Positions 1 through 64,000 of a DNA stretch of 64,000 nt are shown here, in pieces. Position 1 is the first letter of the stretch. Each line of letters opens with the position of its first letter. The notes under the pieces are model-generated. The model was not told where the DNA came from. It made no database searches and saw only the letters and a program-made list of their open reading frames with translations. The position numbers and the translations under genes were made by a program. Source of the stretch: Synechococcus sp. CC9616 (GTDB lineage Bacteria; Cyanobacteriota; Cyanobacteriia; PCC-6307; Cyanobiaceae); contig NZ_KI911558.1 in assembly GCF_000515235.1 (NCBI RefSeq), forward strand, positions 2,145,466-2,209,465. Reading direction: 5' to 3'.

Positions 1-2
1 CT

Positions 3-125
3 ATAAAAGATAGTGACCTCATTGTTGTAATGCATGACGGTCAGCTAGTGGAGAAAGGAACGCATCCCCAGCTAATTTCAAATTGTCAAAGGTATGCTGC
101 ATTGTACGAACAGCAAGGCGAATAA
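3..125 (+). CDS. ABC transporter ATP-binding protein, C-terminal end only (partial at left edge)
   Basis: Only the last 40 codons are inside the window. They read IKDSDLIVVMHDGQLVEKGT and then HPQLI, the stretch that follows the H-loop in exporter-type ABC ATPases, and end YAALYEQQGE-stop. That C-terminal style is typical of half-transporters in which the ATPase is fused behind a membrane domain, such as type I secretion and peptide/lipid exporters. The substrate cannot be read from this fragment. An RTX-like protein lies 1.3 kb away on the other strand, so a role in its export is an inference from proximity only. Confidence 0.85.
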   Translation: MKDSDLIVVMHDGQLVEKGTHPQLISNCQRYAALYEQQGE

Positions 126-1078
126 GTAAGATTTGTTTTAAGCGCTATAATCTCGTTAGATAATATTTTAAAATTTTAAGCATATTTATCTTATAATGGC
201 TTGTAAAGACTTAATTAAAAGATTTATTGCACAAAGATTTAATTGCTTATTTCGTTGATATTTGAAATATTGACAACTGGTTGTAAAATATAAGCTTTGT
301 ATTTATTATGCTGCAGATCTACTATTGTGTCTAAGCGAATTGGATTCCTCATTGATAATGCTTTAGTTCTTCATTGTGGACAAGTTTCTACTATAGATAA
401 TATTTTTATAATTAATTGTAGGAACCCACTATTCTCGTAGAGGCTTCAGCTGTTTTAGAAGCTGCTTATATACTACTAATTGGTTTGACATTAAGCAGTG
501 TATAGATATTACCATTACACTTATCAAAGCTTTAAAAGTCCATCACTCTAGTTGCCCATTAAGCACAGCCTTCATATAAAGATTTTAGTGGGGCCTGTAG
601 ACTGTCGACTAACTTGTCTGCTGAGCTACTTTATTTTGAAGCACTAAACTCTGGTAATCTCAGCACAAACTGGGGTTGCAGATCAATACAAAATCTTTAT
701 TTTCTAAAATACGACAGTATTAGCTATTTTATTTGTAAACTAATATCTAAGAAAAATGCACACTGTAAACGAAATCTGGCTTCAACTTTCGTACTTGAGT
801 CAGCTCTGGTGATTTTATCACTTCTTAAGTTTTTGCGGCTTCGCCGTATTACTTAATTTAATTGGTACCACTTAACAGATAACTAATTAATCTAGCTGGA
901 AAATTATTAATGAGACCCTTTCGTTTATACCTTCTCTATGGAATAAATTTAGATTAATATATAGAAAATAAGTGATGCATTTTGTTGAAAGGATCTAGTC
1001 ATATATTTATCGTAAAAGGCTCTCGAATGAGGAGCTGGAAATGCTTGTTGAAGCAAATAATATCAGAAACTTAAATTG
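126..1078. other. AT-rich gene-poor stretch with possible decayed coding remnant
   Basis: About 950 bases of strongly AT-rich sequence with no convincing complete gene. The only protein-like stretch is at about 975-1079 on the plus strand: an ATG start (MHFVERI), an in-frame TAG at 996-998, then YRKRLSNEELEMLVEANN and a stop. The part after the TAG has the look of real protein, so a decayed short gene is possible. The open frame at 614-856 begins at a TTG and has no recognisable features. No clear terminator was seen after the ABC transporter stop at 125. Confidence 0.4.
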
Positions 1079-1385
1079 AAATTCCCCGAGAATGCGGCTA
1101 AAAGTCTAATGGTTCAAGCAGAATTGGATGGCGGGTAAATTTGGGCATCAAATTTGTCGCTCCATCTTAAACGAAGAGGTAAGCAGCAGATCCACTCTTG
1201 GTTTTGAAGTCATCGGCTTCACCAGTAACAGTCGGTGAATCTATGGTAGGTATGCCCTCTGCTAGAAATGAGTTATCACTAGCGGATTGCATGAACCCAT
1301 TGCTACTCAACGAAATGCATACTTGGATCCGGCATAACGCCGCTAGCTGGTTTGGCATTATGTAACAGGTAATTGTTGCCAGCTG
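1079..1385 (-). pseudogene. Degenerate copy of the C-terminal domain of the neighbouring RTX-like protein
   Basis: This block aligns base by base with the 3' end of the intact gene (about 1465-1770), offset by roughly 390 bases. The readable part, SLSSNGFMQSASDNS then FKTKSGSAAYLFV, mirrors SLSSNGFLQSAGDNS and FKTKSGSAAYLFV in the intact protein. A CAA codon has become TAA directly after AAYLFV, the following region has diverged, and no start or repeat region is present. It lies just past the terminator of the intact gene on the same strand. It is either the tail of a lost tandem paralogue or a duplicated 3' cassette. Confidence 0.85.
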
Positions 1386-1400
1386 AATATTTTATTGCAT

Positions 1401-1424
1401 AAAAAAGCCCCTCAAAAGAGGGGC
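1401..1424 (-). terminator. Rho-independent terminator of the RTX-like gene
   Basis: A perfect 7-bp stem, GCCCCTC with GAGGGGC, closes a 4-base AAAA loop at 1407-1424. On the minus strand it is followed by six T residues (1406-1401). It begins 26 bases past the stop codon of the minus-strand RTX-like gene. Confidence 0.9.
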
Positions 1425-1449
1425 AGGAAAATGAGTGACTAATCGAAAT

Positions 1450-2856
1450 TTAGAGGAATTCCATTTTGAAGTCACCTGATGCTGCAGCTGAAAGTCCAAT
1501 AGTTCCAGCAGAGTTAGTTGTTGGGTCAAATTTGACAACCAAATCGGTCGCTCCACCTTGAACGAAGAGGTAAGCAGCAGATCCACTCTTGGTTTTGAAG
1601 ACACCAGCTTCGCCAGTAACAGTCAAACTGTCCATCGCAGAAAGACGTTCTGCTACAGATGAGTTGTCACCAGCGGATTGCAGGAATCCGTTACTACTCA
1701 ACGAAACGTCACCCTTGGATGCAGCATTCGTGCCGCTAGCTGGTTCGACATGGAGTAGTTGGTAGACGTCGCCTGCGGACTTATCAAAGTTGACGACATC
1801 CATTGCTCCAGTTGTCGAGTCGGCAACTGAGCTCCAACCAATAATTCCAGCGAAACCTGCGGTTCCATCTGCCAGACCACCCTGGTTAGATGCACTGAAA
1901 GTGATGCTGTCTGCTCCAGCTTGACCGTAGATGGAACCAAATCCTCCACCTGCAGAGAATGCAGCATCTCCAGCAGTCTTATCAGCAACGTTGTAACTGA
2001 GAAGAATGGAGTCGCCGCCACCTCCAGCTAGAACCTGAGCGCCTGAACCGGCGCTGCCGAATTCAGCGAATTCAATAGTGTCAGCACCTGCTCCTCCACC
2101 AATTGTAAGACCAACAGCTTCAGCGAAAGTTGCGCTCTCAAAGTCAAGAGAGTCAGCGCCACCACCACCGAGAATGAAAGCTGTATCAGAAATGTCGCCA
2201 TCAACGATCAGCTTATCGTCTCCATCTGCAAGCTTGACTTGTCCAGAATCGAAAACACCAGCCGCAGCTGTAATGGTGAGGGTGTCATTTCCTCCCCCAG
2301 CGATAATTGAAAAATCAGTACCAGCTTTCAGATTGAGTGAAAGACTGTCAGCTCCGCCGCCACCAGCAATTGTGCCACTACCAATTTCTGAAGCGGAAAG
2401 AATCAATGTGTCCTTTCCAGCACCCATAAGAATGGCAGCACCTGATGCTGACACATCGGAATTGCCGGAGAAGTCGTCAGCACCAGCGCCAAAAGCAGCT
2501 GTACCAACATTCAGGTCAAGAGCACCTTTGTTTGTTACGACATCACTGCCGTTTCCAAAACTGATGTTGGAAATTGTGTTGGTTCCCGACAAAGTGAGAG
2601 TGTCACCTCCAGCACCTCCCTTGAGGGTTTCGCCAGAGAATGTGACTGAGCTGAGAGAAATGAGGTCAGCCCCTCCGCCCATCGTGAAAGAGACGTTTTT
2701 GGCTGAAGAAGCACCGTCGAGAATTTCGACTGTGTCCTTTCCAGCACCGGCTAGGAGGGTTGCCCCACTGACTGCGCCGGATCGATAGGAGAAAAGATCG
2801 CCTGAAGCACCGCCTTCAGTCAAAAGACCGGGCGAGACGATTACGTAGTTAGCCAT
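1450..2856 (-). CDS. RTX-like glycine-rich calcium-binding repeat protein, probable secreted surface protein
   Basis: A 468-residue protein with no cysteine. About ten degenerate nonapeptide-like blocks occupy residues 33-320, for example AGAGKDTVEI (36-45), KGGAGGDTLTL (79-89), AGGGNDTLTI (186-195), GGGGADSLDF (230-239) and GGAGADTIEF (254-263). They resemble RTX beta-roll repeats, which bind calcium, but lack the strict GGxGxDxxx spacing. The C-terminal 110 residues (SAAYLFVQGGATDLVVKF near 427-443) look like the tail seen on cyanobacterial type-I-secreted repeat proteins. There is no Sec signal peptide, which fits ABC export. The ATG has no strong Shine-Dalgarno. A glycosyltransferase lies 62 bases upstream on the same strand. 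A surface layer or adhesion role is inference. Confidence 0.75.
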   Translation of the reverse strand: MANYVIVSPGLLTEGGASGDLFSYRSGAVSGATLLAGAGKDTVEILDGASSAKNVSFTMGGGADLISLSSVTFSGETLKGGAGGDTLTLSGTNTISNISFGNGSDVVTNKGALDLNVGTAAFGAGADDFSGNSDVSASGAAILMGAGKDTLILSASEIGSGTIAGGGGADSLSLNLKAGTDFSIIAGGGNDTLTITAAAGVFDSGQVKLADGDDKLIVDGDISDTAFILGGGGADSLDFESATFAEAVGLTIGGGAGADTIEFAEFGSAGSGAQVLAGGGGDSILLSYNVADKTAGDAAFSAGGGFGSIYGQAGADSITFSASNQGGLADGTAGFAGIIGWSSVADSTTGAMDVVNFDKSAGDVYQLLHVEPASGTNAASKGDVSLSSNGFLQSAGDNSSVAERLSAMDSLTVTGEAGVFKTKSGSAAYLFVQGGATDLVVKFDPTTNSAGTIGLSAAASGDFKMEFL

Positions 2857-2918
2857 GACTGTAGAGGGTGGTCAGGTTTGAGACACCAGCGGTAATATAC
2901 GAGCATCAAGCGCTTTGG

Positions 2919-4121
2919 TCAATCGGATGTGGCCAGATCCAAACCAGCCACACTGCTCCAAGCATTCAAGCAATTGATAGAGCTGAGTCTCTTAAGTCCC
3001 ATGCGGGTAATTTCTGTAGTTTTTTTGTTCGAATTAAGAGCCATTTTTATTGCTTCAGCAAGCAGGTTGACGTCTCTGTGGTCTGTAAGAATCAGTCCAT
3101 CGACTTGTTGATTGCAAAATTCTCTGACGGGAGGAACATTGCTTGCAACAATATTTCTACAGCAATGAAGTGCTTCCACAAAACTCCAACTAGCAACATA
3201 TGGGTGGGTTAGATAAACATGGCAAGAAGAATTTTGAAGCCAATTTATATATGATTTTTCACTTAACCTGCCTATCCACTTCACTTTATGGTCTAATCTC
3301 CTCGATTTTAGATATGAGATTGCCCATTGTTTCCAGGATCCTTCTTTAGGCTTAACACCTCCGTAATTCATTTCATCTTCACCAGCTATTTGTATCTCTA
3401 TTTGTAAGTCCTTTAGTTTCGGTATGCAGCGTATAAATTGTGAAAATCCTCTCATTGGCTCCATGCCCCTAGTTCCATACGTTAGAAATTTTTTTAAAGG
3501 ATGACTAGGTTGATTTTGGGATATTTTCATATTATATTTATTTGTGTCAATTCCATCAAATATAACTTGACATTTGGTTTGCAGAATTTCTGGAAGTTGT
3601 GATTTTTGCCAAATAGTAGGGCTTACGATTTTGTCAGCTGATATTAATTCAAGCGAAATTAGGGAATTTCTTAACCAATGTTTTTGGACAGATTCTGGAG
3701 TCAAACTTAATTCTGTATTTTTAGGATCGTATGTATAAACGCTTGATATTGGATTAAACCACCATTCTAAATAACTAATTGTGAGTGAATGCGGCCAAAA
3801 CAGTTTGGCGTAACTTCCGCAACCCCAACCTGAATGACTAATAATTATGTCTGGTGCCCATGATTGTCTTTTAAGTTCTTCAAAAGCAGATTTATATTGC
3901 TCAGCCAAGCGTAATGCACGTTGAGGTGCATTGAGATTTAGATTTTTCAGAAAATCGCCACCCGATTTCCCCTTTAGGCATAAACGTTTGACTCCTTTAA
4001 CAGTTCTGCCATAGTGTGTTTGGCACAAGAAAATAACATCATTTGATTTCGATGCAAAGAAATGAGATATATGCTTAAATTGGCCTGGAAAATTTGGATG
4101 TAAAAATAATATATTCGCCAT
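2919..4121 (-). CDS. Glycosyltransferase, GT4-like
   Basis: A 400-residue protein opening MANILFLHPNFPGQFKHISH, the N-terminus of the group-4 glycosyltransferases that start with 'ILFLHxNFPGQF'. A second half with GTRGMEPMRGF (about 217-227) and YLTHPYVASWSFVEAL (about 307-322) matches the donor-sugar domain of the GT-B fold. It probably transfers a hexose from a nucleotide sugar to a surface polymer or protein; neither sugar nor acceptor can be read. It lies upstream of the RTX-like gene on the same strand and is divergent from the TPR gene at 4174, leaving about 52 bases for two promoters. The gene is AT-rich. Confidence 0.8.
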   Translation of the reverse strand: MANILFLHPNFPGQFKHISHFFASKSNDVIFLCQTHYGRTVKGVKRLCLKGKSGGDFLKNLNLNAPQRALRLAEQYKSAFEELKRQSWAPDIIISHSGWGCGSYAKLFWPHSLTISYLEWWFNPISSVYTYDPKNTELSLTPESVQKHWLRNSLISLELISADKIVSPTIWQKSQLPEILQTKCQVIFDGIDTNKYNMKISQNQPSHPLKKFLTYGTRGMEPMRGFSQFIRCIPKLKDLQIEIQIAGEDEMNYGGVKPKEGSWKQWAISYLKSRRLDHKVKWIGRLSEKSYINWLQNSSCHVYLTHPYVASWSFVEALHCCRNIVASNVPPVREFCNQQVDGLILTDHRDVNLLAEAIKMALNSNKKTTEITRMGLKRLSSINCLNAWSSVAGLDLATSD

Positions 4122-4173
4122 CTAACCGCATTAATTGTTCTACAGTATCGTACCTCAAGAGTTTTTAAAAGCA

Positions 4174-5925
4174 ATGGGATTGCCACTGGCCCTCAAAGCA
4201 CATGAGCAAGGAGATCTCAAAAAAGCTGAAACCCACTATAAACGTGCAATGGATCAGGATTCAAGTAATCCTGTTATTTATCAAAATTATGGATCTTTGC
4301 TGAAAAGTCAGGGTAGAAATGACGAATCGATAAAAATTTATCAGGCTGGACTAAGTCTCTACCCTGAAAATATTGGAATAAATCATAATTACGCTAATTT
4401 GCTTCGAAAAATCAAGCCTGCTTCGGCATTAGAAAAATACATTTTTTTGCTTCAGTTACATTTAGAATCAGGCAATCAACTTAATAATGACAATGTCTGT
4501 TCGGTTTTGTCAGATATTGTTAGCTTGCAAAGAGAGCTTGGCCTTTACCAGTGGTCGCTTTTAGTTAATTCCAATGCTCTGCTTATTAGCAATGAAAACG
4601 CTTCGCTGGTTGTTAATCTTATGCTTTTACTTGATGATTGTAATTTATCTGAGTCTTATAATGAACTTGTAGATTCGCTGCAGTCTCAATTAAAGGATTT
4701 TGTGAACTCCGTGCCACCGTATAAGCGTATCCAAATTCTTTTTGGCCTGGCAACTCACGAAATACAAAGGTTTAATCCGAGTAATGCAAATAATTTTTAC
4801 CAGGAAGCTTTTATATGCGCACAAGAGTTAATGGATATTGATTCTGATCAATCTGATGATGCTCGTCACTTAATTACTATCAATGGTTGGAACATAGGTT
4901 GCAACTTGCTAAAAATGCAAGATTTTGAGAAAGGTTGGAAATTATTTGAGCATGGACTGCAAACTCCATGTAATGGCCCTCAGCGTTGGCAACGTTCTTT
5001 AGCTAAACCTTTTTCTTCGGACGAATTAACCTTGTGGAGAGGAGAATCTTTGATCGGAAAAACGATATTGCTTCTTGATGAGCAAGCTATTGGGGATGTA
5101 ATGATGTTTGCTTCGCTACTTTCCACATTAGTACAAGAGTCCAAAACTGTTTCATTATTCCTATCTGATCGTTTAATACCCATTTACAATAGACACTTCT
5201 CTTCACAAATTAAGAGTAATAAAGTTTCTATATTTTCTAGAAAAGATTTTGAATTGGGCCGTTTAGAATCAGGCCAATTTGACTATCAATGCCCAATAGG
5301 TTCTATATGTCAATATCGGTTTACTTCAATTGATTCTTATGCACCATCAGTTCCATGTTTAACGGCCGATCCAATTGCTCGAGAAAAATTGCGATCAAGC
5401 TATATTAAAAATGCAGAAGGTAAACGATTAGTAGGTCTCAGTTGGCGCGGTGGTGGAAAATCAGATCGCATGAAACAAAAGTCAATCGATGAAGAGGATT
5501 TTTTTACGTTTTTGCAGAGCATAAAAAATGTTCGTTTTATTAGTCTTCAGTACGGGAACTGCGAAAAGTTAGTTAATTCATGGAATTCTCGTGGAATTGA
5601 TATAATTTATGATCCATCTGTTAATGCATTGAAAGATATGGATTGTTGGTTAAGTCAGGTGTCATGTTGTGATGCTGTCTTGAGTGTTGCTAATACAACT
5701 ATTCATGGTGCCGGCGGTTTGAATCTTCCAACATTATGTTTATTGAGCCGTTTTGATGATTGGCGTTGGTTTGCCGATCCATCAATTATGAGAAGTTATT
5801 GGTATCCTTCTGTTGGTATAGCTAGAGAATCTAAGACCTTAGGCTGGCAAACCGCATTTCAGCAAGCAAAACAATGGCTTGAAGATGGATGTCCCACGAC
5901 ATATGGTCCAAATCATAGCCAATAG
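4174..5925 (+). CDS. TPR protein fused to a glycosyltransferase-like C-terminal domain
   Basis: The chosen ATG gives a 583-residue protein starting MGLPLALKAHEQGDL; an in-frame TTG at 4135 would add 13 residues. The N-terminal ~95 residues hold TPR units (AETHYKRAMDQDSSNPVIYQ). The C-terminal half contains VGLSWRGGGKSDRMK and later CDAVLSVANTTIHGAGGLN, followed by LPTLCLL, the arrangement found in GT9/GT41-like domains of TPR glycosyltransferases. The known family role is glycan or protein O-glycosylation; the acceptor is unknown here. It appears to start a plus-strand operon with the TPR gene at 5967 and the glycosyltransferase at 7043. Confidence 0.7.
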   Translation: MGLPLALKAHEQGDLKKAETHYKRAMDQDSSNPVIYQNYGSLLKSQGRNDESIKIYQAGLSLYPENIGINHNYANLLRKIKPASALEKYIFLLQLHLESGNQLNNDNVCSVLSDIVSLQRELGLYQWSLLVNSNALLISNENASLVVNLMLLLDDCNLSESYNELVDSLQSQLKDFVNSVPPYKRIQILFGLATHEIQRFNPSNANNFYQEAFICAQELMDIDSDQSDDARHLITINGWNIGCNLLKMQDFEKGWKLFEHGLQTPCNGPQRWQRSLAKPFSSDELTLWRGESLIGKTILLLDEQAIGDVMMFASLLSTLVQESKTVSLFLSDRLIPIYNRHFSSQIKSNKVSIFSRKDFELGRLESGQFDYQCPIGSICQYRFTSIDSYAPSVPCLTADPIAREKLRSSYIKNAEGKRLVGLSWRGGGKSDRMKQKSIDEEDFFTFLQSIKNVRFISLQYGNCEKLVNSWNSRGIDIIYDPSVNALKDMDCWLSQVSCCDAVLSVANTTIHGAGGLNLPTLCLLSRFDDWRWFADPSIMRSYWYPSVGIARESKTLGWQTAFQQAKQWLEDGCPTTYGPNHSQ

Positions 5926-5966
5926 GTTTAAAATGATGATATGATACATTTAGTTTATTTTTAAAA

Positions 5967-7046
5967 ATGTACGATTCTTTTCTGGACAAGTTTAAAAAAG
6001 GTTATTATAGTGAAGTAATTAGACTTGCCGATGAAAATAATATTCAACCAGGTAATGATCCGAGAACTTCTAACATAGTTGCAGCTTCTCATTTTTCTAT
6101 TGGCCAGTTTACAGAGGCATTAGAAATATTAGGTGAGTTAGAATCAAGTCTTGGTGATGATGAAGGTTATCTTGGTTTATATGGTGCTGCCTTGAGGAGA
6201 GTTGGCAATTATAAATCTTCTGAAAATATTTTTGAGCGTGCTCTTTCTATATCTCCTACAAGTCATTCGCTTAGAAATAATTACGCAAATTTGTTGATTG
6301 ATATGCACGAATTTTCAAAAGCTGAAGCAATTCTCTTAAAATTATTAAAAGAGAATCCTGAATACGAAGACGCCAAGGAGAATTCAAAGCGTCTCGATGC
6401 AGTTCGTTCGCTTTTTTCAAAAGCAAATAGTTCTAACGCTAATATTGCTAGTTCCGATTCTGTTTCTGATAATACATTGCCATCGCAAAAGGCTATACTT
6501 GATCCACTCATGAGAGCATTTTCACGCGATGAAGTTAAAAATCACGGGCGATTAGCGCCTCCTCCGGATTTAAAGAAAGCAGCATCATCTTCGGATTCTC
6601 GCGCAATTGGTTTGGAAAAGCTTAAATTAGCGCAGGTTGCTGTTAAAGAATCTAATTATGATTATGCACTTTCGCTATGTTCACAAACACATCAAGAAAT
6701 TGGTGTAGAATCACTGATTTATGATTGTGCTTCTGATGGTTACATCCCTAAAAATAAATTTTTAGAAGCAGAGATATGTATATTGCATTCTATAATTTTA
6801 GCTCAGCCAACCATGAAACATTATATTAATTTAGTTAGCCTTGCCTCTATGCGTGGTGACATTCAATTGGCAGAAGTATATCTTCAAAAGGCTATATGCT
6901 TAGATTCAACTCATAGTAGCTTAGGTAAATTAAAGGATTTTCTCCATAAACGAAAATCTGAGCTTAAATCTACCCCTTTTCAATTTGAGCTTCAATGGGC
7001 TTCTTCAAAATTGCAATTACATAAAGCTGAACTTAACGTCACATGA
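5967..7046 (+). CDS. TPR-repeat protein
   Basis: A 359-residue soluble protein. The N-terminal ~140 residues are TPR-like helices (LGLYGAALRRVGNYKSSENI, FERALSISPTSHSL). A low-complexity Ser/Asn/Asp linker follows around 150-215, then a second set of TPR-like helices (SLASMRGDIQLAEVYLQKAI). No enzyme domain is visible, so it is probably a scaffold or partner of the flanking glycosyltransferases. It starts 41 bases after the TPR-glycosyltransferase gene, and its stop overlaps the next ATG by four bases (ATGA), so it is cotranscribed and probably translationally coupled. Confidence 0.7.
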   Translation: MYDSFLDKFKKGYYSEVIRLADENNIQPGNDPRTSNIVAASHFSIGQFTEALEILGELESSLGDDEGYLGLYGAALRRVGNYKSSENIFERALSISPTSHSLRNNYANLLIDMHEFSKAEAILLKLLKENPEYEDAKENSKRLDAVRSLFSKANSSNANIASSDSVSDNTLPSQKAILDPLMRAFSRDEVKNHGRLAPPPDLKKAASSSDSRAIGLEKLKLAQVAVKESNYDYALSLCSQTHQEIGVESLIYDCASDGYIPKNKFLEAEICILHSIILAQPTMKHYINLVSLASMRGDIQLAEVYLQKAICLDSTHSSLGKLKDFLHKRKSELKSTPFQFELQWASSKLQLHKAELNVT

Positions 7047-7822
7047 TTCGGAATAATCAAGGTATCCTTTATATAGCTACTGGTCCAAAATGTAAGGAAG
7101 AAGCTATTTACAACATGTCACGTTCGCGTCAATTTTTAGGCTCTCGTGTATCTTGTTTAGTCACTGATGTACCTACCGATATTGACTACAAATATTTTGA
7201 TTATGTTTATAAGCATAAAAATCCTTGTTATGGTTATCGAGATAAAATTTTGCCTTTGCTCAATCTGCCTTTTAAGTTTACTTTATTTCTAGATTCTGAC
7301 GCTTTTCTCATTCAGCCAGTTGATAACATATTTGATTTAGGAATTTATGCTGACTTTGCAGCTGTTCATGCTCCAGTTCGCCATCCACCTGGGTTTCACT
7401 CTGAATTTGTACCATCTTCTTTTCCCGAATATAATTCCGGTGTGATGTTTTTTAAGAGGAGCAAAGTTCAGAAGAAACTTGTGAAGCTTTGGTTGAGCTA
7501 TTATGACTTTCTGTTTGATAATTATGCACAATCCTGGGATCAAGCATCTCTTCGTATTGCTCTTTGGGAAATGATGCTTTCTCGTAAATCTTTTCGTTTG
7601 TTGTCGCTTCCATCTGAATTTAATTTACGCACCTCTAAGCCATGGATAGCAGGAAGAGGCCAACCTGTCTCTGTTATCCATGGTCGATTTGATGCCTCAG
7701 AAGTGAATGAATTTATTAAATATTTAAATTCGGATTTTGACAGATTCCGCACTTCATTTGGTTGGTTAAATGCTTATCCAAATTCCTCTATAAGGGCTAA
7801 ATTTGATCGTATGAATTTTTAA
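7043..7822 (+). CDS. Glycosyltransferase with DxD motif (GT-A, GT8-like)
   Basis: A 259-residue protein. The motif FTLFLDSDAFLIQP places a DxD (D84, D86) after a hydrophobic strand, as in metal-dependent GT-A enzymes, and YNSGVMFFKRS (about 133-143) is the acceptor-side motif common in GT8-like and nucleotide-diphospho-sugar transferases. It starts in a 4-bp overlap with the TPR gene. Its last 26 bases overlap the convergent sulfatase gene, so transcription from the two sides may interfere. Donor and acceptor are not evident. Confidence 0.7.
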   Translation: MIRNNQGILYIATGPKCKEEAIYNMSRSRQFLGSRVSCLVTDVPTDIDYKYFDYVYKHKNPCYGYRDKILPLLNLPFKFTLFLDSDAFLIQPVDNIFDLGIYADFAAVHAPVRHPPGFHSEFVPSSFPEYNSGVMFFKRSKVQKKLVKLWLSYYDFLFDNYAQSWDQASLRIALWEMMLSRKSFRLLSLPSEFNLRTSKPWIAGRGQPVSVIHGRFDASEVNEFIKYLNSDFDRFRTSFGWLNAYPNSSIRAKFDRMNF

Positions 7823-9221
7823 GTAAATCTCTCCATATCCATTCAGGTCGTGCTCTTTTCAAATCTTCTTTTTTCGCTTTTTCTTGAATTATATGCCATT
7901 TTTTGTTATTTTGAAATTTTTGAGATTTAGCGATATTAATTTCTTCGTTTGGATCTTTTTTTATGTTTGTTGCCCAAAGTATATTTCCATGCGAATTAGT
8001 GCAAATTTTTCGGTTTCCATGTATATAAAGTCTTTCTTTGTTATATTCTACAACTACATTTTGTCGCTTTCTGCAATATACCCTAAGACTCTTGCTCGGA
8101 TTATTCTTTTGGAGTCCTAATATTATGCTTTTAAAGGCTCCCGTGAGGTTAATTGGTTTCTTTATTTGTATGCTTCTCTTATTTGAGTTGGCCTGTTTTA
8201 ATATAAACGGTACTCGGATTGAGCTCTCAAGAAAAGTACCTTTGTAAAGCATATTTCCATCTCCAAGCATTTCGCCATGGTCTGACATCACTAGAATTGT
8301 CGTATTGTCCGAGTCAGGTCTTTTATTCAATGTATTAATTAGTTTGTTTATTTGTTCGTCTAGTAAACATAGGTGATCTGCGTAATCTTCTCTTAGTTCT
8401 TTAATATCTTGCTTTGTCAATAAGTCTTTCCATTTTTGTTCGCTTTCTTTAAGTTGGCATTCATGGTTAAGCGCATTGATCCATAGTCTTTTTTCTATTA
8501 CGGCCGGAAGATTATTACTTTTATTGATTCCTCGCCATGGATGTGGTGTGTCAAACGGTTCATGTGGTCCTACGAAGCTTACCCAGAGCAACCATGGACT
8601 TCTTTCTGGCAGCTTCTCAATTTTTTCAACTGCTTGATTAGCTAACCAAATGTCTGGGTAAAGATAGTTTGGTAATATTGTCTCGTTTCTTTTCCATGCA
8701 AGTGCTTTTTCAATCCCGCAATATCTTCTGTACAAATCTTTTCTTTGCATTTCAAGATATCCCTCCTCTTTCCAATGATCAGTTATTTTGCAATCTATAG
8801 TTCTAAGGGCTCTTGGCCCTGGAATTTCGAGGACATCGTCAAAACCTAGTTGATGTATGAGTCTTTTTGTAACTCTTATATCTCTTGGTTTGTTATGACT
8901 TGACCAATGAGTTTTGCCAACAATACTTGTATACCACCCATTTTTCTGTAGGTCTCGAATGATAGATGGCGCATCACTTGGAAGACTGACGTCCTCATTT
9001 TTAGTGATGCAAGTTTGGCTTGGCTCTAAACCAGTAATCCAACTAAATCTTGCTGGTACGCACTGGGGGCTATTTGTGTAACATCTCGTAAGTATAATTC
9101 CATTTTCTGCAATCTTTTCATATGTTGGCAGTTTAATAACAGGCTTTAGCGGATTGCCCCAGTCCCCTCTCCATTGGTCAAAGCTTATAATTAGCAAATT
9201 GTTTCCAGTTGGATTTCCCAC
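7797..9221 (-). CDS. Sulfatase (formylglycine-dependent, Cys type)
   Basis: A 474-residue protein. LLIISFDQWRGDWGNP carries the N-terminal metal-binding Asp, and SPQCVPARFSWITG supplies the C-x-P-x-R signature (Cys54 to Arg58), whose Cys is converted to formylglycine. GKTHW (102-106) and MSDHGEMLGD (312-321) supply further active-site Lys/His and Asp/His ligands. The family hydrolyses sulfate esters on glycans or small molecules. No signal peptide is evident, so the location is uncertain. It is convergent with the glycosyltransferase at 7043 and lies among sugar-transfer genes. No dedicated formylglycine-generating enzyme is visible in the window. Confidence 0.88.
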   Translation of the reverse strand: MGNPTGNNLLIISFDQWRGDWGNPLKPVIKLPTYEKIAENGIILTRCYTNSPQCVPARFSWITGLEPSQTCITKNEDVSLPSDAPSIIRDLQKNGWYTSIVGKTHWSSHNKPRDIRVTKRLIHQLGFDDVLEIPGPRALRTIDCKITDHWKEEGYLEMQRKDLYRRYCGIEKALAWKRNETILPNYLYPDIWLANQAVEKIEKLPERSPWLLWVSFVGPHEPFDTPHPWRGINKSNNLPAVIEKRLWINALNHECQLKESEQKWKDLLTKQDIKELREDYADHLCLLDEQINKLINTLNKRPDSDNTTILVMSDHGEMLGDGNMLYKGTFLESSIRVPFILKQANSNKRSIQIKKPINLTGAFKSIILGLQKNNPSKSLRVYCRKRQNVVVEYNKERLYIHGNRKICTNSHGNILWATNIKKDPNEEINIAKSQKFQNNKKWHIIQEKAKKEDLKRARPEWIWRDLLKNSYDQI

Positions 9222-9283
9222 CCCTAAGATTTGAATTATTTTAATCTATTGACTTTATCACCTCATTCTCTGGATTGCTTTCA

Positions 9284-10285
9284 ATGAGACGATTTTGGTT
9301 AGGCTTGCATCAGGACGTAACTCGGCCTCTGGGAGGTGTAAAGCAGATGCATAGGTTAGGGGAGGTTATTGAGGAATTGGGTTATCAAGCTACACTTATT
9401 CAAGAAGATGCAAATTTTCACCCAGGTTGGTTTAGTAGTAAATTGCCAACCATTTCCTATGACAAATGGTTGAACAGAGGTGGATTTACGTCAATTGAAG
9501 ATGTTCTAATTTTGCCTGAGACATTCATCAATTCACCTTTATTGTTACGAGACGACTTATGTAAGGTAATATTTAATCAAAATGTATCCTACAGCTTCGG
9601 CACGCCAAGTTTTCCAGATAACGTTTTTCCGTCGCCAGATAATATTGTTAGTTTGTATCACTCGGATTTAATCTCCAAGATTTTATGTGTTTCTCGTTCT
9701 GATCAGCTATTTCTTCGTTCTGCCTTCGGTCTGGCCGAATCGCGTGTAGGTTTGATTATTAATGCAGTAGAAAGTAATCTATTTTTTCCACATAAGCGTA
9801 AGAAGCTTCAGGTAGCTTTTATGCCAAGAAAGAATTCCCATGATTGTAAGGCTGTTATATCTTTGCTTAAGCGTCATTCCTGGTTTAAGGGCTGGTCTGT
9901 TTGCCCAATTACAAACTGTACGCAAGATCAGGTTTCCAAGCTCATGAAGGATTCTCTGATCTTTCTATCATTTGGACATCCCGAAGGATTTGGCTTGCCG
10001 GTGGCTGAGGCTTTATCTTGCGGATGTTATGTAATTGGGTATTCGGGCTTAGGCGGTCGTGAACTATTTAGACACTCATCTTCTTTTAATGCATCCAATG
10101 AGATCATGGTTGGTGATTGGCTTGGGTTCCTTTCGGCTATCAAGTCTTTTATTGATCAATTTAATGCAGATCCAAATTCTGTCTTCAAAAATTTACTACT
10201 TTGTTCTAAATCTGTACGAAAAACCTATAGTTTTGATGCCATGAAGCGTAGTGTCGATGCCGCATTTGCAGGAATCGTTAGATAA
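9284..10285 (+). CDS. Glycosyltransferase, GT4 family (group 1)
   Basis: The ATG gives MRRFWLGLHQDVTRPLGGVK; a TTG three codons earlier at 9275 is also in frame. The protein is about 333 residues. The C-terminal half has SFGHPEGFGLPVAEALSCGC and YSGLGG, the E-x7-E nucleotide-sugar-binding motif of GT4 enzymes. The gene stands alone on the plus strand, divergent from the sulfatase. About 240 bases with no gene follow before the convergent sulfotransferase. Confidence 0.82.
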   Translation: MRRFWLGLHQDVTRPLGGVKQMHRLGEVIEELGYQATLIQEDANFHPGWFSSKLPTISYDKWLNRGGFTSIEDVLILPETFINSPLLLRDDLCKVIFNQNVSYSFGTPSFPDNVFPSPDNIVSLYHSDLISKILCVSRSDQLFLRSAFGLAESRVGLIINAVESNLFFPHKRKKLQVAFMPRKNSHDCKAVISLLKRHSWFKGWSVCPITNCTQDQVSKLMKDSLIFLSFGHPEGFGLPVAEALSCGCYVIGYSGLGGRELFRHSSSFNASNEIMVGDWLGFLSAIKSFIDQFNADPNSVFKNLLLCSKSVRKTYSFDAMKRSVDAAFAGIVR

Positions 10286-10526
10286 TTAATTTATTAACTT
10301 ATTCTCTGCATCGAGCGCTTTCACGATTTTTTGGATAACTGCTTATCGTGTTAATTTTAATAATGTTTTATATTTTCCTAATGTTTGAACATATGCTTTT
10401 GTCCCACCAGAAATTTATTGCGAGTTGCATGTTCATCGTAGCGGTCTTGATTCTATTCAATAATTCATTGTATTTATAGGCCTGTCTGGCGATTTTTAAT
10501 GTTTTAAAGCATGCCGTTTGCTGAAA

Positions 10527-11276
10527 CTATTTCAATTTGTTTGCCCAATCCCAGCCAAATCCATAGCGTTTTTGTACGCCAATGGCAGTGGCTAACAATT
10601 TTTTTCGTAGAATATCACGTAATAACTGATCAATAGTTTTTCCCTCCGGCTCGCCCGCATTCGCCTTTGCCATGTTTGTTTGATACTTCTGAGGCTGTAA
10701 TTCGAGGAAGCTCTGCAAGTTATCCCAACTACCACTGGGGTCCTCAAAGAATGTCTCGCTTTTCATGACCAACAACTGTTCAGAGGGGAACAGTGCCTCG
10801 TATCGATCTAGTTGCTCGAGATAAAGACTGCGACTTAGATAGCTGTGTTTTTGCAGACTATAGGGATCTTTTGTTGCTAGCCGTTTACACTCAGCCTTTA
10901 ACGCATCTGCAGGCTCCAACCTCTCAAACCCCCGTTTGCGGGCATGGAATACCTGAGAGAGTGCCCTTTCCACTGGGTCCCTGAGCAAAACGATCAGCTT
11001 CACGTTTGGTAGCAATGCTTTGATTCTCCTCGGCGCCTCGGGGTGGTACAGATAAAATGGGGTGATTTCCCCACAGTGTTGATCTTTACCAGCTTTATCG
11101 AAGTGGTGTGCGTACCACTCGACTGGTCGCTTGTGATTTAGATCGAAATAATGCACTTCCTTGCATGCAGGCAAAAACACCTGTGGGTGTGATGCCAGCA
11201 GCTGATGCAGCGTGGTGGTTCCGCCCTTCTGGGTGCCAAGGCCGAGGAAGTGGGGAAGATGGCTTTTCTCGGTCAT
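10527..11276 (-). CDS. PAPS-dependent sulfotransferase (heparan-sulfate-type family)
   Basis: A 249-residue protein. FLGLGTQKGGTTTLHQLLAS (10-29) is the 5'-phosphosulfate-binding loop and LLRDPVERALSQVF (97-110) the 3'-phosphate-binding motif of PAPS sulfotransferases. The family moves sulfate from PAPS to a hydroxyl or amino group, usually on a glycan. KEVHYFDLN (39-47) is also family-typical. It is transcribed divergently from secA with about 60 bases between them. Base composition is nearer the backbone than that of the upstream island genes. Confidence 0.88.
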   Translation of the reverse strand: MTEKSHLPHFLGLGTQKGGTTTLHQLLASHPQVFLPACKEVHYFDLNHKRPVEWYAHHFDKAGKDQHCGEITPFYLYHPEAPRRIKALLPNVKLIVLLRDPVERALSQVFHARKRGFERLEPADALKAECKRLATKDPYSLQKHSYLSRSLYLEQLDRYEALFPSEQLLVMKSETFFEDPSGSWDNLQSFLELQPQKYQTNMAKANAGEPEGKTIDQLLRDILRKKLLATAIGVQKRYGFGWDWANKLK

Positions 11277-11337
11277 GCGCGTTCGGGTGAAACGGCCTCA
11301 GTAGGCTGCCATCACGATTTTGGTAGTTGCCGTCACC

Positions 11338-14142
11338 ATGCTCAAGCTCCTGCTGGGTGATCCCAATGCCCGCAAGCTGAAGCGCTACCAGCCGATTGTG
11401 ACTGATGTCAACGTCCTGGAAGAGGACATTGCACCCCTCAGCGACGACGATCTGCGCTCAAGAACACTTGGGTTCCGGGAGCGGTTGGCAAATGCAGGCA
11501 CCTTGGAGAACCAGCGTCCTGTGCTGGACGAGATCCTCCCTGAGGCCTTCGCCATTGTTCGGGAAGCCGGCAAGAGGGTGCTGGGCATGCGCCATTTCGA
11601 CGTTCAGTTGATCGGCGGCATGGTGCTGCACGAGGGCCAGATCGCTGAGATGAAAACCGGCGAAGGAAAAACGCTGGTGGCCACCTTGCCGAGTTTTCTG
11701 AATGCCCTGACGGGGCGAGGCGTTCACGTGGTGACGGTGAACGACTATCTGGCACGTCGTGATGCCGAGTGGATGGGGCAGGTCCACCGTTTTCTCGGCC
11801 TGTCTGTCGGTCTCATCCAGCAGGATATGCGTCCTGAGGAGCGCCGCCGCAACTACGGCTGTGACATCACCTATGCCACCAACTCAGAGCTGGGGTTCGA
11901 TTACCTGCGGGACAATATGGCTGCCAGTATTTCGGAGGTGGTGCAGCGTCAGTTCCAGTACTGCGTGATCGACGAGGTCGATTCGATCCTGATCGATGAG
12001 GCCCGTACGCCGCTGATTATCTCTGGACAGGTGGAGCGTCCCCAGGAGAAGTATCAGCAGGCTTCCCAGGTCGCCGAGGCTCTCGAGCGCTCCGCGGAGA
12101 TGGGCAAGGACGGGATTGACCCGGAGGGTGATTACGAGGTGGATGAGAAGCAACGCAGCTGCACACTCACCGATGAGGGTTACGCCAAGGCCGAGCAGAT
12201 GCTTGGAGTGCAGGATCTGTTCGATCCTCAGGACCCATGGGCGCACTACATCACCAATGCACTCAAGGCGAAGGAGCTGTTCACGAAGGATGTGAACTAC
12301 ATCGTTCGCGATGGCGAGGCCGTGATTGTGGATGAATTCACCGGTCGGGTGATGCCCGGGCGCCGATGGAGTGATGGTCAGCACCAGGCGATCGAGGCCA
12401 AGGAAGCCTTGCCGATTCAGCCGGAAACCCAGACCCTCGCCTCCATCACGTATCAGAACTTCTTCCTGCTCTATCCACGTCTGGCCGGTATGACCGGCAC
12501 CGCCAAGACGGAGGAAGTGGAGTTCGAGAAGACTTACAAACTGCAAACCACGATCGTTCCCACCAACCGCGTGCGGGCGCGCCAGGACTGGGCCGATCAG
12601 GTTTATAAAACCGAAACGGCCAAGTGGCGCGCGGTAGCCAGTGAAACCGCTGAGATTCACAAGAAGGGTCGGCCCGTTTTGGTGGGGACCACGTCTGTTG
12701 AAAAAAGTGAGCTGCTCAGTTCGCTCTTGGCTGAGCAGGACGTCCCCCACAATCTGCTCAACGCTAAGCCCGAGAACGTCGAGAGGGAGTCGGAGATCGT
12801 TGCCCAGGCCGGCCGAGCTGGTGCAGTGACCATCGCCACCAACATGGCTGGGCGTGGCACCGACATCATTCTCGGTGGCAACAGCGATTACATGGCTCGT
12901 CTCAAGCTGCGGGAAGTGTTGCTCCCTCGTCTGGTTCTCCCGGAAGAGGGCCACAAGCCGCCTGTTCCGCTGCAACGCAGCGCCGCTGCCGGTTTTGCAG
13001 ACGCCCCAGCAGCGATCGCCCCAGCCCGTGTCAGCGACAGTCTTTTCCCCTGTCAGCTGGCGGATGACACCGATCAGGCCCTGGGTGCGCTGGCGCGCGA
13101 TCTGGTGAAGGCCTGGGGAGATCGAGCGCTTTCGGTAATTGAACTGGAAGAGCGCATCGCCACTGCCGCTGAGAAAGCGCCCACCCAGGATGCAGAGATC
13201 CAGGCCCTGAGAGAGGCGATCGCCCGGGTGAAAGCGGAATACGACGCTGTGGTCAAACAGGAGGAGGAACGGGTGCGTGAGGCAGGTGGCCTGCATGTGA
13301 TCGGCACCGAACGGCATGAATCCCGCAGGGTCGATAACCAGCTGCGGGGCCGGGCCGGGCGTCAGGGTGATCCTGGGTCGACCCGATTCTTCCTGTCGCT
13401 AGGCGACAACCTCTTGCGAATTTTCGGGGGAGATCGCGTCGCCGGTTTGATGAATGCTTTCCGGGTGGAGGAGGACATGCCAATCGAGTCCGGCATGTTG
13501 ACGCGCTCCCTGGAAGGGGCTCAGAAAAAGGTTGAGACGTACTACTACGACATCCGCAAACAGGTGTTCGAGTACGACGAGGTGATGAACAATCAGCGCC
13601 GGGCGGTCTACTCAGAGCGGCGCCGGGTGCTGGACGGCAGAGCCTTGAAAAAACAGGTGATCGGTTATGGCGAACGCACGATGAATGAGATCGTGGAGGC
13701 CTATGTGAATCCCGATCTGCCTCCGGAGGAATGGGATCTCGATCAGCTGGTGGGCAAGGTGAAGGAGTTCATATATCTGCTGGACGATCTCAACTCTGAT
13801 CAGGTGCATGGGCTCGGCATCGAGGAGCTGAAGGCATTCCTGCAGGAACAGTTGCGCAATGCCTACGACCTCAAGGAGGGCCAGATCGAACAGCAGCGCC
13901 CCGGCCTGATGCGTGAAGCGGAGCGTTTCTTCATCCTTCAACAGATCGATACGCTTTGGCGTGAACATCTGCAGGCCATGGATGCCTTGCGCGAGTCGGT
14001 GGGTTTGCGCGGTTACGGCCAGAAAGACCCGTTGATTGAGTATAAAAACGAGGGTTACGATATGTTCCTGGAAATGATGACCAACATGCGCCGAAATGTG
14101 ATCTATTCGATGTTTATGTTCCAGCCATCCACGTCAAAATAG
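11338..14142 (+). CDS. secA: Preprotein translocase ATPase SecA
   Basis: The ATG at 11338 ([19 protein letters not shown]) is the usual cyanobacterial start and gives 934 residues; a TTG at 11320 is in frame. Walker A is MKTGEGKTL and Walker B is [13 protein letters not shown], followed by ARTPLIISG. Motif VI is [13 protein letters not shown]. SecA drives post-translational export through SecYEG at the plasma and thylakoid membranes. A roughly 90-residue acidic insertion (around [19 protein letters not shown]) lies between the second helicase half and [15 protein letters not shown], which I recall as typical of cyanobacterial SecA. The C-terminus lacks the zinc-binding CxC tail. Confidence 0.97.
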
Positions 14143-14156
14143 TTTTTTAAATATTA

Positions 14157-14819
14157 CTATCTTCTAGGCAGTTGCTCTCTCGATTTCCAATCCCATTTGA
14201 ACATATGATTGTTGGCGACGCTTCCGGAAAATAGTGAATATTTTAATTTTGATTTTGTCAAGACGTAGGGGAATGAGAGTTGATCTTTTATCGTGAATAT
14301 ACAATTCTGAAGAAACCATTCTTGCATCAAGTAGCGCGCTGAGTAGTGATATGCAAAAAAGGTCATCTGAAAAAGTGCATTGTCGTTAAAATTTGAGTCT
14401 GCAAGGTAGCTATTGATTTGTTGATTGATCGGTTCGCCCTTAAAACGTTCATAGAAGTAGGGTAGATCAGGTCTGGTTTTTCGAGTAATAACTTGAGCTT
14501 CTTCTTCAATGGTGTGGAGCGATGGATGCTTGAACAAACATAATGGTGCCCCTTGAGATGTTTTAAGGACTTCTTCCGGCAAGTCGCTCTGTGGATTGAT
14601 TCTGATAGATGAATCCATCCAGATATACCAGTCGGCTTTGTGAAAGCGCCATTCGAGCATTTTGGGTATTTTTGATTTCAACCTTGTATGCATGGCCATC
14701 TCTCTGCTATGCGTATTGTTGTCATCATAATATTTGAAGGAAAAATTATGTTTAGATTGAGGTGTGATGTCCCAAGGTTTTTTTGAGCCGAAATGGGCAG
14801 ATACAATACGAAACTTCAT
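14157..14819 (-). CDS. DUF616/glycosyltransferase-like protein
   Basis: A 220-residue protein. KYYDDNNTHSREMAMHTRLK followed by ADWYIWMDSSIRI (62-74) matches the layout of DUF616-type putative glycosyltransferases, where the WxD segment acts like a DxD motif. NDNALFQMTFFAYHY follows. The gene is AT-rich, unlike secA and the glycosyltransferases on either side, so it looks like a single-gene insertion. It is convergent with secA (about 14 bases between stops) and lies downstream of the cysE-sulfotransferase-glycosyltransferase operon. Function beyond the sugar-transfer fold is unknown. Confidence 0.6.
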   Translation of the reverse strand: MKFRIVSAHFGSKKPWDITPQSKHNFSFKYYDDNNTHSREMAMHTRLKSKIPKMLEWRFHKADWYIWMDSSIRINPQSDLPEEVLKTSQGAPLCLFKHPSLHTIEEEAQVITRKTRPDLPYFYERFKGEPINQQINSYLADSNFNDNALFQMTFFAYHYSARYLMQEWFLQNCIFTIKDQLSFPYVLTKSKLKYSLFSGSVANNHMFKWDWKSREQLPRR

Positions 14820-14853
14820 GCATTCCTTGTATAAAATTTGAAGATTTTAAAAG

Positions 14854-15567
14854 TCATAACAATGTTTGATTGTGGTCAAGTTCCCATTTTTTGAATGAAG
14901 CGTCGTAGTCGGGTCGAGGCTGGACCCCATCTGGAACAGCTTCTCCCAACTGTCGGTACAGCCCCTCCTTGCTGCAGCGGTAGAACACCGAGCCCTGGTT
15001 CAGATGCTGACGGGGCAGCCCGGAGGCTTTGATGTGGTGCAGCATGATTCTGTCGCCGATCAGGTGGCCGTACTCCGGCATCAGCACCCAGTGGTGCAGC
15101 AGCGGAAAGGCTGCGCGGCCGAACACCAAGGCGTTGGTATCCACGAACTGCTCCGGATCGGTTATGGGGCAGGGGCCCATCACGCTTCCATCCAGGCGGC
15201 ACAGGGTGCGACTGGTGGAGACCACCGCAGCACCTGATTGTTCCATCGCTGCCAGGGCGCTTGCAATGTGGTTCGGGGCGTACCAGTTATCGGCATCGAG
15301 AAAGGTCACCACGTCCACGCCAAGGCCTATGGCGTGATAACTGCCGATAAGACGCGGTGTGGAGCCGATGTCGCCATGGCTGCGCGGCAGTCGCACATGT
15401 TCGGCGCTCCACTGGTTGATCCGAGGTCGGGGATGGCCGTCGGCCACCAGTACATGCAGGCAGGGAATGGTCTGGCTCAGCACGCTCTGGTGGCACTGGT
15501 CCAGTACGGCCAGAGGCTCTTTGTAGTACGGCGTGATCACTGCGACCCGCGCTTGCAAAGGACTCAC
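14854..15567 (-). CDS. Glycosyltransferase family 2
   Basis: The best start is a GTG at 15565-15567 that overlaps the upstream stop by four bases (GTGA), giving about 237 residues beginning VSPLQARVAVITPYYKEPLA. An upstream extension in the same frame reads as low-complexity shadow sequence. VAVITPYYKE is the GT2 first strand, DVVTFLDADNWYAPNHI carries the DxD, and GDRIMLHHI follows. It transfers a sugar from a nucleotide sugar; the acceptor is unknown. It is the fourth gene of a minus-strand operon headed by cysE. Confidence 0.82.
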   Translation of the reverse strand: MSPLQARVAVITPYYKEPLAVLDQCHQSVLSQTIPCLHVLVADGHPRPRINQWSAEHVRLPRSHGDIGSTPRLIGSYHAIGLGVDVVTFLDADNWYAPNHIASALAAMEQSGAAVVSTSRTLCRLDGSVMGPCPITDPEQFVDTNALVFGRAAFPLLHHWVLMPEYGHLIGDRIMLHHIKASGLPRQHLNQGSVFYRCSKEGLYRQLGEAVPDGVQPRPDYDASFKKWELDHNQTLL

Positions 15568-16423
15568 CACAAGCGCCACCAGGGGCGGGCTTGCAGGGCT
15601 TGCTGAAGACGGGTGTCCTCGATCAGCGCGCCACTGGCCAGCTGGGCAGCCAGGCTTTGCGCATCCGGCCGCAGGCCGTCGTAGTACTGAGGCAGAGTCC
15701 CGGCCCGCAGATGGTTGCGGTACAAGCTGCGCCAACTGTGGCCGATGCCTGGATCCAGGCGTTCGTTGCGCTCCAGCGCTTCGGCTCCCTGCCGGATCTT
15801 GCGCTCGAACTGCTGGTAGCTGCGGATCGGCAGGTGCAGGATTTCGAGCTCCTCGCTGGCCGGTGCTGGCAGGGGTTTGCCATTAACGCTGGCGCTGTGG
15901 TTTCCGTCGCTGATCTCCACCCTGGGGTGGGCGCGGTGGATCACCTTTGGGGGTAGCGGCTCACCAAGGCTGTTGCAGGATTGGCGCTCTCGCAGGGTTT
16001 GGCGCTCGTGGAAGGGGCGTTGATCTTCGGCATCCCGAGGCGGCGGCAGGAAGTTGCTGCGATCAACGCTGATCGCCTTTATTTCCTCGGGGATCGCCAT
16101 CAATGTGGCCTGAAGGGATCCCCTCATTGGGTACCAGAATTCATCGGCATCGCCGTTGATCACCCAGTTGGCGTTGAACTCTCGGGCGGCCATACGTGCC
16201 ATGCGGGTCACCCAGACGGCCTGGTCGTGGGTGTGGTCAGGCTCCTGCAGCAGCCGCAGGCGACCGCGCTGTTCATACCGCTGCAGGATCTCCAGGCTGC
16301 CGTCCACCGAACCGTTGTCGGTGGCGATGATCGATCGACCCCCTTATCGAAGTGGAAGCGCAGCGTGCTCTCGAGGATGTCTGCCTCATCTCGGCAGAGC
16401 AGGGTGAGAACCACGGTCATCAC
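15564..16423 (-). pseudogene. Glycosyltransferase family 2 with a frameshift near residue 30
   Basis: The N-terminus [20 protein letters not shown] then RFHFDKGVD is the usual GT2 start, initiated at GTG 16423 or ATG 16420 in overlap with the preceding stop. After GVD the frame breaks at about 16329-16333. The expected continuation IATDNGSVDGSLEIL is found in another frame and stays open to 15564, with INGDADEFWYP as the DxD region. Restoring one base would give a full protein of about 285 residues. The rest of the gene is intact with operon-style overlaps on both sides, so this is a recent lesion, a programmed shift or a sequencing error. Confidence 0.8.
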
Positions 16424-17271
16424 CGACCTCCTCTGCGTCGCGTGGCCGTCAGCACCCGATCGTGTCTGGTGCTGCTGCGGCCGTAGTACCAGCGCATCTG
16501 GGGCGTCAGGCTGGTCAGCGGCAGTGCATGGGACTCGCTGATCGCCTGACAGGCCTGCATGCGCTCCCCCAGTTCTGAATCTGTGAAGGCTGCCGGTGTG
16601 CGGTCGAAGCCGAAGGTGCGGAAGTCATCGCGATGCAGCAGGTGGGCCATGGCCCGGAGATCAGGGTCCTGAGTCAGTTCGACTAGATCAGCGGCCGGCC
16701 GGCGTCCCTCCCCAGCAGCAATGCGTTCCAGTTGGCCCTTGAGGCTGGTGGGCAGGTTCAGATTTGCGTTGAGCTCAGCAACGCTGTTGGCCAGTTGATC
16801 GCAGTGCAATAGGTGATCCACCATCGCCGCTTCGCCGTAGTGGGTGAACCAGGTGATTGGGAAGCCGTGCACATAGCGCAGATCGTGGGCCTCCAGCGCA
16901 TCGGGAAGCCGGCGTAGGTAAGCCAGCAGTTGCTCCCGGCTGGGGGGGTGGCTGCGTACCTGCATCTCGGTGTTGCGGCTCTTCTGGCGCAGGTATTCAC
17001 GGCAGGCCGAGGCCAGACGCTCATAGGGGTGACGGATGCAGGCGATCACCCGGTAGCGCTTGAGGAAGCGCCACTCCGGGAAATGACGCAGATCCATCAA
17101 GGGAAGGTGGGCGAGATCCACCTGGCGTTGCAGAACCTGGCTGAAGCTGAAATCGAACAGGCTCACCACATCCCGTCCCTCGGCAGCCTCGAGAAACGCC
17201 TGCCGCAGGTTGGTTCCAGCACATTTCGGAACGTGCAGGAACACCAGCCTCAGGCTGTGGTCAATGATCAT
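16420..17271 (-). CDS. Sulfotransferase, carbohydrate (family 2-like)
   Basis: The ATG at 17271 sits in a 4-bp ATGA overlap with cysE and gives 283 residues beginning [36 protein letters not shown] is the PAPS 5'-phosphosulfate loop and [15 protein letters not shown] the 3'-phosphate motif, as in HNK-1/chondroitin-type sulfotransferases. An upstream extension to 17376 overlaps cysE and looks spurious. Coupling to cysE and to glycosyltransferases suggests glycan sulfation; the acceptor is unknown. Confidence 0.85.
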
Positions 17272-18011
17272 TCCGTGTCGCCTAGGAATTGCAGAATTTC
17301 TCGATCTTTCAGGCTTTGAGATTCTCCGGCGCAGACATCGCGCAGCTGCCGTCCAGCTGCCACTTCCTTCAGGCAACGCTGCAAATTGATCACCGTGTTT
17401 TCCAGATCATCAATGCGTTGCATCAGATTGCGGATCACATTGGCTTCCGCATCCGGCAGTGCCGAGTGGGCCAGGGGATTGATGCGTACGCCGCTCTGAT
17501 GGATCACGCGGCCGGGGATGCCCACCACGGTGCAATCGGCTTCCACATCGCGCACGACCACGGATCCAGCACCAATGCGTGTGTTGGGTCCCACGTTGAT
17601 GGCGCCCAGCACCTTGGCTCCTGCTCCCACGACGACGTTTTCCGCGAGGGTTGGGTGTCGCTTGCCTGATTCCTTGCCCGTTCCGCCCAGAGTGACTCCC
17701 TGATACAGCAGGCAGCGGTGACCGATTTCCGCGGTTTCACCGATCACCACCCCCATGCCGTGGTCGATAAACACGCTTGTTCCGATCCTGGCTCCTGGGT
17801 GGATTTCAATCCCCGTCAGTCCCCTCCCCAGCTGACTGAGGCAGCGAGCCAACAGTTTGAGGGGCAGTCTTGATCTCCACAACCTGTGGCTGAGGCGGTG
17901 CAGGCTGATGGCATGGAATCCCGGATAACAAAACAGAATCTCCAGCAAGCCGCGGGCAGCCGGATCACGCTCGCGGATAATCGCCAGATCGGCGCGGAGG
18001 TGATCAAGCAT
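17268..18011 (-). CDS. cysE: Serine O-acetyltransferase
   Basis: The ATG at 18011 ([20 protein letters not shown]) is the conserved start and gives 247 residues. The hexapeptide-repeat left-handed helix spans [19 protein letters not shown] to [18 protein letters not shown] and [13 protein letters not shown]. The enzyme acetylates serine with acetyl-CoA in the first step of cysteine synthesis. It follows the GntR-like gene by about 10 bases and overlaps the sulfotransferase by four bases, so sulfur assimilation and a sulfation gene share one transcript. Confidence 0.95.
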
Positions 18012-18021
18012 CGCGTTGGCG

Positions 18022-19020
18022 TCAACTAGCAGCCGGGGTTTGCAAACCGATCTCCTTACGGAGTTGCTCAATCGTATCGACGCTGAGGTAGCTCTCAGCG
18101 CAATGCACCTGGGGCATCCGCATCAGTTGGGATCGGTTCTGGCGCAGGCTCTGTTCAACCAGGGGCAGACTCGGGCGATCACAGAGGACGTGGCTGGAGG
18201 CCCTCAACAAGGCCAGAAGGCGACTGCCAACATCCGGTGTCGCGGTCATCAGCAGCAGTTCATTGCCGCGCATGGAGTGCAGGATCACTTCAGCAGCTCG
18301 GAGAATGCCGGGGCTGATGCTCACAAGGCCAACACAGCTGCCCGGCCGCAGCTCCTTGAGCATCGCCAGTTCCTGGCGGAAGTCATTCAGATCCACAGCA
18401 ACGGCTCTCACGCCATGGGCCTTGGCGAGCTCCTCGACGGGTTGGAGAAAATAGCGACTGGTGACGACGGTTCCATTGCTGGAGCTCTCCAGCACGCTTT
18501 CCAGCTCCTCCATCGGCACCACTTCGACAGGAACGTCCAGGCTGGGCTCCAATTCCTCGGCGATCAACATCGACGCTCCGATGTCTTCGCGGGGAGTGCT
18601 CACGAGAACCCTGGCTCCACAGCGCAGGCGCCAGTCGATCTCACGGGTGAGCATTTCGCGGGTTTGCTGCAGGGTGCAGCCGGCGTTGAGCAGCCCGTCG
18701 ACGCATTTACGAACCTCGCGATCAAGATCGGTGACCCCTCGATTCCTGATGTGGGGGGGTGTTCGGATTTCTCGGGGCTTCTGCTGGTCGCGTACATAGA
18801 TCCCAGAGCCGGCCATCGCTTCCACGACGCCATCGGTTTCCAGTTGGCGATACACCTTGCTGATCGTGTTGCGATGCAGGCCGGTCTGCATCGCCAGCTG
18901 ACGGGTGCTGGGCAATCGGTGCCCAGGGGGGTAGTGCCGCGCTGCAATCGCGAAGCAGATCTGGTTGTACAGCTGGGTCGACGCCGGAATGTCGCTTTCC
19001 TGCTGGATGTGGAATCGCAC
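18022..19020 (-). CDS. GntR-family transcriptional regulator
   Basis: A 332-residue protein with GTG start. Residues 1-75 form a winged helix: [40 protein letters not shown], then GSGIYV. The C-terminal 250 residues are an effector or oligomerisation region without a recognised ligand motif. It lies directly upstream of cysE on the same strand, an arrangement I recall from marine Synechococcus. Regulation of cysE or sulfur metabolism is only a guess from context. Confidence 0.82.
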
Positions 19021-19069
19021 GCCGGTAGGCCGGGTTGGAATGCGGCCACCCTAAGGAGCGAATCGCCTG

Positions 19070-19870
19070 GTGACAATTGGTTGGGTGTCCCGTGAACCTG
19101 TGACAATTTCCAACTCTCCTCGTGGCAACTGGGTTCAGGTGCTCGGAGGCGATGTTCCACTGCGCAGCTGGTGGGCCGACGTTGACCATCAAAAGCACGT
19201 TGACGTATCAAAAAATGTACGGGAACGTGTTGTTCTCGTGCTGCCTGAGGTTTTCGGCGTCAATCTCTGGGTGCGAAGCGTCGCGGAGCGCATCGCCGAG
19301 GCTGGTGTTCAGGCTCTTGCGATGCCGTTGTTTGCCCGCACGGCCCCCGCTCTTGATCTTGGTTACGAGCCGGCGGACTTGCTGGAGGGCAGAAGACATA
19401 AAGACGCCACTACAGCGGATCAGATCCAGGCGGATGTGGCTTTGGCGATCACCTGGTTGCAGCAGCGTTGTCCCAAGGCGAGCGTCACGGTGGTGGGGTT
19501 TTGTTTTGGGGGTCATGCCGCTTTGCTGGCGGCGACCCACCCCCAAGTGGTGTCCACGTTTGATTTTTATGGCGCTGGGGTGAGCCGGATGCGCCCGGGC
19601 GGAGGGCCACCGTCGTTGGAGCTCCTGCCTCAGGTCAAGGGTCGTCTCACCTGTCTTTGCGGCACAAGAGATCCGTTGATTCCCGCCGAGGAACGTGCTG
19701 CGATCAGAGCCGGCCTGCGTTCAGCGGATCCGAACGGTCATCGTTTTCGTTTCGAGGAGATTGAGGGGGCTGACCACGGATTTATGTGTGAAATGCGCAG
19801 CAGTTTCAATTCCAAAGCCTCAAGCCTGGGATGGCAGTTGCTGTTGGAGGACTTCTCTTCTCTTGCTTAG
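19070..19870 (+). CDS. Dienelactone hydrolase family protein
   Basis: A 266-residue alpha/beta hydrolase with a GTG start; AGGAG at about 19054-19058 supports it. The nucleophile is a Cys in [11 protein letters not shown], the Asp lies in CGTRDPLIP and the His in [10 protein letters not shown], the Cys-Asp-His triad of the DLH family. The natural substrate in cyanobacteria is not known. It is divergent from the GntR-like regulator, and its stop overlaps the convergent infC by four bases. Confidence 0.87.
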
Positions 19871-20520
19871 CCGGGTTTGGACGCCAGCTTGGCGGCCGTT
19901 GGTCGTGGCGGAGAAGGAATGGTGCGAACAGCCTTGGCAGCAGCCGCTTCTTTTTCTTCCTTCTTCACCAAAGGAGTCTTCCTTGGTGTCAGGAACATGA
20001 TCATGTTTCGTCCTTCACGCTTTGGAGCTTGCTGAATTTCGGCTTTTTCTTCGAGGTCCTTAGCCATTCGTCTCAGCAATGTTTCAGCCAGGGCGGTGTG
20101 CTGAATTTCGCGACCTCGAAAAATCACGGTGCACTTCACCTTGTCGCCGGCTTTGAGGAATCGTTCTGCCTGGCCGATGCGGACGTCGTAGTCGTGTTGA
20201 TCGATCTTGTATCGCATCTTGACTTCTTTCACTTCTGTCTGATGCGATTTTTTCTTGGCTTCCTTGGCCTTTTTCTCCTGCTCGAATTTGTATTTGCCGT
20301 AATCCATGATTCGGCAGACGGGTGGGTCGGCCTTTTCACTCACCAAAACCAGATCGAGTTCGCGCTCCTTTGAGACGTCCAGCGCTTCTTCGCGACTGAT
20401 CACCCCGAGTTGAGTCCCGTCTGAATCAACGACCCGCAGCTGCGGGTAATTGATGCGCTCATTGATGTTGGGTAACTCCCGGACAGGAGCACGACGGTCA
20501 AAGCGGGGACGTGGAGCCAT
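19867..20520 (-). CDS. infC: Translation initiation factor IF-3
   Basis: A 217-residue protein. [20 protein letters not shown] and then [10 protein letters not shown] form the N-domain, and [14 protein letters not shown] leads into the linker. [20 protein letters not shown] and [14 protein letters not shown] belong to the C-domain. A basic Ala/Lys/Pro-rich tail of about 35 residues is extra compared with Escherichia coli. It prevents premature 50S joining and proofreads the initiator tRNA. It lies downstream of miaA on the same strand with about 57 bases between. Confidence 0.96.
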
Positions 20521-20577
20521 TCAGATGTTGTTTGGGACAGGAGTGGTCGTCTGTGTCAACCCACAGATCCACATCCT

Positions 20578-21474
20578 TCACCTTAGTTGTCGCTCGATCA
20601 GTGTCATCGCTTCCTTTAGAAGGTCTTCGCCAGCCAGCCAGTTGGGGTTGTGCTGGCGCCGAAACCAGGTTCGCTGACGTTTCGCGAATTGCCGTGTGCG
20701 CTGGCTGGTGATCTCAATCGCTCGCTGTCTGCTGATCGAACCAGCAAGCGTGTCAAGTGCTTCTCGGTAGCCAATCGTTTGCAGCAGGGGAAGTTGTGCT
20801 CCATAGCGATCGGCGAGCCCCTGGGTTTCAGCCAGGAGGCCATGGCCATACATCTCCTGCGTGCGTTGCTGGATCCGCTGTTGAAGCTTGCTGGGATTCA
20901 ATCCAAGCTCCAGCACGGTCCATGGAGGAGGTGACATCGATATTTGTTCGCTCATGGGTTGCCCGGTTGCGTAAACCACTTCCAGTGCCCTTTGCGTGCG
21001 CACCGTGTCGGCTGCCGCAATTGATGTTGCGGCTTTTGGATCCGCCGCTCTCAACAGTGAGTGGCAGATGGACTGGCCCAGTTGCGACAGCTGTTCTCGT
21101 AGTAGCGGTTGTGGAGGAACGGCAGGAGGTCTCAGTCCTGCTGTGATCGCCTTGAGGTAAAGGCCGCTTCCCCCGACCAGGAGTGCGATTCCCTGTTGTT
21201 TCAACTGTTCATTGATGCTTCGTTCCGCTTCGCTCTTGAATTCCTGAAGCGTGATCGGTTGATCCGGCCGCCGAAGATCCAACAGGTGGTGGGTCACCCG
21301 CGCACGTTGGGATGCTGTGGGTTTGGCCGTGCCAATGTTCATGCCGCTGTAGAGCTGTCTCGAGTCCACGTTGTGGATCGGAATGTTCAGCCGTTCGGCG
21401 ATGTCCAGAGACAGAGCTGTTTTCCCACTGGCTGTGGGCCCCAGGAGCACGATCACCAGGGGTTGGCAGGACAT
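20578..21474 (-). CDS. miaA: tRNA dimethylallyltransferase
   Basis: The ATG at 21474 gives 298 residues starting [20 protein letters not shown]. The P-loop GPTASGKTA is followed by [18 protein letters not shown], the MiaA signature, and [10 protein letters not shown] lies mid-protein. It adds dimethylallyl to A37 of tRNAs that read UNN codons. An extension to 21582 is unlikely. It is divergent from gyrB and is followed by infC, grouping two translation genes. Confidence 0.95.
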
Positions 21475-21630
21475 GGGGATCGCTTGAGGGGTGCACCCAG
21501 AGTGGGAAGATCTCCGCAGAGGCCTCTGTGTGCCTCCACGGGCCGCCGGTGGTAATCTGAGCCTGCCAGGTCGAGGTTCCAAGGCTTTGAGGCGTCAAAG
21601 AACCCTGTCTCCTGGCTTAAGAGCTTCTGA

Positions 21631-23597
<1,967 letters not shown>

Positions 23598-23598
<1 letters not shown>

Positions 23599-23936
23599 TG
23601 GGTGCTGTTCGATTAGGCGGTGTTCGCTTTGAAGGTGTTTTGCGCTGGAGTTGGTTGTTGGGAGTCGCTCTGATGGCTCCCGCGACGTTGCCGGCAGGAG
23701 GCGGTGAGATTTGCCAGCCCCAGATCCGACGTCGTTATCAGGGCAGCGGACCATTGCACACCACCCTTGAAGCTGATCTGCACCAGAGTCCTGTGGCAAT
23801 GGCTCCGGCTTTATGCAGCCTTGCCGCTGGAACTCCCCTGCGCTTGTTGCATCGTTGGTCTGGAGATGACGGACGAGACTGGCTTCATGTTCACGAACTG
23901 ACAGGGGAGTCTCGTCGTGGCTGGCTCCGGGTCTGA
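23598..23936 (+). CDS. Small exported SH3-like protein
   Basis: A 112-residue protein starting at the ATG within the gyrB stop. A hydrophobic segment ([20 protein letters not shown]) looks like a signal peptide, and [19 protein letters not shown] to [19 protein letters not shown] resembles a bacterial SH3 fold, which often binds peptidoglycan. Two cysteines (in GGEICQP and PALCSL) could form a disulfide after export. Its end overlaps the first crcB gene by 20 bases. Function unknown. Confidence 0.6.
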
Positions 23937-24309
23937 TGCCCTTCTGGTAGGTGTTGGCGCCGTGCCAGGTGCCTGGTTGCGTTTGATTTTGGTGAATCGC
24001 TGGTCGCCAATTGTCCCCAAGAAGCATTGGGGCACGTTTGCTGTGAATGTGATTGCCTGCTTTGCCCTTGGTCTGGTGTTGTCGCTGATTGAGGCTGTTC
24101 CTCAGGACGCCAAAGCTCCTCTGGCATTGCTGATTGCTGTTGGATTTTTCGGGAGTCTCAGCACGTTTTCAACGTTTGTTCTGGAACTATTGGCTGAGCT
24201 TCAGGCACGGCGTCCTGCAACGGCAACATTGTTGGCACTGGCATCCATCGTTGTGGGTTTGATGGCTGCTGCAGCCGGCTATGGCCTCGGTTATCTCAAC
24301 GATGCCTGA
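23917..24309 (+). CDS. crcB: Fluoride channel FluC/CrcB, first copy
   Basis: A 130-residue membrane protein with a GTG start. It has four hydrophobic helices, and [15 protein letters not shown] is the family signature. FluC forms antiparallel homo- or heterodimers that export fluoride. The gene overlaps the SH3-like gene at its start and the second crcB at its end, so both crcB genes are translated from one message. Confidence 0.88.
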
Positions 24310-24700
24310 TTCAAAACCCTCCCTCAATCGAGAGTTGGATGAGTTGCGGCTGGTCGCCATCGGCGCTGTCCCTGGGGCTCTGTTGCGCTGGCAGATCACG
24401 AGTCAGATCAATGATCAGAATCTTTTCGTCAACGTTTTTGGCGCAGCCGTTCTCGGTATTCTTGTTGGCCTTCAATCCTCTCCGAAAAGAACGCTGTTGA
24501 TCGGAGTTGGGTTCTGCGGTTCTCTCACCACGTTCAGCGGCTGGATCTTGGCTGCTCTGCGTTCGCTCGCCGCAGGGGACTGGCGGCAATGCATCACGTT
24601 GATTGCCACGACGCTGGTGTTAGGGCTGGCGGCTGGTGCAGTCGGCTTGCTGATCGGTCGATGGCTTAGGCCGCAAGCGCTGCCTCGATCGCGGTTGTGA
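24302..24700 (+). CDS. crcB: Fluoride channel FluC/CrcB, second copy
   Basis: The ATG at 24302 lies eight bases inside the preceding crcB and gives 132 residues. [15 protein letters not shown] and [17 protein letters not shown] are the conserved channel motifs. A tandem pair of unlike copies suggests a heterodimeric channel, as in organisms with fluC1/fluC2. Its last 35 bases overlap the convergent glutathione peroxidase gene. Confidence 0.88.
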
Positions 24701-25145
24701 GTTCGCCATCCTCCGGCGCAATGCCACTTTTAAAGCGAGCAATCACTGTGCCATCACGGCCAACAAGGAATTTCTCGAAATTCCAGGCCACATCACCGGC
24801 CGGATCCATCTGATTGAGAGTGGTGAAGGGCTCTGTGGTGTTGCCCATGGCATGTACTTTGTCGAAGAGCTCGAAACTGGCGCCATAAGTGGAGGAGCAG
24901 AACGTCTTGATCTCGTCGAGAGTTCCAGGTTCCTGAGCGCCAAAGTCATTGCAGGGGAAACCGAGCACCGTTAAACCTTTGCTTCCGTAGCTGTTCTGCA
25001 ACTCCTGCAGGCCGGAATACTGCTTGGTGAAGCCGCAACGACTGGCCACATTCACGATTAACAGGACCTGTCCTGCGTAGTCACCCAGGGACTTGCTGCT
25101 GCCTTCGGGGGTGGTCACGGTCACGTTGCTGACGCTGATGGCCAT
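24666..25145 (-). CDS. Glutathione peroxidase (thioredoxin-fold)
   Basis: A 159-residue protein of the Cys-type GPX family. NVASRCGFTKQYSGLQELQ carries the peroxidatic Cys in place of selenocysteine, followed by FPCNDFGAQEPGT and the Trp in VAWNFEKFLVGRDG. It reduces lipid or hydrogen peroxides, and cyanobacterial forms often use NADPH or thioredoxin rather than glutathione. It is monocistronic and divergent from mgtE. Confidence 0.94.
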   Translation of the reverse strand: MAISVSNVTVTTPEGSSKSLGDYAGQVLLIVNVASRCGFTKQYSGLQELQNSYGSKGLTVLGFPCNDFGAQEPGTLDEIKTFCSSTYGASFELFDKVHAMGNTTEPFTTLNQMDPAGDVAWNFEKFLVGRDGTVIARFKSGIAPEDGELTTAIEAALAA

Positions 25146-25217
25146 GTCCTGAGTCGTCTGTTCTGCGAGAGGTTAACGCCCTGAATCCCCATACACTTGG
25201 TCGTCAGCTGAGGTTCG

Positions 25218-26675
25218 ATGGCTGAAAGTTCTGGGGTAGCAACCGGGGTCACCGTTGAGCACCACATGCTCGCTGATGTGGTGACGCGTCAGCTTGAAGC
25301 GATGCTGGCCGTCGGCAATTACGACGCTGTCAAAATGTTGCTGGAACCGGTTCAGCCGGTTGATATCGCAGAAGCCATTGCCAATCTGCCAACGACGCTC
25401 CAGGCGATTGCTTTTCGTTTGTTGAGCAAGGACGAGGCGATCAGCGTCTATGAATACCTCGGTACGACGACCCAACAGAGCCTGCTCAGCAAGCTGCGGT
25501 CCAGCGAGGTGCTTGAGGTAGTCGAGGAGATGTCTCCCGACGATCGGGCTCGCTTGTTCGAGGAACTGCCCGCCAAGGTTGTTCGTCAGCTGCTCAGTGA
25601 ACTCAGTCCCGATGAGCGCCGCGTCACCTCAGAGCTGCTCGGATTCAGGGCTGAAACCGCAGGTCGTCTGATGACGACTGAGTTTATCGACCTTAAAGAA
25701 GATCATCTGGCGCAGGAGGCGCTGGAAATTGTTCGTCGCCGTGCCCGCGATACCGAAACGGTTTACAGCCTTTACGTCACCGATGCTGAACGGCACTTAA
25801 CCGGAATTCTTTCGCTGCGGGATCTCGTCACCGCTGATCCCGGTACCCGCATTGGGGACGTGATGACGGCTGATGTTCTGAGCGTGCAGACGGATACGGA
25901 TCAGGAAAAGGTGGCGCGCACCATTCAGCGTTACGACTTTCTGGCGGTTCCCGTTGTTGATCTCGAGCAACGTCTGGTGGGCATCGTCACGGTGGATGAC
26001 GTGATTGATGTGATTGAGCAGGAAGCCACCCGGGATCTTTACGCGGCTGGTGCTGTTCAAGCAGGTGATGAAGACGATTACTTCTCCAGCAACCTGTTCA
26101 CGGTGGCGCGCCGTCGGGTGGTTTGGCTTGCAGTGCTTGTGGTGGCCAGCTTCTTCACCTCTGAGGTGATTGCCGCCAATGAAGACGTGCTCCAGAAAGT
26201 GGTGTTGCTGGCGGCCTTCATTCCTTTGTTGGGGGGAACCGGCGGCAACGTCGGTGCCCAGAGTTCAACCGTGGTGATCCGAGGCTTAAGCACCCAGAGC
26301 ATTTCATCCCTTGGTTCTATGAAGGCGGTTGGCCGTGAAGTGATGGCCGGAGCGCTGCTTGGCATTTTGATGATGCTCTTGGTCGTGCCGTTCGCCTGGT
26401 GGAGAGGTGAAAGTGCTCTGGTGGGCATCTCTGTTGGGATCAGTCTTTTGGCGATCACGACCCTGGCTGCGACGGCTGGAGCTGCATTCCCTCTTGTGTT
26501 CGATCGGATGGGTCTGGACCCTGCCTTGATGTCCACGCCGTTCATCACCACCTGCACGGACGTGGCCGGCACGCTGATTTATCTGAAAACGGCTGAGTGG
26601 TTGCTGACCCATCTTCCCCAGCTCCAGCAGGCAGCGAGTATTTCTACCCAATTTCTGGCAGCTTCTGTTTTCTGA
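25218..26675 (+). CDS. mgtE: Magnesium transporter MgtE
   Basis: A 485-residue protein with the MgtE layout: N-terminal superhelical domain (FEELPAKVVRQLLSELSPDE), two CBS domains (VMTADVLSVQTDTDQEKVAR and LVGIVTVDDVIDVIEQEA), a plug helix, then five membrane helices with GGTGGNVGAQSSTVVIRGLS in the pore. It is a magnesium-gated Mg2+ channel of the plasma membrane. It is followed after about 50 bases by a sigma factor gene. Confidence 0.95.
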   Translation: MAESSGVATGVTVEHHMLADVVTRQLEAMLAVGNYDAVKMLLEPVQPVDIAEAIANLPTTLQAIAFRLLSKDEAISVYEYLGTTTQQSLLSKLRSSEVLEVVEEMSPDDRARLFEELPAKVVRQLLSELSPDERRVTSELLGFRAETAGRLMTTEFIDLKEDHLAQEALEIVRRRARDTETVYSLYVTDAERHLTGILSLRDLVTADPGTRIGDVMTADVLSVQTDTDQEKVARTIQRYDFLAVPVVDLEQRLVGIVTVDDVIDVIEQEATRDLYAAGAVQAGDEDDYFSSNLFTVARRRVVWLAVLVVASFFTSEVIAANEDVLQKVVLLAAFIPLLGGTGGNVGAQSSTVVIRGLSTQSISSLGSMKAVGREVMAGALLGILMMLLVVPFAWWRGESALVGISVGISLLAITTLAATAGAAFPLVFDRMGLDPALMSTPFITTCTDVAGTLIYLKTAEWLLTHLPQLQQAASISTQFLAASVF

Positions 26676-26727
26676 GAGCTTGTTTACGTTTCTTAGGAGT
26701 ACTCTTTACATAACTCAATGAAGCGTC

Positions 26728-27732
26728 ATGGCTCCTGCCACTGCTGTTGCTTCCAAGCCCGCAACGACTACTACCACCCGTTCCGTCAGCGTTGACGTTG
26801 ACCTGGTTCGCTCTTACTTGCGGGATATCGGACGAGTGCCGCTTCTGACGCATGAGCAGGAAATCACCCTTGGGCGTCAGGTTCAGGACCTGATGGATTT
26901 AGAGGCTCTTGAAGGGGAGCTTGAAAGCCGCGATGGGTCATCGCCAACCCGTGATCAGCTGGCCAAGGCAGCGGGATTGTCTTACCTGCAGCTCAAGCGC
27001 AAGCTTCAGCATGGTCGCCGCGCCAAAGAGCGCATGGTTGCTGCGAACCTCAGGCTCGTTGTGAGTGTTGCCAAGAAGTACACCAAGCGGAATATGGAAC
27101 TTCTCGATTTGATTCAGGAGGGAACGATCGGACTGGTTCGCGGTGTTGAAAAATTTGATCCCACTCGTGGCTACAAGTTTTCCACCTACGCCTACTGGTG
27201 GATTCGTCAGGGCATCACGCGTGCGATCGCTGAAAAGAGCCGCACGATCCGCCTCCCGATTCACATCACAGAGATGTTGAACAAACTTAAGAAGGGGCAG
27301 CGAGAACTCAGTCAGGAATTGGGTCGTACTCCCACAGTCACTGAACTTGCTGAGTTCGTTGAACTTCCTGAGGATGACGTCAAAGACCTGATGTGCCGTG
27401 CTCGCCAGCCGGTGAGCTTGGAGATGAAGGTCGGGGATGGTGACGACACCGAATTGCTGGAACTGCTTTCTGGAGATGGTGACCTCCCGAGTGATCAAGT
27501 CGAAGAGGATTGCTTGAAAGGTGATTTACGCAACCTGTTGGGACAGTTGCCTCATCTTCAGGAACAGGTCCTGCGTATGCGGTATGGCATGGATGGAGAG
27601 GAGCCGATGAGCCTCACGGGGATTGGGCGGATTCTGGGCATGAGCCGTGATCGGGTCCGTAACCTTGAGCGTGATGGTTTGGCTGGTTTGCGTCGGATCA
27701 GTGATCAGGTTGAGGCTTACGTGGCGTGCTAG
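26728..27732 (+). CDS. Group-2 sigma-70 factor (cyanobacterial RpoD-like)
   Basis: A 334-residue protein lacking the long region 1.1 of the primary sigma. Region 1.2 is DLVRSYLRDIGRVPLLTHEQ. Region 2 is AANLRLVVSVAKKYTKRNME and STYAYWWIRQGITRAIAEKS, which melts and reads the -10 element. Region 4.2 is GRILGMSRDRVRNLERDGL, which reads the -35. Such factors respond to light, nutrient or stress changes. Which of the several group-2 paralogues it is cannot be told from sequence alone. Confidence 0.93.
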   Translation: MAPATAVASKPATTTTTRSVSVDVDLVRSYLRDIGRVPLLTHEQEITLGRQVQDLMDLEALEGELESRDGSSPTRDQLAKAAGLSYLQLKRKLQHGRRAKERMVAANLRLVVSVAKKYTKRNMELLDLIQEGTIGLVRGVEKFDPTRGYKFSTYAYWWIRQGITRAIAEKSRTIRLPIHITEMLNKLKKGQRELSQELGRTPTVTELAEFVELPEDDVKDLMCRARQPVSLEMKVGDGDDTELLELLSGDGDLPSDQVEEDCLKGDLRNLLGQLPHLQEQVLRMRYGMDGEEPMSLTGIGRILGMSRDRVRNLERDGLAGLRRISDQVEAYVAC

Positions 27733-27756
27733 TCGAGTTTTAGACTTCAGTTTTGT

Positions 27757-28467
27757 TTGGCATGTAATTTGAAGCGCAAACTTCAGTTTGTACACATTGG
27801 CAAGTGCGGAGGTTCTACACTTAAAACAGCACTTTATCGTTCAACGGTAATTGCTGAAAAATATTCTTCTTTTTTTGAATCACACATCAATGGTGTGGTT
27901 GTTGATCCTAGCTGTGATTATTTTTTTTGTGTACGCAATCCCATAGAAAGGGCTTTTTCGGCTTTTGAATGGCGAAAAAAGCTCGTTCTTGAAGACTTGG
28001 CTTCACATCAAATTGATCGCTTCCCCGGAGAGGCAAAAATTCTCAGTAAATATAAAAGCCTTGGTAACATCGCTCGATCTTTGTATCGGCCTAATAACCG
28101 GCTTGATCAGGCTGTAGCAAGAGATTTCCGATCCGTGCACCATTTACGAGAGTCGATATCTTTTTACTGCCAACCTTTATTTGGTGTTCTTACTCCTTCC
28201 AATCTTTTTGGCGTTGTTTGTCAGGAGACTTTAGTTGAGGATTGCTCCAGGATTTTGGGAATAGACGCATCAGGCATGCGAGAAAGAAGTAACTTATCCA
28301 AGAGGCGTATTGATCAGGATCTTGATGCCAAGGCCCTCGGTAATTTAAAGAGATTCCTTGTTGAAGATTATCAATGTCTTGCAGTACTTTGGAGTCTTGG
28401 CGCGCTTAGTGATCAACAGTTTTGGCATGTCATGACTTCATCTGCTGATAAGCAAGCTTCAATCTAA
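27757..28467 (+). CDS. Sulfotransferase family protein
   Basis: About 236 residues with a TTG start at 27757; a second TTG at 27769 is equally possible, and no ATG fits. LQFVHIGKCGGSTLKTAL is the PAPS loop and FCVRNPIERAFSAFEW the 3'-phosphate motif. The gene is AT-rich and sits just after the GC-rich sigma factor gene, with its own terminator behind it, so it looks like a single-gene insertion. A glycan acceptor is likely but unproven. Confidence 0.75.
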   Translation: MACNLKRKLQFVHIGKCGGSTLKTALYRSTVIAEKYSSFFESHINGVVVDPSCDYFFCVRNPIERAFSAFEWRKKLVLEDLASHQIDRFPGEAKILSKYKSLGNIARSLYRPNNRLDQAVARDFRSVHHLRESISFYCQPLFGVLTPSNLFGVVCQETLVEDCSRILGIDASGMRERSNLSKRRIDQDLDAKALGNLKRFLVEDYQCLAVLWSLGALSDQQFWHVMTSSADKQASI

Positions 28468-28524
28468 AAAATAATAATTATGAGTTTCGATGCAGTCAGA
28501 TTTTATCAGGGTCTGTTGGCTGGG

Positions 28525-28558
28525 CTTGTCTGGCAGAATAACCAGACAAGAGCTGTCT
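28525..28558 (+). terminator. Rho-independent terminator after the sulfotransferase
   Basis: A perfect 9-bp stem, CTTGTCTGG (28525-28533) with CCAGACAAG (28542-28550), encloses an 8-base loop and is followed by AGCTGTCTTTTCTT. The T-rich tail is only on the plus side, so it serves the plus-strand gene. Confidence 0.75.
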
Positions 28559-28572
28559 TTTCTTATTAATCG

Positions 28573-29247
28573 TTAGCGAAGAGTTGCTCCCCCTTGGGTG
28601 GGATTCCAAATCCAATTTTTGTTAGCTACTCGCACGTTCCGTAGAAATGTGGTCATTGCATCAAAATTCTTGATGGAATTTGTTGCGCACCCAAAAAGAT
28701 GGATAGGGTAATTTGACTGATCAGGCATTTCTCCAACTTCTATGGCGGTAACGATCTTAAAATATGATTTAATTTGTTGAGCCCACCAGTCTGATGGAGC
28801 AACTAAAAAATGTGCATTTCTTTTATCAGATGTTTTTTTTGAGGCAGGAAGTAAGTCAATGCAAAAGAAAAAAAAGGCTGGGTCAAGTGTTTTTATTTCT
28901 TTGAGAGTTTCGCCAATGTTTTCTCTGCCAACATGTTCGAGTACGTCAATTGATGTAATGATGTCAAATGGATGATCGGGGAGTTGCGAAAATTCCGTGA
29001 CTGCAGGATCGTAGCCATAGGCTTTCGCGGGAACTGATGTATCTTCATTGATGGCATTGACAAGTCCTCCTTTTCCGCATCCATGATCAAGAATATGTTG
29101 GATCGGTTGGACTTGATGGGCGGCAGCGACGGCTAGTGGAATAGTTAGCTCATGTTTCATTGATCCTTTTGTGTTGTATTCTGATGCTTTTCCAAAAGAA
29201 GAATTTTTTTTGTGTAATTCTTTGGAGGCTTCAAGGAAGTTACTCAT
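28573..29247 (-). CDS. SAM-dependent methyltransferase, class I
   Basis: A 224-residue protein. HILDHGCGKGGLVNAI is the SAM-binding glycine-rich motif I, and DIITSIDVLEHVG is motif II/post-II as in small-molecule and sugar methyltransferases. The gene is AT-rich like the neighbouring sulfotransferase. It begins 14 bases after the alpha/beta hydrolase on the same strand, so it may be read from the RND operon transcript. Substrate unknown; a surface sugar is plausible from the accessory context. Confidence 0.75.
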   Translation of the reverse strand: MSNFLEASKELHKKNSSFGKASEYNTKGSMKHELTIPLAVAAAHQVQPIQHILDHGCGKGGLVNAINEDTSVPAKAYGYDPAVTEFSQLPDHPFDIITSIDVLEHVGRENIGETLKEIKTLDPAFFFFCIDLLPASKKTSDKRNAHFLVAPSDWWAQQIKSYFKIVTAIEVGEMPDQSNYPIHLFGCATNSIKNFDAMTTFLRNVRVANKNWIWNPTQGGATLR

Positions 29248-29261
29248 TATAATTGTGTAGT

Positions 29262-30185
29262 TTAAACTTGTTTAATCTTACCAAGAAGAAGCTCATTTAG
29301 CTTCTGAGGGTTCTCGTCATGGGGGCAGTGTCCAGCTCCTAGGATAACTTCGAGCGAGCGCACGCAGCTGATGTTGTTATTCCAATGTTCTGCTTCCACT
29401 AAAGGCTCCCATGGATCCTTCTCGCCCCAGATAAGGTCGACAGATATCTCCAGATCTCTCATTAGGTCCGGAGCCAGCACATCGTCGAAAAGGTTGATGA
29501 AGCCGCGAAATGCCTCTGCTGCTCCTTCACGGCGAGTCGGCTCGTAAAGCAATTCCACTAACGTGTCGTCGATGTTGTTGCCGCTGGGGTAGGCCTGTTT
29601 CAGCACCTGCCTGATCACGCCAGGCCGTGCGGCATTGCGGAACAGGGCCGTACTTAACCAGCGCTGCCGCACCAAGGTTTTAAGTAGCGGCCTGATCAAA
29701 GCCATCCATGCGGGTTGTGTGGCCAGTTGCTTGTCATCCATCAAGCGCTGAGCGCAATCAATCAGCACGACACCTTTGCAGGAGATCTTGCTTGGACCCT
29801 CCAGCAGCATCTGAGCTGCTTGCAGGGCCACAACGCCGCCGATCGAATTGCCGACCAGCAAGACGGGTTTTTCGATGACCTCCTTGCAGAAGTCTGCCAC
29901 CTGCTGGCCCCAGAGATCAAAGCCGTAGTGCACGGCGCCTGGTTCGATCGCTTCATCCTTCAGGCGTGCCCTGGGTTGATCACTGCGGCCGAAGCCCAGC
30001 AAATCGATGGCGTAGGTGGGAGCCAGTTTGCCCAGCACAGGTTGGTTGAAGCGCCAGTGGCCCGTGTTCGCTCCGAAGCCATGGATGAGCAGCACCGCCA
30101 ACTCGGAATCGATTTGGGGCTGGCTCAAAGACCAGCCAACTGTCCAGTCCTGCCACTGCCACAGGAATTGTCTTGCTGGCTTCAT
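29262..30185 (-). CDS. Alpha/beta-fold hydrolase
   Basis: A 307-residue protein. LLIHGFGANTGHWRFN is the oxyanion-hole segment, VLLVGNSIGGVVALQAA the Ser nucleophile elbow, WGEKDPWEP the acid and GAGHCPHDENP the His. Its ATG overlaps the RND gene stop by four bases, so it is the third gene of the efflux operon. Related plant/cyanobacterial proteins include pheophytinase-like esterases, but the substrate here is not evident. Confidence 0.85.
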   Translation of the reverse strand: MKPARQFLWQWQDWTVGWSLSQPQIDSELAVLLIHGFGANTGHWRFNQPVLGKLAPTYAIDLLGFGRSDQPRARLKDEAIEPGAVHYGFDLWGQQVADFCKEVIEKPVLLVGNSIGGVVALQAAQMLLEGPSKISCKGVVLIDCAQRLMDDKQLATQPAWMALIRPLLKTLVRQRWLSTALFRNAARPGVIRQVLKQAYPSGNNIDDTLVELLYEPTRREGAAEAFRGFINLFDDVLAPDLMRDLEISVDLIWGEKDPWEPLVEAEHWNNNISCVRSLEVILGAGHCPHDENPQKLNELLLGKIKQV

Positions 30186-33100
30186 GCCCCAGTTGACAGA
30201 TTGCCGGCTGGCTGATCAGTCGCTGGCTCGTCGAGTGCCGGTCTGCCGCCACCGAACAGCCGGTCTTCCAGGTTCTTCACCAACACATAAAACGGCGGCA
30301 CCACCCCAAGGGACAACACCGTGGCCACTACCAGTCCGCCAAAGATCACGGTGCCGAGGGACTGCTGGCTGTTGGCTCCAGCGCCGTTGGCCACCACCAA
30401 GGGAAGGAAGCCCGCGAGGGCTGCGATGGCCGTCATCAGGATGGGACGCAGCCTGGATTCAGCTGAGGCCACGACCGCCTCGCTGGCGTTCATGCCCTGT
30501 TTGAGCTTCTGCTCAGCCACTTCCACGATCAGGATTCCGTTCTTGGCCGCCAGACCGATGAGCGTGACCAGTCCTACCTGGGCATAGATGTTCAGGTCGA
30601 TTGAGCGAATCGCCAGGAAGGTGAGTGCACCCAACATCGCCAGAGGCACTGTGGCCAGGATGATCACAGGCGTCACATAGCTCTCGTACTGGGCTGACAG
30701 CACCAGGTACACGATCAACACGCCAAGGCCGAACACCAGAACGCTGGCGCTGCCGGCTGACAGCTGAAGAGCTGCCAGACCGGTAAAGGCGTAGTCGATG
30801 TTGTTGAAGTTGAGCGACTCAAACAGTTTCTGAATCGAACTGAGGGCCTGGCCGCTGCTCTTGCCCGCCGCCGGACCGCCCTGGACCAGGACGGAACGGG
30901 ACAGGTTGTAGTGGTTGATGGTGGGAGGTGCACTGCTCAGGTCTGCTGTGGCGAACTGAGATACCTGCACCAGCTCACCATCCCTGGACCGGACGTAATA
31001 GCCGAGCACGTCTTCGATGGTTTCGCGCTGATCCGGCGCTCCCTGCAAGTAGATGTTGCGGACCTCGCCGGCTTCATAGGTGAGACCGGTGTAATTGCTG
31101 CCAGCGAGGGCGGCGATCGTGTCCATCGCTTCCTGATAGTCGACGTTGAGTGCACCCATCACGTCCCGATCGATCGAGAGCCCAACAGCTGGTGAACTTG
31201 GATTGAACTGGGAATAGACCTTCTGGAAGTCGCCGCTGGCGTTGGCTTCCTTGATCAGTTCACCCGCCATGTCGGAGAGCTGGTTGAACGAGTAAGCACC
31301 GTTGCTGAGGTCGTTGAACTGGAAGTAGAAGCCACCTTGGGGCGAGAAGCCTGGAACCGCCGGCGGCCCGATGGCGACGGCCATGCCATCACTGAGCCCA
31401 ACCAGTTTTTCGTTGAGGCTTTTGATGATCGCTTCGGCGCTTTGGCTGGCTTGTTTACGTTCGGAGAGCGGCTTCAGGCCGAAGAAGAACAGTCCCTGGT
31501 CCGGGCTGGAGCCGTTGAAGCCAGATCCGCTGATGATCGCGGCATTTTCCAGCTCCGGTTCTTCGCCCAGCACCTTGGCGATCGCCGAAGCGAACTCCTT
31601 GGTTTCGTTGAGTGAGGCGCCGTTCTGCAACTGGTAGATGCCAAGGCCATACCCCTGGTCTTCGTCAGGGATGAAGGCCGTGGGCAGGGCGCCGAAGGCG
31701 AACATCGTGAGGGCGATTCCGGCGGCGAGTCCAGCCAGGATCAGCAGTCGCGCTTTGATCAGGATCTTCAGAAGCGTGGCGTAGAACGACTGAAGCCGCG
31801 CGAATCCGGCGTTGAACACCCGGAAGATCAGACCGAGATTGGCGCCGGCCAGGGCACCGACAACCAGGCCGAGGATGTAAGTCCAGGACCCGAAGGAATC
31901 GGCACTGAAGTGACCGAAGGCCAGTCCCACGATCACCCCGATCACAATCCATGAGAAGCCGCGCGGCTCCTTGGGTTTCTGCTTGGGCAGGATTAGGCCC
32001 GACAGCATCGGCGAAAAGGTGAGGGCGTTGAAGGCTGAAATCGCGATCGAGAAGGCGATCGTGAGCGCGAACTGCTGATAGATGATCCCGATGCCACCGG
32101 GATAGAAGGCCACCGGCACGAACACCGCCATCAGCACAAGGGCTGTGGCTAGCAGGGCGCCGAACAGCTCACCCATGCACTCCAGAGCTGCCTCTCGGGG
32201 CTTCATGCCTTTCTCGATGTTGCTGGAGACGGCTTCGATCACGACAATCGCGTCGTCCACGACAAGCCCGGTGGCCAGCACCAGGCCCAGCAGGGTGAGC
32301 TGGTTGATCGAGAAGCCGAAAACTTTCAGAAACGCAAACGTTCCCACCAGGGAGATCGGAATCGCCAGGCTGGGCACCAACGTGGCGCGCCAGTTCTGCA
32401 GGAAGACGAACAGGATGATCAGAACGAGCACGATCGCCAGTCCAAGGGCGTCGATCACGCCATCCACGGATGCTTCGATGAATTCACCGATGTCGTAGAT
32501 CTGATTCACCGTGACGCCGGGCGGTGCGGTGGAGGCGAACTGCTCCATCTGCTTCACCACGGCATCGGACACGTCCAGGGCATTGCTGCTCGGCGTTTGG
32601 AACACCCCGATGGTCAGAGAGGGGTGATTGTTTTTGTCGATCGCCTGAACGGAGTAGGTGTTGGTGCCGTAGCGCACCTCACCTACATCGCTGAGCTTCA
32701 ACAGATTGCCCGTTGCTGAGCGGTTGAGGATCAGGTTGTTGAAATCGTCGATCGAGGTGAGATTCCCGTTGTTCTCCACCAGGATCGGGTAGGTGTAGGC
32801 CTGATTTCCTGCGGCTGGTGGCCCGCCGACAAGGCCTCCGACGGCGATGCTGTTCTGGGCTTGCACGGCCGAGGTCACGTCTTCCGAGGTGAGGCCGTTG
32901 GCGGCGAGTTTGTCGGGGTCAACGAACAGCCAGAACGCCGGGTTGGCGCCGCCATACACCGTCACGGTGGCGACGCCATTGATGCGTGAGAGCGGGTAAT
33001 AGAGCTGGTCGTAGATCAGACCATTGAGATAACCCGCATCAAACTGGCCCTCGCTGGATCCCACTTCGTAGGCGAGCAGAATCGAGGGTGTGCTCTGCTC

Positions 33101-33493
33101 CACCGACACACCGGTGGCAGAGACCTGTTCCGGCAGCTGTGGCATTGCCAGGGAAACCCGGTTCTGCACATTCACCTGGTCGATATCGATGTCGGTGGTC
33201 TGGTCGAAGTAGACGCTGACCGTGCTGTTCCCCAACATGTCGCTGTTGGAGGTGATGTAACTCATCCCCGGAACACCATTGATCTGCTGTTCCAGGGGAT
33301 TGGTGACCGCCTGTTCGGTGACTTCGGCATTCGCACCGCCGTAGACCGCCGAGACCTGAATCAGGGGGTTGGCGATGTTGGGCAGGTTCGCGATCGGCAG
33401 GGTCGGGATGGCGATCACACCCACCAGCACGATCAGGATGCTGCAAACGGTCGTCAGAACCGGGCGCTTGATGAAGTTGTCGGAAAAGGACAT
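30182..33493 (-). CDS. RND multidrug efflux permease (AcrB/HAE1 type)
   Basis: A 1,103-residue inner-membrane pump starting MSFSDNFIKRPVLTTVCSIL. The proton-relay pair lies in TM4 (GLVVDDAIVVIEAV) and the Lys in TM10 (GLAAKNGILIVEVAEQ). NPLEQQINGVPGMSYITSNS is the first porter-domain signature. A region near 510-570 has an extra hydrophobic stretch. It exports hydrophobic compounds with the adjacent periplasmic adaptor. No outer-membrane TolC-like gene is in the window. Confidence 0.95.
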   Translation of the reverse strand: MSFSDNFIKRPVLTTVCSILIVLVGVIAIPTLPIANLPNIANPLIQVSAVYGGANAEVTEQAVTNPLEQQINGVPGMSYITSNSDMLGNSTVSVYFDQTTDIDIDQVNVQNRVSLAMPQLPEQVSATGVSVEQSTPSILLAYEVGSSEGQFDAGYLNGLIYDQLYYPLSRINGVATVTVYGGANPAFWLFVDPDKLAANGLTSEDVTSAVQAQNSIAVGGLVGGPPAAGNQAYTYPILVENNGNLTSIDDFNNLILNRSATGNLLKLSDVGEVRYGTNTYSVQAIDKNNHPSLTIGVFQTPSSNALDVSDAVVKQMEQFASTAPPGVTVNQIYDIGEFIEASVDGVIDALGLAIVLVLIILFVFLQNWRATLVPSLAIPISLVGTFAFLKVFGFSINQLTLLGLVLATGLVVDDAIVVIEAVSSNIEKGMKPREAALECMGELFGALLATALVLMAVFVPVAFYPGGIGIIYQQFALTIAFSIAISAFNALTFSPMLSGLILPKQKPKEPRGFSWIVIGVIVGLAFGHFSADSFGSWTYILGLVVGALAGANLGLIFRVFNAGFARLQSFYATLLKILIKARLLILAGLAAGIALTMFAFGALPTAFIPDEDQGYGLGIYQLQNGASLNETKEFASAIAKVLGEEPELENAAIISGSGFNGSSPDQGLFFFGLKPLSERKQASQSAEAIIKSLNEKLVGLSDGMAVAIGPPAVPGFSPQGGFYFQFNDLSNGAYSFNQLSDMAGELIKEANASGDFQKVYSQFNPSSPAVGLSIDRDVMGALNVDYQEAMDTIAALAGSNYTGLTYEAGEVRNIYLQGAPDQRETIEDVLGYYVRSRDGELVQVSQFATADLSSAPPTINHYNLSRSVLVQGGPAAGKSSGQALSSIQKLFESLNFNNIDYAFTGLAALQLSAGSASVLVFGLGVLIVYLVLSAQYESYVTPVIILATVPLAMLGALTFLAIRSIDLNIYAQVGLVTLIGLAAKNGILIVEVAEQKLKQGMNASEAVVASAESRLRPILMTAIAALAGFLPLVVANGAGANSQQSLGTVIFGGLVVATVLSLGVVPPFYVLVKNLEDRLFGGGRPALDEPATDQPAGNLSTGA

Positions 33494-33498
33494 CGCGC

Positions 33499-34665
33499 TC
33501 AGTTCGTCGGTTTGGCCGAGGTTGTCGACTTGGCTGAGCTCACCTTCACCGGCATGCCGCTGCGCAGCATCGAGGTGTTGCTGACAGCGATCACGTCACC
33601 GGCCTTCAGGCCTGATGTGACGGGATAGACGTTCTTCTGCAGCGTTCCCAGCTCAACTTTGGTCTGCACCACGATCGGGGTGTTGCTGGGCAACTTCTCG
33701 AGCTCCTTCTTTGTTTTATCCGGCGTGCTCTTGGAGGCCTTGATTTTGGGCAGGGCCTGACTCAAAGGGATCACCCGATAGACGAAGGGTTGCTCGGCCT
33801 GCATCATCACGGCCTGAACGGGAACGGCCAGGCTCGTGGTGTTGCCGGTGACGATCTCCGTCTGCACGTACTGGCCGGCTTTCAAGGCGCCATTGGGGTT
33901 GGGAAACTGCGCCTTCACCATCACCGTATTGGGGGCGCTGCCGGCTTCGTCTTCCTGACCGTAGTAAGGCGAGATGAACACCACTACGCCGTTCGCCGTG
34001 ATCGGTGGCTTGCCCTGGGAGGTCAGCCTGACGGGCTGTCCTTTCTGCACGGTTGTGGCCAGGGATGACGGGATCTCCATCAGGGTCCACAGGTTGGAGT
34101 TATCGACGATTCCTGTGATCGTCTGCCCTGTGGTGACGTAATCTCCCACCTTCACCATGTCGAGGTTGCCGATCACCCCATCGATCGGTGAACGCACCAC
34201 CTTGTAGCCGAGGGTGGCCTCATCGGAGCGGGCTTCATCGCGGGACTGGATCGCTTCGGCGATGTATTTGTCGCGATCCTTGGCGGAGACAGCTCCTTGG
34301 TCGTAGAGGTATTCGTAGCGTTGCGCGTTTAAGCGGTCTTTGACCGCTTCCGATCGAGCCGCATCAAGAGCTGCCCGTTCCTGAATGTTGTCCAGCACCA
34401 GAATCACCTGGCCGGCCTTCACCGTGTCTCCATCCCTGGCCAGGATCTTCACCACGCGGCCATCAATGGATGGCTTGAGATCCACATTTGCTGTGGCTTC
34501 GAGGGGGGCAATCGCTTCCACCACGGGAGCGAAATTGGCATTGCCCACCTTGGTGGTCTGAATCGAGAGGGGGGTCTGCTTCGTCGATTCCTGGCCGCAT
34601 CCCGCCAGTGCTGCTGCCAGTGCTGCACCAAGAAACCATGTTCGCCGGGCGAATGAGAAGGTCAT
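33499..34665 (-). CDS. RND efflux periplasmic adaptor (membrane fusion protein)
   Basis: A 388-residue protein. An N-terminal signal peptide ends in a lipobox (AALAGCGQES), so it is probably a lipoprotein. The biotinyl-lipoyl region has VKAGQVILVLDNIQERAALD and IDGVIGNLDMVKVGDYV, and NGALKAGQYVQTEIV lies in the beta-barrel. It bridges the RND pump to an outer-membrane channel. The pump gene begins six bases after its stop. It is divergent from the MoxR gene. Confidence 0.93.
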   Translation of the reverse strand: MTFSFARRTWFLGAALAAALAGCGQESTKQTPLSIQTTKVGNANFAPVVEAIAPLEATANVDLKPSIDGRVVKILARDGDTVKAGQVILVLDNIQERAALDAARSEAVKDRLNAQRYEYLYDQGAVSAKDRDKYIAEAIQSRDEARSDEATLGYKVVRSPIDGVIGNLDMVKVGDYVTTGQTITGIVDNSNLWTLMEIPSSLATTVQKGQPVRLTSQGKPPITANGVVVFISPYYGQEDEAGSAPNTVMVKAQFPNPNGALKAGQYVQTEIVTGNTTSLAVPVQAVMMQAEQPFVYRVIPLSQALPKIKASKSTPDKTKKELEKLPSNTPIVVQTKVELGTLQKNVYPVTSGLKAGDVIAVSNTSMLRSGMPVKVSSAKSTTSAKPTN

Positions 34666-34768
34666 CCAAGAAGCGCAACACCTCCCGAAATTAACGACGA
34701 GAATTGACTTTGCATGGTTCGAGGAGTCTGCGATTCAGCTGCACCAGCTCACCCAAGCCCTCAGCACC

Positions 34769-35632
34769 GTGCTGCTGGGGAAGCAGCACCAGGTGCGGTT
34801 GGCTCTTTGCTGTCTGATCGCGGGGGGGCATCTGTTGATCGAGGACCGACCCGGCATGGGGAAATCGACCCTGGCGGAATCACTCGCCAGGAGTTGTGCA
34901 CTCGCTTTCAAGCGAGTCAGTTTCACCAGCGATCTGCTGCCGGCTGATCTCACGGGCCTGACGGTGTTTGATCCCGCCACTGCGAGCTTCCGCTTCCAGC
35001 CCGGACCGATTTTCACGCAGGTGTTGCTGGCTGATGAAATCAACCGTGCCAGCCCTCGCACCCAGAGTGCCCTGTTGGAGGCGATGGCCGCCGGGCGCGT
35101 CAGCGTGGATGGCACCAGCCATCCGCTGCCGCAGCCTTTCTTTGTCATCGCCACGCAAAACAGTCTTGATCAGGTGGGCACCAGCCCCCTTCCGGAAGCC
35201 CAGCTGGATCGCTTTCTGATGCGTCTCAGCCTCGGATATCCCGATCGGGCAGCGGAAAGGGACTTGCTGATGGGAAAAACTGTTCCAACCGAGTCGCTGG
35301 TGTCGACCTTGGAGTCCGTTCAGCTGATCGACTGGCAGCAGCGCTGTTCTCAGCAGCATTGCTCACAGAACCTGATTCATTACGTGTTGGATCTTGTGCA
35401 GGCCACACGCCAGTGCGGCACTGGTCTGTCACCGCGAGCCAGTCAGGGACTGCTGGCCGCGGCTCAGGCCTGGTCGCTGTTTGAGGAGCGTCCCCACGTG
35501 ACGGTGGATGATGTTCAGATCGTCTGCGCTGCAGTGGTTGAGCACCGTCTCGATCGCGGGATCCCATCAGAGCCTGATGGCGGTGCCCCACTGACGCAGG
35601 CGTTGCTTCAGCAGGTGAATGCGCTTCGTTAA
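34769..35632 (+). CDS. MoxR-family AAA+ ATPase
   Basis: The first standard in-frame start is GTG 34769, giving 287 residues starting VLLGKQHQVRLALCCLIAGG. Walker A is EDRPGMGKSTLAE, Walker B LLADEINRASPRTQSALLEA, and sensor 1 lies in FFVIATQNSLDQ. Upstream codons in the same frame read FEESAIQLHQLTQALSTV, which resembles the usual MoxR N-terminus, so translation may begin earlier at a non-standard codon (ATT at 34703). MoxR proteins act as chaperone-like ATPases with DUF58 and transglutaminase partners, which follow here. Confidence 0.9.
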   Translation: MLLGKQHQVRLALCCLIAGGHLLIEDRPGMGKSTLAESLARSCALAFKRVSFTSDLLPADLTGLTVFDPATASFRFQPGPIFTQVLLADEINRASPRTQSALLEAMAAGRVSVDGTSHPLPQPFFVIATQNSLDQVGTSPLPEAQLDRFLMRLSLGYPDRAAERDLLMGKTVPTESLVSTLESVQLIDWQQRCSQQHCSQNLIHYVLDLVQATRQCGTGLSPRASQGLLAAAQAWSLFEERPHVTVDDVQIVCAAVVEHRLDRGIPSEPDGGAPLTQALLQQVNALR

Positions 35633-36509
35633 GCCGCCGCTGATTCGACGTCAGAGCGGCACACAGCTGCGTCTGGGTCTGCGCAATCTGTTCATTCTTC
35701 CAACCCGTTTTGGTCTCCTCTGGCTGGCTGCAGCCGGGCTTCTGCAGCTGGTGGCGATTCAGATGCGCAGCAACGGCACCCTTCTGCTCAGCTTTTTGTT
35801 GTTGGGCCTGATGCTGTTGGCGATGCATCTCACCCATGACGCTTTGAGCGGTCTGGAGATGCGTTGTGGCGAGCCATCGCCAGGGTTTGCCGGCCAGTTG
35901 TTGGCCTATCCCTTGCTCATGACCAGCCGCCTGCCGCGGCAACACCTGCAGCTGTCCTTTTCAGCTGCCCAGTTGCACGAGATTGCTGAACTCACGACTG
36001 GAGATCATCAACTGGAGGTGCTCTGGCGTCCAAGCCATCGCGGACTGCAGCGTCCGGGTGCGCTGCACATTTCAACCACGTCTCCCCTGGGATTGTTTGT
36101 CTGCTGGAGTCGCTGGGAGCCTGAAACACCTCAGCTGATCTATCCCGCTCGCGTGCAGGGACCCGTTGAATTCGATTGTCCAGAACAGGGTCAGGCTGGA
36201 GCGCAGGAGTGGCAGGACCTGAAGCCCTATCGCCCCGGGGAACGACTGACCCTGGTCCACTGGGGAAGTCTGGCCAAAGGTCGTCCCTTGCAGCTGAAGC
36301 AGTTCAGCGATCCAGCGAGTCAGCACCTAATGCTGAAACCCATGTTGGGTGTTCCCTGGGAACGGGCTCTGGAGCATCTCGCCGATTGCACCTGGCAGCT
36401 CCATCACCAGGGGGAGAGCTACGGCCTTCAGCTTCCAGGTCTCACAATCGAGCCCAGGCGCGGCGCTGCCCATCGCGATGCCTGTCTGGCGGCGCTGGCT
36501 GTGGCATGA
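35619..36509 (+). CDS. DUF58-domain protein
   Basis: A 296-residue protein whose ATG overlaps the moxR end by 14 bases. Two hydrophobic helices occupy residues 30-70 (FGLLWLAAAGLLQLVAIQM, LLLSFLLLGLMLLAMHL). The DUF58 signature is LKPYRPGERLTLVHWGSLAK, here with R-x-G-E-R-L in place of the more common GDD-x-R-x-I-x-W form. It is the membrane-anchored partner in the MoxR-DUF58-transglutaminase triad; the client is unknown. Confidence 0.88.
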   Translation: MRFVKPPLIRRQSGTQLRLGLRNLFILPTRFGLLWLAAAGLLQLVAIQMRSNGTLLLSFLLLGLMLLAMHLTHDALSGLEMRCGEPSPGFAGQLLAYPLLMTSRLPRQHLQLSFSAAQLHEIAELTTGDHQLEVLWRPSHRGLQRPGALHISTTSPLGLFVCWSRWEPETPQLIYPARVQGPVEFDCPEQGQAGAQEWQDLKPYRPGERLTLVHWGSLAKGRPLQLKQFSDPASQHLMLKPMLGVPWERALEHLADCTWQLHHQGESYGLQLPGLTIEPRRGAAHRDACLAALAVA

Positions 36510-38287
36510 GCCGAATCCTTGCCTGGTGCACCGTGCCCTTGCTGTTGCTGCAGTGTCTGGGGCTAGATCCCTCGATGGTCCTGGGTTGGGTGACCCTCGC
36601 CATGGTGTTGGTGTCCAGTTTCAAGTTGCTGGAGGCTCGTCGATCCGTCGAATTCCGGCTGGTCGGGCTGCTGCAGTTGATCGCCGTGGGATTGCTGGCA
36701 GCCCAGTCCCCGGGATTGCTGGCCAGCTTGCTGCAGATGCTCTCGGCATTGTTGGCACTCGCCTCTTTGCTGGCGGTGGACGTGGTTGGCGTATCCCGCG
36801 TTCGAGTCCTTTTGCTGCGCAGCCTTCAGCTCATAACCGCGGCTTTGCCGCTGGCTCTGATGCTGTTTTTGCTCTTGCCGCGTATCGGCCCTCTCTGGGG
36901 TTCGGATCTTGGCGGTTCCGCTCGAGCGCGCACCGGCCTGTCCCCCGATCTGGATCCCCTCGGCATTGCGGAACTTGTGAGAACGGACGCGCCTGCGGCT
37001 CGGCTGAGTTTGGGAGAGAACCGTGAGCCGCCCGACGACGGCTACTGGCGGGTGTTGGTGCATTCCCACTTCGATGGGACGCGTTGGCAACGCCGACCCT
37101 CTGCACGTTCCGAACGATTCCTTGACCAGACCCTGGCCATGTCCAGCACGGCTGGACAACAATGGTGGACCGTTGAGCCCAGCCCCAGCGATGCCTTGCC
37201 CTGGGATGGCCGTTCCCGACCGACATCGCCAGGTCTGCAGTTGGACGCGCTCGGTGAGTTGCGCCTGCGCCAACCGCCAGCAAAACAAAGGGTCTATCGC
37301 TTGCAGGAGCTGAACGATTCCGCGCCCTGGCGGCAGCAGCCTGCGACCGCAACTGATCTGGAGCTGCCACCTGGACGCCAGCCACAGCTTGAGGCTCTTG
37401 CCGCAACCTGGCGCACTCTCCCAAACGACCAGGCCCGCCTTGCCGCGGCGGAGGACTGGTTCCGCCAGCAGCGATTCACCTACAGCCTTCAGCCGGGTGT
37501 TGTGCGATCCGGATCATTGGATGAGTTCCTGTTTCAGACGCAGGTGGGGTTCTGTGGGCACTACGCCAGCGCCTTCTCCGCTCTGATGCGGGCGGCCGGG
37601 GTCCCGTCCCGCGTTGTGAGTGGCTACCGCGGTGGCCGTCTAGTCCGTCCCCTGAGCGGATCGCCTTATCTGGATATCCGTCAGAGCGAGGCCCACGCCT
37701 GGAGTGAGGTTTGGCTGGATGGACGGGGTTGGAGTCGGGTGGATCCCACAACCTGGGTCGATCGGGTGGATGCCTCGGCACGTCCCTGGAGCGAGGGAGC
37801 CGCTGCCGCCATGTCGGCACCCTGGTGGCGCTGGATGCAGTGGCAGTGGTGGGGCCTTGATCTCGCCTGGACCCAGTGGTGGCTTGGCTGGAATCAGGTT
37901 GGCCAGCAAGAGCTGCTGCAGCGCTTGCTGGCTTGGGCCGGTGACTGGACCGGGTTGATCGTGCTGTTGGGGGCCGGCGTAGCTGGCGCCAGCGGTCTGT
38001 GGATCCTGCGATGGCTGCAGCGTGCACCAGCTGCGGATCCGTTGCAGCGCAGTCTGTTCTTGCTTGCCAGCCTTGGGGCCGTGCCCGCGCCTGGCGAAAC
38101 GTTTCCCCAGCTCTGTCGCCGCGCGGCGTCCTTAAAGCCAGAACTCTCTGGTCTGCTGGATGCGATGGCCCAGCAGCAACAGTTGCTTGCCCATGCCCGC
38201 CTGCGTCGATCGGAGCAGCGTCATCACAGCCGCCTTTGGCGCCAACTGCGTGGAACGTTGGCCCGTCGTCTCAAGGCGATGCGATGA
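36506..38287 (+). CDS. Membrane transglutaminase-like protein (DUF3488/transglutaminase core)
   Basis: The ATG overlaps the DUF58 stop by four bases and gives 593 residues. Five to six N-terminal membrane helices (residues 1-125) are followed by a periplasmic part with the papain-like triad: Cys in VGFCGHYASAFSALMRAAG, His in SEAHAWSEVWLDGRGW and Asp in RVDPTTW. A further hydrophobic helix near 490-510 and a cytosolic tail with DUF4129-like arginine-rich helices complete the layout. It may crosslink or cleave envelope proteins or peptides. Confidence 0.92.
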   Translation: MSRILAWCTVPLLLLQCLGLDPSMVLGWVTLAMVLVSSFKLLEARRSVEFRLVGLLQLIAVGLLAAQSPGLLASLLQMLSALLALASLLAVDVVGVSRVRVLLLRSLQLITAALPLALMLFLLLPRIGPLWGSDLGGSARARTGLSPDLDPLGIAELVRTDAPAARLSLGENREPPDDGYWRVLVHSHFDGTRWQRRPSARSERFLDQTLAMSSTAGQQWWTVEPSPSDALPWDGRSRPTSPGLQLDALGELRLRQPPAKQRVYRLQELNDSAPWRQQPATATDLELPPGRQPQLEALAATWRTLPNDQARLAAAEDWFRQQRFTYSLQPGVVRSGSLDEFLFQTQVGFCGHYASAFSALMRAAGVPSRVVSGYRGGRLVRPLSGSPYLDIRQSEAHAWSEVWLDGRGWSRVDPTTWVDRVDASARPWSEGAAAAMSAPWWRWMQWQWWGLDLAWTQWWLGWNQVGQQELLQRLLAWAGDWTGLIVLLGAGVAGASGLWILRWLQRAPAADPLQRSLFLLASLGAVPAPGETFPQLCRRAASLKPELSGLLDAMAQQQQLLAHARLRRSEQRHHSRLWRQLRGTLARRLKAMR

Positions 38288-38319
38288 GTGCGAGGTCTTT
38301 GCTTCCTAATACGTGAAAA

Positions 38320-38345
38320 CTCCTGATTAGTTGCCTAACCAGGAG
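38320..38345. terminator. Hairpin, probable bidirectional terminator
   Basis: CTCCTG(A)TTAG pairs with CTAA(C)CAGGAG around a TTGC loop: ten pairs with one A-C mismatch. Past it lies AATATTT on the plus side and TTTTC on the minus side. It follows the transglutaminase gene and can also end transcription from the right. Confidence 0.6.
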
Positions 38346-38544
38346 AATATTTGAAAGAATCTTCTTTCAGAATGTCGCAAATTGAGTCTTTAAGACCATC
38401 CCTTTGCTGACTGAGATTCGACGTTTCTAACACCATCTGCAAGATCAGTTGTGCTGAGTTTTGCACCGAAAGGAGGCATGCCGTTTTTCCTTTGGTCACC
38501 TTGTAAGTGATGGCCTCGGGCATTGCCTTCATCGCAACAGCCAC
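38335..38544 (-). CDS. Possible small protein, uncertain
   Basis: An open frame of up to 69 codons, with a GTG at 38544 or internal ATGs, for example one reading MPEAITYKVTKGKTACLLS. The rest (QNSAQLILQMVLETSNLSQQ) looks like a soluble helical protein rather than a frame shadow, since no gene lies opposite. Its stop falls inside the hairpin at 38320-38345. No family is recognised. Confidence 0.3.
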   Translation of the reverse strand: MAVAMKAMPEAITYKVTKGKTACLLSVQNSAQLILQMVLETSNLSQQRDGLKDSICDILKEDSFKYSPG

Positions 38545-38855
38545 AGCGGTCTTGGTCGCCCTGGTCTTGAGGCTCGGCTACTGCTGTGAGTGGTTCGGAA
38601 TGCATCCGTTCTTTGGCTGAGACGGAGAACCAGCTCTTCGAGTCCTAGTCAGGTCTACGGATGACAACCGCAGCAAGCCGCATTCACCGGACTTCTTTTC
38701 TGGAACTTCGCTGGCGAGTGAAGCGATTTGGATGTTCCTTCTGGACATTGGACGCTTAGAGCCAGAGCAATGTGCCTGATGAGCGACAAAGCCGCAGCAG
38801 TGATGGGCAAGTGAGCCAAGACTCAGCACACTTCAAAAAGTGAAAAGCTGACTGA
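38545..38855. other. Gene-free spacer
   Basis: About 310 bases before the exported-protein gene. Short open frames exist on the minus strand (for example 38578-38829), but none has a convincing start, composition or motif. No repeat, RNA gene or strong hairpin was seen. It may hold the promoter of the gene at 38856. Confidence 0.4.
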
Positions 38856-39347
38856 ATGAAAGGGATGAGTTGGCTTCGGAACCTTTTGTTCAGTGCAGGG
38901 ATCGCTCTGTTTTTGTTGTGCGGCGCTGGTCCCGCGGCAGCTTGTGTGGAAGGTCTGGCTTGGGGCATGCAACTCGAGCAGGTGAAAATCCATCTGGGAG
39001 ACGGTCAACCCATGCATCGAGATCAGTCCGGGCGCTATGTCGCTCGCGACGTGTTGTTGGATCGACTTCCCGTCTCACAGGCCACCTTTGACGTGGACCC
39101 GGATCAAGGCTTGTTGCACCTGGCCTATGAGTTCGCCATCGACGACATGACTGAAGTTCTTGCGGGACTTCGCGCCCGGCACGGCCCACCTCTCAGCACA
39201 AACCTTGAACACAACAGCCACAACGACCAGGTCTGGGTTTGGAACACCGGTGAAGATTTGATCACCGCTGTGAAGCAGGACGTTGCCGGCGAGCAGGCCT
39301 TCCTGATTTCCTACCGGCCCAGCCGCCTGCGACCCGAAACACTCTGA
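38856..39347 (+). CDS. Exported hypothetical protein
   Basis: A 163-residue protein with a clear signal peptide: WLRNLLFSAGIALFLLCGAG, then cleavage after PAAA. The mature part begins CVEGLAWGMQLEQVKIHLGD, a pattern like small periplasmic proteins with 'WGMsxxEV' repeats, and ends in an acidic then basic region. No catalytic motif is visible. It stands between the transglutaminase cluster and mutY on the same strand with separate spacing. Confidence 0.7.
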   Translation: MKGMSWLRNLLFSAGIALFLLCGAGPAAACVEGLAWGMQLEQVKIHLGDGQPMHRDQSGRYVARDVLLDRLPVSQATFDVDPDQGLLHLAYEFAIDDMTEVLAGLRARHGPPLSTNLEHNSHNDQVWVWNTGEDLITAVKQDVAGEQAFLISYRPSRLRPETL

Positions 39348-39411
39348 AGCAACACCTCAATCCGAGGACGGGGAGGCATGAAGAGTCCGGTGACTCACGT
39401 CCCCTAACAAG

Positions 39412-40626
39412 ATGTCCCAAGCCAACGAGGGCGTGGATTCCTGCCTGATGGACCAACGAGGCAGCTCCGAGCATTGCGATCCCAGCGCGACAGCGCCTGG
39501 CCTAAGGCGGACTTTGTTGGCCTGGTGGGACGTCAATGGCCGTAAAGACCCTGCCCTGAAGCCGTGGATGTTCACCAAGGATGGCCGCTGGCCAGAGCCC
39601 AACGAAGAACTCTCTGTTCTGCAGTGCTGGATTGCTGAAGTGATGCTGCAGCAAACCCAGCTGTCCGTTGTGCTTCCGTACTGGCAGCGCTGGATGGAGG
39701 CGTTCCCCAGCCTTGAGGCCCTGGCCGCGGCGTCATTGCAGAAGGTTCGCCTGCAGTGGCAGGGGCTGGGCTATTACTCCCGGGCGCGTCGCCTGCATGA
39801 GGCGGCCCAGATGGTTCTGGATCAGTCGTGGCCGCGTGATCTGGAGGGCTGGCTGGCTTTACCAGGCATTGGCCGCACCACCGCCGGGGGCATCCTGTCC
39901 AGTGCCTTTAATGCAGCGGAACCGATCCTGGATGGCAATGTGCGGCGGGTTCTGGCGCGTCTGAAGGCACACCCGTCACCGCCGGCACGGGATCAGGCCC
40001 TGTTCTGGCAGGTGAGCGAGGCCTTGCTGGATCGCAGACGTCCGCGCGATTTCAATCAGGCCTTGATGGATCTCGGTGCCACGGTCTGCACGCCTCGCCA
40101 TCCCAATTGCCGGTGTTGTCCCTGGATCGGCGATTGCGCTGCCTACGCTGCCGGCGATCCGACCCGCTGGCCCGTGACCGACGACCGCAAGCCTCTGCCC
40201 TTTCAGGTGATCGGCGTGGGTGTTGTGCTGAATGCTGGGGGTGACGTGTTGATTGATCAACGCCTCGAAGAGGGTTTGTTGGGCGGACTCTGGGAGTTCC
40301 CTGGAGGCAAGCAGGAAGAAGGAGAAGCCATCTCGGAGTGCATTGCTCGTGAGCTGCGCGAGGAACTGTCGATTGAGGTCCGCGTCGGGGAGGAGTTGAT
40401 CTGCATCGACCACGCCTACAGCCACAAAAAGCTGCGCTTTGTGGTGCATCTCTGCACCTGGCTCTCCGGAGATCCGCAACCACTGGCCAGCCAGCAGGTG
40501 CGCTGGGTTCGACCGAGCGACCTTGCCGACTACCCCTTTCCAGCTGCCAACGCCAGGATCATCGAGGCTTTGCTTGGCAAGTTCAACGACTCTGACCAGG
40601 CTGGAGCAAGTCGCAGCGCGGCCTGA
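39412..40626 (+). CDS. mutY: A/G-specific adenine glycosylase MutY with Nudix-like C-terminal domain
   Basis: A 404-residue protein. The catalytic Glu lies in WIAEVMLQQTQLSVVLPYW, the helix-hairpin-helix in ALPGIGRTTAGGILSSAF, and the 4Fe-4S cluster ligands in CTPRHPNCRCCPWIGDC. The C-terminal 130 residues form a MutT-like 8-oxoG recognition domain with GGKQEEGEAISECIARELRE, close to an intact Nudix box. It removes A opposite 8-oxoG. Its stop overlaps the next ATG (TGATG). The start may be downstream, because the first ~25 residues look weakly conserved. Confidence 0.95.
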   Translation: MSQANEGVDSCLMDQRGSSEHCDPSATAPGLRRTLLAWWDVNGRKDPALKPWMFTKDGRWPEPNEELSVLQCWIAEVMLQQTQLSVVLPYWQRWMEAFPSLEALAAASLQKVRLQWQGLGYYSRARRLHEAAQMVLDQSWPRDLEGWLALPGIGRTTAGGILSSAFNAAEPILDGNVRRVLARLKAHPSPPARDQALFWQVSEALLDRRRPRDFNQALMDLGATVCTPRHPNCRCCPWIGDCAAYAAGDPTRWPVTDDRKPLPFQVIGVGVVLNAGGDVLIDQRLEEGLLGGLWEFPGGKQEEGEAISECIARELREELSIEVRVGEELICIDHAYSHKKLRFVVHLCTWLSGDPQPLASQQVRWVRPSDLADYPFPAANARIIEALLGKFNDSDQAGASRSAA

Positions 40627-41612
40627 TGTTGGAGACCGGTCGTCCGACACAGGTGTTGTGCCTGGGGGAGGCTCTAATCGATCGCCTTGGACCGCCGGGG
40701 GGCGATCCGCTCGTCGGCCGACCATTTGATGACCGTCTTGGCGGGGCCCCAGCCAATGTGGCCTGCGCGCTGGCGCGCCTCGGCACATCGGCTGCCTTCC
40801 TCGGACGCCTCGGCGCCGACGATATTGGAGCGTCGTTCCAGGCTCTGTTCAAAGATCGTGGGGTCGATCGAGCTGGCTTGCAGATTGACCCTGAGCGTCC
40901 CTCACGCGTCGTGCTGGTGCGGCGGGATCGTTCCGGTGAGCGGACGTTCCAGGGTTTCGCCGGTGACGCAGGTTTGGGATTTGCCGATCAGGCCCTGGCT
41001 GCAGAGGGATTGGCTGAAGCCTGGCCCCAACTTGCAACAGTGGCTTCCTGGTTGCTGATCGGCACGATTCCTCTGGCGACGCCCCAATCCGCGCAGGCTC
41101 TGCACTGTGCCGTCGATCTGGCTCGCAGGCAGGGGACAGCGATTGCTCTTGATGTGAACTGGCGCCCAACGTTCTGGGATGCTTCAGCGGATCCGGGCAG
41201 TGGGCCTGCGCCAGTTGCCCTGAAGGCGATCCAGCCGCTCCTGCAGCAGGCCGCACTGATCAAGCTGGCTCGGGAGGAGGCGCTTTGGTTTTTTGGCTCC
41301 GACGATCCCGCTCATATCCAGGCCGCTCTTCCGCAGCAACCAGCGGTGGTGGTGACCGACGGTGCACAGCCGGTGCGCTGCCGCATGGATGGCGTGTCTG
41401 CTCAGATCCCCGCGTTCAAGCCCTCCAAGGTGGTGGATACCACTGGTGCCGGGGATGCCTTCACCGCAGGCCTGTTGCATCGCTGGGCTGCGCCGGTGCC
41501 GGAGCGTCTGCGTTTTGCAGCCGCCTGTGGGGCATTGGTCTGCGGTGGCGCTGGCGCAATCGATCCTCAACCCAGCGAGTCAGAGGTTGTCTCCTTTGGA
41601 GGAATGAGCTGA
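40626..41612 (+). CDS. PfkB-family sugar kinase, probable fructokinase
   Basis: A 328-residue protein. VLCLGEALIDRLGPPGGDP and then RLGGAPANVACALARLG are the N-terminal PfkB signature, and VVDTTGAGDAFTAGLLHRW is the C-terminal signature with the catalytic Asp. Fructokinase is the most likely assignment from the ALIDRL and GGAPANVA forms. It is coupled to mutY by a TGATG overlap and overlaps the convergent tsaE by 46 bases. Confidence 0.88.
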   Translation: MLETGRPTQVLCLGEALIDRLGPPGGDPLVGRPFDDRLGGAPANVACALARLGTSAAFLGRLGADDIGASFQALFKDRGVDRAGLQIDPERPSRVVLVRRDRSGERTFQGFAGDAGLGFADQALAAEGLAEAWPQLATVASWLLIGTIPLATPQSAQALHCAVDLARRQGTAIALDVNWRPTFWDASADPGSGPAPVALKAIQPLLQQAALIKLAREEALWFFGSDDPAHIQAALPQQPAVVVTDGAQPVRCRMDGVSAQIPAFKPSKVVDTTGAGDAFTAGLLHRWAAPVPERLRFAAACGALVCGGAGAIDPQPSESEVVSFGGMS

Positions 41613-42079
41613 GCTTGCCGTCCGCCGCTGGCCAGCGGCTCAAGCACCACGCTCCAGGCTTCCGGCAAGGACAAGCTGAGACGTTCAGGCCATTCCACCG
41701 CCATCAGGGCGTTGAGGGCTTTGGCTTCCTCCTCTTCCTGAAGAAAGAGTTCATCGGCAGCAGCGGGGTGCTCCAGGCGATACAGATCGAGATGCACCAG
41801 GGGTAAGTGCCCGCCTGTGTAGTGCTGCGCTAACGCAAACGTTGGACTGGTGATCGGTTCAGTGATTCCCAGCCCCTGTGCCAACCCCTGAACCAGAGAC
41901 GTTTTGCCAGCGCCAAGTGGGCCGTTCAACAACAGAATCGAACCCGGCGGCAGTTGCTCGACCAGTTGACGCCCCAGTACGTGGGTGGTCTCAAGGGTCT
42001 CAAGATGCCAGGCAAGCCCTGTAGAGTCCGCCACAAGCGAGCCCGAAGTCTCGGCGTCTCTGCAGCGATTGATCTTCAC
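41567..42079 (-). CDS. tsaE: tRNA t6A biosynthesis ATPase TsaE
   Basis: A 170-residue protein. The P-loop is [20 protein letters not shown], followed by [15 protein letters not shown] and [12 protein letters not shown], then MAVEWPERL, all TsaE signatures. It works with TsaB/TsaD in N6-threonylcarbamoyladenosine formation at A37 of ANN-decoding tRNAs. The start may be internal, because the first ~20 residues look unconserved. It is divergent from ahcY. Confidence 0.94.
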
Positions 42080-42102
42080 GACTCCTAGGGAGCATTAAAA
42101 CC

Positions 42103-43533
<1,431 letters not shown>

Positions 43534-43582
43534 TCCATCGACGTTTCTCGGTGGTAATTTAGTGTCTAGTTGTTGAATTGAG

Positions 43583-44686
43583 ATGAGTGTATTTTTGAAG
43601 CCTTCTTGCACTCTTGGTCGCAAGAAGGCTTTTTTTATGCACAATTGGCGTTGCGCGGGATCAACGATGAACTCATTGTTGTCGAGTAATTTTGGTAGCG
43701 CATATTTGAAGGTTGGTACTCAGTTTAGCGACTACGGATGGCCACGATATGATTTACCGGAAATTCTCACATTGAATGAGGTGAGAAGTAAGAGTCGCGA
43801 TGGTGGGATCCTAGGGGGACATCTTTGTTCTGGGATCGAGTCTTGTATTGGAGGTGACTGGGATTTATGGATCAATGCTCGCGACCCCTTGAAAAGACTT
43901 TCTAGTGGAATTGTTCGGTTTCATTCGAAAGCATTTGATTTTGTGGGTAATGATTTGGATTTCACAGGCTTTCAGCAGAAAGCTGTTGAAAAGCTCGAGG
44001 TGTTAATGGCGGGTCCACTTCGCCATGAGCAAAATGGTGTTGCTAAGCGCCTCGCAGGTTTAGCGATTGCCGACTCAGTCTCTTTTGATCGAGAATCAAA
44101 CTTAGAAACTCTGTCTTGTTTCCCGCTGAACTCTGAGCATGCATTGCTTTACGAGGTCGCAAAGAGTCAGCTTCAAAAAGTTAAGGTGTTTATTATTCCT
44201 GATTATTTGCATGCATCATTAATATGCATTGAAAAAATGTATGATCTCCCACCGATCATTAATTTATTTTCTGATTTGAAGCACAACCCGGTTCAGCTTG
44301 GGAAAGCAACAGCGTCTCAGAAGAAGATTTTTGAATATTCGCTTCCAAGGCTTCGTGAAATGTGTGCAATCGACTCACGCCTTTGGTTAGATATTAAGGC
44401 AAGGTTTAAGTCTTGCGTAAGCGATTTTCAAATCAGCAAGAAACAGATTGCAATTCGAGAAGCGATTCACGAAAATGGCCTGTTGAATCACAAAATACTT
44501 GAAAAATATTCTTCTGACGAAGAGATTATAAGTGCTATAGTGAGATCAATTTCTATACTTTGCAAAGGAAAGAAAGAGCTTGCAAAAGATATTGTCTTTG
44601 AAATTACCCGCTGGTCGCGCTTCGACCCTTCAGCAGCCACTGAGATTCGCGAAAGGGCTTTGACGGTTTTGGGATTGACTGCGTGA
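43583..44686 (+). CDS. Sulfotransferase-like protein with a terminator hairpin in its 5' end
   Basis: From ATG 43583 the protein has 367 residues. RKKAFFMHNWRCAGSTMNSL aligns with the PAPS loop of the sulfotransferase at 27757 (RKLQFVHIGKCGGSTL), and INARDPLKRLSSGIVRF is the 3'-phosphate motif. The strand before the loop (KKAFF) lies upstream of the alternative ATG at 43637, so the earlier start is favoured, although the ahcY terminator then falls inside the coding sequence. The gene is AT-rich, alone between ahcY and a DedA gene, and probably acquired. About 105 bases without features follow. Confidence 0.65.
   Translation: MSVFLKPSCTLGRKKAFFMHNWRCAGSTMNSLLSSNFGSAYLKVGTQFSDYGWPRYDLPEILTLNEVRSKSRDGGILGGHLCSGIESCIGGDWDLWINARDPLKRLSSGIVRFHSKAFDFVGNDLDFTGFQQKAVEKLEVLMAGPLRHEQNGVAKRLAGLAIADSVSFDRESNLETLSCFPLNSEHALLYEVAKSQLQKVKVFIIPDYLHASLICIEKMYDLPPIINLFSDLKHNPVQLGKATASQKKIFEYSLPRLREMCAIDSRLWLDIKARFKSCVSDFQISKKQIAIREAIHENGLLNHKILEKYSSDEEIISAIVRSISILCKGKKELAKDIVFEITRWSRFDPSAATEIRERALTVLGLTA
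43598..43636 (+). terminator. Strong Rho-independent terminator of ahcY, overlapping the next gene
   Basis: A 12-bp perfect stem (43598-43609 with 43620-43631, core GCCTTCTTGC/GCAAGAAGGC) with a 10-base loop, followed by T residues to 43636. It lies 65 bases after the ahcY stop. The 3' arm contains AAGAAGG, which could act as a ribosome site for ATG 43637. Confidence 0.9.
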
Positions 44687-44793
44687 AAATGGTGTTCTTA
44701 GGAATATTTTTAGGTCAAACTTTGTCATGAATAGGAATTTAGTTGTAACTGATTAGTCGGCGTGGAAGACTTGCGCCGTTTCGCGCGGTCTCC

Positions 44794-45453
44794 ATGGGGC
44801 TTTCTGATTTGATCACGCAGCTGCCTGAGCTGATCGGACAGGCCGTGGAGTCCAACCAATGGCTCGGGTACATCGCAATTTTCGCGGCGATGTTTCTCGA
44901 AAATCTGTTTCCGCCGATCCCGTCAGAGTTGATCATGCCCTTAGGCGGGTTTTATGTGCAGCAGGGCCAGTTGCAGCTGGTGCCGGTTGTGCTCGCTGGG
45001 CTGTTGGGAACAGTGCTTGGAGCACTTCCCTGGTACGGGATCGGTCGTTTGATCAACGAAGACAGAATTGAACAGTGGCTGGCTCGCCACGGTCGGTGGA
45101 TTGGGATCAGTCCCCAGGAGCTGGCGCGGAGCCACCGCTGGTTCACCCGCTATGGCAACGCCCTGGTGTTCTGGGGACGTCTGGTGCCGGGCATCCGCAC
45201 CTTGATTTCTGTTCCCGCCGGGATCGAGATGATGCCGATGGGTCCTTTTCTGATCTGGACCACGGCTGGCAGCCTGATCTGGACGCTGCTGCTCACTGTC
45301 GCCGGCATGGTGCTCGGGGAGGGTTACAGCAATGTCGAGGCCTGGATCGACCCCGTCTCGAAGGTGATCAAGGTTCTGCTCGTTATCGCTGTGCTGGCCG
45401 GCGGCATTTGGCTGGGCCTGCGGGTCTGGCGCCGCCGACAGTCATCCGACTGA
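44794..45453 (+). CDS. DedA-family membrane protein
   Basis: A 219-residue integral membrane protein. FAAMFLENLFPPIPSELIMP is the N-terminal DedA motif and FWGRLVPGIRTLISVPAGIE the central conserved 'GRxxPxxRT' segment with its basic residue. There are four to five hydrophobic helices. DedA proteins are lipid scramblase/flippase-like proteins, including undecaprenyl phosphate translocases in some bacteria. It is convergent with ssb. Confidence 0.92.
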   Translation: MGLSDLITQLPELIGQAVESNQWLGYIAIFAAMFLENLFPPIPSELIMPLGGFYVQQGQLQLVPVVLAGLLGTVLGALPWYGIGRLINEDRIEQWLARHGRWIGISPQELARSHRWFTRYGNALVFWGRLVPGIRTLISVPAGIEMMPMGPFLIWTTAGSLIWTLLLTVAGMVLGEGYSNVEAWIDPVSKVIKVLLVIAVLAGGIWLGLRVWRRRQSSD

Positions 45454-45491
45454 ACAGTCTTCGGACTGACCTGCGGCACCACACAATTCCC

Positions 45492-45872
45492 TCAGAAGGG
45501 AATCTCTTCGTCGCTGGCTTGGTTGCCGCCGAAACCGCCAGCAGCAGCTTCGTTGTCGCGTTTGGATCCGAGCAGTTCCAGCCGGTCGACTCTGACGACC
45601 GGCTTGCTGCGCTCTTCGCCGCTGTTGCGGTCGTTCCAGCGGTCCAATTTGAAGCTGCCGACGATCCCCAGCAGGGACCCTTTCTTGACGTAGTCCGCTG
45701 CGACCTGGGCCTGCTTGCCCCAGATTTCAAGGTTGAACCAGTCGGGCTCATCGTCCCGGCTGCGCCGGTTGACGGCCATGGTGAGGTTGGCAACAACGCT
45801 GCCTGATTCGAAGTAGCGAACTTCGGGATCCCGGCCGGCACGGCCGACAAGGGTGACGGAATTCACGCCCAT
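45492..45872 (-). CDS. ssb: Single-stranded DNA-binding protein
   Basis: A 126-residue OB-fold protein. MGVNSVTLVGRAGRDPEVRY and WFNLEIWGKQAQVAADYVKK are family signatures, and the acidic tip DEEIPF binds partner repair proteins. The linker is short and glycine-rich. It coats single-stranded DNA in replication and repair. It is divergent from mreB. Confidence 0.95.
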   Translation of the reverse strand: MGVNSVTLVGRAGRDPEVRYFESGSVVANLTMAVNRRSRDDEPDWFNLEIWGKQAQVAADYVKKGSLLGIVGSFKLDRWNDRNSGEERSKPVVRVDRLELLGSKRDNEAAAGGFGGNQASDEEIPF

Positions 45873-46012
45873 GGATGACTCTCTCCTGTGATTTGGTCAA
45901 TGATGCGCCACAGATGAAGTGGCTGCTTTTAAGGAGTTCCACCCCTGACGTCGGATGTATCAGGTCTGCCTGGAAAACGCCCCTAAACTTCTGCGATCTG
46001 AAATCGGTGTCT

Positions 46013-47065
46013 GTGTTTCTCCGTCGCTTCCAGCTGTCACGAGACATCGGCATCGATCTGGGCACCGCGAACACCCTGATTTACGTTTCAGGCCGCGGCA
46101 TTGTTCTTCAGGAGCCCTCTGTGGTCGCCCTCGATCTCGAGCGCGGTGCCACCCTCGCTGTGGGGGATGAAGCGAAGCTGATGCTGGGCCGTACGCCCGG
46201 CAACATCCGCGCGGTGCGGCCACTTCGAGACGGCGTCATCGCCGATTTCGATGCCGCTGAACAGATGCTCAAAACCTTTATCAACAAAGGCAATGAGGGT
46301 CGCGGAATCATGGCTCCCCGCTTGGTTGTTGGAATTCCCAGCGGCGTCACCGGGGTCGAGCGTCGCGCGGTCCGCGAAGCCGGTATGGCCGGGGCCCGAG
46401 AAGTTCACCTGATTGATGAGCCGGTCGCCGCAGCGATTGGTGCCGGGCTTCCCGTCACCGAACCGGTGGGAACCATGATCGTTGATATCGGTGGTGGTAC
46501 CACCGAGGTGGCGGTGCTGAGTCTTGGTGGCACGGTCCTGAGCGAGTCGGTGCGTGTGGCCGGTGATGAGATCAGCGATTCGATCGGCGTGTATCTCAAG
46601 AAGGTCCACAACATGGTGGTGGGCGAGCGCACTGCTGAGGACATCAAGATCCGCATTGGATCGGCCTTTCCGGATAACGAATTCGATCAGCAATCCATGG
46701 ATGTGCGCGGGCTGCACTTGCTGTCCGGGTTACCGCGCACCATCAATCTCAAGGCCGGTGACCTGCGCGAGGCGATTGCTGAGCCCCTCAACGTGATCGT
46801 CGAGGCCGTGAAGCGCACCCTCGAGCGCACGCCTCCTGAACTCGCTGCAGACATCGTTGACCGTGGCATCATGCTCGCCGGCGGTGGCGCTCTCGTCCGC
46901 GGGATCAGTGACCTGATCAGCCATGAAACAGGGATTTTCGTTCATGTGGCAGAGGACCCTCTGTTGTGTGTGGTGAATGGCTGCGGTCAGGTGCTGGAGG
47001 ACTGGAAGCGTCTCCAGCGCGTGGTCGATACGCCTGAATTCGTCCGCTCCGCCGTCACCGCCTGA
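46013..47065 (+). CDS. mreB: Rod-shape actin homologue MreB
   Basis: The GTG at 46013 (VFLRRFQLSRDIGIDLGTAN) gives 350 residues, matching the family length; longer upstream frames reach into the ssb promoter. Actin-fold motifs: DIGIDLGTANTLIYV (phosphate 1), IVDIGGGTTEVAVLSLGG (phosphate 2) and GIMLAGGGALVRGI (adenosine). It organises lateral wall synthesis. First gene of mreB-mreC-mreD. Confidence 0.96.
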   Translation: MFLRRFQLSRDIGIDLGTANTLIYVSGRGIVLQEPSVVALDLERGATLAVGDEAKLMLGRTPGNIRAVRPLRDGVIADFDAAEQMLKTFINKGNEGRGIMAPRLVVGIPSGVTGVERRAVREAGMAGAREVHLIDEPVAAAIGAGLPVTEPVGTMIVDIGGGTTEVAVLSLGGTVLSESVRVAGDEISDSIGVYLKKVHNMVVGERTAEDIKIRIGSAFPDNEFDQQSMDVRGLHLLSGLPRTINLKAGDLREAIAEPLNVIVEAVKRTLERTPPELAADIVDRGIMLAGGGALVRGISDLISHETGIFVHVAEDPLLCVVNGCGQVLEDWKRLQRVVDTPEFVRSAVTA

Positions 47066-47070
47066 AATCC

Positions 47071-47817
47071 GTGGCACCGACTCAGTGGCCCGGCGGCAGC
47101 AGTTGGCGGGGCTTTCTGAAGCTCTGGCCATGGTCCCTCCTGCTGATCGCCTTCCTTTTGGTCCGTGCCAGCAAAGGCGCCGGATTTGCTGATGCTTATG
47201 CCTTGCTGATCCGTCCGTTCTGGCCAGGCCCTGCCCAGAGCGAGTGGTTGGGTGCAGCGGCAGATCTGGAGGCAAGGGCAACGCTCCAGCTTCTTGAGGC
47301 CGACAACCGGCGCCTGCGTGGATTGCTCGGTTTGCAGGATGGAGGGAACAGTCCGGAGAACCTTTCTGCTGCTGTGATTTCACGTTCCCCCCGCGGGTGG
47401 TGGCAGCAGCTGGAGCTGGGCAAGGGTGCCCTAAACGGCATCTCAGCAGGTGATGCGGTGATGGGTCCCGGCGGATTGGTGGGGCAGGTTCAGAGCGTCA
47501 CCCCCGCAACCAGTCGGGTGAAGTTGCTCACAGCTCCGGGGACGGAGGTCGGTGTATGGCTGCCCCGCTCTCGCAGTCATGGACTGCTCGTGGGGATGGG
47601 CACCAGCCGACCCCAGCTTCGGTTCATCGAAAAGGATCCCAATGTTCGGCCCGGGGATCTGGTAAGCACATCACCCGCAAGCACCCTGCTGCCGGCCAAC
47701 CTGCCCATCGGCGTGGTCCAGTCGGTGGACGAGCGGGCTGTTCCAGCTCCCCACGCTGTGGTGCAGTTGATCGCCGCACCAGAGGCGATCGACTGGGTTC
47801 AGGTCCGCAGGCGCTGA
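47071..47817 (+). CDS. mreC: Rod-shape protein MreC
   Basis: A 248-residue protein with a GTG start five bases after mreB. One membrane helix (FLKLWPWSLLLIAFLLVRAS) is followed by a short coiled coil (ATLQLLEADNRRLRGLLGLQ) and the beta-rich periplasmic domain (VISRSPRGWWQQLELGKGAL, GPGGLVGQVQSVTP). It scaffolds the elongasome outside the membrane. Confidence 0.92.
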   Translation: MAPTQWPGGSSWRGFLKLWPWSLLLIAFLLVRASKGAGFADAYALLIRPFWPGPAQSEWLGAAADLEARATLQLLEADNRRLRGLLGLQDGGNSPENLSAAVISRSPRGWWQQLELGKGALNGISAGDAVMGPGGLVGQVQSVTPATSRVKLLTAPGTEVGVWLPRSRSHGLLVGMGTSRPQLRFIEKDPNVRPGDLVSTSPASTLLPANLPIGVVQSVDERAVPAPHAVVQLIAAPEAIDWVQVRRR

Positions 47818-47819
47818 CC

Positions 47820-48329
47820 ATGGCACGCCTGCACCGTCAGCCCCTGTCCCTGGCCACAGCCCTCCTAGTTCCTTTGCTCTCGCTGGCCACGCCGAGCTGG
47901 TTCGGAGTTTCCGGCGTTGGTCCCGCCTGGGCCGTGCTCTGGCTACTGCCTTGGTCCCTGGTGGATGGTCCTGTGTCCGGTGCCTTCGCTGGAGTTTCCC
48001 TGGGGTTGGTTCTGGATGGACTCAGCCTCGGGGGAGCCACGCAAGTTCCAGCCTTGCTGTTGCTGGGCTGGTGGTGGGGTCGCCTGGGCCGCCGTGCCCC
48101 ACCGATCCAGCGCAGCCTCAATCTCGGTTTGCTTGCCTGGATCGGGAGCGTCGCTCTCGGGCTCAGCCTGATCCTGCAGATTCTTGTGCTCCAGGGTGGT
48201 GAGCTGGGTCCCTGGTTGGCTGGCTGGGCCTGGAAGACCACCTGGAGTCAGTCCCTGATCACCGCCTTGCTCGCGCCGATGCTGGTCTCGATTCAGCTGT
48301 TGATCTGGCGACGGAGGGCGCCGGCATGA
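47820..48329 (+). CDS. mreD: Rod-shape protein MreD
   Basis: The ATG at 47820 gives 169 residues, starting two bases after the mreC stop. About five hydrophobic helices, including FAGVSLGLVLDGLSLG, which matches the 'GxxxGLxxD' MreD motif. It is a membrane subunit of the elongasome. The stop overlaps the next gene's ATG by four bases. Confidence 0.88.
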   Translation: MARLHRQPLSLATALLVPLLSLATPSWFGVSGVGPAWAVLWLLPWSLVDGPVSGAFAGVSLGLVLDGLSLGGATQVPALLLLGWWWGRLGRRAPPIQRSLNLGLLAWIGSVALGLSLILQILVLQGGELGPWLAGWAWKTTWSQSLITALLAPMLVSIQLLIWRRRAPA

Positions 48330-49627
48330 CGGGGGTTTGGACGCGCCGCCAACTGCTGCTTGCGGCTGCTGCTACGTCCCTGGCGGCCTGTGGTCGTCCG
48401 ACAACGTCCGGACAGGAGCTGGATCTCTGGACGCTGCAGCTGGCGCCCAAATTCAATCCTTACTTCGCTGATCTGCTGGCCGAATGGAAGCGCAGCCACC
48501 CGCGTCTGCCGGTGCGTTGGACCGATCTGCCCTGGGGGTCTGTCGAACGCAAGCTGCTGGCGGCCGTTTTTGCACGCACGGCTCCGGATCTGGTGAATCT
48601 CAATCCGCCATTTGCGGCCAATCTCGCCAGCAAGGGGGGGCTCAGTGATCTTTCGCCTCTTTTGTCGAAGGAGGTGGAGCAGCGTTATCTGCCATCGGTC
48701 TGGCAGGCCTGCCGTGATGACGATGCCGGGCAGATCGCGATCCCCTGGTACCTCACCGTGCGGCTCAGCCTTGTGAACCGCAGCCTGCTGGAGCAGGCCG
48801 GCATCGCCTCACCGCCGCGTTATTGGAGTGAAATTCCGGATTTCGCCCGTCGTCTGCGCGACAAAACCGGACGCTATGGCCTGTTTGTGACCGTGGTGCC
48901 GGATGACTCGGCCGAGATGTTGGAAACGCTGGTGCAGATGGGCGTGACGCTGCTGGATGATCGGCGTCGCGCTGCGTTCGACAGCCCTGCTGGCCGTCGA
49001 GCCTTTCGCTACTGGACTGATCTCTATCGAGCTGGGCTCCTGCCCCGCGAAGTGGTGAGCCAGGGCCAGCGACGGGCCATCGAGCTCTTCCAGAGCGGTG
49101 ATCTGGCCCTGGCGGCGACAGGTGCGGAATTTTTGCGCAGCATCCAGACCAATGCGCCCGGTGTGGCTGCTGTGACCGAACCCCATCCTCCTCTCACCGG
49201 CTCTGATGGCACTGCCAATGTGGCTCTGATGACTCTGGCTGTGCCGCGTCAGAGTCAACGCCGCGCAGAGGCTGTCGACTTCGCTGCATATCTCACGAAT
49301 GCGGCCAATCAGACCCGCTTCGCCACAGAGGCCAGGGTTCTGCCGTCTTCAAAGCAGGCCCTCGTGACGATTCGTCAAGCGCTCGAGCGGGAGCAACCCA
49401 CCACTGCGGCCGCGGCTCAGATTCGATCAGCGCGATTGTTGTCTGCCAAAACTCTGGAGCAGGCCCGCGTGCTTGTGCCGGCGCTGCCGGGGATCAAGCG
49501 GCTCCAGAAGATCCTCTACACCCAGTTGCAGAAAGCGATGTTGGAGCAGATCAGCAGTGATCAGGCTGTTGTATCGGCTGCAAAAGAGTGGAATCAGTAC
49601 GCAACCTCGAGATGGCCGGACGCTTGA
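48326..49627 (+). CDS. ABC-type sugar-binding lipoprotein (extracellular solute-binding family 1)
   Basis: A 433-residue protein. The signal peptide ends in a lipobox (ATSLAACGRP). LDLWTLQLAPKFNPYFADLL, VERKLLAAVFARTAPDLVNL and AIELFQSGDLALAATGAEFL follow the sugar-binding family pattern. It overlaps mreD by four bases (ATGA), so it is cotranscribed with mreBCD. No permease or ATPase genes accompany it. It either serves a transporter encoded elsewhere or has an envelope role. Confidence 0.85.
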   Translation: MTGVWTRRQLLLAAAATSLAACGRPTTSGQELDLWTLQLAPKFNPYFADLLAEWKRSHPRLPVRWTDLPWGSVERKLLAAVFARTAPDLVNLNPPFAANLASKGGLSDLSPLLSKEVEQRYLPSVWQACRDDDAGQIAIPWYLTVRLSLVNRSLLEQAGIASPPRYWSEIPDFARRLRDKTGRYGLFVTVVPDDSAEMLETLVQMGVTLLDDRRRAAFDSPAGRRAFRYWTDLYRAGLLPREVVSQGQRRAIELFQSGDLALAATGAEFLRSIQTNAPGVAAVTEPHPPLTGSDGTANVALMTLAVPRQSQRRAEAVDFAAYLTNAANQTRFATEARVLPSSKQALVTIRQALEREQPTTAAAAQIRSARLLSAKTLEQARVLVPALPGIKRLQKILYTQLQKAMLEQISSDQAVVSAAKEWNQYATSRWPDA

Positions 49628-49725
49628 ATTATTAAGAGAATCGGAAAACAGGTTGCGGTGCAGGCTTTTTACATCACCAAAGCAACATTGAACTGTAGGG
49701 TTACACGTCGTTAAGCGTGTGGCCG

Positions 49726-50484
49726 ATGACGGGCAGTGGGCCCTCGCAACCAAAAGCCACGATTTTGGTGGTGGATGACGAGGCAGCTGTGCGGCGTGTC
49801 CTTGTAATGCGGTTGCAGCTGTCTGGATATCGCGTTCTCTGTGCTGAAGATGGGGAAGAGGCCCTTGAGCTCTTCCACAGGGAAGAGCCTGATCTGATCG
49901 TTCTCGACGTCATGCTTCCGAAGCTCGATGGCTTCGCGGTGTGCCGTCGGCTGCGCGCTGAATCCTGCGTACCGATCATCTTTCTGTCAGCCGTTGAGGC
50001 GATCTCCGAACGAGTTGCAGGGCTGGACCTCGGAGCGGATGACTACTTACCAAAGCCTTTCAGTCCCAAGGAGTTAGAGGCGCGCATTGCCACCATTCTG
50101 CGGAGAGTTGGTCGCGGTAATGCCGTCGTTGAGAACCGTGATGTGCCCACTGGCCAGGGTGTTTTCAAGCTGGGTGATCTGGTGGTCGACACCAACCGCC
50201 GACAGGTGAGTCGCGGTGGGGAACGCATCAACCTCACCTACACCGAGTTCAGTTTGCTTGAGCTGCTCTTCCGTGATCCAGGGAGCGTGGTTCCAAGAGC
50301 CGAAATTCTCGAGCAGCTCTGGGGCTATCCGCCTCGGCGTGCCGCTGATCTTCGCGTCGTTGACGTGTATGTGGCCCGTTTGCGCGGCAAATTGGAGCCG
50401 GATCCTCGCAACCCTGAGTTGATTCTCACGGTGCGCGGCATCGGTTATGCCTCTCAGCGGCTTGGAGAAACAGCGACAGCCTGA
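49726..50484 (+). CDS. OmpR-type response regulator, divergent RpaB-like
   Basis: ATG 49726 gives 252 residues; a GTG at 49717 is in frame. Receiver: ATILVVDDEAAVRRVLVMRL with acidic pocket, phospho-Asp in PDLIVLDVMLPKLDGFAVC, Lys in DDYLPKPFSPKELEARI. DNA-binding winged helix: LTYTEFSLLELLFRDPGSVV and DLRVVDVYVARLRGKLEPDP. The receiver's KPFSPKELEARI and overall layout resemble RpaB, a regulator of photosynthesis and high-light genes, but loop residues differ (FLSAVEAISERVAGL), so it may be a paralogue. No histidine kinase is nearby. Confidence 0.88.
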   Translation: MTGSGPSQPKATILVVDDEAAVRRVLVMRLQLSGYRVLCAEDGEEALELFHREEPDLIVLDVMLPKLDGFAVCRRLRAESCVPIIFLSAVEAISERVAGLDLGADDYLPKPFSPKELEARIATILRRVGRGNAVVENRDVPTGQGVFKLGDLVVDTNRRQVSRGGERINLTYTEFSLLELLFRDPGSVVPRAEILEQLWGYPPRRAADLRVVDVYVARLRGKLEPDPRNPELILTVRGIGYASQRLGETATA

Positions 50485-50556
50485 CCTGGGGTTGACGGCT
50501 GATTAGCGACATCCGACCAACGGGCGGGCAAGATGACGCCCGTCTGCCGTTCATCC

Positions 50557-52038
50557 GTGTCTGATCTGCGCGACACCCGCCTGGAGAAGGCCCATTCGCT
50601 TCAGGAGTTGGATCAGGGGCCCTATGCCCTGCACTTCCGCCCCTCTCACCGTCTGGCGACGTTGCAGAGCGATCACGCGGATCTGCCGAATGGCGAGGAG
50701 CGGGATGTCACCGTTTCCGTTGCTGGTCGTGTGATGACCCGCCGGGTGATGGGCAAGCTCGCCTTCTTTACCCTTGCTGATGAAACCGGCACCATCCAGC
50801 TGTTTCTGGAGAAGGCCGGCCTCGAGGCGCAGCAGGAAGGCTGGTTCAAACAGATCACGGGCCTTGTCGATGCCGGGGACTGGCTGGGCGTCACAGGCAT
50901 TCTTCGCCGCACGGATCGGGGTGAGTTGTCGGTGAAGGTCCGTGATTGGCGCATGCTCAGCAAGGCGTTGCAGCCCTTGCCCGATAAGTGGCATGGCCTG
51001 GCTGATGTTGAGAAGCGCTATCGCCAGCGCTATCTCGACCTGATCGTGTCACCGCAGTCGCGCGAGACCTTTCGCCGTCGCGCTCTCACGGTGAGTGGGA
51101 TTCGTCGCTGGTTGGATGAGCGTCAGTTTCTTGAGATTGAAACGCCTGTGCTCCAGGCGGAGGCGGGTGGTGCGGATGCCCGTCCGTTCGTGACGCACCA
51201 CAACACCCTCGACCTTGCTCTCTATCTGCGGATCGCCACGGAACTCCACCTCAAGCGTCTGGTGGTGGGTGGATTTGAAAGGGTCTACGAGCTCGGCCGC
51301 ATCTTCCGCAATGAGGGGGTGAGCACCCGCCATAACCCTGAGTTCACCTCTGTGGAGGTGTACCAGGCCTATGCCGACTACGTCGACATGATGGAGCTCA
51401 CCGAGTCGATGATCAGTTCGGTCTGCCAGCAGGTCTGCGGCGGCACACGTCTGACCTATCAAGGGGTTGAGGTGGATCTCACGCCGCCCTGGCGTCGCGC
51501 CACCATGCATGAACTGGTGCAGGAGGCCACCGGGTTGGACTTCAACGGCTTCGACAGCCGTGAGGCAGCCTCGGAGGCGATGCAGGCGGCAGGTCTTGAG
51601 GTGCCCAGCAAGGCGGACAGCGTCGGCCGTCTGCTGAATGAAGCGTTCGAACAACGCGTTGAAACAGAGTTGATTCAACCCACGTTCGTGATGGATTATC
51701 CGATCGAAATCTCACCTCTGGCCCGCAAGCACCGCAGTAAACCAGGCCTCGTGGAACGCTTTGAACTGTTCATCGTGGGTCGTGAGACCGCCAATGCCTT
51801 CAGTGAGCTGATCGATCCCGTGGATCAGCGACAACGATTGGAGGACCAGCAAGCTCGCAAGGTGGCTGGAGACCTGGAGGCCCAGGGTCTCGATGAGGAT
51901 TTTGTCAATGCACTGGAGGTCGGGATGCCGCCGACGGGAGGCCTTGGGATCGGGATCGATCGGCTGGTGATGCTGCTGACGGACAGCCCGTCAATTCGGG
52001 ATGTGATCGCTTTTCCGCTTTTACGTCCAGATGTTTGA
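50557..52038 (+). CDS. lysS: Lysyl-tRNA synthetase, class II
   Basis: GTG 50557 gives [18 protein letters not shown], the conserved cyanobacterial N-terminus; an ATG at 50533 would add eight residues. The OB-fold anticodon domain has [20 protein letters not shown]. Motif 2 is [20 protein letters not shown] and motif 3 is [20 protein letters not shown]. It charges tRNA-Lys. It lies about 70 bases after the response regulator. Confidence 0.97.
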
Positions 52039-52091
52039 GAGGTTTGCCCCCCCAGAGTGGATAATTAGGGCAGTGGCATGGTCCGAACTCC

Positions 52092-52355
52092 ATGAGTGGT
52101 GAGCGCGTAGGGTTTCGCTTCAAGCACGCCGATGCGGTGGTCAAGCGCAATCCGCAGGGCCGTTCTCGTCGGGGTTGGGTGATGGAACCCGTCGAACAGA
52201 CCACCAGCCGTGGCACCAAGATGCCGGCTTATCGCATCCGCTGGCGTGACAGCGAACGTCCTGAGATCGTTCTGCAGCACATGCTGATCGCCGATCCGGA
52301 TCCGACACCTCCACCCGAGGGTGTGAGCCTGGAACCCCCGGCTCCCAAGGCCTGA
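52092..52355 (+). CDS. Conserved small cyanobacterial protein
   Basis: An 87-residue basic then proline-rich protein. HADAVVKRNPQGRSRRGWVM and YRIRWRDSERPEIVLQHMLI form a compact beta-rich core, which I recall as a short conserved cyanobacterial family of unknown function. The C-terminal tail is PTPPPEGVSLEPPAP. It sits on the same strand 53 bases after lysS and convergent with the coiled-coil gene. Confidence 0.7.
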   Translation: MSGERVGFRFKHADAVVKRNPQGRSRRGWVMEPVEQTTSRGTKMPAYRIRWRDSERPEIVLQHMLIADPDPTPPPEGVSLEPPAPKA

Positions 52356-52372
52356 GATACCTGGCCTGACCT

Positions 52373-52855
52373 TCAGGGGTCGAGGCCATGACGACGTCTC
52401 AGGTTCTTCAGCTCCTGTTCAGCCTCGAACAACGCCCAGTCCTTGTCCAGGTCGACTGGTCTGCTGGCTTTGGCTTCCTCGTCGCTGAGCCTTGCCAGCT
52501 GTTGATCCACCTCTGAGAAGCGGCGTCCCAGATCATCAAGGTCGCTCCAGAGATGGCGCCCCTGTTGCATCAAGCCGTCGAGATGGTTTGACGCCCGAGC
52601 AGCCAGGTCAGCGGCTCCAGCCCCCTTGGCCCGATTCATGCGGTCCCGCCAGGCCCGTACGTCTGCGGCGAGATCGAGCAGTTGTTGTCGCTGAACATCT
52701 GCTTCTGCTTGGAGCTGGATTCTTTGTCTCTTGAGGGCTTCAGCCCGATCCTTGAGGTGCTGGTCCTGGAACAGTCGCTCCTGATTGGGATTGCTGCGCA
52801 GAAATGCAGACAGCCGTGCATCGAGCTCTCGTTCCAGCTGGTCCAGCCAGCTCAT
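52373..52855 (-). CDS. Coiled-coil protein of the ergothioneine (hercynine) locus
   Basis: A 160-residue, highly charged, mostly helical protein: LDQLERELDARLSAFLRSNP, QRIQLQAEADVQRQQLLDLA and HLWSDLDDLGRRFSEVDQQL have heptad-like spacing. No catalytic motif is seen. It overlaps the preceding 79-residue gene by four bases and ends a minus-strand operon egtB-egtD-small protein-this gene. I recall such proteins named for hercynine metabolism in Synechococcus genomes because of this context; a direct role is unproven. Confidence 0.65.
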   Translation of the reverse strand: MSWLDQLERELDARLSAFLRSNPNQERLFQDQHLKDRAEALKRQRIQLQAEADVQRQQLLDLAADVRAWRDRMNRAKGAGAADLAARASNHLDGLMQQGRHLWSDLDDLGRRFSEVDQQLARLSDEEAKASRPVDLDKDWALFEAEQELKNLRRRHGLDP

Positions 52856-53091
52856 GGTGTGTCGCCAGCTGGCGTTGTGATCACAGGCTTTTCGATTTCC
52901 TTGAGCAGCGGCTCAATCGCCCCGGTTTTTGAATTCAGGATCATCTGGGTGAGCTGGGCGGCTTTCACCTCTCCGACGTCGCCTTCAAGCTGACCAAGCC
53001 GATCGAAGGCTGCCAGATAAAGCGCTTCAAGCTCCCGGATCAGTTGTTCCCGTTGTGTCCTGATCGCTTCCCGCCGTTCGTCCTGTTTCAT
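52852..53091 (-). CDS. Small helical protein of the hercynine locus
   Basis: The ATG at 53091 gives 79 residues starting MKQDERREAIRTQREQLIRE. It is charged and helical, with ALYLAAFDRLGQLEGDVGEV in the middle and a short Pro/Thr tail. It begins 20 bases after egtD and overlaps the next gene by four bases. I recall it as the 'hercynine metabolism small protein' type; biochemical function unknown. Confidence 0.65.
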   Translation of the reverse strand: MKQDERREAIRTQREQLIRELEALYLAAFDRLGQLEGDVGEVKAAQLTQMILNSKTGAIEPLLKEIEKPVITTPAGDTP

Positions 53092-53111
53092 GACGCTTCG
53101 CGCTATCAACG

Positions 53112-54065
53112 TCAGTCTGCCGGCTCCAGCCAGTGAAGAGAGAAGCTGTCGTCGCAGTCATGCCAGCGCTGCTTGATGCACCAGCCCGATTGTGCGGCCA
53201 GATCGGCGGCGGCGGCGGGTGAGTATTTCACGCTGTGCTCAGTGATCATGCGCTCATTCGCCTGGAAAGTCCAGGTTTCACCCGCCAAGTCGATGGTCTG
53301 CTCACAAGCACTCACAAGGGCCATTTCGATGCGTTGCTCTGCGTCCTGCCACGTCGCTTGATATTGAAATTGCTGGGGATCGATCGTTCCCTGTAGATCC
53401 TTGTTGAGTCTGCAGAGCAGATTGCGGGCGAAGGCTGCCGACACTCCTGCGGCATCGTCGTAGGCGGCCTCAAGGGCGATGGGATCGCGGGGTTGATCGA
53501 GTCCCAGCAGTAGCGGCCCACCAGCCAGCAGCTGGCGGAATTGACGCAGCACCCGGACGGCGTCGTCATGCAGGAAATTGCCAAGAGAGCTGCCTGGGAA
53601 GAAGCCGATGCGGCGCTGCCCATTCAGGCGGGGATGGTCGGGAAGATCAGTGAGGCTGCTGTGGTCACAGCAGATCCCAACCATGGCGGTGCTGGGATGA
53701 CTGGTCGCCAAACCCGCCAGGGACTGCTCAAGGGCTGATCGACTGATGTCGAGAGCGACGAATGCCGGTGGTTGGATCTTCGCCAGCAGCGGATCCACTT
53801 TCCTGGCGTTGCCGATGCCGAACTCCACCACCACCCCACTCCCTGCAGTGTTGGCAATGTCATCGGCATGCTTTTCAAGCAGAGCGATTTCAGTGCGGGT
53901 GAGGCTGTATTCCGGTTGCTCGCAGATCTGCGAGAACAGTCGCGATCCCTCGGCGTCGTAAAGCAGCCAGGCCGGCAGCTGACGCGGTTGATGCTGCAAG
54001 CCATCCCAGACCAGCTGCACCAGATCCGCCACGGCTGGTTGCAGATCAATGAGCTCGATGTTCAT
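53112..54065 (-). CDS. egtD: L-histidine N-alpha-methyltransferase EgtD
   Basis: The ATG at 54065 overlaps the egtB stop by four bases and gives 317 residues. LYDAEGSRLFSQICEQPEYS then LTRTEIALL is the EgtD N-terminal signature, VVEFGIGNARKVDPLL the SAM site and GFFPGSSLGNF a conserved later loop. It trimethylates histidine to hercynine with three SAM. Closeness to ahcY's product pathway is functional only, not positional. Confidence 0.94.
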   Translation of the reverse strand: MNIELIDLQPAVADLVQLVWDGLQHQPRQLPAWLLYDAEGSRLFSQICEQPEYSLTRTEIALLEKHADDIANTAGSGVVVEFGIGNARKVDPLLAKIQPPAFVALDISRSALEQSLAGLATSHPSTAMVGICCDHSSLTDLPDHPRLNGQRRIGFFPGSSLGNFLHDDAVRVLRQFRQLLAGGPLLLGLDQPRDPIALEAAYDDAAGVSAAFARNLLCRLNKDLQGTIDPQQFQYQATWQDAEQRIEMALVSACEQTIDLAGETWTFQANERMITEHSVKYSPAAAADLAAQSGWCIKQRWHDCDDSFSLHWLEPAD

Positions 54066-55246
54066 CGGGCCAGTCGCACTCCCGACGCCATCCATCGACT
54101 CGCCGGCGGGTAGAAGTTTCTGTACGTGTCCCGGGCATGGCCAGGGGAAGTGAGAAAGCAGCTGCCTCGCAGGACGAACTGAGAGCTCATGAATTTGCCG
54201 TTGTATTCACCGATTGCTCCGGCGGCTGGTCGAAAGCCTGGATACGGCCGATAGGGACTTGACGTCCACTGCCACAGATGGCCATGGGCCTGCGCCATCG
54301 CCTCACCGTGCCGCAACTTGGCGATTTCCCACTCTCCTTCGCTGGGAAGTCTGGCGCCGGCCCAGCGGGCAAAAGCATCGGCTTCAAACCAGCTCAGATG
54401 GCGCACCGGCGCATCAGGACGCAGGGGCTGCCGCCCCATCAGGGTGAATTCCTCCTGCCAGTCCCAGGAGTGGCCTTCGCCGCGCCAGTAGCACGGTGCT
54501 TCCCACCTCTGCTGTTGACGCTGACTCCAGCCTTCGCTCATCCACAGGTCTGCATGCTGATAACCGCCATCCGCCATGAAGGCCCTGTACTCGCCATTGG
54601 TCACCAGTCGGTTCTGCAGTGCGAAAGGCTCCAGCCAGAGGCGATGCCGGGGAGCTTCATTGTCGAAATGGAAGGCATCGCTTTCATAAACGCCTGGATG
54701 GCCGATCTCAACCAGTCCGCCATCGCAATTCAGCCACTGGGTGACACCTTCTGGCCTGAAGGCAACGAGATCTGACTTGGGTGCATAAACCGGTTCCAAA
54801 GGCTGTCGGCTGAACCCATCCAGGAGATCCATCAACAGCAGTTCCTGATGCTGCTGTTCGTGATGGAGACCGAGCTCCGCCACCTGCATCAGGTCTGGTC
54901 CAGCTGACTCGAACAGACGGGTGAGGCCTTCATCCACGCTAGATCGCCACTGCAGCACTTCATCGATCCCGGGACGACTCAGCAGACCCCGCTGGGGTCT
55001 GGGATGACGGGCTCCGACGGCTTCGTAATAGCTGTTGAACAGCACACTCCAACGCGGGTCACAGCGCTGATGGCAAGGGAGGTGGGGTTGCAGCAGAAAG
55101 GTTTCGAAGAACCAGTTGGTGTGGGCCAGATGCCATTTGGGTGGACTGGCATCCTCCATGCCCTGGAGTCCAAGATCCTCGGGTTGCAGTGGATCGATCA
55201 GCGACTCACTGCGCCGTCGCACCTCCAGCAGGGTGTTCAGCAGCAA
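54062..55246 (-). CDS. egtB: Ergothioneine sulfoxide synthase EgtB
   Basis: A 394-residue protein with a probable TTG start at 55246; the upstream frame reaches a stop without an ATG. DinB-like domain: His39/His42 in KWHLAHTNW and the iron motif H-x3-H-x-E at 129-135 (LHHEQQHQELLLMD). FGE-sulfatase-like domain: QNRLVTNGEYRAFMADGGY, LSWFEADAFARWAGARLPSE and EWEIAK. It oxidatively couples hercynine with a thiol such as gamma-glutamylcysteine. The first gene of the locus. Confidence 0.94.
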   Translation of the reverse strand: MLLNTLLEVRRRSESLIDPLQPEDLGLQGMEDASPPKWHLAHTNWFFETFLLQPHLPCHQRCDPRWSVLFNSYYEAVGARHPRPQRGLLSRPGIDEVLQWRSSVDEGLTRLFESAGPDLMQVAELGLHHEQQHQELLLMDLLDGFSRQPLEPVYAPKSDLVAFRPEGVTQWLNCDGGLVEIGHPGVYESDAFHFDNEAPRHRLWLEPFALQNRLVTNGEYRAFMADGGYQHADLWMSEGWSQRQQQRWEAPCYWRGEGHSWDWQEEFTLMGRQPLRPDAPVRHLSWFEADAFARWAGARLPSEGEWEIAKLRHGEAMAQAHGHLWQWTSSPYRPYPGFRPAAGAIGEYNGKFMSSQFVLRGSCFLTSPGHARDTYRNFYPPASRWMASGVRLAR

Positions 55247-55349
55247 GGGGCAGTTGATGTTCCGCGGACCCTAGTGGGGAGTGTCAACGAGCTGACCACC
55301 GGTACGATCACGGCGAAGCATTCGGTATTGCGTGAGCGAGTCCAGCGCC

Positions 55350-57434
55350 ATGGCTCCGGGCACCGTGCTGAACGATCGTTACAGGCTGGAGTCTGGGCTC
55401 TCTGACCCCGATCCGGTTCAGGGCTGCCTCTGGCTTGGAAAGGATCTTTTGGCGGGTGAGATTCCCGTGGTGATCCGACAGCTTCTGTCAGCGGACACCA
55501 CATCGAGATTCCAGCGCCACTGGCCCCTGCTGCAGTCGTTGCTGCACCCTCAGTTGCCACGCTTTGGTGAATTGCTGGAGGCGCAGGGAGCGTTCTGGGC
55601 GGTGAGGGATTGGCAGGACGGCAGCGGTTTCGATCAGATCCTCGAGCAGCGCCGTGAACGCCAGCTGGTGTTCGGTCCCGGCGAGGTGCTGCTACTCCTG
55701 CGTCAGATCCTGCCTGTGCTGGCTGTCCTGCATGGCCGCGGCGTTGTGCATGGCGATGTCAACCCCCGCAATCTGCTGCGCAGGCACAGCGATGGCTTGC
55801 CTGTGCTGTTGGACTTCGGCCTAGTGCAGGCCGATGGGGAAGCTCCTTTACCTGGAGCCTCGCCCGGTTATGCCCCGCGCGCCCAGGGGCGACAGGAATC
55901 CTGTGCTGCCTGGATGGATCTGCATGGGCTTGGGGTGACAGCGTTGGTGTTGCTGACAGGGCAAGCGCCGGAATCCCTCATCGCTGTTGATGCCAGCGAT
56001 TGGTCCTGGCCGGACGGCCTTGATGTACACAGTGCTTTTCGCTCTGCGCTGGAGCGTTTGCTGAGCGAAGACCCGCAACACCGCTTCGCAGCGGCAACTG
56101 AGGTGCTTCAGGCCCTTGAGGCGGTGCCTATGCCGGACAGCACCGGACCGATCGCACGCTCGGATCGCACCGTTGTTTTGGCGCCGGCTGCACCGGATTT
56201 GCCAGATCTCAAGCCGGTCTTCACAGACCCTGCGGCGTCCTCTTCACCGGGCACAGCTTCGGCTCAACCACGCCGACTGAGTCGGGCTGAAGAGCGGGAG
56301 CAGGGCGCTGAGGGACGTCTCTGGCCGGTGGTCGCTGCTTTGGTCCTTTCAGCGCTGGTGGGAACGGCGATCGGTTGGTATTTGTTGTCGCGAGGCGCAT
56401 CCAAAGGCACGGCGCCTTCCACCAGTCGCGATGTGGTGGGTCGTGCTCCCTCGGTGAGTCTTCCGCCGGCTGAAGTGGATGAGCGCCGGCAGTTGCTCAG
56501 CCGCTTGCGGGCGTTGCAGGTTGATCGCAGCTGGTTCCTCAAGCTCGTGGACAGCAGCCTGCTCAGCCGGTTCCCCGAACGGGGAGGCCGGTTGCCCAGT
56601 GATTCCCTGGAGGATGCCCCTCTCCGCCGCGTCTGGAATGACCTGGCCGAAGAGTGGCTCGCCAGAATTGAGCAGCTGCCACCTGGCCTCCGATCCAAGC
56701 TGGGACAGCTGAACGACGCCGACTGGCGTCAGCAGCAGCAGGTGCTCGAGAAACAGGGCGTTCATCCCCGTGTTGTGGAGCAGCTGGTCAGCGCTGCTGC
56801 GCGCAATCTGCTTCCCGGGGATTCCCAGGGTCGTAAGCCGCCGGAGCCGTACCGCCAGCTCTGGTATGCCGCAGCGGTTCAAAGCCTGGCTGACGTCAAG
56901 ATTGAGACGCTGGTCGCCAAGCCCAGGCAGGCCACCAACCTGTCGTTACGTATCCCAGCTGGTGGCGCTCGTCTGATCGCTGTCGCTGTCCCAAGCGGGT
57001 ATGGGCTGGTGATGGGGATCAATGGCACGCCGTTGATGCAGATGACCATCTACGGCTCTGAAGGGCAGGTGGAAACAGAGCGTGGTCCCCTGCGGGTGGT
57101 GACGCTGCCTGCGGAGATGAGCTCTCCGGTTCAGGTCCTGGTGACGAACGAGGGCGTTGCGTCCGGTCTGCTCACCTTGTCCTGCCGTGCGGACCAACCC
57201 AAGCGTCCTGTCACTCCGGCTCCTGTCAGGCCCGAGCTGAGGCCGCCGTTGCCGAACCCGATTCGCGAGCCAGATCCTGCGCTTGGTCCTGACCTCGAGA
57301 TCCCGACCGAACCAGTGCCGGATTCAGCGACAGGTGCTCCGATGCAGCCGGAGCCGCTGGCACCTACCGAACAACAGCCCTCCATGGAAAGGCCCTCCAT
57401 CGAGGTACCCCTGGTTCCGGATGATGAAACTTAG
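55350..57434 (+). CDS. Ser/Thr protein kinase-like membrane protein, probable pseudokinase
   Basis: ATG 55350 gives 694 residues; GTG 55332 adds six. The kinase-like domain is residues 1-260. [15 protein letters not shown] replaces HRD by HGD but keeps the catalytic Asp and Asn, and VLLDFGLVQ is the DFG motif. The VAIK Lys is Arg (VVIRQLL), the glycine loop is absent, and the APE-like Glu is missing (SPGYAPRAQ). One membrane helix ([20 protein letters not shown]) near 330 is followed by an exterior domain of about 300 residues ending in a Pro-rich tail. The stop overlaps the convergent smpB. Confidence 0.8.
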
Positions 57435-57925
57435 TAGCGAGCGATCGCTGCCTTCACTTCCTTTCTCACCTGTTTTTCCTTCTCTGCAGCTCTCTTGTCG
57501 TGCAGCTTGCGACCTTTGCCCAATCCAATGGTGATCTTGATCCAGGACCCCTTGAGGTGAAGGTTGAGTGGAATCAGCGCCAGTCCCTTCTGATCAAGCT
57601 GACCCCGCATCTTGTCGATTTCCCGGCGATGGGCCAGCAGTTTTCGGGTGCGTAGTGGGTCGTGATTGAAATAGCTGCCGGCATGGCTGTGGGGAGAGAT
57701 GTGCACGTTCATGAGTTGCAGCTCTCCGTTCCGGATCAGGCAGAAACCATCCCGGAGATTGGCTTTGCCGGCCCGGATGGATTTCACCTCAGTACCGACC
57801 AACTCGATTCCTGTTTCCAGTGTTTCGAGAATCTCGTACTGGTGGCGGGCCTGCCTGTTGTCCGCCAGAAGCCGATTGGCCGCAGCCCGTGCCGCCGCTG
57901 CGGCCTTTTTTCCTCCTTTCGCCAT
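57431..57925 (-). CDS. smpB: SsrA-binding protein SmpB, copy 1 (full-length)
   Basis: A 164-residue OB-fold protein: [37 protein letters not shown] and [16 protein letters not shown] are SmpB signatures. The C-terminal tail [20 protein letters not shown] is typical, and this tail enters the ribosome decoding channel in trans-translation. The Ala/Lys N-terminus is [16 protein letters not shown]. It overlaps the kinase stop by four bases. A near-identical N-terminal half recurs at 59,685-60,006. Confidence 0.95.
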
Positions 57926-57955
57926 GGCGCTGTCTGCCTTCCCCGACCCTATCTA
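57604..57955. repeat. Duplicated block, smpB 5' half plus upstream region (copy 1)
   Basis: This stretch matches 59,685-60,036 with about five mismatches by eye, all within smpB. The match continues weakly into the ruvB start region, and toward the smpB 3' end it drops to roughly 70-75 percent identity. Confidence 0.9.
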
Positions 57956-58015
57956 GTTCTGGGCAAATTGCCCGCATAGAGGTTGTCTCCTCCAGTTCCG
58001 CTTGCAAGCCTTCAC
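57926..58015 (+). pseudogene. Remnant of the ruvB 5' end left by tandem duplication
   Basis: The sequence upstream of smpB copy 1 parallels that upstream of copy 2, where ruvB starts. TTGTCTCCTCCAG is shared, but the ruvB ATG has become ATA (ATAGAGGTTGTC versus ATGGCGATTGTC) and similarity fades within about 30 bases. No open ruvB frame follows. Confidence 0.7.
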
Positions 58016-58047
58016 GCCGCCCTGCAGCGTTGGAGCTTTGTTTGCCT

Positions 58048-58077
58048 TTTGCATCAACGGTATACTGTTGATGCAAA
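58048..58077. repeat. 30-bp near-perfect palindrome at the duplication junction
   Basis: Arms TTTGCATCAAC (58048-58058) and GTTGATGCAAA (58067-58077) are perfect inverse complements. The centre GTATAC is itself palindromic, and only one base pair (58059 with 58066) fails to match. It lies between the ruvB and kinase remnants. It could be an operator, a recombination site or a hairpin; no T-run follows. Confidence 0.8.
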
Positions 58078-58098
58078 TTAATTTATTTAGAGCCAAGG

Positions 58099-58309
58099 GA
58101 GATGTTGTGCAAAAGCGCGGTCCTTTGCGTCTGGCCTGGATTGCGGAAGAGGGGGCTCGCCCTTGCAGGTGATGGTCACCAACGAGGAGGTCACATCATC
58201 TCTGTTTACACTGTCCTGCCGAGCCGATAATCCTCGTCACTTCAAGCTGGATGTTGACTTGAATGCGCTGCAGGATTTGGTAACTTGGGAGGTTGCTTCT
58301 ATAATTTAG
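58099..58309 (+). pseudogene. Remnant of a second kinase-like gene, 3' part
   Basis: SPLQVMVTNEEVTSSLFTLS then CRADNP (58157-58234) parallels [20 protein letters not shown] then SCRADQP in the kinase-like gene. Upstream, KRGPLRL matches ERGPLRV but in another frame, with a stop between, so a frameshift has occurred. After CRAD it diverges and ends TAG at 58307-58309. There is no start and no kinase domain. Its order relative to smpB copy 2 mirrors kinase-smpB copy 1. Confidence 0.8.
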
Positions 58310-58400
58310 GGTGGTTAATTGTTCAGTAATTTTGATACTATTCGAAAGATTTAATGAGTTTCAATTGAGTAGTCAGATTTTCTCTGGCTCAGATAAATTG

Positions 58401-59501
58401 TTAATAAAAGCCTTTCTCAAGCATCTCAAGGGCTTTGGTCCACGACAGAAGGTTGTTTTCTGGTTTAAAGCGTTCTAGAAAGGCTGGCCTTAATATCTCA
58501 TATTTACGGCATAATCTTTTATTCTCTTGAACAGCTTTTTGTAAAAGTAGTGAGAAATCTTTACCAATTAAACACACTTTATTTAGTTCCATATATGAAT
58601 CCATAGGACTTGCTATAGAAATACATCCATGCTGAATCGAGTCTGTGAGTCTGTTATGGCTGACTCCATTTTTAAGAGGATCTTTTGGATTAGAGGGTAT
58701 AAGTGAGATGTGGGAATTGCCAAGTTCTTTGACAAGTTGCTCTGGTTGTCTGTTCGCGTCCCAGGGAACAAATCGCAGAGTCCAGTGTTTTGATTGAGGT
58801 AAGCTTTTTGTCATTTGGTATTTGAATGCATTTAAGGCATTAGTAGACGCCAATACTGTGAGGACATAATTCATGTTTGCGTTTGAATTTTTTGTTAGTG
58901 GGGGCAGGATGTCTTGTAGGTATTCAATATTCTTATCGTTTCCAAACCAGATGAGTCTGCAAATCTGATTGGGCAGTAGCCTTTTGAAAGGCTGTTCTTC
59001 GAATAGTTGTGGATCTGTGATTGTAATTACTCTTGTTTGTGAAGCAACTCTTTTGAGAGCATGTTCCTTCATTTTTTTTGACGGTGTAATTACTAGATCA
59101 GATAAATAGAGTAAGTTTTTATACATTTCTCCGCCTTGATCCGCGTATTCGCAGATATTGTCTGAGTACATGCAGGCTATTTTTGCTCCCTTTCTTTTGA
59201 TGTTAAGGACAACATTTAAATGAAATTGGCAAAACTGATCACCGTTTTCTGTTGTCTTGTCGTGTCGCATCTTGCCGATAAAGCATATATCTGGCTGACT
59301 AATTTTCTCTATTTCTTTAAATGTATATCTTATATTATAAGAGAGAACTTGCAGATCGTAACCATTTTTTTTGAGGCATTTCATGAGTGGAAGTGTCTGC
59401 AGCCTGTCGCTCGCTAGTGTTGTTCTACCCTTCCAAATCGCGTCGGTAATGTCTCGATGCACTCCTGTGCAAGGTATTAAAATAAGTGCTTTCTTATTCA
59501 T
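58401..59501 (-). CDS. Glycosyltransferase-like protein (GT-B/GT4-type), inserted
   Basis: A 366-residue protein. ALILIPCTGVHRDITDAIWK opens a Rossmann-like first half; LYLSDLVITPSKKMKEHAL and RLIWFGNDKNIEYLQDILPP lead into the second half, where SLIPSNPKDPLKNGVSHNR and QHGCISIASPMDSYMEL match the donor region of glycogen-synthase-like transferases. The gene is strongly AT-rich inside GC-rich surroundings. It starts ten bases after the smpB copy 2 stop on the same strand and probably depends on that promoter. Confidence 0.7.
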   Translation of the reverse strand: MNKKALILIPCTGVHRDITDAIWKGRTTLASDRLQTLPLMKCLKKNGYDLQVLSYNIRYTFKEIEKISQPDICFIGKMRHDKTTENGDQFCQFHLNVVLNIKRKGAKIACMYSDNICEYADQGGEMYKNLLYLSDLVITPSKKMKEHALKRVASQTRVITITDPQLFEEQPFKRLLPNQICRLIWFGNDKNIEYLQDILPPLTKNSNANMNYVLTVLASTNALNAFKYQMTKSLPQSKHWTLRFVPWDANRQPEQLVKELGNSHISLIPSNPKDPLKNGVSHNRLTDSIQHGCISIASPMDSYMELNKVCLIGKDFSLLLQKAVQENKRLCRKYEILRPAFLERFKPENNLLSWTKALEMLEKGFY

Positions 59502-59511
59502 GAATATATTG

Positions 59512-60006
59512 TTAATTTATCGCTTTAATGTCACTATAACTTTCACCTGACTGTTTTTCTTTTGCGGTTGCGCGTTTGTCAAGCAACTTCCGGCCTTGGT
59601 CTAGGCTATTCGTGATTTTGATCCACGACCCTTTGAGATGAAGATTGAGCGGGATCAGCGCCAGACCTTTCTGATCGAGTTGGCCACATAGCTTGTCGAT
59701 TTCGCGGCGATGGGCCAGCAGTTTTCGGGTGCGTAGTGGGTCGTCATTGAAATAGCTGCCGGCATGGCTGTGGGGAGAGATGTGCACGTTCATGAGTTGC
59801 AGCTCTCCGTTCCGGATCAGGCAGAAACCATCCCGGAGATTGGCTTTACCGGCCCGGATGGATTTCACCTCAGTGCCGACCAACTCGATTCCTGTTTCCA
59901 GTGTTTCGAGAATCTCGTTCTGGTGGCGGGCCTGCCTGTTGTCCGCCAGAAGCCGATTGGCCGCAGCCCGTGCCGCCGCTGCGGCCTTTTTTCCTCCTTT
60001 CGCCAT
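59512..60006 (-). CDS. smpB: SmpB, copy 2 with altered C-terminal tail
   Basis: ATG 60006 gives 164 residues. Residues 1 to about 105 differ from copy 1 at only two visible positions (HQNEIL for HQYEIL, YFNDDP for YFNHDP). After that it diverges: [50 protein letters not shown]. The basic tail that copy 1 ends with ([11 protein letters not shown]) is replaced by an acidic/neutral end, so tail function in trans-translation may be impaired. It is divergent from ruvB, the usual neighbour, and followed by the inserted glycosyltransferase. Confidence 0.9.
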
Positions 60007-60036
60007 GGCGCTGTCTGCCTTCCCCGACCCTATCCA
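59685..60036. repeat. Duplicated block, smpB 5' half plus upstream region (copy 2)
   Basis: Partner of 57,604-57,955 in direct orientation. The sharp change from near identity to strong divergence inside one gene points to partial conversion or a recent short recombination tract. Confidence 0.9.
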
Positions 60037-60056
60037 GGTCTCGGTACCCTGCTTGC

Positions 60057-61115
60057 ATGGCGATTGTCTCCTCCAGCGCAGATCGCAGTCGTCCGTCAAT
60101 GGAGCGCCCCTCGAATGAGGTGCTCAATTCCTCTCCCACGCCCGACGAGGTTGGCTCCAGGCCTGATGACGGACTGCGTCCGCGCCGCCTGGACGACTAC
60201 ATCGGACAATCAGAACTGAAGCAGGTTCTTGGGATTGCTGTACAGGCGTCGAGCGCTCGCGGTGATGCCCTCGATCACGTCTTGCTGTACGGGCCCCCTG
60301 GCCTGGGCAAAACCACCATGGCTCTGGTGCTGGCTGAGGAGCTTGGGGTCTCCTGCAGGATCACCAGTGCTCCGGCACTGGAGCGCCCGAGGGACATTGT
60401 CGGGCTGCTGGTGAATCTGCAGCCAAGGGAGCTGCTGTTCATCGATGAAATCCACCGCCTCACAAGGGTTGCCGAAGAGCTTCTCTACCCGGCGATGGAA
60501 GACCGCCGCCTGGATCTCACGGTTGGCAAGGGCAGTACAGCCCGCACGCGATCACTGGAGCTCCCCCCGTTCACGTTGGTGGGCGCTACGACCCGCGCCG
60601 GTTCACTCAGCTCGCCACTGCGCGATCGCTTTGGCTTGATCCAGCGACTGGAGTTTTACGAACAAGCCGATCTCGAGGCGATCGTGGCGCGAACCGCCGG
60701 TTTGCTGGGGGTCTCACTGACGAGTTCTGCCTGTTCCAGACTTGCCGGATGCAGTCGAGGTACTCCACGGATCGCCAACCGTTTGCTGCGACGGGTCCGG
60801 GACGTGGCCAGCGTTCAGGGTTCCCAGGAAGCGATCGACGAGGCACTCGTGGCCCAGGCCTTGAGCCTGCATCGTGTCGATCATCGAGGCCTTGATGCCA
60901 GCGACCGGCGCCTGCTCACGTTGTTGATTGATCAGCATGGAGGTGGGCCCGTCGGCCTGGAGACGCTGGCGGCCGCTCTGGGTGAAGACGCCTCCACCCT
61001 GGAGTCCGTTGTGGAACCGTTCCTGCTGCAGCAGGGCCTGCTGATGCGCACACCCCGTGGACGCATGGTCACCGATGCAGCGCGCGCCCATCTCGATGGA
61101 GCAGAGGCGGCATGA
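60057..61115 (+). CDS. ruvB: Holliday junction branch-migration helicase RuvB
   Basis: ATG 60057 ([20 protein letters not shown]) gives 352 residues; upstream in-frame sequence is a shadow of smp[21 protein letters not shown], Walker [21 protein letters not shown], Walker [21 protein letters not shown] and sensor [18 protein letters not shown] are clear. The N-terminal ~45 residues before PRRLDDY are a variable extension. It drives branch migration with RuvA. The stop overlaps the TPR gene by four bases. Confidence 0.96.
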
Positions 61116-61885
61116 TCCGTTTGGCTCTCGCGTTGACACTGCTTTTGCAGTTTCTTTTGCCGCCTTCAGTGTTGGCGGAGACCTATCGGTCGCTCTACGA
61201 CCAGGCACTGATGGCCAGCCAGGCCGGAGACTTCGCCCGGGCTTTGCCGCTCTGGGATCAGCTGCTCGATCTCGAGCCCAGGGATGCAGCTGCTCTGAGC
61301 AATCGAGGAAACGTGCGCCTGGCTCTCGGCGATCCCGATGGAGCGATAGAAGATCAGTCCCGCGCCATCGCATTGGCTCCCGCTGAAATCGACCCCCATC
61401 TCAATCGGGGGACGGCTGAGGAGGCCCTCCAGGACTGGTCAGCGGCGGCCAATGACTATCTCTGGATCCTGGAGCGGGATCCAGAGGACCCATCTGCTCT
61501 CTACAACCTCGGCAATGTGCGGGGATCTGAGCAGGACTGGACGTCTGCCCGTCAGCTGTTCGGCGAAGCCTTCAGTGTGCGGCCGGGATTTGCCATGGCC
61601 CGCTCCAGTGAAGCCCTGGCAGCCTGGCAGGAGGGTGATCTGGGATGGGCGGAGGCCGAACTGCGCAAGTTGATTCGCCGTTACCCGATGTTTGCCGATG
61701 CCCGCGCTGCACTCAGCGGCCTGCTGTGGCGACAGGGTTCCTCCGGAGAGGCGGAAAGTCACTGGGCCGCCGCTGCAGGGCTCGACCAGCGATACCGGCA
61801 ACTCGACTGGTTGCTCGAGATTCGCCGCTGGCCCCCACAGCCTGCCGCCGATCTGATGGCCTTTCTGGCTCTCGAGGAGCGATGA
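61112..61885 (+). CDS. Exported TPR protein
   Basis: A 257-residue protein. A signal peptide, [20 protein letters not shown], is followed by about five TPR units ([60 protein letters not shown]). It is a probable lumenal or periplasmic assembly scaffold. It overlaps ruvB and the M20 gene by four bases on each side, so three genes share one transcript. Confidence 0.8.
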
Positions 61886-63051
61886 GTCATCACGAGCTGC
61901 TGGATCGGGACCTGACGCAGCTGATTGAGTTGCGGCGTCATCTGCATGCTCATCCTGAGCTCAGCGGCCAGGAGCATCAAACGGCGGCGCTGATCGCCGG
62001 CGAGTTGCGTGATCTGGGATGGCAGGTGCAGGAAGGGGTTGGACGAACCGGTGTTCTGGCCGAACTCGGACCCAGCTCTGCTCCCCTGGTTGGTCTGCGC
62101 GTGGATATGGACGCACTGCCGGTGGAAGAACGCACGGGTCTTGCGTTCGCCTCCAAACAGCAGGGGGTCATGCATGCCTGCGGACACGACATCCATACCT
62201 GCATTGGTCTCGGCGTGGCGCGCATGCTGGCAGCGGAGTCCGCTTTGCAGGCACGGGTCAGGCTTTTGTTTCAGCCAGCAGAGGAGCTGGCAAAGGGCGC
62301 CATCTGGATGCGGGATGCCGGTGCCACCGAGGGACTGCAAGCCCTGTTCGGAGTTCACGTGGTGCCGGATCTGCCTGCCGGAACCGTGGGTGTGCGCAGT
62401 GGTTGCCTGACCGCAGCCGCCGGTGAGTTGGAGATCACCGTGAACGGTGTTGGCGGCCATGGGGCTCGACCCCATCAGTCCGTTGATGCGATCTGGTTGG
62501 CTGCCAGGGTGGTCACGGAGTTGCAGCAATGCATCTCGCGACGGCTAAATGCTCTCCAGCCAGTGGTGATCAGCTTCGGGAAGATTGAAGGTGGCAAGGC
62601 CTTCAACGTGATTGCTGATCAGGTGCGTCTTCTCGGTACGGTGCGCTGCCTTGATGTGGAGCAACATCAGCAGTTGCCCCAGTGGATCGAACAAACCGTG
62701 GAAGAGATCTGCCGCAGTGGCGGTGGCCAGGCGCAGGTTCGCTATCGATGCATTGCTCCCCCCGTCTGGAATGACGTTGCGCTGACGTCCCTGCTGGAAA
62801 CCGCTGCGGTGGGTTGTCTGGGTCGCGAGTCTGTCCTTCCCGTGGACCTTCCGTCCTTGGGTGCTGAGGATTTCGCGGAATTGCTGAGGGATGTGCCCGG
62901 CACGATGATGCGTCTGGGTGTCGCGGGGCCACAGGGATGTGCGCCGCTTCACAACGGTGCCTTTGATCCTGATGAACGGGCCCTTGGCGTTGGCGTCCGC
63001 GTGCTCACCGCAACGCTGCTGGCCTGGATGGAGCGGGGGGTGAACGGATGA
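61882..63051 (+). CDS. M20-family amidohydrolase/peptidase
   Basis: ATG 61882 overlaps the TPR stop and gives 389 residues. LRRHLHAHPELSGQEHQTAA, GLRVDMDALPVEERTGLAF and VMHACGHDIHTCIGLGVARM carry the metal ligands, and GVGGHGARPHQSVDAIWLAA the dimerisation-domain His. The family includes hippurate, N-acyl-amino-acid and IAA-conjugate hydrolases; the substrate cannot be fixed from sequence. Confidence 0.92.
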   Translation: MSHHELLDRDLTQLIELRRHLHAHPELSGQEHQTAALIAGELRDLGWQVQEGVGRTGVLAELGPSSAPLVGLRVDMDALPVEERTGLAFASKQQGVMHACGHDIHTCIGLGVARMLAAESALQARVRLLFQPAEELAKGAIWMRDAGATEGLQALFGVHVVPDLPAGTVGVRSGCLTAAAGELEITVNGVGGHGARPHQSVDAIWLAARVVTELQQCISRRLNALQPVVISFGKIEGGKAFNVIADQVRLLGTVRCLDVEQHQQLPQWIEQTVEEICRSGGGQAQVRYRCIAPPVWNDVALTSLLETAAVGCLGRESVLPVDLPSLGAEDFAELLRDVPGTMMRLGVAGPQGCAPLHNGAFDPDERALGVGVRVLTATLLAWMERGVNG

Positions 63052-63266
63052 GGCGGACCGTCACCATCTGGTTGTCCTTCGGGGCGCCGCTGATGATTCT
63101 GTTGGCGGTGCTGGCCAGTCAGCAACGTCAGGGCAATGACCGGGTGCAGGCTCTGCCGGCAGTTCTGGTGGGATCAGGCCTGATCATCAGCAGCGCCGTC
63201 GGCCGCCGCCGACGTCGCGGCAAGCTGCTCAGTGCTCTGCTCAGCAGCCGGGCTCAGCCGGATTGA
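63048..63266 (+). CDS. Small membrane protein
   Basis: A 72-residue protein with two hydrophobic helices (TIWLSFGAPLMILLAVLAS, ALPAVLVGSGLIISSAV) followed by a cluster GRRRRRGKL, placing the C-terminus in the cytoplasm. It overlaps the M20 gene by four bases and is followed three bases later by the HEAT-repeat gene. Function unknown. Confidence 0.65.
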   Translation: MRRTVTIWLSFGAPLMILLAVLASQQRQGNDRVQALPAVLVGSGLIISSAVGRRRRRGKLLSALLSSRAQPD

Positions 63267-63269
63267 TTC

Positions 63270-63902
63270 ATGACCCAGACCCCTGATTCACAACAACCTG
63301 ATCCGCAACAGCCAGATCTCGAGGCCCTGCGCGAGGCGATTGCCAGTGGCGATCCTGTGCGGGCGATGCCGGCCCTGACCCAGCTGCGCTTCTGCACGGA
63401 AGAGGATGCTGTTCCTCTGCTGGTGCTTGGCACTCAGCAGCAGCCGTTCCTGGTGCGATCCCTGAGCTGCAGCGGACTGGGTTACAAGCGCAATGAGGAG
63501 GGCTGGCAGGTTCTCACCCGACTGGTTAAGGGGGATTCCGACCCCAATGTGCGTGCCGAGGCGGCCAACGCGATGGTGAGTTACGGCGTCCAACGTTCCT
63601 GGGAATTGCTCAAAGATGCGTTTACAGCCGATCAGGCCTGGTTGGTGCGCTGCAGCATTCTGTCCGCCTTGGCAGAGCAACCCGACATTGATCCAACCTG
63701 GTTGTTGGAGTTGTCCCGTCATGCCATCGACGATGGCGACGGCACGGTCCGGGTCAGCGGTGCCGAGATCTTGGCGCGTCTGGTCCGTGAGCAGCCGGCG
63801 GATGGACTTGGCGGCACAGCTCGCAGCTTGCTGCAGCCCCTGCAGCAGGACGTTGATCACCGTGTGGTGGCGGCCGCCTTAAACGGTTTGCAAGGCGGCT
63901 GA
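63270..63902 (+). CDS. HEAT-repeat protein, phycobilin lyase/NblB-like
   Basis: A 210-residue helical protein. After a Gln/Pro/Asp N-terminus, HEAT/PBS-lyase-type repeats follow: DPVRAMPALTQLRFCTEEDA, DPNVRAEAANAMVSYGVQRS and DGTVRVSGAEILARLVRE. Such proteins in cyanobacteria include bilin lyases and NblB-like chlorophyll/phycobilin factors, but repeat scaffolds also do other tasks. Last gene of the ruvB operon before the TPP riboswitch. Confidence 0.75.
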   Translation: MTQTPDSQQPDPQQPDLEALREAIASGDPVRAMPALTQLRFCTEEDAVPLLVLGTQQQPFLVRSLSCSGLGYKRNEEGWQVLTRLVKGDSDPNVRAEAANAMVSYGVQRSWELLKDAFTADQAWLVRCSILSALAEQPDIDPTWLLELSRHAIDDGDGTVRVSGAEILARLVREQPADGLGGTARSLLQPLQQDVDHRVVAAALNGLQGG

Positions 63903-63937
63903 AGGTTCGATTCTCCAAACGTTGCTAGTACTTCGAC

Positions 63938-64000
63938 ATCACTAGGGGTGCCTAAGCGTTTCACGACGCCGACAGGCTGAGATCACACCCTCTGAACCTG
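63938..64000 (+). promoter_or_regulatory. TPP riboswitch (THI box), truncated at right edge
   Basis: The conserved elements are present in order: GGGGTGCC (63945-63952), CTGAGA (63977-63982), ACCC and GAACCTG (63994-64000). This is the thiamine pyrophosphate aptamer, reading rightward; its closing P1 arm lies outside the window. A thiamine gene, most likely thiC in cyanobacteria, is expected next. Confidence 0.92.

Follow-up and report, generated by a model that had tools for sequence, protein, structure and literature searches.

Complementary hybrid smpB genes flank a predicted, AT-rich glycosyltransferase gene in a marine Synechococcus-like picocyanobacterium

Campbell-type and ends-in (gap-repair) insertions leave reciprocal hybrid repeats on both sides of the inserted DNA, and gap repair makes both repeats resident. 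Genomic islands bearing glycosyltransferase (GT) genes are well known in picocyanobacteria. Passages of PMC7522525 mention one such island with a beta-glycosyltransferase, and passages of Johnston et al. 2013 (PMC3784515) treat merodiploidy and tandem duplication made by natural transformation, with an introduction that mentions how donor DNA with non-natural junctions gave tandem duplications, both by transduction and by transformation of B. subtilis.

The locus described here, in a stretch of 64,000 nucleotides (the window), has traits of each of these systems. As in the merodiploids of those passages, repeated or non-natural donor joints would go with a tandem duplication, hybrid junction copies and a new allele beside an intact essential copy; however, the duplications described there span ~100-900 kb between repeats in laboratory pneumococcus, whereas that of the window is ~2 kb long, stands in a cyanobacterial genome and combines parts from different lineages. 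With Campbell-type or ends-in insertion the locus shares reciprocal hybrid repeats around inserted DNA and resident sequence in both, but no vector is seen in the window and we infer the form of the donor molecule. Like the picocyanobacterial islands it holds a variable glycan gene amid conserved genes, although this is an AT-rich islet of one gene in a single core interval, that between kinase and smpB, and is linked to the smpB tail. The type of scar is already known, and the window locus is probably a natural merodiploid scar of gene acquisition; among the papers listed in literature searches, we found no account of smpB duplication or of an smpB-side GT in Synechococcus. We consider it likely that the GT was acquired with foreign DNA that recombined in smpB, the two hybrid smpB genes being the scar of that event and not its cause.

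Layout of the locus and mosaic of its parts

The genome is a single contig of 2.65 Mb, and smpB is matched in it twice at E ≤ 0.001, both times inside the window. The features, with G186 denoting the nearest relative examined, are:

55332-57434, plus strand: resident serine/threonine-kinase-like protein (PF00069), 86.0% amino acid identity to G186, convergent with smpB1
57431-57925, minus strand: smpB1, resident tail and core, 99.4% amino acid identity to the G186 SmpB; NCBIfam NF003843, 192.1 bits
57624-57953, minus strand: core shared with smpB2, 330 bp, with 4 mismatches (57664, 57767, 57794, 57838)
57954-58033, plus strand: non-resident smpB upstream and ruvB 5′ fragment, from identity to other genus members, diagnostic sites and alignments
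58034-58040, no strand: seven bases between the ruvB and kinase fragments, from alignments
58041-58300, plus strand: non-resident kinase 3′ remnant, 59.5% to the resident kinase and up to 73.7% (G273)
58401-59501, minus strand: AT-rich predicted GT-B-type glycosyltransferase, 366 amino acids (ORF list), from composition, family motifs and predicted fold
59512-60006, minus strand: smpB2, a hybrid, probably decaying; conserved residues changed
59512-59704, minus strand: smpB2 tail, diverged from the resident tail, 74.7% to the smpB1 tail and 70.0-76.0% to 23 genus relatives
59705-60034, minus strand: smpB2 core, resident type, 98.2% to smpB1 over 334 bp, 89.8% to G186
60035-61115, plus strand: resident smpB-ruvB interval and ruvB (ATG at 60057); RuvB 95.7% amino acid identity to G186, and 60007-60130 95.2% identical to G186

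Read in this direction, a resident kinase and the resident tail and core of smpB1 are followed by a foreign upstream region with a ruvB 5′ end, a foreign kinase 3′ end, the GT, a divergent smpB2 tail, a resident core and the resident ruvB. As the original prediction had it, the GT lies between smpB2 and a kinase remnant that adjoins it (at about 58041-58300), starts 10 bp past the smpB2 stop on the same (minus) strand, and is far more AT-rich than its surroundings, with 37.8% GC against ~64% in its neighbours (kinase 63.8%, ruvB 63.5%; smpB1 has 56.6% and smpB2 53.7%).

The two smpB genes are complementary hybrids. G186 has one smpB match, no GT match and the plain order kinase - smpB - ruvB, and at the DNA level smpB1 is 90.0% identical to it in the tail, 90.1% in the core and 60.8% in the upstream region (57955-58033), which reaches 79.7-81.0% to seven genus members (G256, G197, G004, G207, G249, G234 and G061); for smpB2 the values to G186 are 76.0% in the tail, 89.8% in the core and 94.3% upstream. 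Between themselves the copies differ at 4 of 330 positions in the core, 38 of 150 in the tails and 31 of 79 in the upstream regions, and the edges of the core are sharp, the left one between 57610 and 57664 and the right one at 57954.

The same pattern appears at diagnostic sites, that is, positions that distinguish the resident type from another clade, for which we chose a list of 14 genomes (12 for the kinase). Upstream of smpB1, 14 of the 17 sites are of the other clade, 2 are other and 1 is resident, whereas upstream of smpB2 all 17 are resident; in the kinase remnant, 18 of 27 sites belong to the other clade, 7 are other and 2 resident. The core, taken as a control, gives in both copies 25 resident, 6 clade-type and 8 other among 39 sites. 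The complementary resident and foreign flanks expected of hybrid repeats made by homologous recombination are thus present, over short stretches of 79-330 bp, though the smpB2 tail is divergent without a clear clade signature. Its 13 sites split into 7 resident and 6 clade-type, which does not support assigning it to the clade of the other foreign pieces, and the best among the matches listed for it come from another genus (78%, 151 bp) and from G186 (82%, 114 bp). With such values, the tail speaks against taking a single source for all non-resident pieces as established.

Behind the upstream region of smpB1, the ruvB fragment carries ATA at the position of the start codon and is followed, after the seven bases, by the kinase remnant; this ruvB/kinase joint was not seen in any of the relatives' loci compared. 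Inside the remnant, 58048-58077 forms a 13-pair hairpin with a T-rich tail, which is probably inherited from the kinase, because the aligned kinase genes of G061, G273 and the G138 locus (L138) show weaker inverted matches at the same position.

The two SmpB proteins differ in their state. smpB1 passes the NCBIfam cut-off of 130 bits, its tail matches those of relatives except at R154, and its H72M change and two-residue gap are both common to G186; it is probably the working copy. smpB2 also passes both SmpB cut-offs (168.3 bits against 130 and 145.3 against 119.1), but compared with 23 relatives it alone carries Y30N, H88D, I133N, G134S, G136D, K137Q, H142L and A147T, and K154 is G in smpB2 and R in smpB1. 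All nine positions changed in smpB2 are conserved in at least 22 of the 23 relatives, the core differences at 57664 and 57838, two of the four, arose on the smpB2 side and alter residues identical in 23 of 23, and the 10-residue C-terminal tail of the relatives' SmpB is not kept, a pattern that probably reflects decay under relaxed selection.

The kinase-smpB interval in related genomes

The GT family occurs in 8 of 34 genus genomes with that of the window counted (7 of 33 others), and none of the seven others has it more than 7 kb from smpB. In four of them it stands directly behind smpB on the same strand, with gaps of 14 bp (G279), 4 bp (G089), -1 bp (G197) and 2 bp (G297), and these four homologues have 37-41% GC. 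The kinase is on the far side of the GT in three of the four (G279, G089 and G197), while the G297 contig stops inside the GT; G004 and G273 carry theirs on the ruvB side of smpB, about 6 kb away. Neither the AT-richness of the GT nor its short distance to smpB thus sets the window site apart.

Each of these four genomes has one detected smpB match, those of G279 and G297 being incomplete (83% and 77%). The original prediction held that a spare smpB came first and served as a safe landing site, and named the presence of the GT without a second smpB in relatives as evidence to the contrary. Such cases were found, and they contradict the landing-site reading; since these homologues share 35-44% identity with the GT of the window, they are not the same gene and show the arrangement, not the actual donor. 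As these loci read, closeness behind smpB is a property of the GT's usual locus, for which no spare smpB is needed. That smpB was duplicated first in the lineage, with the GT then inserted behind the spare copy and altering its tail, is in our view very improbable: the GT does adjoin the more changed copy, smpB2, and the events are not directly dated, but in addition to the four relatives with a single detected smpB, the upstream region of smpB1 and the kinase remnant are nearer to another clade, which a decayed resident duplicate would not give. Duplication within the lineage is insufficient because decay cannot raise similarity to another clade, and with two pieces that are not of resident type, it is more plausible that the acquisition produced the duplication than that the duplication came first.

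A single smpB is the rule in the DNA examined at all 80 named loci kept for the window SmpB, which come largely from Synechococcus, Cyanobium and Prochlorococcus records and from which records of the window's own genome may be absent. Of the 64 at which the kinase was found, 62 have it ≤424 bp from smpB. One of the other two, L084, is the GT-bearing contig of G279. The second, L109, seemed to have an insertion of 1312 bp between kinase and smpB, but this was an artefact of alignment: tblastn had missed the low-complexity end of the kinase, whose ORF runs to within 9 bp of the smpB stop. Setting aside the window genome and G162, one smpB was likewise found in each of the 22 genus genomes with an examined locus, a count that does not cover ten genus genomes included in the GT search (G300-G309). 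Outside the genus, more than one smpB match was found in G176, G223, G230, G232 and G271, and the regions of G230 and G271 were scanned as comparison loci. In five loci (L134, L142, L144, L147 and L148, of G279, G112, G285, G207 and G131) the C-terminal part of the kinase-like protein alone matches, from about residue 295-319, which suggests repeated loss of the kinase domain.

A second smpB pair is present in G162, in the order kinase (internally shortened) - smpB remnant - three GTs - opposite-strand ORF - intact smpB - ruvB, where the remnant is the 3′ part of smpB in two frames. In its locus (L137, 5601-12000) the kinase has a large internal deletion, the GTs stand in tandem, and the opposite-strand ORF (9907-10908) is by resemblance a putative glycosyltransferase. 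Both smpB copies of G162 resemble ordinary members of their own clade, and a foreign origin of either is unsupported, with tails 90% identical to each other and to several relatives. In the tree, the smpB-locus GTs cluster weakly (72/30; 67% of bootstrap trees), the window GT groups with those of G279 and G089 (100/99), and the G162 GTs fall with G197 and G297 (90/90, branch not starred). As its GTs fall in another subgroup than that of the window, the G162 case looks independent of the window case.

The two copies in G162 could also be set beside those of the window as survivors of an ancient tandem duplication that preceded the clade split, was kept here and as the G162 remnant and was lost elsewhere, with recent conversion limited to the smpB core. 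Conversion tracts stop where homology drops, as at both core edges, and the smpB2 tail has no clear source. We nevertheless hold this history to be unlikely, because one smpB in 22 other genus genomes requires many losses, the smpB1 upstream region is of the other clade at 14 of 17 sites, and the window and G162 GTs belong to different subgroups.

The pairs may also be viewed together in a broader, tentative reading, which we find somewhat doubtful: the kinase-smpB interval would be a dedicated GT exchange site, at which at least two GT subgroups are swapped between distant strains through the smpB core and bring along their own SmpB C-termini. The window strain and G162 would then be merodiploid intermediates, in which the intact SmpB is protective and the hybrid copy serves the GT as both promoter and leader.

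Unusual last residues of SmpB do accompany the GT. They were found in four of the five proteins with a GT directly behind (smpB2, G089, G197 and G297, not G279) and in none of 20 others (19 relatives and smpB1), the ends being judged by eye; a simple count gives 0.0004, post hoc and for related sequences. The insertion may thus reach into the last smpB codons. The original prediction that the insertion may explain the changed smpB2 tail stands in so far as the divergent tail goes with the GT, but not as an insertion beside a spare copy.

A proposed route of entry

Coming back to acquisition together with foreign DNA, we propose that the ancestor of the window had kinase, smpB and ruvB in the plain order still seen in G186 and took up DNA from another picocyanobacterium with the layout [ruvB 5′ end / kinase 3′ end - GT - smpB tail]. 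The complementary hybrid smpB genes point to this DNA having been inserted through recombination within the conserved core of smpB, and the ruvB/kinase joint, unseen in relatives, suggests that the donor DNA had a non-natural joint, for example as a circularised or tandemly joined fragment. The products would be smpB1, with resident tail and foreign upstream region, and smpB2, with divergent tail and resident upstream region. After a plain single crossover at least one core should still hold a stretch of donor type, which speaks against this as the whole account; since both 330-bp cores are of resident type, gap repair or conversion must be added, and could have acted during the insertion or later. 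smpB1 would retain SmpB function, and smpB2 would by now be mostly a decaying leader gene for the GT.

Every version of these events requires one illegitimate ruvB/kinase joint. Such a joint could also come from homology-facilitated illegitimate recombination, in which one end of a linear donor crosses over in smpB and the other is joined without homology to the sister chromosome. Titles cited by PMC3784515 show this process to be known in transformable bacteria, and one non-homologous joint is indeed present; however, it predicts a resident ruvB upstream of smpB1, where the sequence is mostly of the other-clade type, and it works solely with a second donor piece, so that we rate it as decidedly unlikely.

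Delivery to smpB as cargo of an integrase-bearing island or a phage would fit the GT-bearing islands of picocyanobacteria noted at the outset. It is extremely improbable here, as the window has no tRNA, the ORF list gives no further ORF of typical integrase size in the kinase-ruvB interval, and the GT is unmatched among phages: none of 50,697 phage records was hit by tblastn at E ≤ 1e-3, and viral contigs had no match in a pattern scan, which detects close relatives only. There is thus no sign of an integrase-driven island at a tRNA by these measures.

For recombination of foreign DNA inside smpB, the preferred reading, the donor was sought by a DNA search of 400 family genomes, in which, among the matches listed outside the window's own genome, none exceeded 82% and none lay over the GT. 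Genes of the ComEC (PF03772) and DprA (PF02481) types are present in the genome; they permit DNA uptake but do not show it, because such families occur in many genomes, an E. coli control included. If the proposal is right, the locus would be a natural record of a single surface-glycan gene entering the streamlined genome of a cyanobacterium with no visible integrase, the route of entry being homology in an adjacent core gene and the scar a duplicated hybrid core gene. Tandem hybrid core genes that flank AT-rich single-gene islets would then be a rule by which to search for further cases.

The glycosyltransferase and other AT-rich islets

The window gene is most likely a GT-B glycosyltransferase, an assignment that draws on a family profile match and a predicted fold. 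The protein itself matched no Pfam family at E ≤ 1 and no NCBIfam family, and had one non-significant match in PHROGs, but motifs such as WFG, PS and SHNR are common to 19 related proteins from the searches, one of which matches PF13692 (group 1 glycosyltransferase) at E 1.7e-6. A structure model built from four sequences (mean pLDDT 81.2, pTM 0.75) has the two domains of the GT-B fold, and its PDB matches are mostly GT-B enzymes, the best being 6eji (E 2.3e-9, TM 0.64); the lone match of a sequence profile to a solved structure, at E 0.49, was discarded as chance. The predicted fold is like those of the GT4-type enzymes 6eji, 2jjm and HepE (4xsu), at TM of about 0.64-0.68, whereas sequence identity to them is 9-15%. 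Its probable role is sugar transfer to a surface glycan.

With its own genome counted, the protein was matched in 14 of 300 family genomes, and a sample of 399 genomes from the order gave 12 with a match to its profile, again including its own. Two of these 12 score low, G216 at 50.6 bits and G374 at 19.7 bits with internal stops, and the G216 match sits about 32 kb away from the G216 smpB.

The arrangement suggests co-transcription of the GT with smpB2, and read-through from a predicted smpB2 promoter is plausible because the gap between the two genes is 10 bp. A scan of the minus strand for promoter-like matches gave none within smpB2 or up to the GT start, and likewise none upstream of smpB2 to 60250; as that upstream region is also blank, the scan says little.

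Further AT-rich islets of one or two genes stand amid core genes of the window, at 14157-14819, 27757-28467, 28573-29247 and 43583-44686. Judged from translations, their genes resemble putative sulfotransferase, methyltransferase and sugar-related genes, and the genes beside them look like secA, a sigma factor and S-adenosylhomocysteinase. Two of the islets start about 24 and 49 bp past the stop of a core gene, in the same direction. No duplicated core gene was found beside them, a comparison of the window with itself at E ≤ 1e-6 giving the smpB pair and a repeat at 1014-1779 only. The latter consists of two direct copies in tandem, each about 375 bp long (1014-1386 and 1403-1779) and 72.7% identical to one another, and lies early in the first 11 kb of the window, which are mostly AT-rich.
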